Shown here: positions 1 to 35,227 of the stretch, piece after piece
Numbering within the stretch: position 1 is the stretch's first letter
Layout: every line of letters begins with the position of its first letter
NCBI GenBank assembly: GCA_016278285.1
Contig: JADQCD010000234.1
Location: forward strand, 1 to 35,227
Origin: Actibacterium sp.
GTDB lineage: Bacteria; Pseudomonadota; Alphaproteobacteria; Rhodobacterales; Rhodobacteraceae
Direction of reading: 5' to 3'
DNA length: 35,227 nucleotides
Translations under genes and position numbers: made by a program
The notes under the pieces: model-generated
Seen by the model: the letters and a program-made list of their open reading frames with translations, nothing else
Told to the model about the DNA's origin: nothing
Databases searched by the model: none

Positions 1-1
1 G

Positions 2-115
2 ATCCGCCGGATCCTGCCCAACACCGGCGGGCTGGACCTGGCGCCGCTGATCGTCCTGATCGGCATCTATGCGCTGCGGATCGTCATCGGAAACAACCTT
101 TACGCTTTCGCCTGA
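2..115 (+). CDS. YggT family membrane protein, C-terminal fragment (truncated by window start)
   Basis: Open frame from the window edge encodes IRRILPNTGGLDLAPLIVLIGIYALRIVIGNNLYAFA*, resembling the end of YggT family proteins (PNxGGLDLSPxxxxL). Confidence 0.7.
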   Translation: MRRILPNTGGLDLAPLIVLIGIYALRIVIGNNLYAFA

Positions 116-189
116 GGCCTTGCCCCCGGAATCGCGGCATGGGATGATCGTCGGCATAACGAGCAGACGATCAAACAGACGCAGGATCC

Positions 190-2229
190 ATGCCGCGCGC
201 AGATGAGCTGTTAGCCACCGTTTTCGGCTTCGATACGTTCCGTCCCGGACAGGAAGAGATCGTGGCCGCCGTCACCGCCGGGCGCAACACGCTGGCGATC
301 ATGCCCACGGGCGGGGGCAAGTCGCTTTGCTTTCAGCTTCCTGCGCTGTGCCGCGACGGCGTGACCATCGTGATTTCGCCGCTGATCGCGCTGATGCGCG
401 ATCAGGTGCGCGCCCTGCGCGAGGCCGGCGTGGCCGCAGGGGCGCTGACCTCGGGCAATACCGATGAGGAAACTGACGCCGTGTTCCGCGCCCTGGATGC
501 GGGTGAGCTCAAGTTGCTCTACATGGCGCCGGAACGGCTGGCTTCGGGCGGGACGATCAACCTGTTGCGCCGGGCGGGCGTCGGCCTGATCGCGGTGGAC
601 GAGGCACATTGCGTCAGCCAGTGGGGCCATGATTTCCGCCCCGACTATCTGCGCATCGGAGAGTTGCGGCGCAGCCTGGACGTGCCGCTGGCCGCCTTCA
701 CCGCCACCGCCGATGCCGAAACCCGGGCCGAGATCGTCACCCGCCTGTTCGACGGCACGGCGCCCGAAACCTTTCTGCACGGTTTTGACAGGCCCAACAT
801 CCACCTGTCCTTCGAAGCCAAGAATTCGCCCAGGCAGCAGATCCTGGACTTTGCCGGTGCCCGGAAGGGACAGTCAGGCATCGTCTATTGCGGCACGCGG
901 GCCAAGACCGAAACCCTGGCCGCCGCGCTGCGCGACGCCGGGCATGTCGCATGCCACTATCACGGCGGGATGGATGCCGCCGACCGGCGAGAGGTCGAAC
1001 GCCGCTTCCAGCAGGAGGATGACCTGATCGTGGTGGCAACCGTCGCCTTCGGGATGGGGGTGGACAAGCCCGATATCCGCTGGGTGGCGCATGCCGATCT
1101 GCCCAAGTCGATCGAGACCTATTACCAGGAGATCGGCCGCGCCGGCCGCGATGGGGCTGCGGCCGAGACGCTGACCCTGTTCGGCCCCGAAGATATCCGC
1201 CTGCGCCGCAGCCAGATCGACGAAAGCCTCGCCCCGCCCGAACGGCGCGACGCCGATCACGCCCGGCTGAACGCGCTTCTGGGTCTCGCCGAGGCGCTGC
1301 ATTGCCGCCGCCAGCACCTGCTGCGCTATTTTGACGAGACGGCCGCCCCCTGCGGAAATTGCGATCTGTGCGACAGCCCGCCCGAGCTGTTCGACGCCAC
1401 CGAGGCCGTGCAGAAAGCCCTGTCCGCCATGTTGCGCACCGGCGAAAGCTTCGGCGCAGGGCATCTTATCGACATCCTGACCGGCACCACGACCGACAGG
1501 ATCGGTGCGCGCGGGCACGACGCCCTGCCGACCTTTGGTGTCGGGCGCGAATTCGACAAGCGCGGCTGGCAGGCGGTCTATCGTCAGATGATGGGCCGCG
1601 ACCTCGTTCGGCCGGACCCGGAACGTCACGGCGCCCTGCGCATGACCGAAGCCGCGCGGCCGATCCTGCGGGGCGAGGCGCGCATCGAGCTTCGCCGCGA
1701 TTCGATCCGCAAGGCCCCCGCACGCCCGGCCGTGAAAACGCTGGTCAGTCCGGAGGACGCGCCGCTGCTGTCGGCGCTGAAGGCGCGGCGCCGTGCCTTC
1801 GCCGAAGAGGCCGGGTTGCCCGCCTATATGGTGTTCAACGACCGCACCCTGATCGAGATGGCCCAGACACGGCCCGAAACGCTGGACCAGATGGCGCGGA
1901 TCGGCGGTGTCGGGGCAAAAAAACTCGAACGTTACGGCACGGCGTTCCTTGAGGTCATTACCGGCGCGGACGTGGCACCGGTGCACCCAAGCCGCCGCAA
2001 GCTGGCCGGCCGCGCGGCGGGCGCGTTGTATGATCGCCTGCTCGAGGCCCAGACCGATCTGGCGCGCGGGTCCGCGGGCATCGACAAACCGCTCAGCTGC
2101 TCGGCGGCGCAGCTTGCGAAACTGGCCGAGCTGCGCCCGCGCGACATGGGCACCCTGACCCGCGTTCTGGGCGATCGGCGGGCCGAACGCTTTGGCGCGG
2201 CCTTCCTGCGGGTGCTTGAGACCGGATGA
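190..2229 (+). CDS. recQ: ATP-dependent DNA helicase RecQ
   Basis: Walker A MPTGGGKSLCFQLPAL, DEAHCVSQWGHDFRPDY, GRAGRDG motif VI, Cys-rich zinc region (CGNCDLC), HRDC domain (MARIGGVGAKKLERYG) and a C-terminal HRDC-like segment. Confidence 0.97.
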   Translation: MPRADELLATVFGFDTFRPGQEEIVAAVTAGRNTLAIMPTGGGKSLCFQLPALCRDGVTIVISPLIALMRDQVRALREAGVAAGALTSGNTDEETDAVFRALDAGELKLLYMAPERLASGGTINLLRRAGVGLIAVDEAHCVSQWGHDFRPDYLRIGELRRSLDVPLAAFTATADAETRAEIVTRLFDGTAPETFLHGFDRPNIHLSFEAKNSPRQQILDFAGARKGQSGIVYCGTRAKTETLAAALRDAGHVACHYHGGMDAADRREVERRFQQEDDLIVVATVAFGMGVDKPDIRWVAHADLPKSIETYYQEIGRAGRDGAAAETLTLFGPEDIRLRRSQIDESLAPPERRDADHARLNALLGLAEALHCRRQHLLRYFDETAAPCGNCDLCDSPPELFDATEAVQKALSAMLRTGESFGAGHLIDILTGTTTDRIGARGHDALPTFGVGREFDKRGWQAVYRQMMGRDLVRPDPERHGALRMTEAARPILRGEARIELRRDSIRKAPARPAVKTLVSPEDAPLLSALKARRRAFAEEAGLPAYMVFNDRTLIEMAQTRPETLDQMARIGGVGAKKLERYGTAFLEVITGADVAPVHPSRRKLAGRAAGALYDRLLEAQTDLARGSAGIDKPLSCSAAQLAKLAELRPRDMGTLTRVLGDRRAERFGAAFLRVLETG

Positions 2230-2289
2230 AACTGGACGGTCCGGCGCGGGCTGCTAGGTTGCGGCCCGGAACCGGAATGAGGGGTGTTG

Positions 2290-3081
2290 ATGCTTGTCGT
2301 GATTTCACCTGCAAAACGTCTGGATGAAACGCCGCTTCCGGGGCTGCCGGCGACCCGCCCGGATTTCGCGGCCGACGCAGCGCATCTGGCCGGTCATGCC
2401 CGCCGGCTGGACCTGTGCCAGTTGCAGAAACTGATGGGGATCAGCCAGGCGCTCGCGCGCCTGAATGCAGATCGCTTCGCCGGCTTCGCGACCGACCCCG
2501 CGCCCGACGAAACCAAGCAGGCGGCGCTGCTCTTCGCCGGCGATACCTATGCCGGGCTGGAGGCACGCACGCTGTCCACGGACGATCTTCGCTGGGCGCA
2601 GTCGCATCTGCGGATTCTGTCCGGGCTCTACGGGCTGCTCCGCCCGCTGGACGCGGTCCAGCCTTACCGGCTTGAGATGGGCAGCCGCCTGAAAACCGAA
2701 CGTGGCGCCAACCTTTACGCGTATTGGGGCGACCGGCTGGCGCGCGCCCTGAACGCGGCCGCATCGGATTCCGGGGCGCAGGTGCTGGTGAACTGCGCCA
2801 GTCAGGAATATTTCGGCGCCGTTGACCGCGACACGCTGAGCTTGCGGGTCGTCACGCCGGTCTTCATGGAAGATAAGGCAGGCACGCCAAAGGTCGTGAG
2901 TTTCCATGCCAAGAAGGCGCGCGGGGCGATGGCCCGCTTCGTCGTCGAACACCGCCTGACCGATCCGGAAAGCCTGAAGGATTTCGATACCGGCGGCTAT
3001 CGGTTCGATGCCGGCCTGTCCGAGGGCGACCGCTGGGTGTTCCTGCGGGACGGGGCCGCAAGGCAGCCTGCCGCGTCATGA
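2290..3081 (+). CDS. yaaA: Peroxide stress protein YaaA (DUF328 family)
   Basis: MLVVISPAKRLDETPL..., LSGLYGLLRPLDAVQPYRLEMG, NCASQEYF, KKARGAMARF motifs. Start placed at the internal ATG 2290, which matches the family N-terminus. Confidence 0.93.
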   Translation: MLVVISPAKRLDETPLPGLPATRPDFAADAAHLAGHARRLDLCQLQKLMGISQALARLNADRFAGFATDPAPDETKQAALLFAGDTYAGLEARTLSTDDLRWAQSHLRILSGLYGLLRPLDAVQPYRLEMGSRLKTERGANLYAYWGDRLARALNAAASDSGAQVLVNCASQEYFGAVDRDTLSLRVVTPVFMEDKAGTPKVVSFHAKKARGAMARFVVEHRLTDPESLKDFDTGGYRFDAGLSEGDRWVFLRDGAARQPAAS

Positions 3082-5628
3082 TCGCCTGGCCAGTTGCCGG
3101 GGTTCCTGTGCCGTCGCATCGGTCGTCGTGGCGTCCGGCGGCAGGCACCCGGGCGGGTGATACATGGCGATCATGTCCATGATCGCGTCCTTTTTCAGCG
3201 GCTTGGTCAGGTAATGGTCCAGCCCCGCGGCAAGGATGTCTTCCGCGTCGCCTTCCAGCGCATGCGCGGTCAGCGCGACGATGGGCACCGGTGCGGTGCC
3301 GGACCGCGCGTCCTGCGCGCGCAGGGCACGGGTGGCCTCTTTGCCGTCCATTTCGGGCATGGAGATATCCATGAAGATCAGATCGGGACGCTGTTGCCGC
3401 ACGGCCTCGATCGCCTCGGTGCCGTTTTCGGCAAAGGTCAGATCGATTTGCAGCCCTTTCAACATGCGTGAGAACACCAGGCGGTTGGTCGCATTGTCCT
3501 CGGCCGCAAGAATCCGCATCCGACGCGGCCGGTCATCCGGCGCGGCGTCGCCGGCCGGGCCGATCATCTCGAACACCGCGTGGTGCAGCGCCCGTCGCAG
3601 AACGGGCTTGCTCATCACCCTGTCGATCGCCGCCCCGTCTTCCAAGGCGGCATGGCCGGAACTCAGCAACAGGACCGGCGCCACGCAGCCCTGCTCGCGC
3701 AAGTTGGCGGCCAGCCCGACCCCGTCCATGCCCGGCATCCGATGATCGCAGATGACCAGATCGAAGGGACCCTGCGCCGTCAACCCGTCCAGGGCCGCAA
3801 CGCCGGAGTCATGCAAAATCACCTCCAGTCCGATCTGCCGCAACTGACGATCCAGGATCGTGCGGTTGATCTGCTGGTCGTCGACCACAAGAACCCGCCC
3901 CGCCCGCACCTTCAACTGCGGCGGGTTCAGGCGGGGCGCCTCGGCCAGGGGCAGTGTCAACCGGAAACCGAAGCATGATCCCGCACCCTTTTCGGAGTCC
4001 ACCCAGATTTCGCCGCCCAGCAACTGGACCAGTTGGCGGCTGATGGCCAGCCCCAGGCCAGTGCCCTCGAATTTGCGGTTTTGCTGATCTTCGACCTGAT
4101 TGAACTCTCCGAAAATATGGTCGCGCATTTCCGGGGCGATGCCGATTCCGGTATCCTCGATCGTGACATGCACTTGCTGGTGGCCGGGCCTTTCCGCCGG
4201 CAGGCCGACGACCCGGACCAGGACGTGACCGGTTTCGGTGAATTTCACCGCATTGCCGATCAGGTTTGTCAGGATCTGACGTATCCGGCCGCAATCGCCC
4301 TCGAACCGTGTGGGCTGGAACATGTCATAGTCGATGATCAGGTCCAGCGCCTTGCTTTGTGCCGAGGGTTGCAGCAGCATCGCGACCTCGTGGATTGTCC
4401 GTTCCAGGTCGAACGGCTCGGAGTGAAGGATCAGTTTTTCCGCCTCGATCTTCGAATAGTCCAGAACGTCGTTCAGCAGCGCCAGCAGTGCCTCGCCCGA
4501 ATTTCGCATGGTTTCGGCATATTGCCGCTGTTCTTCGTTCAGCGGGGTGTCGCACAGCAGCTCGGCCATGCCGACGACGCCGTTCATCGGTGTGCGCAAC
4601 TCGTGGCTCATGTTGGCCAGAAAGGCGGACTTGGCCCGGCTTGCGGACTCGGCGGCAAGGCGGGCCTCGTCCAGTGCCTTTTGCTGGCGCTTCTGTTCGG
4701 TGATGTCCACGCGCAAACCCACCACCCCGCCATCGGGGGTGCGCTGTTCCAACACGCGCAGCCAGCGCCCGCCACTCAGTTCCTGCTCGCTCACGCCATC
4801 GGCGCGTTGATGTCGGGTCAGCCGTTCGCTCAACCAGGCCGCCTCGCGGCCAGCGGCCTCGGGATATTGTCCATTCTCCAGGCCATGGCGCAGGATCTCC
4901 TCGAAACTGGCGCCGGGCAGGATGGCATCGGCCGACACGCCATAGATCTCGCGATAACGGTCGTTGCACATCAGCAGCCGGTCATCATGGTCGAACAGGA
5001 CGAAGCCGTCCGGCACCGCCTCGACCGCGGCCCACATGCGCATCATCTCGGTGATATTGATGTTCAGGCTGACGGTGTCGCCATCGGGAGTGCGCCGGTC
5101 GATCAGCTTGACATACTGCCCGTTCCACAGCCGGATCACCTTGTCCGGGATCGGATCGCTGGACCAGCGCGCCAGCATGTCGTCAATCCAGGCCTGCGGT
5201 TTCTTTCCCTCGGTATCGACGATTCCTTCCTCGGCGGTCAGCCGGACCACGTCGGCGTAACGCACACCCAGCGAAACGGCATCCAGCCCGTCGAAGATCG
5301 ACAGGAAGGCGCGGTTGGCGGCGATCATGCGGCTGTCGGTATCGAACACGGCGAAACCGTCGCGAATCGTTTCCAATGAGTTCCACAACCGGCGCTCGGC
5401 GATGGCGAAAGCCTGGCTCACCTCCTCCAGCTCTTCGCGCACCTGACTGTTCTGGCCGCGCAATGTCTCGGCCTCGTTGCGGGTCTCGACGATCTCATCC
5501 GACAGGGTCCGGGCATGGGCGGCCAGCTTGCGGTTGGCATCGAACAGTTCGCGGCTTTTTTGTTCGAGAAGGCGTTCGGCGGCCAGCCGCCCACGCCGTT
5601 CCTCGGCCAGTTTCTCGCTCAGGCTCAT
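3076..5628 (-). CDS. Soluble PAS-domain hybrid sensor histidine kinase with two receiver domains
   Basis: N-terminal coiled coil, two PAS-like segments (ETIRDGFAVFD, EAVPDGFVLFD), HisKA FLANMSHELRTPMNGVVGMAELL, HATPase N/G boxes (NLIGNAVKFTETG, DTGIGI, GTGLGLAIS), and two REC domains (VVDDQQ...CDHRMPGMDG; AAEDNATNR...MDISMPEMDG). No transmembrane segment seen. Start set at MSLSEKLAEERR. Confidence 0.93.
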   Translation of the reverse strand: MSLSEKLAEERRGRLAAERLLEQKSRELFDANRKLAAHARTLSDEIVETRNEAETLRGQNSQVREELEEVSQAFAIAERRLWNSLETIRDGFAVFDTDSRMIAANRAFLSIFDGLDAVSLGVRYADVVRLTAEEGIVDTEGKKPQAWIDDMLARWSSDPIPDKVIRLWNGQYVKLIDRRTPDGDTVSLNINITEMMRMWAAVEAVPDGFVLFDHDDRLLMCNDRYREIYGVSADAILPGASFEEILRHGLENGQYPEAAGREAAWLSERLTRHQRADGVSEQELSGGRWLRVLEQRTPDGGVVGLRVDITEQKRQQKALDEARLAAESASRAKSAFLANMSHELRTPMNGVVGMAELLCDTPLNEEQRQYAETMRNSGEALLALLNDVLDYSKIEAEKLILHSEPFDLERTIHEVAMLLQPSAQSKALDLIIDYDMFQPTRFEGDCGRIRQILTNLIGNAVKFTETGHVLVRVVGLPAERPGHQQVHVTIEDTGIGIAPEMRDHIFGEFNQVEDQQNRKFEGTGLGLAISRQLVQLLGGEIWVDSEKGAGSCFGFRLTLPLAEAPRLNPPQLKVRAGRVLVVDDQQINRTILDRQLRQIGLEVILHDSGVAALDGLTAQGPFDLVICDHRMPGMDGVGLAANLREQGCVAPVLLLSSGHAALEDGAAIDRVMSKPVLRRALHHAVFEMIGPAGDAAPDDRPRRMRILAAEDNATNRLVFSRMLKGLQIDLTFAENGTEAIEAVRQQRPDLIFMDISMPEMDGKEATRALRAQDARSGTAPVPIVALTAHALEGDAEDILAAGLDHYLTKPLKKDAIMDMIAMYHPPGCLPPDATTTDATAQEPRQLARRS

Positions 5629-5765
5629 GCAGTTCTCCGCACCGTCCGTCGCAAGCATCCTTTTCGTTCAGGGTGAAAACAGGGTTAACAGCGCTGAGGA
5701 ATCGTTGCGCTGGCGCGGCCCAACGTGGCACCATTGACGTGCCCGATTTCCGGAGACATTTTTTC

Positions 5766-8700
5766 ATGCGCCGCGTTCTGTTTTCCGCCCTGCTTGTCCT
5801 TTTGACACCCGTTGCCCCGACGATCGCGCAGCAGGCGCCCGACCCCGTCCCCGAGCGGCATATCGCCGTGTCGCGCGATATGGATTTTCCCGGTGGCGAC
5901 ATCCGTTCGATCTTCGACAGCAGCTTCGAGGCCTGCGAACGCGCCTGCCTGAGCGATGCGGCCTGCACTGCCTTCACCTTCAACACACGCTCGGGCAGCT
6001 GTTTTCCGAAATCCTCGGTCAACGGGCGCACGCCCTATCAGGGGGCTCTGTCGGCCATCGTGATTGCAGCAGATCCGGCCATGCTGGACCGCGTGCCGCA
6101 ACGGGTTGACGAACTGGGCTTTCTTGCCCTCCCGGATCTGCAAGCGGCGCGGGAATTGGCCAGGACGCTGCCGCGGCGTCATTATGTCAACGGCCGAAGC
6201 GCGGCAGACCTGATCGACGCCGCCCGTACCGCACGGGCACGGGGGGATCTGGCCACCGCGCTGCAATTCACCGGGGCGGCGTTGACATTGACCGATTCCG
6301 CGGCGGGCTGGCTGGATTATGCCGATCTGACCATGTCGATCCGGCATGACAACGACGACGCCCGGCGTGACGCGATCGCGCGTGCCCTGTCCGCCGCCAT
6401 CAACGGTTATCTGCGCGCGGACGATCCGCAGACCCGCGCCACCGCCTTGATATTCATGGCGCGCGCGCTGGAGCAGGTAGGTCGGGGGCGCGAGATGATC
6501 CCGGCGCTGCGGCTATCGCAAGCCCTGGCCCCGCGCGACGACACCGCGGCGATGCTGGATGACGCGATTGGCAAATTCGGCTTCCGCATCGTCGGCACCG
6601 AGGTCGAGAGCGATAGCGCCGAACCGCGCATCTGCGCCACCTTTTCCGAAGGTCTCGTGCCCGCCGGGGTGGATTACGCACCATATGTTCAACTTCCCGA
6701 ACCGGGGCTGGCCGTCATCCGGCAGGACCGTCAGCTTTGTGTTGCGGGGGTGCAGCATGGCCAGCGCTATCGCATCACTTTTCGCGAAGGCCTGCCCGCG
6801 GCAAGCGGCGAGCGGACGACGAAAGACGTGACCGTCATCCAGTATGTGCGCGACCGCGCCCCCGCGCTGCGGTTTCCCGGTCGCAACTATGTGCTGCCCA
6901 GGGGCGGCAAGACGGCGCTGCCGATCGTTACCGTGAATGTCGACGAAGTGGCGCTGACCCTGCGCCGCGTCCCGGAGCGCAACCTCCTGCGCGCCATGCA
7001 GGAGGATTTTTTCGGCCGTCCTCTGTCCCCCTGGCAGGAACGCGATTTCACCGACATGCTGGCCGAGCAGGTCTGGCAAGGCACCGCCACAGTCGAGCGC
7101 GACCTGAACCGCGAAGTGACGACGCGCCTGCCGATGGCGCAGGTCGTGGGCGATCTGCCGACCGGCATCTACGCGTTGCGGGCGGCGATCCCCGGCGCTG
7201 ACCCGTATCAAACGCCACCGGCGATGCAGTGGTTCGTGGTCAGCGATCTGGGCCTTGCGACGATGGGCGGTGTGGACGGGCTGCATGTTTTCGTCCGCTC
7301 GCTGAGCACGGCAGAGCCGAAGGCCGACGTCACCGCGACCCTTCTGTCGCAATCCAACCGGGTTCTGGGCACCGTCAAGACCGATGCGCAGGGCCATGCC
7401 ATCTTTGCCCCCGGACTGACGCGCGGCACGGGCGGGGCCGCACCGGCACTGGTCACCGTTCAGCAGGAAGAGCGGGACATCGCCTTTCTTTCCTTGACCG
7501 AGCCGGCCTTCGACCTGTCCGACCGTGGCGTCGAGGGGCGCGAACCCGCCCCGCCGATCGACGTGTTCCTGACCACGGATCGCGGCGCCTATCGCGCGGG
7601 CGAGACGGTTCACGCCACTGCCCTGACCCGTGATGCCGATATGCGGGCGATACACGATTTGCCGATCACCGCGATCCTGGCGCGGCCCGACGGGGTCGAG
7701 TATGCGCGCACGCTGTCACAGGACGCGGTGCAGGGCGGTCACGTCTTCCACCTGCCCCTTGCCGCGGGCGTTCCACGCGGGACCTGGACGCTGGATCTGC
7801 ATGCCGACCCGGGCGCGCCGCCGCTTGCCAGCACCCGGTTTCTGGTCGAGGATTTCCTGCCCGAGCGTATCGATTTCGATCTCGGCCTGCCCGACGGGCC
7901 GCTGCGTCCCACCGACCGCCCCGTGCTGAAGCTCTCGGCGCGTTACCTTTTCGGCGCCCCGGCCGGCCATCTGCCGGTCGAAGGCGAGGTTGCGTTGGAG
8001 GCCACCGAAACGCTGGAGGCTTTCCCCGGCTATCGCTTCGGGCGACATGACGCGCAGACCCCGCGCCGGGTGAACGTCTTGCAGGATGGCATCCGCACCG
8101 ACGGGGCCGGCAATGCCGCCGTGCCGGTGGTCTTTCCGGAAATCGAGGCCCCGTCAGGCCCGATTCGGGCGACCATCGCCGTGCGGGTGTCGGAAGGGTC
8201 CGGCCGTCCGGTCGAACGCAGCCTGACCCGAACCCTGGCCCCGGACGGTCCGTTGATCGGTATCCGCCCGCTCTTTGATGGCGTCGTGGACGAGGGCACC
8301 GAGGCCCGGTTCGACCTGCTGGCCGTCCGCCCCGACCTTCAGCCGCGTGAAATGCGCGTGCGCTGGACGCTGAACCGCATCAACACGCGTTATCAATGGT
8401 ACAGCCAGTACGGCAACTGGAACTGGGAACCGGTTACGACCCGCTCACGCATCGCCAGCGAAGAGGTGACCTTGCCGGACGGCCGTCTGTCGATCGCCGT
8501 GCCGGTCGACTGGGGCCATTACGAACTGGTCGTTGAACAGGTCGGCGGCGACCATGCCGCCGCATCGACCGATTTCGACGTCGGCTGGTATGCGCCTGCC
8601 GGAGCCGCGGATACGCCCGACATGCTGGAAATGTCTCTGGACAAGCCCGCCTATGTGCCCGGAGACACCGCAACGCTGCGGATCGTTCCGCGCTATGCGG

Positions 8701-11219
8701 GCAAGGCGCTGGTCACCGTCATGTCGAACCACCTGATCGAAATGAAGCCGGTCGATCTGTCCGAGGGCGAAAACATCCTGACCCTGCCGGTGACAGATGA
8801 CTGGGGCGCCGGCGCCTATGTCAGCGCCACGCTGATCCGTCCGATGGACGTGGCGGCGGGACACAACCCGGCGCGGGCGCTGGGGCTGGCCCATGCACAG
8901 GTCGATCCCGGCCCGCGGCAGCTGTCCGCCACGTTCGACACCCCGGCCGCAACCGACCCGCGCGGGCCCATGCCCGTGGCGCTGAAGGTGGAAGGCGTGC
9001 AGCCGGGCGAAACGGCCTTTGCCACCATCGCGGCAGTGGATGTCGGCATCCTGAACCTGACCGCCTTCGATGCGCCCGATCCGTCGGGCCATTATTTCGG
9101 ACAGCGCAAGCTGGGGATGCAGCTGCGCGACGTTTACGGCCGGCTGATCGACGGGATGAACGGCGCAATGGGACAGGTCCGCTCGGGCGGGGACGCGGCG
9201 GCGCGGATGCGGATGCAGGCGCCGCCACCGACCGAGGAGCTGGTCGCGTTCTTTTCCGGCCCCGTGAGGATCGGCGCGGATGGTTACGCACGGACCACCC
9301 TGGACCTGCCCGCTTTCAATGGCACGATCCGGCTGATGGCAGTGGCCTGGTCGGCCACCGGCGTCGGGCAAGCGCAGGCCGATGTCCTGGTCCGCGACCC
9401 GGTCGTTGTCAACGCATCGTTGCCGCGCTTCATGGCACCGGGAGACCGGTCGCGCCTGTTGCTGGAAATCACCCATGCCACCGGCCCTGCCGGGCGAATG
9501 GGCCTGGACGTGACCGCCGATGGCGTGGCGCTGGACCCGGCGGCAGTGCCCTCGGGCCTGACGCTGGAAAAGCAAGGCAAGGCCACGCTTTCGATCCCGC
9601 TGACAGCAGTTGCACCGGGCCAGCACCAGATCACCGTGGTGCTGACCACACCGGACGGGCGGCAACTGGACAAGCGCCTGACCCTGCCGGTGCAGCTCAA
9701 CGATCCCGAGGTGACACGGACAAGCCGCTTCACCCTTGCAACCGGCGACAGTTTCACGCTGGGACCGGATGTGTTTACCGATCTGCGGCCTGGCACCGGC
9801 AGCGCGACGCTGGCGATCGGCCCGATGGCGCGCTTTGATGTGCCGGGACTGTTGCAGGCGCTCGATCGCTATCCCTATGGCTGCACCGAGCAGGTCGCCA
9901 GCACGGCCATGCCGCTGCTCTATTTCGACCAGGTGGCGCAGGTGATGGGACTGGCCGAACGCCGGGGAATCGCCACGCGCATCGACCAGGCGATCACGCA
10001 GGTTCTGACTAACCAGTCGGCCAGCGGCGCCTTCGGCCTGTGGCAACCCGATGCGGGCGATTTCTGGCTGGACGCCTATGTGACCGACTTTCTCAGCCGT
10101 GCCCGTGCAAAGGGCTTCGCGGTGCCGCAGACGGCTTTCCGCTCAGCGCTGGACAACCTGCGAAATCAGGTCAACCATGCCCCCGATTTCGATCGCGGCG
10201 GCGAGGCGCTCGCTTATGCGCTGATGGTGCTGGCGCGCGAGGGCGCCGCCGCCATCGGCGATTTGCGATATTACGCTGACGTCAAGGCGGATGCTTTCGC
10301 CACGCCGCTGGCGCTGGCGCAGCTGGGTGCGGCGCTGGCCTCTTACGGCGACCAGCCGCGCGCGGACGCGATGTTTGCGCGCGCGGTCGCCATGTCAAAC
10401 GCCCGCATGAAACGCGCGGAAGCCCCGCTCTGGCGCAGCGATTACGGCACGGATCGCCGCGACGCGGCCGGGGTGCTGGCGCTGGCGACAGAGGCGGACT
10501 CGGCGGTTGCCGGCAACGTGCAGCTCTCCGGCCTGGCCGGAAACGCAGACCGCCCCGCATCGACGCAGGAAGCCGTCTGGACCCTGCTGGCCGCCAATGC
10601 GCTGATCGACAGCGCGGGCGGCGAAGGGTTCAGCGTGAACGGCAACCCGGTGGATGGCCCGCTTGTTCGGGTGATCGAGGATCAGGCCGGGACCGCGCCG
10701 CTGAAGATTGTCAACGGATCCGGCCGGGACGCACAGCTGACGCTGACGACCTTCGGCGTGCCCGCGACGCCGCTTCGGGCGGGCGGCAACGGCTTTGCCA
10801 TCACCCGCAGCTATTTCACCATGGAAGGCACGCCCGCGAATCCGGACCGCGTGGCCGCCGGAACCCGCCTCGTGACGGTGATCGAGGTTACACCGCTGGG
10901 TTCCGCCGAAGCGCGCCTGATGGTCCGTGACCCTCTGCCCGCCGGGTTCGAGATCGACAATCCCGATCTTTTGCGAGGCGGCGACATCCGCGCGCTGGAC
11001 TGGCTGGACGTGATCGAAGAGACACGCAGAGCCGAGTTCCGCCAGGACCGGTTCCTCGCTGCGGTGGACTGGACCAGGGACGCGCCTTTCCGGCTGGCCT
11101 ATATCGTGCGGGCGACGACGCCGGGCGCGTATCATCACCCGGCCGCCTCGGTCGAGGACATGTACCGGCCCGACAGACGGGCCTGGACCGGCGCGGGCCG
11201 CGTGACCGTGACGGAATGA
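5766..11219 (+). CDS. Bacterial alpha-2-macroglobulin family protein with N-terminal PAN/Apple-like domain
   Basis: Signal peptide MRRVLFSALLVLLTPVAPTIAQQ, Cys-rich PAN/Apple-like segment (CERACLSDAACTAFTFNTRSGSCFPKS), MG domains, thioester motif YGCTEQVASTAMP, followed by PBP1C. The ORF-track start at 5376 overlaps the divergent kinase, so ATG 5766 is preferred. Confidence 0.92.
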   Translation: MRRVLFSALLVLLTPVAPTIAQQAPDPVPERHIAVSRDMDFPGGDIRSIFDSSFEACERACLSDAACTAFTFNTRSGSCFPKSSVNGRTPYQGALSAIVIAADPAMLDRVPQRVDELGFLALPDLQAARELARTLPRRHYVNGRSAADLIDAARTARARGDLATALQFTGAALTLTDSAAGWLDYADLTMSIRHDNDDARRDAIARALSAAINGYLRADDPQTRATALIFMARALEQVGRGREMIPALRLSQALAPRDDTAAMLDDAIGKFGFRIVGTEVESDSAEPRICATFSEGLVPAGVDYAPYVQLPEPGLAVIRQDRQLCVAGVQHGQRYRITFREGLPAASGERTTKDVTVIQYVRDRAPALRFPGRNYVLPRGGKTALPIVTVNVDEVALTLRRVPERNLLRAMQEDFFGRPLSPWQERDFTDMLAEQVWQGTATVERDLNREVTTRLPMAQVVGDLPTGIYALRAAIPGADPYQTPPAMQWFVVSDLGLATMGGVDGLHVFVRSLSTAEPKADVTATLLSQSNRVLGTVKTDAQGHAIFAPGLTRGTGGAAPALVTVQQEERDIAFLSLTEPAFDLSDRGVEGREPAPPIDVFLTTDRGAYRAGETVHATALTRDADMRAIHDLPITAILARPDGVEYARTLSQDAVQGGHVFHLPLAAGVPRGTWTLDLHADPGAPPLASTRFLVEDFLPERIDFDLGLPDGPLRPTDRPVLKLSARYLFGAPAGHLPVEGEVALEATETLEAFPGYRFGRHDAQTPRRVNVLQDGIRTDGAGNAAVPVVFPEIEAPSGPIRATIAVRVSEGSGRPVERSLTRTLAPDGPLIGIRPLFDGVVDEGTEARFDLLAVRPDLQPREMRVRWTLNRINTRYQWYSQYGNWNWEPVTTRSRIASEEVTLPDGRLSIAVPVDWGHYELVVEQVGGDHAAASTDFDVGWYAPAGAADTPDMLEMSLDKPAYVPGDTATLRIVPRYAGKALVTVMSNHLIEMKPVDLSEGENILTLPVTDDWGAGAYVSATLIRPMDVAAGHNPARALGLAHAQVDPGPRQLSATFDTPAATDPRGPMPVALKVEGVQPGETAFATIAAVDVGILNLTAFDAPDPSGHYFGQRKLGMQLRDVYGRLIDGMNGAMGQVRSGGDAAARMRMQAPPPTEELVAFFSGPVRIGADGYARTTLDLPAFNGTIRLMAVAWSATGVGQAQADVLVRDPVVVNASLPRFMAPGDRSRLLLEITHATGPAGRMGLDVTADGVALDPAAVPSGLTLEKQGKATLSIPLTAVAPGQHQITVVLTTPDGRQLDKRLTLPVQLNDPEVTRTSRFTLATGDSFTLGPDVFTDLRPGTGSATLAIGPMARFDVPGLLQALDRYPYGCTEQVASTAMPLLYFDQVAQVMGLAERRGIATRIDQAITQVLTNQSASGAFGLWQPDAGDFWLDAYVTDFLSRARAKGFAVPQTAFRSALDNLRNQVNHAPDFDRGGEALAYALMVLAREGAAAIGDLRYYADVKADAFATPLALAQLGAALASYGDQPRADAMFARAVAMSNARMKRAEAPLWRSDYGTDRRDAAGVLALATEADSAVAGNVQLSGLAGNADRPASTQEAVWTLLAANALIDSAGGEGFSVNGNPVDGPLVRVIEDQAGTAPLKIVNGSGRDAQLTLTTFGVPATPLRAGGNGFAITRSYFTMEGTPANPDRVAAGTRLVTVIEVTPLGSAEARLMVRDPLPAGFEIDNPDLLRGGDIRALDWLDVIEETRRAEFRQDRFLAAVDWTRDAPFRLAYIVRATTPGAYHHPAASVEDMYRPDRRAWTGAGRVTVTE
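9882..9893 (+). other. Predicted internal thioester motif (C-T-E-Q) of the alpha-2-macroglobulin
   Basis: tgc acc gag cag within YPYGCTEQVAST; equivalent to the CxEQ thioester motif of thioester-containing A2Ms. Confidence 0.8.
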
Positions 11220-13264
11220 ACCGGTTCGCACTTTTCGCAGTGGTTGCACTGCTGTGGGGCGCGGCGGGGGCACGCGATGCGCTGGACGCCTGGGTGGCGG
11301 CGACGGATCTGCCCCCGTTGGTCACCGAAACCTCGACCGAGGTTCTGGCCCGCGACGGAACGCTGCTGCGCGCCTATACGGTCACCGAGGGGCGCTGGCG
11401 GCTGGCGACCTCGGTCGATGCGGTGGATCCAGCCTATGTTCGAATGCTCGTCGCCTATGAGGACAAGCGGTTCTTCCGCCACGCGGGCGTCGATCTTCCG
11501 GCGCTGGCGCGGGCAGCTGCGCAAGCCGCCTGGAACGGGCAAATCGTATCTGGCGGGTCGACCCTGACGATGCAGGTGGCGCGCCTGCTCGAAGACGGGC
11601 CGACCGGGCGTTGGCCCGGCAAACTGCGTCAGATCCGGGTTGCCCTGGCGCTGGAGCGTCGGCTGGACAAACAGGCGATTCTGAACCTTTACCTCAACCA
11701 TGCGCCTTTCGGCGGCAATCTCGAAGGGGTTCGCGCCGCGACCCGCGCCTGGTTTGGCAAGGTCCCGCGCCGCCTGACCGCCGCGCAGGCGGCACTGCTG
11801 GTTGCGCTGCCCCAATCGCCCGAAACCCGGCGCCCGGACCGCTTTCCAAACGCCGCGCGGGCGGCCCGCGACCGCGTTCTGGCCAGGCTGGCGAAAAACG
11901 GCGTGCTGGACCGTGCCAGCGCCCTTGCCGCCCGGCGCGAACCGGTCCCCAATGTCCGCCGCCCGTTTCCCGCCCTGGCGCCGCATCTTGCCGACCGGGC
12001 ACTTGCCGACCGGCCGCTGTCCGCGCGTCACCACCTGACCATCGACGCCCGCCTGCAGGCCCGTATGCAGGATCTCGCGCGGCGTGCGGTGCGCAACCGT
12101 GGCGATCGCCTGTCGGCCGCGCTCGTCGTGGCCGACCACCGGACCGGCGAGATCCTGGCTTCCGTCGGCTCTCCCGATTTTACTGATCAGGGTCGGCAGG
12201 GCTTCGTCGACATGACGCAGGCGTCACGCTCGCCCGGATCGACGCTGAAACCACTGATTTACGGCCTGGCCTTCGATCAGGGGCTTGGTCATCCGGATAC
12301 CCTGATCGCCGACCGGCCCACAGCCTTCGGAAACTACGCCCCGACAAATTTCGACGGGGCCTATCGCGGCGACATCCGGATGCGCGAGGCGTTGCAATTG
12401 TCGCTGAACATCCCCGCCGTGGCGCTGACCGAGGCGCTGGGGCCCGCCCGCCTCATGGCGCATATGCGTCGCGCCGGCATGCAGCCGGACCTGCCCGGCC
12501 AGGCGCCGCCGGGTCTGGCAATCGCGTTGGGGGGCCTGGGCGTGACGCTTGAGGACCTGGCGCGGCTCTATGCCACGTTCGGCAACGCGGGGCGCAAGGT
12601 GCCGCTTCACTGGCGCGCGGATACCGAACCGCCCGAGCCCGGGCCGGAGGTTCTGTCCGAAGTCGCGGCCTGGCAGGTCGCCGATATCCTTCGCGGCACG
12701 CCGCCACCGATTGCATCGGCACGGAGCGGGCTGGCCTTCAAGACCGGAACTTCCTACGGGCACCACGATGCCTGGGCCGCCGGCTTCGATGGACGGCACG
12801 TCATCGCGGTCTGGATCGGGCGCGCCGACGGCACGTCGGTTCCGGGCGCTTTCGGCGGCGACCTGGCAGCACCGGTCCTGTTCGAGGCTTTCGCGCGGTT
12901 GAAGCCGCAGTTGGACCCGTTGCCTCCGCCCCCGCCCGGCACGCTGCGCGTGACCAACGCAGAATTGCCGCCGCCCCTGCACCGCTTCCGCGCGCCGGGG
13001 GCGGCCCTTGCCGCGACGGCGCCTGACGCGCCGCAACTGATCTATCCGCCGGACGGGGTGAAGCTGGAGCTTGGCGGTCTGGGCCTGGTCGTCAAGCTGC
13101 GCGCGGGCGTCCCACCCTTTACCGTTCTGGCCAACGGCACAGCTCTGGCCACCGGCCAGCGGGCGCGCGAAATCACCCTGCCCGCACCCGGCACCGGTTT
13201 CGTGGCGCTTTCGGTGATCGATGCCAAGGGCCGCGCGGCACGGGCAGATCTGGACCTGCGATAG
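11216..13264 (+). CDS. pbpC: Penicillin-binding protein 1C (peptidoglycan glycosyltransferase/transpeptidase)
   Basis: Glycosyltransferase motifs EDKRFFRHAGVD and GGSTLTMQVARLL; transpeptidase SPGSTLKPLIYGLAFD, SLNIPAV, KTGTS; C-terminal BiPBP_C-like domain. ATGA overlap with the upstream A2M stop. Confidence 0.95.
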   Translation: MNRFALFAVVALLWGAAGARDALDAWVAATDLPPLVTETSTEVLARDGTLLRAYTVTEGRWRLATSVDAVDPAYVRMLVAYEDKRFFRHAGVDLPALARAAAQAAWNGQIVSGGSTLTMQVARLLEDGPTGRWPGKLRQIRVALALERRLDKQAILNLYLNHAPFGGNLEGVRAATRAWFGKVPRRLTAAQAALLVALPQSPETRRPDRFPNAARAARDRVLARLAKNGVLDRASALAARREPVPNVRRPFPALAPHLADRALADRPLSARHHLTIDARLQARMQDLARRAVRNRGDRLSAALVVADHRTGEILASVGSPDFTDQGRQGFVDMTQASRSPGSTLKPLIYGLAFDQGLGHPDTLIADRPTAFGNYAPTNFDGAYRGDIRMREALQLSLNIPAVALTEALGPARLMAHMRRAGMQPDLPGQAPPGLAIALGGLGVTLEDLARLYATFGNAGRKVPLHWRADTEPPEPGPEVLSEVAAWQVADILRGTPPPIASARSGLAFKTGTSYGHHDAWAAGFDGRHVIAVWIGRADGTSVPGAFGGDLAAPVLFEAFARLKPQLDPLPPPPPGTLRVTNAELPPPLHRFRAPGAALAATAPDAPQLIYPPDGVKLELGGLGLVVKLRAGVPPFTVLANGTALATGQRAREITLPAPGTGFVALSVIDAKGRAARADLDLR

Positions 13265-13293
13265 CGCGGAACGCGGGCTGGAACGAATCCCGG

Positions 13294-13325
13294 CTTCATC
13301 TTGCCCAAATACTCCCGCCGGAGGC
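13294..13325. repeat. Intergenic motif CTTCATCTTGCCCAAATACTCCCGCCGGAGGC between convergent genes, possible bidirectional terminator
   Basis: Lies between pbpC (ends 13264) and the thiolase (ends 13377). Reverse complement reads GCCTCCGGCGGGAGTATTTGGGCAAGATGAAG, a motif I recall as common in Rhodobacteraceae intergenic DNA. Contains the dyad CTCCcgccGGAG. Confidence 0.5.
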
Positions 13326-13376
13326 ATGCGATATGACGCGTGAAAACCGGGAATGCGTGTTGCCGAACGGCCGTTC

Positions 13377-14552
13377 TCAGATCCGTTCGATGGCGATCGC
13401 GATGCCCTGCCCGCCCCCGATGCACATTGTAATCAGCGCGGTCCTGCCACCCGCCCGTTCCAACTCGTACAGGGCCTTGACGGTCAGGATCGCGCCGGTG
13501 GCACCCACCGGATGCCCCAACGCAATGGCGCCGCCATTGGGATTGACCTTTGCCGGATCCAACCCCAGCTTCTTGTTCACGGCCAACGCCTGTGCCGCGA
13601 AAGCTTCGTTGCTTTCGATCACGTCGAAATCTTCCGCCTTCAGCCCGGTCTTCGCCATCAGCGCCTCGACGGCGGGCACCGGTCCGATGCCCATCACCTC
13701 GGGGCGAACGCCGGCGTGGGCGTAGCCCAGCACCCGGGCACGCGGCGTCAGGCCTGCGCCAGAGGCGGCCTCTTCGCGGGCGAACACCAGGGCCGCCGCC
13801 CCGTCATTGATGCCGCTGGCATTGCCTGCCGTCACGCTGCCATCCTTCTGGAACGCCGGGCGCAGCCCGGCCAGCGCCTCGGCCGAAGTCGCTTTCGGGT
13901 GTTCATCGGTGTCGAATGTCACGGTATCACGTTTCACGCGCAGTTCGATCGGCACGATCTGATCCTTGAACCGATCTTCGGCAATCGCGCGTGTGGCGCG
14001 GGTCTGGCTTTCCAGCGCAAAGGCGTCTTGTGCCGCGCGCGTGATCGAGTGCTCGGCGGCCACGTTCTCGGCGGTCACGCCCATGTGGCCCGTGCCGAAC
14101 GGGCAGCTGAGCGCGCCCAGCATCATGTCCTGCGCCCCCGCATCGCCCATCTTCTGGCCCCAGCGCGCGGCCGGCAGGATATGGGGCGACCGGCTCATGT
14201 TCTCGGCTCCGCCGGCCAGGCCGAACTCGGCGTCGCCCAGCATCAGCGATTGCACGACCGAAACGATCGCCTGTGCACCCGAACCGCACAGCCGGTTCAC
14301 GTTCATCGCAGGCGTCGTATCGGGGATTCCCGCCTGCATCGCCGCGACGCGCGACAGGTACATGTCGCGCGGTTCGGTATTGATGACATGGCCGAACGCA
14401 ACATGGCCGATCTGACGGCCCTCGACGCCTGCACGCCCGAGCGCGGCGCGGGCGACCACGGTCCCCAGTTCGATGGGCGGGGTCCCCGCCAGCGTCCCGC
14501 CGAACGTGCCGATAGCGGTGCGCGCACCGCCGAGAATGACGATTCCGGTCAT
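13377..14552 (-). CDS. Acetyl-CoA C-acyltransferase (thiolase family)
   Basis: MTGIVILGGARTAIGTFGG start, MNVNRLCGSGAQAIVSVVQSL active-site Cys, NPNGGAIALGHPVGATGA, CIGGGQGIAIAIERI C-terminus. Confidence 0.95.
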   Translation of the reverse strand: MTGIVILGGARTAIGTFGGTLAGTPPIELGTVVARAALGRAGVEGRQIGHVAFGHVINTEPRDMYLSRVAAMQAGIPDTTPAMNVNRLCGSGAQAIVSVVQSLMLGDAEFGLAGGAENMSRSPHILPAARWGQKMGDAGAQDMMLGALSCPFGTGHMGVTAENVAAEHSITRAAQDAFALESQTRATRAIAEDRFKDQIVPIELRVKRDTVTFDTDEHPKATSAEALAGLRPAFQKDGSVTAGNASGINDGAAALVFAREEAASGAGLTPRARVLGYAHAGVRPEVMGIGPVPAVEALMAKTGLKAEDFDVIESNEAFAAQALAVNKKLGLDPAKVNPNGGAIALGHPVGATGAILTVKALYELERAGGRTALITMCIGGGQGIAIAIERI

Positions 14553-14760
14553 GACAAACCTCCGTTGTGTCGGAACCGGCGGCGCCGACTCCGTCCGTGA
14601 AACCCGGATCTGTTTTCGCCCGGTTCGGGGTCGGAGCGCAATCGCCAAAGTCGGGCCGGGGCGCAGCAACGCGCATGTCCGGCATCGGGTGACCCCGGAA
14701 GGGGACCAGCCCGGGTCCGTTCCTGCCTTTCGGCAATGTTCCGGTCAATGCGGCCTTGTT

Positions 14761-15681
14761 TCAGTCGATATTACGTCGCCCCGGCATCGAAAAGCCCCGG
14801 CCTTCGAGCATTCGGACAAACCCTTTGCCCGTCTCGCCATCAAGCGGCATGAGCGGGGGCCTGACATTGCGCCAGGTTTCATCGCCCGTCGCCCACGCGA
14901 TCGCCGCCTTCAGCGCAGGGATCATCGGATAGGCTGAAACGGCCTCTCGGAAATCAGTGACGGCTGCCTGCTGCTTGTCCGCGTCCGGTGCCTGCCAGGA
15001 CTTGTAGAGCCGACTGATAGCCGCCGGGTTTATGTTCGCGGTCGCGCTGATACACCCGGCGCCACCCCCGCGCAGCGTGGACAACAGAAAGGTCTCGGAG
15101 CCGGCGAAGACATCGAAATTTTCGAAACGGTCGAGCATGGCGCTCGTGTTCGCCCAATCCCCCGAGCTGTCCTTTATGCCCGCAATCGTGTCGGGATAGG
15201 CTTTCAGAAGGCGTTCGATGAGATCAAGGCTGATCGGGACCTGGCTGACCGGAGGAATATGATAGAGATAGATGCGCAGCCTTGCATCGCCCACCGCCTG
15301 GATTACCCGATCGTAAAAGGCGAACAAACCGTCGTCGGAAACGCCCTTGTAATAGAACGGCGGGAGCATGAGAACACCGGCGCATCCGCCTTCCACCGCG
15401 CGGCGCGTCAGGGTCACCGCGTCGGGCAGCGCGCAAGCGCCCGTTCCCGGCATCATCCGGGCGGGATCGAGATCCGCCTCAAACGCGGCGTCCAGAAGCG
15501 TGAGCCGTTCGTCGAGCGAAAGCGAATTCGCCTCGCTGTTGGTGCCGAACACGGCCAGCCCGCAATCCTGCGACAGCAGCCACCGGCTATGCTCGATCCA
15601 GCGTTTCGTGTCGGGTTTCAAATCCGCATCAAAGGGCGTGACGACCGGTGAGAGGAGGCCACGAAGAGTTTTTTCTGTCAT
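14761..15681 (-). CDS. Dihydrodipicolinate synthase / N-acetylneuraminate lyase family aldolase
   Basis: GLLSPVVTPFDADLKPD, GTNSEANSLSLDER, YLYHIPPVSQVPI, AGIKDSSGDW (Schiff-base Lys). Start set at MTEKTLRG. Confidence 0.9.
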   Translation of the reverse strand: MTEKTLRGLLSPVVTPFDADLKPDTKRWIEHSRWLLSQDCGLAVFGTNSEANSLSLDERLTLLDAAFEADLDPARMMPGTGACALPDAVTLTRRAVEGGCAGVLMLPPFYYKGVSDDGLFAFYDRVIQAVGDARLRIYLYHIPPVSQVPISLDLIERLLKAYPDTIAGIKDSSGDWANTSAMLDRFENFDVFAGSETFLLSTLRGGGAGCISATANINPAAISRLYKSWQAPDADKQQAAVTDFREAVSAYPMIPALKAAIAWATGDETWRNVRPPLMPLDGETGKGFVRMLEGRGFSMPGRRNID

Positions 15682-15766
15682 CAGTCTTCTTTCCAAAAGC
15701 GGCGCGTTCGGATCGCGCCAGTCAGATCCGGCCCATGCGAGAGCGGGGCCGCGAATGGCCCCAAGG

Positions 15767-16705
15767 TCACCCGAATGGCGCCAGACGATTTTCCCAGGCA
15801 CCTTCGCCCCGGAACGCGCGCAGATTCTGCGCGAAGATCCTTCCCCATCGCTCGGCGAAATAGGGGCTTGCGCCGGCAAAGTGGGCGGTCAACACGACTT
15901 TTTCGCAGGACCAAAGGGCGGAATCTTCCGGCAAGGGCTCAATCTCGGTGACATCCAGACCGGCGCCGCGCAACTCGCCCTGCGTCAGGGCCGAAAGCAG
16001 CGCCTCACCATCCACGAGGCTGCCACGCCCGACATTCACCAACCAACCCGCACCGAGAAGATCGAGTTCCCTTGCCCCGACCAGCGGTGTGCCGTCGGCA
16101 TTTGCCGGCGCCGAGATCATCAGGATATCGGCCCAGTCACAGAGATCGTGAAGGTCGCTAGGGCCATGCACCTTGTCGAGGCAACCCGCATAGGTCTCGG
16201 GCCGGCGTTTGATGCCCGCGACGTCCATTCCCCAGCATTTTGCCCGCACGGCGATCTCTTCGCCGATCCGGCCCATGCCGACAATGGCGATCTTCTTGCC
16301 GGCAAGCTCTTCACCCGTCATCCGGACCCAGCGGTGTTCCGTCATGTGGCGCACCGCCTCACCGATTCGGCGGGTCAATGACAGCAGCAGGGCAAAGCCG
16401 TGCTCGGCGACGGTTGTCGAATGCACGCCGACGGCTGTGGTCAACGTCACGTCGTGTCCGTCCAGCAGATCAAGGGGGTATTGCTCTGCGCCGGCGCCCG
16501 TTCCCGCGATCCAGCGCAGCGAAGGCGTCAGGAATTCCTCACGCCAGGTCTGGGTCACCAGGACCTCGGCGCCGGATTGCAGCGCGGCCGCGACCCCTTC
16601 GTCGTCTTCCGGCCTTTCGAGGTCAATACCCGCCATCGAGTCCAGGACCTGATCGATACCGTCCGGGTGGACGGGATGAAGCACGACATGTGCAGGGGGG
16701 GGCAT
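15767..16705 (-). CDS. D-2-hydroxyacid dehydrogenase family (NAD(P)-dependent)
   Basis: Rossmann motif IAIVGMGRIGEEIA, NVGRGSLVDGEAL, LDVTEIEPLPEDSALW, VVLTAHFAG. Confidence 0.9.
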   Translation of the reverse strand: MPPPAHVVLHPVHPDGIDQVLDSMAGIDLERPEDDEGVAAALQSGAEVLVTQTWREEFLTPSLRWIAGTGAGAEQYPLDLLDGHDVTLTTAVGVHSTTVAEHGFALLLSLTRRIGEAVRHMTEHRWVRMTGEELAGKKIAIVGMGRIGEEIAVRAKCWGMDVAGIKRRPETYAGCLDKVHGPSDLHDLCDWADILMISAPANADGTPLVGARELDLLGAGWLVNVGRGSLVDGEALLSALTQGELRGAGLDVTEIEPLPEDSALWSCEKVVLTAHFAGASPYFAERWGRIFAQNLRAFRGEGAWENRLAPFG

Positions 16706-16736
16706 TGCGTCCCTCCGAAGGTTTCAAGGTGAAAGT

Positions 16737-17651
16737 TCAAAGAGTCTCCGGTGCCCGGCCGGAGCCGGTGTGGCGTGGATCCAGAACATCCCTGACGGCG
16801 TCGCCCAGAACATTGAAGGCGAGCATCAGCAGGACAAGGGCCGCGGCAGGGCATATCACCAGCCAAGGCGCGACGGTGATGAAATCGCGGGCCTTCGACA
16901 GCATGTTCCCCCAATCCGCCTGAGGGGGGCTGACCCCCAGCCCGAGAAAGGACAGGGAAGCATAGGCAAGCTGGGCCGTCGACATGCTGAGCGCCGCCAG
17001 GACGATCACGGGCGGCAACACGTTTGGCAGCATGTGCCGCACGAGGATTACCGGCGTGCCGACCCCGGCAAGACGGGCGGCATCGAAGTATTCATGGCTT
17101 TTGACACTTAGCGCGGTCGCGCGTGCCATTCGCGCAAAGCGCGGCGAATAGACGATGGCGATCGCAAGGGATGCATTGACCAGGCCGGGCCCCAGAACCG
17201 CGACCATGATGATGGCAAGCAGAAGCGTCGGAAACGCGAACAGGATGTCCTGGCTTCGGTTGAGAATGGAGTCGACGATACCACCGAAGTACCCGGCGAT
17301 GATCCCGATAACGACGCCGACGGCCATGCCCACCGATACAGAGATGAAAGCGACGCCGATCGCGATGCGGGATCCGTCGATCACACGGCTAAGCGTGTCA
17401 CGCCCCAGAACGTCGGTGCCGAACCAATGGGCCTCCGAGGGGGGCGAAAGAAGCGCCTTCATGTCGCTGGCATTCGGATCATACGGTGCGACCCAGTGTC
17501 CGAAGAGCGCCAGGAAGATGAAAAACGCCAGAACGGCAAGGCCGAATGCGCCGCCCTTGTGCCGAAACAGATCGCGCAGGAACGGAACGCGCGGAAGACG
17601 GAACCGCGCCGGGGCCTTGGAAACGACACCAATGTCGGGGCTTGTATTCAT
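16737..17651 (-). CDS. Peptide/nickel-type ABC transporter permease (DppC-like)
   Basis: HWFGTDVLGRDTLSRVIDGSRIAIGVAFISV, EYFDAARLAGVGTPVILVRHMLPNVLPPVIVLA, LGVSPPQADWGNML. Confidence 0.93.
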   Translation of the reverse strand: MNTSPDIGVVSKAPARFRLPRVPFLRDLFRHKGGAFGLAVLAFFIFLALFGHWVAPYDPNASDMKALLSPPSEAHWFGTDVLGRDTLSRVIDGSRIAIGVAFISVSVGMAVGVVIGIIAGYFGGIVDSILNRSQDILFAFPTLLLAIIMVAVLGPGLVNASLAIAIVYSPRFARMARATALSVKSHEYFDAARLAGVGTPVILVRHMLPNVLPPVIVLAALSMSTAQLAYASLSFLGLGVSPPQADWGNMLSKARDFITVAPWLVICPAAALVLLMLAFNVLGDAVRDVLDPRHTGSGRAPETL

Positions 17652-17652
17652 G

Positions 17653-18594
17653 TCAACGTTGCCTCGGGTCGAGCAGGGGATACAGTAGATCGACGATCAC
17701 GTTTATCGCAACGAATGCGAAGGCGAAGACCAGTGCCGTGGCTGTCACCATCGGGTAGTCGCGGGTGTTTATCGCGTCGAGCATCCCGCGCCCGAGGCCG
17801 GGCAGGCTGAAGATCTGTTCAACCACGATCAGCCCGCCCAGCAGAATGCCGAACTGAAAGCCGATGAACGTGACGATCGGCGGCAGGGCGCTGCGCAGGG
17901 CGTGGAGATATTCAACCCGCCTTTCGCGAACGCCGCCGGCGCGCGCCGTCGTGATGAACGGCTCATGCAGGACTTCCAGCATGGCCCCGCGCACCATCTG
18001 CATCGTCATCGCGGTGATCGGAAAGGCGATCGTGAGAAGCGGCATGATCATCGAGCGGATGTGCAGCATCGGATCTTCCGACCATGGGACATAGGACACC
18101 TGGAACATCCCCGGGAAATACCGTGACCCGACCAGCAGAAGCAGAATGCCGATGACGAAGATCGGCACCGAGAACGTGAACAGAAGAATGCCGCGCACGA
18201 TGAAATCGAGGCGGCGATTGGCGTGCACCGCGGCCAGGATTCCGGCCGGCAGACCCAGAATGGTCGAGAAAACCAGTGTCAGGGTTGCCAGTTCCAGTGA
18301 AACGGGAATCTGCTGTGCCAGGTCCGACGCAATTGCACGGCCCGTGATCGGCGAGGTGCCGAAATCCCCGGTCAGCGCGTTGCCCAGCCACGACACATAG
18401 CGGACGGGAAGCGGTCGATCGAGCCCCAGGCGGCGGCGCACTTCGGCAAACTGCTCGTCGGTGGCGCCTTCCTGCCCGACGATCACGCTGGTCAGATCGC
18501 CGGGGATCAGACTGCCCATTGCGAAGACAAGCGCCGAGACGGCGAGCAGGACGAAGACGGCCCCCATCAGCCGCTTCAGGATGAGCCTTGCCAT
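17653..18594 (-). CDS. Peptide/nickel-type ABC transporter permease (DppB-like)
   Basis: MARLILKRLMGAVFVLLAVSALVFAMGSLIPGD start; EPFITTARAGGVRERRVEYLHALRSALPPIVTFIGFQFGILLGGLIVVEQIFSLPGLG. Its start overlaps the stop of the upstream ATPase gene. Confidence 0.93.
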   Translation of the reverse strand: MARLILKRLMGAVFVLLAVSALVFAMGSLIPGDLTSVIVGQEGATDEQFAEVRRRLGLDRPLPVRYVSWLGNALTGDFGTSPITGRAIASDLAQQIPVSLELATLTLVFSTILGLPAGILAAVHANRRLDFIVRGILLFTFSVPIFVIGILLLLVGSRYFPGMFQVSYVPWSEDPMLHIRSMIMPLLTIAFPITAMTMQMVRGAMLEVLHEPFITTARAGGVRERRVEYLHALRSALPPIVTFIGFQFGILLGGLIVVEQIFSLPGLGRGMLDAINTRDYPMVTATALVFAFAFVAINVIVDLLYPLLDPRQR

Positions 18595-19625
18595 TACGCG
18601 GTCTCCGTTGCGTTTGCGCCCGTGCCCCGTGGACCGGGGACAGCCTCGGTTATCGTCGGTGTCCTTTCGGGGAAATGGCAGGCAACCATATGTGCATTCC
18701 CGATCTTGCGCAGCTGCGGCTTTTCGCGGGCGCAGATGTCGACCGCCAGCGGACAGCGGGTATGGAAACGGCACCCGGATGGCGGGTCGAGCGGGCTTGG
18801 CACATCCCCCTTCAGCAGGACATGCGGCCTGTTTCTTTCCCTCTTGGGGTCGGCGACCAATGTGGCCGACCGCAGCGAAACCGAATACGGGTGCAACGGC
18901 TGGCGCGAAAACTCTTCGACCGTTGTCGCCTCGACCACTTCGCCCAGATACATCACGACGATTCGGTGGCTGATCATTTGAACCGCTGCCAGGTCGTGAC
19001 TGATGAAGAGATAAGACGTTCCCATTTCCTGTTGCAGGTCCAGCAGGAGATTCAGGATCTGCGCCTGCAAGGAGATATCCAGAGAGGCGATCGATTCGTC
19101 ATGAACCACGAGGCTCGGGTTCGATATAAGGGCGCGGGCGATCGAGGCGCGTTGCTGCTGTCCGCCGGACAGCTGGTGCGGACGGCGCGCCGCAAAATCC
19201 GGATTGAGGCCGACCCGCTCCAGCATCGCGGCCACGGCCTGACGGGTTTTGCTCCCATCCCTGGCCCGCAGTGGTTCGGCAACACTCGCGCCGACAGATC
19301 GTCGCGGGTTCATCGAGCCCGAGGGGTTCTGAAAGACCATCTGAAAGGACGCGCGCCGCGTGCGGCCTGCCTTGCCCGGCGCCCAGATATCGCCGCCCTC
19401 GGTCAGAATCCGACCGTCGGTCGGACGTTCCAGCCCGACCACCATCCGCGCCAGAGTGGACTTTCCACAACCGGATTCGCCCACGATACCCAGCGTTTCA
19501 CCGTGGGCCAGATGAAGCGACACGCCATCCACCGCACGCAGCCTGGCTTTTTCGCCGCGCGACTCGACCTGGAATTCCTTCCTTACGCCCTCGACTTCGA
19601 GGAGCGGCCTGTTCTCAGACGGCAT
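18594..19625 (-). CDS. ABC transporter ATP-binding protein (OppF/DppF-like)
   Basis: GESGCGKSTLARMVVGLERP, LSGGQQQRASIARALISNPSLVVHDE, C-terminal oligopeptide-ATPase domain with Cys-rich CRFHTRCPLAVDIC. Start set at MPSENRPLLEVEGV. Confidence 0.93.
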   Translation of the reverse strand: MPSENRPLLEVEGVRKEFQVESRGEKARLRAVDGVSLHLAHGETLGIVGESGCGKSTLARMVVGLERPTDGRILTEGGDIWAPGKAGRTRRASFQMVFQNPSGSMNPRRSVGASVAEPLRARDGSKTRQAVAAMLERVGLNPDFAARRPHQLSGGQQQRASIARALISNPSLVVHDESIASLDISLQAQILNLLLDLQQEMGTSYLFISHDLAAVQMISHRIVVMYLGEVVEATTVEEFSRQPLHPYSVSLRSATLVADPKRERNRPHVLLKGDVPSPLDPPSGCRFHTRCPLAVDICAREKPQLRKIGNAHMVACHFPERTPTITEAVPGPRGTGANATETA

Positions 19626-20685
19626 TCGCGGTCTCCGATCTGTTCCCGGCCGTGTCGAATGCCTCTCCGGCCTGCGCGGGCCAGCAGCGTGACTTGTGGC
19701 CGTTGCCGATTTCCAGCAGATCGGGATGTGTGGCGCATCTTTCGTCGGCAAAGGCGCAGCGGGGGCGGAAACGGCACCCGGTCTGGGGTTGGCTCATGTC
19801 GGGCGGCTCACCCGGCAATGTCGGCATCTTTTCGCGGGGCCGCGCCCCGTCGGGAACCGACCGCAACAGCCCGCGGGTATAGGGGTGCCGCGCATTCTCG
19901 AAAATCTCGTCGACCGGGGCCTCTTCGACGATCTCCCCGGCATACATCACTGCCACGCGATCGCACATGCGCGCGATGACCCCCATGTTGTGCGTAATGA
20001 GCAGAAGCGCCGCGCCCTTGTCGCGCGTCAGGTTCTTCATGAGTTCGAGAACCTGGGCCTGGATCGTCACGTCCAGCGCGGTGGTCGGCTCATCCGCGAT
20101 GAGGAGTTGCGGCTCGTTTATCAGCCCCATGGCGATCACCACGCGCTGTCGCATTCCGCCTGACATCTGATGCGGAAAGGACCTTGCCTGGCGATGCGGA
20201 TCCGGCATGCCGACGTCGCGAAGCGCGTTCTCTATGATCTTCTCGCGACCATGCGACCGGCCATGGGCCTTCAGGGCCTCCCCCATCTGCCAGCCGATGG
20301 AAAAGACGGGGTTGAGCGCGGTCATCGGATTCTGGAACACCATGCCGTATTCGGTGCCACGACGTTTTCGGATGTCGTCCTGGGAAAGCGGCAGGATGTC
20401 GACGCCGTTCAGTACGACCCGGCCACCTTCGATATGTCCGGGCCGTCCGACCAGGCGAAGAAGCGACATGGCCGTCGCACTTTTCCCCGAGCCGGATTCG
20501 CCGACCAGGCCGAGCGTCTCGCCGCGGCGGACGGAAAACGAAACATGATCGACCGCAATCAGCCCCTTTCCGGGGGGGCCGAAACGCGTGACCAGATCTT
20601 CCACTCTCAGAACGGGTATGTCCGACAATTGATCAGTTCCATCACAGGCAAGGGTTTCGGGCCGAATGGCGGCGGCCCGCCGCAT
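19615..20685 (-). CDS. ABC transporter ATP-binding protein (OppD/DppD-like)
   Basis: GESGSGKSATAMSLLRLV, MSGGMRQRVVIAMGLINEPQLLIADEPTTALDV, GCRFRPRCAFADERC. Overlaps the next ATPase by 11 bp. The exact start is uncertain. Confidence 0.93.
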   Translation of the reverse strand: MRRAAAIRPETLACDGTDQLSDIPVLRVEDLVTRFGPPGKGLIAVDHVSFSVRRGETLGLVGESGSGKSATAMSLLRLVGRPGHIEGGRVVLNGVDILPLSQDDIRKRRGTEYGMVFQNPMTALNPVFSIGWQMGEALKAHGRSHGREKIIENALRDVGMPDPHRQARSFPHQMSGGMRQRVVIAMGLINEPQLLIADEPTTALDVTIQAQVLELMKNLTRDKGAALLLITHNMGVIARMCDRVAVMYAGEIVEEAPVDEIFENARHPYTRGLLRSVPDGARPREKMPTLPGEPPDMSQPQTGCRFRPRCAFADERCATHPDLLEIGNGHKSRCWPAQAGEAFDTAGNRSETANAV

Positions 20686-20712
20686 GAACGGCAGGCCGAC
20701 TTTCAGTCGGAC

Positions 20713-22230
20713 TCAATCCAGCGCGACGTCTGCAAGGAAGGTCCGCGAAAGAATTGCGGTCGGGTTGACCGAATCCTCTGCGACAGCGTCCGAGAATGCG
20801 ACCCAGGCATTTCGCGATGCGACAGTGATGTCGGGAAATACCAGGTCGTCCTGCATGCGCTCCAGGTCGGCCAGGTTCGACGTGTAGTCTGCCGCCGGGC
20901 CCGTTTGCGCCTTTTCGATCAGGGCCTGCATTTCGGGCGGGGTCGGGCCCTGCCGGCCAGGGCGAGGCATCAGGTAGAACAGAGGGTCCGCCTGATACGC
21001 ATATTCATTCGTCATGATGTCGTAATTGGCGTTGTTCTGCTTGTCGAGCCATACGGCGGTCTGGTTGGCCTCGATGGTCACCCGGATTCCGGCCTCTGCC
21101 ATGTTCTGCTTGATGATGGCGGCAAACCGGTCCAGATAGCTGGCATAACCTGCCAGATGGTTGAGCGTGATGTCGACACCATCCGGATAGCCGGCCTTGG
21201 CCAACAGTTCCTTGGCCTTTTCGATATCCTGATGCTGGTATTTCAGCTCCGAGGGATCAGACCCCCAGGCATAGGCCGGAGGAACCGGCGCGCTCGGGGT
21301 GGCTTCGCCAAGAAACGCGCCGGAAACCACGTCTTCGCGGCTAAGCGCCAGCGACATTGCCCGGCGGAAATCCACATTGCTGAAAGGCTCCTTGTTGGTG
21401 TTGATGTTGATCCGCACCGTGTTCGTGGAGGCAACCGCTTTGGTCGAGATATTATCCATCCGCGAAAGTTGCAGCATGCTTTCCGAGCTGGGGAACATCA
21501 GGTCGATCTGCCCCGAGACGAGCCCGGCAATCTGGGCCGATTGCTCCGGCATGTAGCGGATAGTCATGTTTTCGACTTCCGCAGCCTCCTCGGCGTTCCA
21601 ATAGTTCTCGTTGCGTTTCAGGACCAGTTCCTGGTTCGGCACGTAAGAGACCATTTCGAACGGTCCGGTACCCATCATCGACGTCTTCGGGTCATTGTTT
21701 TCGAGCCATTCCTTGCTCATCACGGCCGATCCGACGACGAACGGGTTTCCGAGGTTCAGAAGGAACCCGGCGTCCGGGCTGGACAGGGTGAACCGCACCT
21801 TGCCGTTTTCGGTCGCCTCGACAGTTTCAACCGACTTGAAGCGGTCCTGTGCATAGGGCAGGCCATCCGCTTTCAGGCGCGTGAAGGATGCCACGACATC
21901 CTCTGCCGCAACCGGCGTTCCGTCGGAAAACTTGACGCCTTCGCGCAAGGTGAATTCGTATGTCAGCCCGTCGTCGCTTGCCGTCCAGCTCGTTGCAAGC
22001 ATCGGCTTGAGCGTCCCGTCGAGCTCGGCCCGCAGAAGACCCTCATATACCAGTTGCCACATGTACCATGTGCGGATCTGGGATGACTGGATCGGGTCGA
22101 AGGTTTGCGGCGGGACGTCCTCGGCGACGACCAATGTGTCCGCTTCCTGTGCCAATGCCGATGTTGGACCCGCGAACAGGAGCGCGCCGGCCAGGACGCT
22201 GCCCAACAGATCACGATAGTTCAGCTTCAT
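20713..22230 (-). CDS. ABC transporter substrate-binding protein, family 5 (peptide/nickel type)
   Basis: Signal peptide MKLNYRDLLGSVLAGALLFAGPTSALAQ; LTYEFTLREGVKFSDGTPVAAEDVVASFTRL; DINTNKEPFSNVDFRRAMSLALSRED-like segment typical of SBP_bac_5. Confidence 0.94.
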   Translation of the reverse strand: MKLNYRDLLGSVLAGALLFAGPTSALAQEADTLVVAEDVPPQTFDPIQSSQIRTWYMWQLVYEGLLRAELDGTLKPMLATSWTASDDGLTYEFTLREGVKFSDGTPVAAEDVVASFTRLKADGLPYAQDRFKSVETVEATENGKVRFTLSSPDAGFLLNLGNPFVVGSAVMSKEWLENNDPKTSMMGTGPFEMVSYVPNQELVLKRNENYWNAEEAAEVENMTIRYMPEQSAQIAGLVSGQIDLMFPSSESMLQLSRMDNISTKAVASTNTVRININTNKEPFSNVDFRRAMSLALSREDVVSGAFLGEATPSAPVPPAYAWGSDPSELKYQHQDIEKAKELLAKAGYPDGVDITLNHLAGYASYLDRFAAIIKQNMAEAGIRVTIEANQTAVWLDKQNNANYDIMTNEYAYQADPLFYLMPRPGRQGPTPPEMQALIEKAQTGPAADYTSNLADLERMQDDLVFPDITVASRNAWVAFSDAVAEDSVNPTAILSRTFLADVALD

Positions 22231-22275
22231 TTTCCTAATCCCTGTTGTTGTTTCTGATCGAGGCGCGACACTGCG

Positions 22276-22306
22276 CCGATGCGGTGCTGCAACCTGTGCG
22301 CATCGG
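22276..22306 (-). promoter_or_regulatory. Intercistronic hairpin upstream of the substrate-binding protein gene
   Basis: Perfect 8-bp inverted repeat CCGATGCG (22276-22283) / CGCATCGG (22299-22306) with a 15-nt loop, in the 179-bp gap between the ALDH stop and the SBP start. Confidence 0.45.
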
Positions 22307-22409
22307 AGAACACGCCTTGTTCGCAGCGATCGCCTGCTCGGGGCCGGGCTGTTGCCGGCGCCCTGAATTCGAATGATCGGCGTGCATTTCCGGTTGACTC
22401 CGCCATGGC

Positions 22410-23867
22410 TCAGAAACCTTCGACCGGCACGGTCACTGTGGCGATCTCTGTCATGGCCTCGAGCGTGTGGCGCCCGCCGATTCGCCCCACGCCACTTTGC
22501 GTGCGACTGCCGCCCCCGAACGGAACATGAAGCTCCCAGAAATTGCTGCGCTCGTTGATATTGACGATACCGGCCCGAAGCTGGACAGCCATGGACATCG
22601 CCTTGCCCACGTCGTGGGAAAAGATGCCCATGCTCAGGCCATAATCGGTATCCTTGGCAACGCTCATCAGGGCCTCGTCGTCCTCCAGCGACAGGATTGG
22701 AACAACCGGGCCGAACGTCTCGTAACGTGCGATGTCCATGTCCGGTGTGATCCCGGACAGGACCGTGGGCTCGAAGAACAGCTCGCTGCCCAGGTCGGGG
22801 CGGCTCTTGCCGCCGGTGAGGCAGCGCGCCCCGGCCCGGATCGCATCCTCGACATGTGCGCGGGTCTTTTCGAGCACACCCTGATTGTTGAGCGGCCCCA
22901 TGGTGACACCCTGATGCAGGGGATTGCCCAGGACATGGGCCTCGGCCTTTTCCCGGACCCGCTCGGCCAGGGCTTCTGCGATACGCCTGTCGGCGAGAAC
23001 GCGCCCCGTCGCGGCGCAGATCTGCCCGGCATTGGCAAAGGCGCCGACCGCGGCCGCTTCCGCCGCTTTTTCGATATCCGCATCCGCGCGCACGATCAGG
23101 GGGCCGTTGCCGCCAAGTTCCAGAAGCAGCGGCTTGCCGGCGCCGCGCTCCGCGATCCGGCGCCCGGTCGCCGCGCTGCCGGTAAACCCGATCGCGGCCG
23201 TGCCCGGGTTGGAAACGATTTCGTCGCCAACGACCGCCCCCTCGCCCAGAACCAGATTGACAACGCCGTCAGGCAGGCCGGCCTCGGCAAGAACCGCCAT
23301 GAACTCGACCGCGATCAGCGAGGTGGACGGCGCAGGAACCCAGACCACCGCATTACCCGTTGCGATCGCCGGCGCCAGATATTCCACCGGAATGTTGACC
23401 GGAAAATTCCACGGGGTGATTACCGCATAGACTCCGCGCGGGCGGCGGTGCGTCACGACCAGGCGCCCGCGCGTTTCCGTCGGGATCGTCTCTCCGGTCA
23501 TGTATTTCCCGAGATCCGCCGCCAGCCTGAATCCATCGGCGGCCTTGCCGATTTCTCCGGCAGCCTGTGCGAGCGGTTTTCCCTGATCCACGCAAAGTAT
23601 GTACGCCAGGTGTTCCGAGGATGCGTCGATTGCATCAGCCAGTTTTCGACACATCTCCGCACGGCGCCAGGCGCCGGCGGCGTCCCAGGCGGGTTGCGCG
23701 TCCGCGGCGGCCGAGATCGCCCGCTGCGCCGTCTTGCGCGGGCTGTTTGGCACCTGCGCCAGAACCTCACCGGTCGCGGGGTTGATCACGGGCATCCAAT
23801 CGGCGGCATCGCATTCCCATGCACCACCAATGAAATTTCCCGGGGGGCGGCTCAAAAAATCCTTCAT
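22410..23867 (-). CDS. NAD(P)-dependent aldehyde dehydrogenase
   Basis: FIGGAWECDAADWMPVINPATGEVLAQVP, TPWNFPVNIP, GFTGSAATGRRI, LLLELGGNGPLIV (Glu), FANAGQICAATGRVL (Cys), YETFGPVVPIL. Start set at MKDFLSRPPG. Confidence 0.95.
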   Translation of the reverse strand: MKDFLSRPPGNFIGGAWECDAADWMPVINPATGEVLAQVPNSPRKTAQRAISAAADAQPAWDAAGAWRRAEMCRKLADAIDASSEHLAYILCVDQGKPLAQAAGEIGKAADGFRLAADLGKYMTGETIPTETRGRLVVTHRRPRGVYAVITPWNFPVNIPVEYLAPAIATGNAVVWVPAPSTSLIAVEFMAVLAEAGLPDGVVNLVLGEGAVVGDEIVSNPGTAAIGFTGSAATGRRIAERGAGKPLLLELGGNGPLIVRADADIEKAAEAAAVGAFANAGQICAATGRVLADRRIAEALAERVREKAEAHVLGNPLHQGVTMGPLNNQGVLEKTRAHVEDAIRAGARCLTGGKSRPDLGSELFFEPTVLSGITPDMDIARYETFGPVVPILSLEDDEALMSVAKDTDYGLSMGIFSHDVGKAMSMAVQLRAGIVNINERSNFWELHVPFGGGSRTQSGVGRIGGRHTLEAMTEIATVTVPVEGF

Positions 23868-24072
23868 GGCGCGGTTCTCCTGATTGCCGCAGATCACACC
23901 GCGCCGCCGCTGCAATCATGCGTCATCGGGGCGCCGGAACTTCCTTTTACGGATTGAAGACGACTCAGCATGGCGTTTCCGATGCCCGTCTCCTGGGTCG
24001 GCGCGATTCCAACCCTTCCAGAAACGCTACCATGACGCCTGACGCATGGTCAAAATTTTTTTAACTTTTATA

Positions 24073-24102
24073 TCATTTATTGAGCGATCCGCTTGATAAT
24101 GA
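24073..24102. promoter_or_regulatory. Imperfect dyad in an AT-rich regulatory region upstream of the ALDH operon
   Basis: TCATTTATTGAGCG-ATC-CGCTTGATAATGA: outer TCATT/AATGA and inner AGCG/CGCT arms. Markedly AT-rich compared with the surrounding DNA. Confidence 0.35.
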
Positions 24103-24117
24103 TTTGCGTGTGCAAAT
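24102..24117. promoter_or_regulatory. Perfect inverted repeat ATTTGC-GTGT-GCAAAT, candidate operator
   Basis: 6-4-6 perfect palindrome in the gap between the rpiR-like gene 3' end (24142) and the ALDH start (23867). Confidence 0.4.
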
Positions 24118-24141
24118 TCCAGACCCTGCGTGACAGTGCCC

Positions 24142-25077
24142 TCAATCGCAAAGAGGGCGCGTCACGTCTTCGTCAAAATTCGAGACGAACTGCTGCTTCA
24201 GCCTGCGCAGTTTCTCCATTGCGTGATCGCGCGAACGGATCGCCGCCCCGAAGGCGAGAAGGTCGATCACCGCAAGATAGGAATATCGCATCGACGTCGG
24301 TCCGAGCACATCCCCGTCATTGCGCAGCACCGAAATCCCCAGCGCCAAATCCACGGCCTTGGCAAGCGGGCTGCCCTCCTGGGTCATGGCGATCGTTCTG
24401 GCGCCGTAGTTTCGCGCGATGCGCGCCGCAGTCACAAGCTCGTCGTTGACCCCGCCAAGCGAAAAGCAGAGCACCACGTCACCGCGGTCGAGTGACGCAG
24501 CCAACATTGCCTGCATCACGCCATCCCGGCACGGCACGACACGCACGCCAAGCCGGAAAAAGCGGTTCTGAACCTCCTCGACAAGCCAGCTCGACACGCC
24601 CCCGCTGCCGAAGGCATAAAGCGTTCCGCCACCCAGTATGTCATCGATTGCGCGCTCAAGCTTCTCGTCGGGGATGCGCACCGCCTCCGCGATCGCGCCA
24701 TGCGCCCGCATCGAGACCTGTTCGCGCACATTTTCAAGCGTTTGAGGCGGGTCCGGGGGCTCCAGATAGCGCGGCCCGACCCGCATCGCGCCCATCACCT
24801 GCAGCTTGAGGTCACGCAGTCCGCCACAGCCGGCAAACCGGCAAAAGCGGATGATCGTCGGCGCCGACACGCCGATCCAGTCGCAAAGATCCCTCACCGG
24901 CTTTTCGACAAACAGCCGCGGATAGCCAAGCACCGCTTGCGCGATCTTGTGTTGTGATCGCGACATCTCGGGTTCGAGGTCGCGGATCCGGGCAAGAATG
25001 TCGCCGGTTGCACCATCGCTTGGAATATCCTGCTCCGGGTCGCCCTCGGGTGTCGATTCAGAGGTCAATTCTTTCAT
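24142..25077 (-). CDS. MurR/RpiR family transcriptional regulator (HTH_6 + SIS domain)
   Basis: HTH segment DLCDWIGVSAPTIIRFCRFAGCGGLRDLKLQVM and SIS domain ALDGG-like LYAFGSGGVSSWLVEEVQNRFFRLG...DVVLCFSLGGVNDELVTAARIARNYGARTIAMT. Confidence 0.93.
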   Translation of the reverse strand: MKELTSESTPEGDPEQDIPSDGATGDILARIRDLEPEMSRSQHKIAQAVLGYPRLFVEKPVRDLCDWIGVSAPTIIRFCRFAGCGGLRDLKLQVMGAMRVGPRYLEPPDPPQTLENVREQVSMRAHGAIAEAVRIPDEKLERAIDDILGGGTLYAFGSGGVSSWLVEEVQNRFFRLGVRVVPCRDGVMQAMLAASLDRGDVVLCFSLGGVNDELVTAARIARNYGARTIAMTQEGSPLAKAVDLALGISVLRNDGDVLGPTSMRYSYLAVIDLLAFGAAIRSRDHAMEKLRRLKQQFVSNFDEDVTRPLCD

Positions 25078-25338
25078 CCCTGTCCGTCATTGCCTTTTAA
25101 TTGTAAATCACTTTTGATACGAAAGTTAAATATAGATGATCGTGATTCGCCGAAAACCCTATGCGCGCCGGTGCGGGGGCCCGGCGCCCATCCGCGGGAA
25201 ACTTGGTGCGAACGATCGTATATCGATTGACCATGGGGAGGTTGCCTGGCGCGCGCCCCGCATCCAGGCAGGGAGGAAGCGGCGCCAGCAACGCCCGTGA
25301 AAAATAATGGCTTCGATTGTATCGATCCTGTGTCCTCC

Positions 25339-25450
25339 CCTGCCGTGTCCCGGCGCTGTGCGTGCCACGAGCCTTCCGGTCACGGTTGGCGCGATCGGCG
25401 GAAACGCCGCGCCGTTTCCGGCCGATCATACGCGACCGGGACACGGCAGG
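25339..25450 (+). ncRNA. Candidate structured element: 15-bp terminal inverted repeat enclosing two further hairpins (identity unknown)
   Basis: CCTGCCGTGTCCCGG (25339-25353) is exactly complementary to CCGGGACACGGCAGG (25436-25450). Inside it, GATCGGCGGAAACG (25393-25406) pairs with CGTTTCCGGCCGATC (25413-25427) with one bulge, and there is a weaker imperfect hairpin at about 25361-25393. Confidence 0.4.
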
Positions 25451-25489
25451 CCATGAAGAAGCGGATCTTCGTCTATCCCCGGGTCATAC

Positions 25490-25786
25490 ATGACGAAGAG
25501 GCCACGGTTGTCGGTCAGCGGCTTTTCTCGGCCGGAATTTCGTCTGTGGCCAACGCTGGAAACCCCCGAATCCTTGAAAATCGCGCTCGACGCTGCGCAT
25601 CAGAGCAACGCCGCGGCGGTCGGTTTCTACAATTATGGCCATCTGCACCTCAGCGCCCTCGACCGGATCGAAAGGCAGACCGATCGAGAGCGCCGGCTGC
25701 GAAAAACCATCAACGGCACTTTGCGCAGCGGTGCAAAGAATTCGGGCGACAGGTTGTCGTCCCAAGGACACGAAGAGGAGACGGAA
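25490..25786 (+). pseudogene. Possible remnant of a C-terminal coding segment upstream of the amidohydrolase
   Basis: Frame encodes GFSRPEFRLWPTLETPESLKIALDAAHQSNAAAVGFYNYGHLHLSALDRIERQ, which reads like a genuine protein tail, but it has no full-length upstream partner and runs without a stop into the amidohydrolase frame. Confidence 0.4.
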
Positions 25787-26932
25787 TTGTATGATCTCAT
25801 ATTGAAGGGCGGCCGGGTAATGGATCCGGCACAGAATCTGGATGCGCCACGCGACGTCGCGTTCACGAATGGGAAGGTCGCGGCGATCGGCGCCGACCTG
25901 CCGGTCGATAGCGCCAGGCAGACCCGCGATGTGCGCGGCAAGATCGTGACTCCCGGCCTGATTGACCTGCATACTCACGTCTACTGGGGGGGCACCTCGC
26001 TTGGCGTGGATGCCGATCCGATCGCCCGGCGCAGCGGAACCACGACATTTATCGATGCCGGAAGCGCCGGCGCCGGGAATTTCGCGGGGTTCCGAAAACA
26101 TGTGATCGAACGGTCCGTGCCGCGTATCCTGGCCTATATCAACGTGTCCTTCGCCGGGATCTATGCGTTCAGCAAACATGTCATGGTCGGGGAATGCGGT
26201 GACATGCGGCTTGTCCATCCGCATGAATGCCTGCGTGTCGCGCGTGACAATCTCGACGTTCTGGTTGGCGTCAAGGCACGGATCGGGGCAAAGGCCGGCG
26301 GCAACTCGGGCCTGGCACCGCTGCATCTGGCGATCGAAGTGGCCGATCAGCTTGGCCTTCCGGTCATGGCGCATATCGACATGCCGCCGCCCAGCCAGCG
26401 CGAGGTTCTGAATATCCTGCGCCCCGGCGATGTGCTTACGCACTGTTTCCGGCCTTTTCCCCTGGCGCCGGTGCATGCGGATCGCTCAATCCGGGAAGAG
26501 GTTCTTGCCGCGCGCGATCGTGGCGTCATTTTCGATATCGGGCATGGCTATGGCGGTTTCTCTTTCGACTCCTGCCGCGCCATGATGGAACAGGGAATCA
26601 TGGCCGATGCGATCAGCAGCGACGTTCATGCCCTTTGCGTCGACGGGCCGGCTCACGATCTGCTGTCGGTGATGTCGAAATTTCTCGCACTCGGGATGCC
26701 GTTGCCCGAAGTGATTCGCGCCACTACGCAGAATGTCGCAAAGGCGATCCGGCGCGAAGATCTCGGCACCTTCGCGGTCGGCGCGGCCGGTGATGCGACC
26801 ATTCTGGAAATGCGCAACGAAACCGTCGAGCATGTCGATGTGGTGGGCCAGGTCGTGCGATCCGACGAACAACTGGCCAGCAGCGGCATGGTCATCGCAG
26901 GCGAATGGTGGCCGGACCCGCAGGACGCGTGA
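25787..26932 (+). CDS. Amidohydrolase / deacetylase family metallohydrolase (dihydroorotase-like superfamily)
   Basis: YDLILKGGRVMDPAQNLDAPRDVAFTNGKVAAIG, TPGLIDLHTHVYWGG, LDVLVGVKARIG, LPVMAHIDMPPP, LTHCFRPFPL, AISSDVHALCVDG. TTG start at 25787 with GAGGAG (25775-25780) at good spacing. Confidence 0.9.
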   Translation: MYDLILKGGRVMDPAQNLDAPRDVAFTNGKVAAIGADLPVDSARQTRDVRGKIVTPGLIDLHTHVYWGGTSLGVDADPIARRSGTTTFIDAGSAGAGNFAGFRKHVIERSVPRILAYINVSFAGIYAFSKHVMVGECGDMRLVHPHECLRVARDNLDVLVGVKARIGAKAGGNSGLAPLHLAIEVADQLGLPVMAHIDMPPPSQREVLNILRPGDVLTHCFRPFPLAPVHADRSIREEVLAARDRGVIFDIGHGYGGFSFDSCRAMMEQGIMADAISSDVHALCVDGPAHDLLSVMSKFLALGMPLPEVIRATTQNVAKAIRREDLGTFAVGAAGDATILEMRNETVEHVDVVGQVVRSDEQLASSGMVIAGEWWPDPQDA

Positions 26933-26982
26933 CGCCGCCTGCAAGGCACCATATCCGCATCGCCAATATCGGAGACTCGACC

Positions 26983-28068
26983 ATGGCCACCAACCGGACC
27001 CCGCAGCATCACCCCACCGGCCCCATCCCCGACGAGATCATCGAAACACCGGCTTTCGTCATCGATGAGGCTGCGGTTATCCGCAACCTTGAACGATCGC
27101 TTTCGGCGGCCGGCGGTGCCGCGCGCTTCATGCCACATGTAAAGACCCATCGCGCGCCATGGGTGACGCGTCTTTTGCGCGAAATGGGTGTCGAGACGTT
27201 CAAGACCGCGACGCTGGCCGAGGTCGAAATGGTGGCTTCCTGTGGCGCCCGAAGCGTCACGCTGGCCTATCCGACGGTCAACCCCGCCACCGTCGCCCGC
27301 TTCGCTCAATGTGCCCAGGCGAACCCGGCGACCGATTTTGTCGGCATGATCGACTCGCGTTTCGGTCTGGATGTATGGCAGGCTCAGCTCAAGGATGGTC
27401 CGGCCAATATCCGCATGCGGGTCGATCTTGACCCGGGCTTCGGACGGACCGGCGCACTCATGGGACAGGCCGCCATCGATCTGGCGCGCGCGCTTTACGA
27501 GGCGGGCCGTTTCGCCGGCTGGCACCTTTACGACGGGCATGTACATGGCGAACGCGCCGAGCGGCGCGCGACGGTCGATGAAGAGGTGCGGGCGGTCGAG
27601 CGCCTGAACCAGCGTCTGGCGGACGAAGGAATCGCCGGTGACCTGGTTGCCGGCGGCAGTTACACCTTCGACCTCTGGCCGCGGGACGTGGCGCAATATG
27701 TATCCCCGGGCAGCTGGACCTATTCCAGCGCTCAGCACGACATCGAGTTGCCGGAACTGAAGTGGGAACCGGCGGCATTCGTTCTTTCCACGGTGATTTC
27801 CGCACATGACGGGACGATCACTCTGGATGCGGGCGCAAAGGCGATCGCGCCGGACAAGCCCCTGAAAAAGCGGTTCCGGACCGACGGCGAGATCCTGCTG
27901 ATGAGTGAGGAACACTGCGTCGTTCGGACCGAGGGTCCGGCCGTTGGCGACAGGCTGCTGCTCATGCCCCAGCACGCCTGCACCACGGCGTATCTTCATG
28001 ACCGGGCTTGGGTGCATACGGCCTCCGGCACTTGGGAAATGCGCGAACAGCTGGGAAATACGCGCTAG
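26983..28068 (+). CDS. DSD1/D-threonine aldolase-like PLP-dependent enzyme (fold-type III)
   Basis: ETPAFVIDEAAVIRNLERS, PLP Lys motif FMPHVKTHRAPWV, C-terminal metal-site pattern SEEHCVV...VGDRLLLMPQHACTTAYLHD (HxC). Confidence 0.93.
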   Translation: MATNRTPQHHPTGPIPDEIIETPAFVIDEAAVIRNLERSLSAAGGAARFMPHVKTHRAPWVTRLLREMGVETFKTATLAEVEMVASCGARSVTLAYPTVNPATVARFAQCAQANPATDFVGMIDSRFGLDVWQAQLKDGPANIRMRVDLDPGFGRTGALMGQAAIDLARALYEAGRFAGWHLYDGHVHGERAERRATVDEEVRAVERLNQRLADEGIAGDLVAGGSYTFDLWPRDVAQYVSPGSWTYSSAQHDIELPELKWEPAAFVLSTVISAHDGTITLDAGAKAIAPDKPLKKRFRTDGEILLMSEEHCVVRTEGPAVGDRLLLMPQHACTTAYLHDRAWVHTASGTWEMREQLGNTR

Positions 28069-28126
28069 CAGCACGCCGAATTCCGCCATGATCGGGTCTC
28101 ATACTTCAGCAAGAAAGGACATCCGG

Positions 28127-28597
28127 ATGCCTCAGGACAAGACGAGCGAACAAAGACTGGCAGATCTCGGAATCGAACTTCCCGCGGCGCTCCCGCCCGG
28201 GGGAACCTATGTTCCCGTGCGCCGTGACGGAGACATGATCTACGTTTCCGGTCAAGGACCGCGCCGGCCGGACGGCAGTCGCCACACCGGCCAGCTCGGG
28301 CAGAATGTCACGGTCGAGGAAGGATACGAACATGCAAGGCTAGCCGGGCTTTCCATCCTGGGCCTTGCAAGGGCCGAGGCCGGCAGCCTCGATGCGTTGA
28401 GGGTCGTGAAGGTGTTCGGCATGGTTAACGCCGTGCCCGGTTTCGGCGATCAGGCCAAGGTCATCAATGGGTGCTCGGACCTTCTCGTCCAGGTTCTGGG
28501 CGAGGATGGTCAGCACGCGCGCTCTGCCGTCGGAATGGGGTCGCTGCCCGGAAACATGACGGTCGAGGTCGAGGCGATTTTTCGTATCAAGGGGTAG
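28127..28597 (+). CDS. RidA (YjgF/YER057c/UK114) family protein
   Basis: MIYVSGQGPRRPDGSRHTGQLGQNVTVEEGYEHARLAGLSILG..., ARSAVGMGSLPGNMTVEVEAIFRIKG. Confidence 0.93.
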   Translation: MPQDKTSEQRLADLGIELPAALPPGGTYVPVRRDGDMIYVSGQGPRRPDGSRHTGQLGQNVTVEEGYEHARLAGLSILGLARAEAGSLDALRVVKVFGMVNAVPGFGDQAKVINGCSDLLVQVLGEDGQHARSAVGMGSLPGNMTVEVEAIFRIKG

Positions 28598-28636
28598 AAC
28601 GCGGCCCCGTCGAAGCGTGACGGATCGATGGGGTGC

Positions 28637-28661
28637 CCCTCCCCCCCGGATCGGGGGAGGG
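28637..28661. terminator. GC-rich hairpin between convergent ridA-like and hemC genes
   Basis: CCCTCCCCC (28637-28645) - CCGGATC - GGGGGAGGG (28653-28661), followed by a further G-rich tract GGGGAGGGGGG. Confidence 0.5.
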
Positions 28662-28709
28662 CCGGGGAGGGGGGTGATGCAAGGGAATGCGCGCCAGCGC
28701 GCCGTCAGG

Positions 28710-29669
28710 TCAGGCCTTGAAATCGAAAAACCCCGCCCCCGCCCGCGCCAGCAGCTGCGCACCCATTGCCCGGCCCATCTCTGCCCCGTCCTCGACCGGC
28801 GCCGTCGCCTCGTCGGACAATTGCTCGGACCCGTCCGGGCGCAGTATCTCGCCCCGCAAGCGCAGCGTGCCGCCTTCACGTTCGGCCAGCCCGCCGATCG
28901 GCGTCTCGCAGGACCCGTCCAGCGCTGCCAGAAAGGCCCGCTCCGCCGCCAGAAGCCGTGCCGTGGGCGCATCGTGGATGGCTTCCAGCATTCCGGCCAC
29001 GCGGTGATCGTCGGCGCGCCGCTCGATCCCGATCGCACCCTGGGCCACGGCGGGCAGCATGTCCTCGGTCGCCACGGCCGATTGCGCCACACCGGCCATT
29101 CCCAGCCGGTTCAGCCCCGCCATCGCAAGGAAGGTGGCCACCGCCACGCCGTCCTCCAGCTTGCGCAGCCGCGTCTGCACGTTGCCGCGAAACTCCACCA
29201 CCTTCAGGTCGGGGCGCCGCACCAGCAGCTGCGCGCGGCGGCGCAGGCTGGACGTGCCGACCACCGCGCCCGCGGGCAGATCCGGCAATCGGGTCACATG
29301 CGGCGACACGAAAGCGTCGCGCGGATCCTCGCGCGGGAGGTAACAGTCCAGCAACAGGCCCTCGGGCTGGACCACCGGCATGTCCTTCATCGAATGCACG
29401 GCGATGTCGATGCCGCCGGTCAGCAGTGCCGCCTCGATTTCCCGCACGAACAGCCCCTTGCCGCCGATCTCTTTCAGCGGGCGGTCCGCGTCGATCATCT
29501 TGCGGTTGTCGCCGGTGGTCTTGATGGCCACGACCTCGAATGCCTCTTGCGGCAGGTCGAAGGCGGCGGCCAGCCGGTCGCGCGTCTCATGCGCCTGCGC
29601 CAGCGCCAGCGGAGAGCCGCGCGTGCCGATCCTGAGGGGCGTGGCGGGGGTGGGAAGCGTCAGTGTCAT
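28710..29669 (-). CDS. hemC: Hydroxymethylbilane synthase (porphobilinogen deaminase)
   Basis: LRIGTRGSPLALAQAHETRDRL, GGKGLFVREIEAALL, AVHSMKDMPV, GTSSLRRRAQLL, RGNVQTRLRKLEDG. Confidence 0.97.
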   Translation of the reverse strand: MTLTLPTPATPLRIGTRGSPLALAQAHETRDRLAAAFDLPQEAFEVVAIKTTGDNRKMIDADRPLKEIGGKGLFVREIEAALLTGGIDIAVHSMKDMPVVQPEGLLLDCYLPREDPRDAFVSPHVTRLPDLPAGAVVGTSSLRRRAQLLVRRPDLKVVEFRGNVQTRLRKLEDGVAVATFLAMAGLNRLGMAGVAQSAVATEDMLPAVAQGAIGIERRADDHRVAGMLEAIHDAPTARLLAAERAFLAALDGSCETPIGGLAEREGGTLRLRGEILRPDGSEQLSDEATAPVEDGAEMGRAMGAQLLARAGAGFFDFKA

Positions 29670-29773
29670 GGCCCGTCTCTATCCGGGCTTGGCGGGGCTG
29701 GCAATCCGCATGGTATTGACATGCCGACGCAGCCGGGTGACGAGGCCGCGGACGGTTCGGACGGGGAAAGACA

Positions 29774-30808
29774 ATGGCTGCGACCAAGAAGAAACTGATG
29801 CGTGCAATGGCGGGCGAGGTTCAGGCGGTTCCGCCGGTCTGGCTGATGCGGCAGGCCGGCCGCTATCTGCCGGAATACAAGGCCACGCGGGCCAGGGCCG
29901 GGGATTTCCTGACGCTGTGCTACACGCCGGAACTGGCGGCAGAGGTCACGCTGCAACCGATCCGCCGCTATGGTTTCGACGGGGCGATCCTGTTTGCCGA
30001 CATCCTGCTGGTGCCACAGGCCCTGGGGGCCGATCTGTGGTTCGTTGCCGGCGAGGGGCCGCGCCTGTCCACGATCACGTCGCAAGGCGATTTCGATGCC
30101 TTGCGGGGTGTCGAGGATATCCACGAAACGCTTTCTCCGGTCTATGAAACGCTAGGGCTGGTGAAACCCGAGCTTCCGTCGGACGTAACGCTGATCGGCT
30201 TTGCCGGGGCGCCCTGGACGGTGGCAACCTACATGATCGCCGGGCGCGGCACCAAGGACCAGGGTCCCGCCCATGCCTTGAAACACGAAAACCCGGCGAT
30301 ATTCGACGCGCTGATCGACCGCATCACCGCTGCCACGGTCGAATACCTGTCGGCCCAGATCGACGCAGGTGCCGAGGTGGTCAAGCTGTTCGACAGCTGG
30401 GCCGGATCGCTGAAGGGCGCGGATTTTCACCGTTATGCGCTTGAACCTGCGAAAAGGATCATTTCCGAACTGAAAGCACGCCACCCCGGCACTCCGGTCA
30501 TCGCCTTCCCGCGCGAGGCGGGCGAGAATTATGTCGGCTTTGCCCGGGCCACCGGCGCCGATTGCGTGGCGCTTGACAATTCGGTCAGCGCCGAGTGGGC
30601 GGCGGCCAGGGTGCAGGTGGACGGCTGTGTTCAGGGAAACCTCGACCCCAGACACATGGTCACCGGCGGACAAGCCATGATCGACGAGACCCGGCGCATC
30701 ATGCGGGCTTTCTCGGACGGGCCGCATATCTTCAACCTGGGCCATGGCATCACGCCGGATGCCGACCCGGATAATGTGTCGCGCATGCTGGAGGCGATTC
30801 GCGGCTGA
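29774..30808 (+). CDS. hemE: Uroporphyrinogen decarboxylase
   Basis: [77 protein letters not shown]. Confidence 0.97.
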
Positions 30809-30902
30809 ACCACCGCGCATTCCGGACCCATGATGCCGAAAGGCACGACCCGCTCGGCGTCTGCGGGTTTCGCTGGACGCCTGTGACCTGCTGCGCTAGC
30901 CA

Positions 30903-30918
30903 TGATGGTATACCATCA
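30903..30918. promoter_or_regulatory. 16-bp perfect palindrome TGATGGTATACCATCA, candidate GntR/FadR-type operator
   Basis: Self-complementary over 16 bp; core GGTATACC fits the GTm-N0-1-kAC operator pattern of FadR-subfamily GntR regulators. Lies ~100 bp upstream of the EamA transporter. Confidence 0.5.
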
Positions 30919-31021
30919 GGCAAGCGGCCAGGGGGGTTGAGTCATTCCATTAACAAGCGCCACGCCCGGGGTTTTCACGCCAGGGCAGCAATATGCGCAA
31001 AATCTGCGCGGGCTGATCTTC

Positions 31022-31861
31022 ATGGCCGCCGGGTTCTTTCTTTTTTCGGCGGTGGACACTCAGGCCAAGTTTCTGACCCAGACGCTCCACCCCATCCAGA
31101 TCGTATGGACGCGGCAGCTTGGCCTGCTGATCGGCGTGCTTTTCCTGTTGCGACTGCGCGGGCTGGCGGTGCTGAGGACCAAGACGCCGCTGTTGCAAAT
31201 GTCGCGCGGGGCATTGGCGGCGACATCGGCCACGCTGTTCATCGTCGGTGTCAGTTTCGTGCCGCTGGCCGATGCAGTGGCGATCAGCTTCGTCGCGCCG
31301 TTCTTCGTAACCATGCTGGGTGCGCTGATCCTGCGAGAGCCGGTGGGAATACGGCGATGGACCGCGATCATCGTGGGGTTCGGCGGCACGCTGATCGTGA
31401 TCCGGCCGGGACTGGGCGTGATCCATCCCGGCGCGCTGCTGGTGATGCTGGCGGCGTTTCTGTTCGCGCTGCGCCAGATCCTGTCGCGGATGCTCAGCGG
31501 CGGCGACCGGACCGAGACGACGGTGGCCTACACCGCGCTGACTGGCAGCGCGCTGCTGACGCTGCCACTGCCCTTTTTCTGGCACTGGCCGGAAACCTTG
31601 CTGGAGCTGGGCCTGCTGGCTGGCATCGCCCTGCTGGCGGCCCTGGGGGAGTTCCTTATCATTCGCGCGCTGGAGGTGGGACAGGCCGTGGTCGTCGCGC
31701 CAATGCAGTATTCGATGATGATCTGGGGCACCTTCTACGGGTTCGTCGTTTTCGGTGATTTCCCCGATTTCTGGACCTGGGTCGGCGCGGCGGTGATCGT
31801 GGCGTCGGGCATCTACACCTTCTACCGCGAACGGCAGGTCATGAAAAACGCCGAGACGTGA
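31022..31861 (+). CDS. DMT superfamily (EamA) transporter
   Basis: Ten hydrophobic segments, two EamA repeats (VDTQAKFLTQTLHPIQIVWTRQL; ALEVGQAVVVAPMQYSMMIWGTFYGFVVFGDFPD). A true start further upstream, in the stretch IPLTSATPGVFTPGQQYAQNLRG, is possible. Confidence 0.9.
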   Translation: MAAGFFLFSAVDTQAKFLTQTLHPIQIVWTRQLGLLIGVLFLLRLRGLAVLRTKTPLLQMSRGALAATSATLFIVGVSFVPLADAVAISFVAPFFVTMLGALILREPVGIRRWTAIIVGFGGTLIVIRPGLGVIHPGALLVMLAAFLFALRQILSRMLSGGDRTETTVAYTALTGSALLTLPLPFFWHWPETLLELGLLAGIALLAALGEFLIIRALEVGQAVVVAPMQYSMMIWGTFYGFVVFGDFPDFWTWVGAAVIVASGIYTFYRERQVMKNAET

Positions 31862-32411
31862 GGTCGACCTCGCGCCACGCCCCGCTGTCCAGCCCGTCCA
31901 GCGTCCATTCGCCGATGCGCCAGCGGATCAGCCGCAAGGTCGGATGACCCACCGTGGCGGTCATCCGGCGGATCTGGCGGTTACGCCCCTCGGTCACGGT
32001 GATTTCCAGCCAGCAGTCCGGCACGGTCTTGCGAAACCGCACCGGCGGGATGCGCGGCCACAAAGCGGACGGCGTGTCTATTCGGCGCACCTGCGCGGGC
32101 CGGGTCGGACCGTCCTTCAAGGTCACGCCATCACGCAGGCGTTGCAGGGCGGCATCGTCGGGCAGGCCCTCGACCTGCGCCAGATAGGTCTTGGGCATCT
32201 TGTGGCGCGGGTTCGAGATGCGGTGTTGCAGCTTGCCGTCATCGGTCAGCAGCAGCAGGCCTTCGCTGTCGCGGTCAAGCCGCCCGGCGGGATAGACGGC
32301 GGGCACGTCCAGGAAATCCGACAGGGTGGGCCGGCGGGTTCCAAGGGTGCCGCTGTCGGTAAACTGCGACAGCACATTGAATGGCTTGTTGAACAGGATC
32401 AGCCGGGTCAC
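31839..32411 (-). CDS. 23S rRNA pseudouridine synthase (RluE-like, RsuA family)
   Basis: LILFNKPFNVLSQFTD, YPAGRLDRDSEGLLLLTDDGKL, KTYLAQVEG, VTEGRNRQIRRMTATVGHPTLRLIR. Convergent 23-bp overlap with the EamA gene. Confidence 0.93.
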   Translation of the reverse strand: MTRLILFNKPFNVLSQFTDSGTLGTRRPTLSDFLDVPAVYPAGRLDRDSEGLLLLTDDGKLQHRISNPRHKMPKTYLAQVEGLPDDAALQRLRDGVTLKDGPTRPAQVRRIDTPSALWPRIPPVRFRKTVPDCWLEITVTEGRNRQIRRMTATVGHPTLRLIRWRIGEWTLDGLDSGAWREVDLTSRRFS

Positions 32412-32418
32412 GCGATGC

Positions 32419-33309
32419 TCAGGGCCACTTGGCCAGCGGTGGCAGGCTCATCAGCACGGCATTGGCATCGTGTCCGGTTTCCAGCCCGAATTTCGTACCC
32501 CGGTCATAGACCAGGTTGTATTCGGCATAGAGCCCGCGATGAATCAATTGCGTGTCGCGGTCGGCCTCGGTCCACTCGGTGTCGCGGCGTCTCTCGACGA
32601 TCGGGACGAAGGCCGGCAGGAAGGCGCGGCCGACATCCTGGATGAAGGCGAAATCCGCTTCCCAGTCTCCGGTGTTGTGATCGTCCAGGAAAATGCCGCC
32701 GACGCCGCGCGCCCGGTGGCGGTGCGGGATATAGAAATACGCGTCGGCCCAAGCCTTGAAGCGCGGATAAAAGACCGGGTCGTGACGATCACAATGCGCC
32801 TTCTGCTCGGCGTGGAAATGCGCGGTGTCCTCGGCATATTCGATGCACGGGTTCAGGTCCGAACCACCGCCGAACCACCAGGCATGCGGCGTCCAGAACA
32901 TCCGCGTGTTCATGTGCACCGCCGGGGTGTGCGGGTTCTGCATATGCGCCACCAGGCTGATACCCGAGGCCCAGAACCGCGGATCCTCGGCCATGCCCGG
33001 CACACCGCGCGCGGCCATCGCCTTTTGCGCCTTGTCGCCCAGCTGTCCGTAAACTTCAGAGATGTTGACGCCGACCTTCTCGAACACCCGGCCGCCCCGC
33101 ATCACGCTCATCAGTCCGCCGCCCGCATCAGAGCCGTCGTCGGATGTGCGGCTTGTCCGCGTCACCTCGAACCGACCGGCGGGGGCATCGGCGAACGGGC
33201 CAGTGGCCTGGCTGTCCTCCAGCGCCTCGAAGGCGGCCACGATCTCGTCGCGCAGCGCCCGGAACCAGTCGGCGGCGCGGGCTTTGCGTGTATCGAAATC
33301 ATCGCTCAT
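32419..33309 (-). CDS. hemF: Oxygen-dependent coproporphyrinogen III oxidase
   Basis: GGGLMSVMRGGRVFEKVGVN, HMQNPHTPAVHMNTR, WFGGGSDLNP, GVGGIFLDDHNTGD, YAEYNLVYDRGTKFGLETG. Confidence 0.97.
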   Translation of the reverse strand: MSDDFDTRKARAADWFRALRDEIVAAFEALEDSQATGPFADAPAGRFEVTRTSRTSDDGSDAGGGLMSVMRGGRVFEKVGVNISEVYGQLGDKAQKAMAARGVPGMAEDPRFWASGISLVAHMQNPHTPAVHMNTRMFWTPHAWWFGGGSDLNPCIEYAEDTAHFHAEQKAHCDRHDPVFYPRFKAWADAYFYIPHRHRARGVGGIFLDDHNTGDWEADFAFIQDVGRAFLPAFVPIVERRRDTEWTEADRDTQLIHRGLYAEYNLVYDRGTKFGLETGHDANAVLMSLPPLAKWP

Positions 33310-33431
33310 GGGCGTCCTCCTGCGACTGTCGCGCCGGGGTTAGCAGCTTTGAAACCCTGCCGCCAGTATGCGGATTGTCCGGCCTGCCGCGCGGGCGTAT
33401 ATTCATGGAATCCTGCTAACGGAGCCCGCCG

Positions 33432-33818
33432 ATGCGCCGCCTCGCCCTGATTCTTCTGATCCCGCTGGCCGCCTGCGCCACGCCGCGCCAGCAATGCGAA
33501 CGCGACGCCGTGCGCGAACTGACCACCGTCAGCAAGCTGATCGTCGAGCTGGAACAGAACATCGCCCGCGGCTATGCGATCGAACGCAGGGTGGAACCGC
33601 GGATCGTCAGCCGGTTCTGCTTTGGTGAGCGGGACAACGACAATCCGGGGTTTGTGTTCTGCCAGGAGGTCGAGCCGCGCGTGATCGAGCGCGCCGTGGC
33701 GATCGACATCGCCGCCGAAAGGGACAAGCTGGCCGCGCTGCGCGCGAAACAGTCGCAATTGCGGCGCAGCACCGCCGACGCGCTGGCGCGCTGCGCCGCG
33801 CTCTACCCCGCCTCCTGA
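33432..33818 (+). CDS. Small putative lipoprotein of unknown function
   Basis: MRRLALILLIPLAACATPRQ signal with LAAC lipobox, followed by a ~110-aa soluble domain. Confidence 0.7.
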   Translation: MRRLALILLIPLAACATPRQQCERDAVRELTTVSKLIVELEQNIARGYAIERRVEPRIVSRFCFGERDNDNPGFVFCQEVEPRVIERAVAIDIAAERDKLAALRAKQSQLRRSTADALARCAALYPAS

Positions 33819-33873
33819 AACCTGGCCCGGACGAATGATGGGGCGGACTCGACTCCGCATTCCGACAAGACTA

Positions 33874-33888
33874 GAACAAAGAGCGAAC
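33874..33888. promoter_or_regulatory. LexA (SOS) box GAAC-AAAGAGC-GAAC
   Basis: Direct repeat GAAC-N7-GAAC, the complement of the alphaproteobacterial LexA box GTTC-N7-GTTC, 16 nt upstream of the imuB-like ATG. Confidence 0.85.
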
Positions 33889-33904
33889 ACAAGGCACGCC
33901 GATC

Positions 33905-35227
33905 ATGCCCGCCCGCCGAATACTCTCGCTATGGTTTCCCCATCTCGACGCCGAAAGGTTGTTGCGCCGGGGGGTCGTTGCGCCCGACATCCCCTTTGCG
34001 GTGGTGCACGAAATGGGCCGGATGCAGCAGATCCGGTCGCTTTCGGCGGCCGCGCGGGAGGGTGGCCTGCGCCCCGGCCAGCCACTGCGCGATGCGCAGG
34101 CGATCTGCCCCGGGCTAGTGACACGCCAGCACGACCCGCAGGCCGAGGCGCTGTTCCTGAGCGGGTTGCGCCGCTGGGCCGGAAAGTTTTCTCCTTGGGT
34201 GGCCGAAGAGCCGCCGGCGGGGCTGATCATCGACCTGACCGGCTGTGCCCATCTGTTCGGTGGCGAAGAGCCGCTGCTGGAACAGGCGGTGCAGGATTGC
34301 GCCGACATGGGTTTGACGGTGCGGGCGGGGCTGGCCGATACGGTGGGCGCGGCCTGGGCGCTGGCACGCCACGCCGGGCAGACGGCCGGCAGTCCCCGCT
34401 CGGGCGACGACATAGCGCAGGAGGCCCGCGCCACCCGCTCGCGCGCTGTCAAGCGGCGCCACTGGGAACGGGGCGGCGCCGCGCCGCAGACCGGCCAGCA
34501 CCCTGTCGCCGCGCCGGGACAGACCCGGCAGGCCATCGCGCCGCTGCCGCTGGCCGCGCTGCGGCTATCGGACGATGCGATGAACGGGCTTGCGCGTCTC
34601 GGGCTGCGCCAGGTGGGCGATCTGATGGGGATTCCGCGCGCGGCGCTGGCCCGCCGGTTTGGCCGCGACGTGGTGCGGCGGCTGGATCAGGCCCTGGGGT
34701 TAGAGCCCGAGCCCGTCTCGCCCGCGCGCGTGCCGCTGCATTTCGCGGCACGGCTGAGCCTGCCCGATCCGATCGGGCTGGAAGCCGACATCATGGCAGG
34801 AATCGATCGCCTTCTGCCGCCGCTCTGTGCCCGGCTGAGCGAAAAGGGTCGCGTCGCGCGACGGGTGCGCCTGCACCTGTTTCGCGCCGATCACACGATG
34901 CAGAGCATCGAGGTCGGCCTCGCCCGCGCCAGCGCCGAGCCCGACCGCATCCGCCAGCTTCTGGCGATGAAGATGGAAGAGGTGGACGCGGGATTCGGCA
35001 TCGACCGCCTGCGGATCGAGGCGCATGTGACCGAGCCGGTCCATGCCCGCCAGTTCGCCGGCCACATGGACGCCGCCCGTGCCGCCAGCGACCGGCTGAC
35101 CCGCGACACAACGCTGGACGACCTGATCGGCCGGATCGGTGCGCGGGTGGGACTGGAGGCGATCACCCGACACCATCCCGGCGACAGCCATATCCCGGAA
35201 AAGGGGTTCCAGACGCTGGCCGCCGCC
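33905..35227 (+). CDS. imuB: ImuB-like Y-family DNA polymerase homologue (truncated by window end)
   Basis: MPARRILSLWFPHLDAERLLRR..., IIDLTGCAHLFGGEEPLL, VRAGLADTVGAAWALARH, LRLGLRQVGDLMGIPRAALARRFG-like HhH, RLSLPDPIG. Open to the window end, so it is absent from the ORF track. Confidence 0.9.
   Translation, partial: MPARRILSLWFPHLDAERLLRRGVVAPDIPFAVVHEMGRMQQIRSLSAAAREGGLRPGQPLRDAQAICPGLVTRQHDPQAEALFLSGLRRWAGKFSPWVAEEPPAGLIIDLTGCAHLFGGEEPLLEQAVQDCADMGLTVRAGLADTVGAAWALARHAGQTAGSPRSGDDIAQEARATRSRAVKRRHWERGGAAPQTGQHPVAAPGQTRQAIAPLPLAALRLSDDAMNGLARLGLRQVGDLMGIPRAALARRFGRDVVRRLDQALGLEPEPVSPARVPLHFAARLSLPDPIGLEADIMAGIDRLLPPLCARLSEKGRVARRVRLHLFRADHTMQSIEVGLARASAEPDRIRQLLAMKMEEVDAGFGIDRLRIEAHVTEPVHARQFAGHMDAARAASDRLTRDTTLDDLIGRIGARVGLEAITRHHPGDSHIPEKGFQTLAAA

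Follow-up and report, generated by a model that had tools for sequence, protein, structure and literature searches.

In a 35,227-nt stretch of Actibacterium sp. DNA (contig JADQCD010000234.1; hereafter, the window), we analyzed a 112-nt inverted-repeat element located between an rpiR-like gene and the relic of a gene, here called X, that precedes an amidohydrolase gene. We place about even confidence in the reading that the element is a lineage-specific, single-copy 5′-leader hairpin of the operon divergent from rpiR, which now precedes a dead gene and is most likely neutral or of minor effect. Overall, the element is real and strong, unique to its lineage as far as this was testable, and probably ordinary.

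Structure of the inverted repeat

The sequence-only reading described a 15-bp perfect inverted repeat enclosing 82 nt, with two further hairpins inside. The repeat was confirmed: the two 15-nt arms are 100% complementary and 82 nt apart, and the outer helix continues for three further pairs beyond a one-base bulge. The element comprises the following parts.

25339–25353, + strand: 5′ arm of the perfect inverted repeat, CCTGCCGTGTCCCGG, 15 bp
25354–25391, + strand: interior with the claimed third hairpin, folding no better than shuffles
25393–25427, + strand: nested hairpin with 14 pairs and a single bulge
25436–25450, + strand: 3′ arm of the perfect inverted repeat, CCGGGACACGGCAGG, 15 bp

The predicted minimum free energy of the element as RNA was −73.9 kcal/mol for the plus strand (z = −6.24) and −73.2 kcal/mol for the minus strand (z = −5.33), and folding it as DNA gave z = −6.40. 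None of 200 shuffled sequences matched this fold, so the comparison with shuffles proposed earlier favored the element on both strands. The nested hairpin was present as described and proved moderately unusual: when its surroundings were shuffled, 11 of 1000 sequences folded equally well. The third hairpin, placed at about 25361–25393, did not survive the same comparison (z = +0.11; 511 of 1000 shuffles equally good), and the entire 82-nt interior had only a small advantage over its shuffles (z = −1.29; 101 of 1000 equally good). The strength of the fold resides in the arms and, weakly, in the nested hairpin. An intrinsic terminator or attenuator was also considered and ruled out, because neither arm is followed by a U-run; a terminator scan was likewise negative.

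Rarity of the element

When the window was divided into 1256 overlapping 112-nt stretches, the lowest folding energy and the lowest z-score both belonged to the element. It was the sole inverted repeat in the window with arms of at least 15 (Markov expectation, 0.03). It was also the only one with arms of at least 15 and a spacer of at least 40 in the 1.18 Mb of its own genome (38%) that served as the genomic background. We then modeled chance with 48 simulated genomes matched in size and local composition, counting repeats of at least 15 bp with spacers of 20–200. These contained about 2.9 such repeats per genome, and the full strength at the element's size was reached twice in all 48, corresponding to 0.04 per genome. 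The element therefore stands out within its own genome, yet a scan of many genomes would meet such a structure by chance. The earlier judgment that the complementarity was unlikely by chance thus stands for the window, where the element ranked best; it does not extend to the ordinary interior.

Genomic context of the element

The gap of about 700 bp assumed earlier resolved into a divergent region of 375 bp, bounded by rpiR (25077) and the X start codon (25453), followed by the X relic. The element is noncoding, and the statement that coding sequence does not explain it holds. The locus was compared with that of Rhodobacteraceae WD3A24, the only relative found with the same gene order.

24142–25077, − strand: RpiR/HexR-like transcriptional regulator, oriented away from the operon
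25313–25326, + strand: palindrome-like, A+T-richer block, TCGATTGTATCGAT, 12 nt before the element
25453–25694, + strand: relic of gene X, approximate end, from comparison with the intact WD3A24 copy
25787–26932, + strand: amidohydrolase/deacetylase family metallohydrolase, NF006689 above cutoff, likely TTG start

Only 2 nt separate the 3′ arm from the X start codon, and the arm contains the only Shine-Dalgarno-like site of that gene, GGCAGG. This site (25445–25450) is itself weak and is paired in the predicted fold with a probability of about 1.0. Scanning for a promoter of the plus-strand operon revealed no clear −35/−10 pair, which counts against the leader reading. The amidohydrolase likely starts at TTG here and at GTG at the equivalent place in WD3A24, and the gene to its right encodes an alanine-racemase-like/D-serine-dehydratase-like protein.

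The gap holds other sequence features. The block at 25313–25326 is a possible part of an operator or promoter. Two similar blocks, CGATCGTATATCGATTG at 25213–25229 and TTCGATTGTATCGATC at 25312–25327, are possible regulator sites; their motif had no match above chance in the WD3A24 locus, and no RpiR operator was established. A block at 25087–25130 (TTTGATACnnAAGTTAAA) is conserved with WD3A24, adjoins the rpiR start and overlaps a promoter-like site on the minus strand; it is the probable rpiR promoter or an autoregulatory site. Beyond the 3′ end of rpiR, the region 24053–24220 gave the next-strongest fold z-scores in the window (−4.9 and −4.4) and is probably a terminator.

Decay of gene X

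In WD3A24, X is intact, encodes 381 amino acids and lies between rpiR and the amidohydrolase gene (2532–3674 of the WD3A24 locus). In the window, the relic retains the first ~35 codons (25453–~25552) and the last ~45 codons (to ~25690), the two parts lying in different frames. An internal deletion of ~0.9 kb occurred at a GCCA microhomology (25549–25552), the two sites being 903 bp apart in WD3A24. The stop codon of X has also been lost, and therefore a long ORF (25490–26932) runs in frame from the relic into the amidohydrolase; an automatic gene caller may place the amidohydrolase start ~300 nt too early. An upstream extension of X as coding sequence was rejected: the frame is open there but resembles neither WD3A24 nor the starts of other X genes, and we treated the segment as leader.

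The X protein matched no Pfam or NCBIfam family. In many members of the family, an X-like gene is the immediate neighbor of the amidohydrolase gene, and an Aureimonas plasmid carries one after its amidohydrolase and alanine racemase genes. From this gene neighborhood, X would be an uncharacterized enzyme or partner in the amidohydrolase pathway. The present genome also carries a second, intact amidohydrolase and X pair (contig C80:3935–6240; 54% and 35% protein identity), which is possibly why the loss of X was tolerated. Homologs of X, ~380 amino acids long and often next to an amidohydrolase gene, also occur on many Rhizobium and haloarchaeal plasmids.

Conservation and copy number

Neither BLAST nor a covariance model detected a second copy of the element in its own genome. 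BLAST searches of the genus with the sister species, of 298 genomes of the family, and of plasmids and phages gave no match longer than about 50 nt, so that the suggested search for recurrence produced neither orthologous nor scattered copies. The covariance model, built from the single sequence, matched only the element itself in its own genome and 148 relatives, where searches above 40 genomes ran with stricter filters and may have lost weak matches. The exact two-arm pattern was absent from the viral contigs. The Rfam search was negative at both the gathering and a relaxed threshold; the highest-scoring weak matches, to SECIS_2 and mir-1294, fell far below their cutoffs.

We also searched the family, the genus of the relative, the order and plasmids for further syntenic rpiR loci and found none besides WD3A24. 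Its RpiR is 85% identical, and DNA identity in the flanks is 78% and 73%. Within the gap, the portions close to rpiR and in the middle aligned better than all 300 shuffles. The element itself could not be aligned to the WD3A24 leader, with 34 of 300 shuffles equally good in global and 186 of 300 in local alignment. The WD3A24 leader is unstructured in two fold tests (z = +0.69 and −0.28), and the leaders of seven other X homologs showed no comparable structure (z = +1.3 to −2.6). As far as one syntenic relative can tell, the pairing is not kept in a homolog. The X start lies 463 bp from the conserved RIRDLEP codons of rpiR here and 469–472 bp from them in WD3A24, and this near-equal length argues against a simple insertion. 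Within the genomes searched, including one syntenic relative, the hairpin is lineage-specific, single-copy and non-conserved.

Interpretation of the element

In the favored reading, transcription from the divergent promoter region would produce a leader RNA that closes on itself over 112 nt. Its 3′ arm would bury the weak ribosome-binding site of X, the first gene, and lower X translation. Since 5′ hairpins can stabilize mRNA (reviewed in PMC3997798), the structure could also shield the transcript from 5′-end-dependent decay. X is now dead, so a translational effect no longer matters and any effect is probably small; the element would be neutral, or a minor modifier of stability or expression for the downstream amidohydrolase operon. 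Template switching can make perfect stems in one event (PMC8794818), and a long perfect stem without conservation would fit such a one-step origin; the arms may thus have arisen from a single template-switching event during replication. A stronger version, in which one template switch created a new species-specific leader RNA with a tuning role for the amidohydrolase operon, in place of an unstructured leader of roughly equal length, seems to us improbable.

The alternative that we take most seriously, while holding it only tentatively, is a palindrome with no function, left by chance or template switching in a gap beside a decaying gene. The repeats that random genomes contain, including rare ones as strong at this size, would fit this explanation, as would the ordinary interior, the missing conservation and the adjoining pseudogene. 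It accounts less well for an element that is the strongest of its kind in the 1.18 Mb background and that occupies a noncoding position right at a start codon. A regulatory DNA site, either a cruciform or an extended palindrome to which the divergent RpiR-type regulator would bind, is unlikely, although the regulator gene adjoins and the sequence folds strongly as DNA. The WD3A24 gap lacks the element despite its closely similar RpiR, another palindrome-like block lies at 25313–25326, and 15-bp arms set 82 nt apart are unlike usual operators.

The sequence-only reading had also offered a small non-autonomous repeat and a riboswitch-like RNA, and neither gained from the searches. A MITE-like mobile element has the right overall shape, with short terminal inverted repeats (15 bp, perfect) around an internal hairpin. 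This explanation is very unlikely, because the tests of copy number and target duplication fail: the element is single-copy by sequence and covariance model, and its flanks (tcctcc and ccatga) share only a trivial CC, consistent with the earlier remark that no clear target-site duplication is visible. Relatives are also lacking in the genus, the sampled family genomes, plasmids and phages, and WD3A24 has nearly the same gap length and no element. Least probable of all is an undescribed family of riboswitches or structured leader RNAs. The strong fold does lie in a leader position, and the negative Rfam result means that such a family would be new. This explanation is disfavored because the conservation test fails with the relatives at hand, neither BLAST (298 genomes of the family sampled) nor the covariance model (148) having found a relative and the syntenic WD3A24 leader being unstructured; moreover, the third arm folds only at shuffle level.

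The element is mainly useful for calibration: without conservation, even a very strong fold (z = −6) in a single G+C-rich genome cannot be taken as evidence for a riboswitch. If the hairpin proved to be present in the leader of some sister strains and absent from that of others, they could provide a natural test of regulatory hairpins made by template switching.

Comparison with known systems

The element resembles MITE and REP-type short palindromic elements in its terminal inverted repeats, internal palindrome and intergenic position, but differs from them in having one copy, no target-site duplication and no relatives found. With template-switch (quasipalindrome) hairpins (PMC8794818, PMC7202029) it shares a long, perfect, non-conserved stem, as from one mutation event, whereas here no ancestral sequence is similar enough to reveal where a switch took place. 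Like the stabilizing 5′-terminal stem-loops of the ompA and papA type (reviewed in PMC3997798), it is a strong stem-loop near a presumed 5′ end and upstream of a start codon. In contrast to that type, the 5′ end here is presumed, the first gene is dead, and the 3′ arm also pairs with a weak ribosome-binding site.
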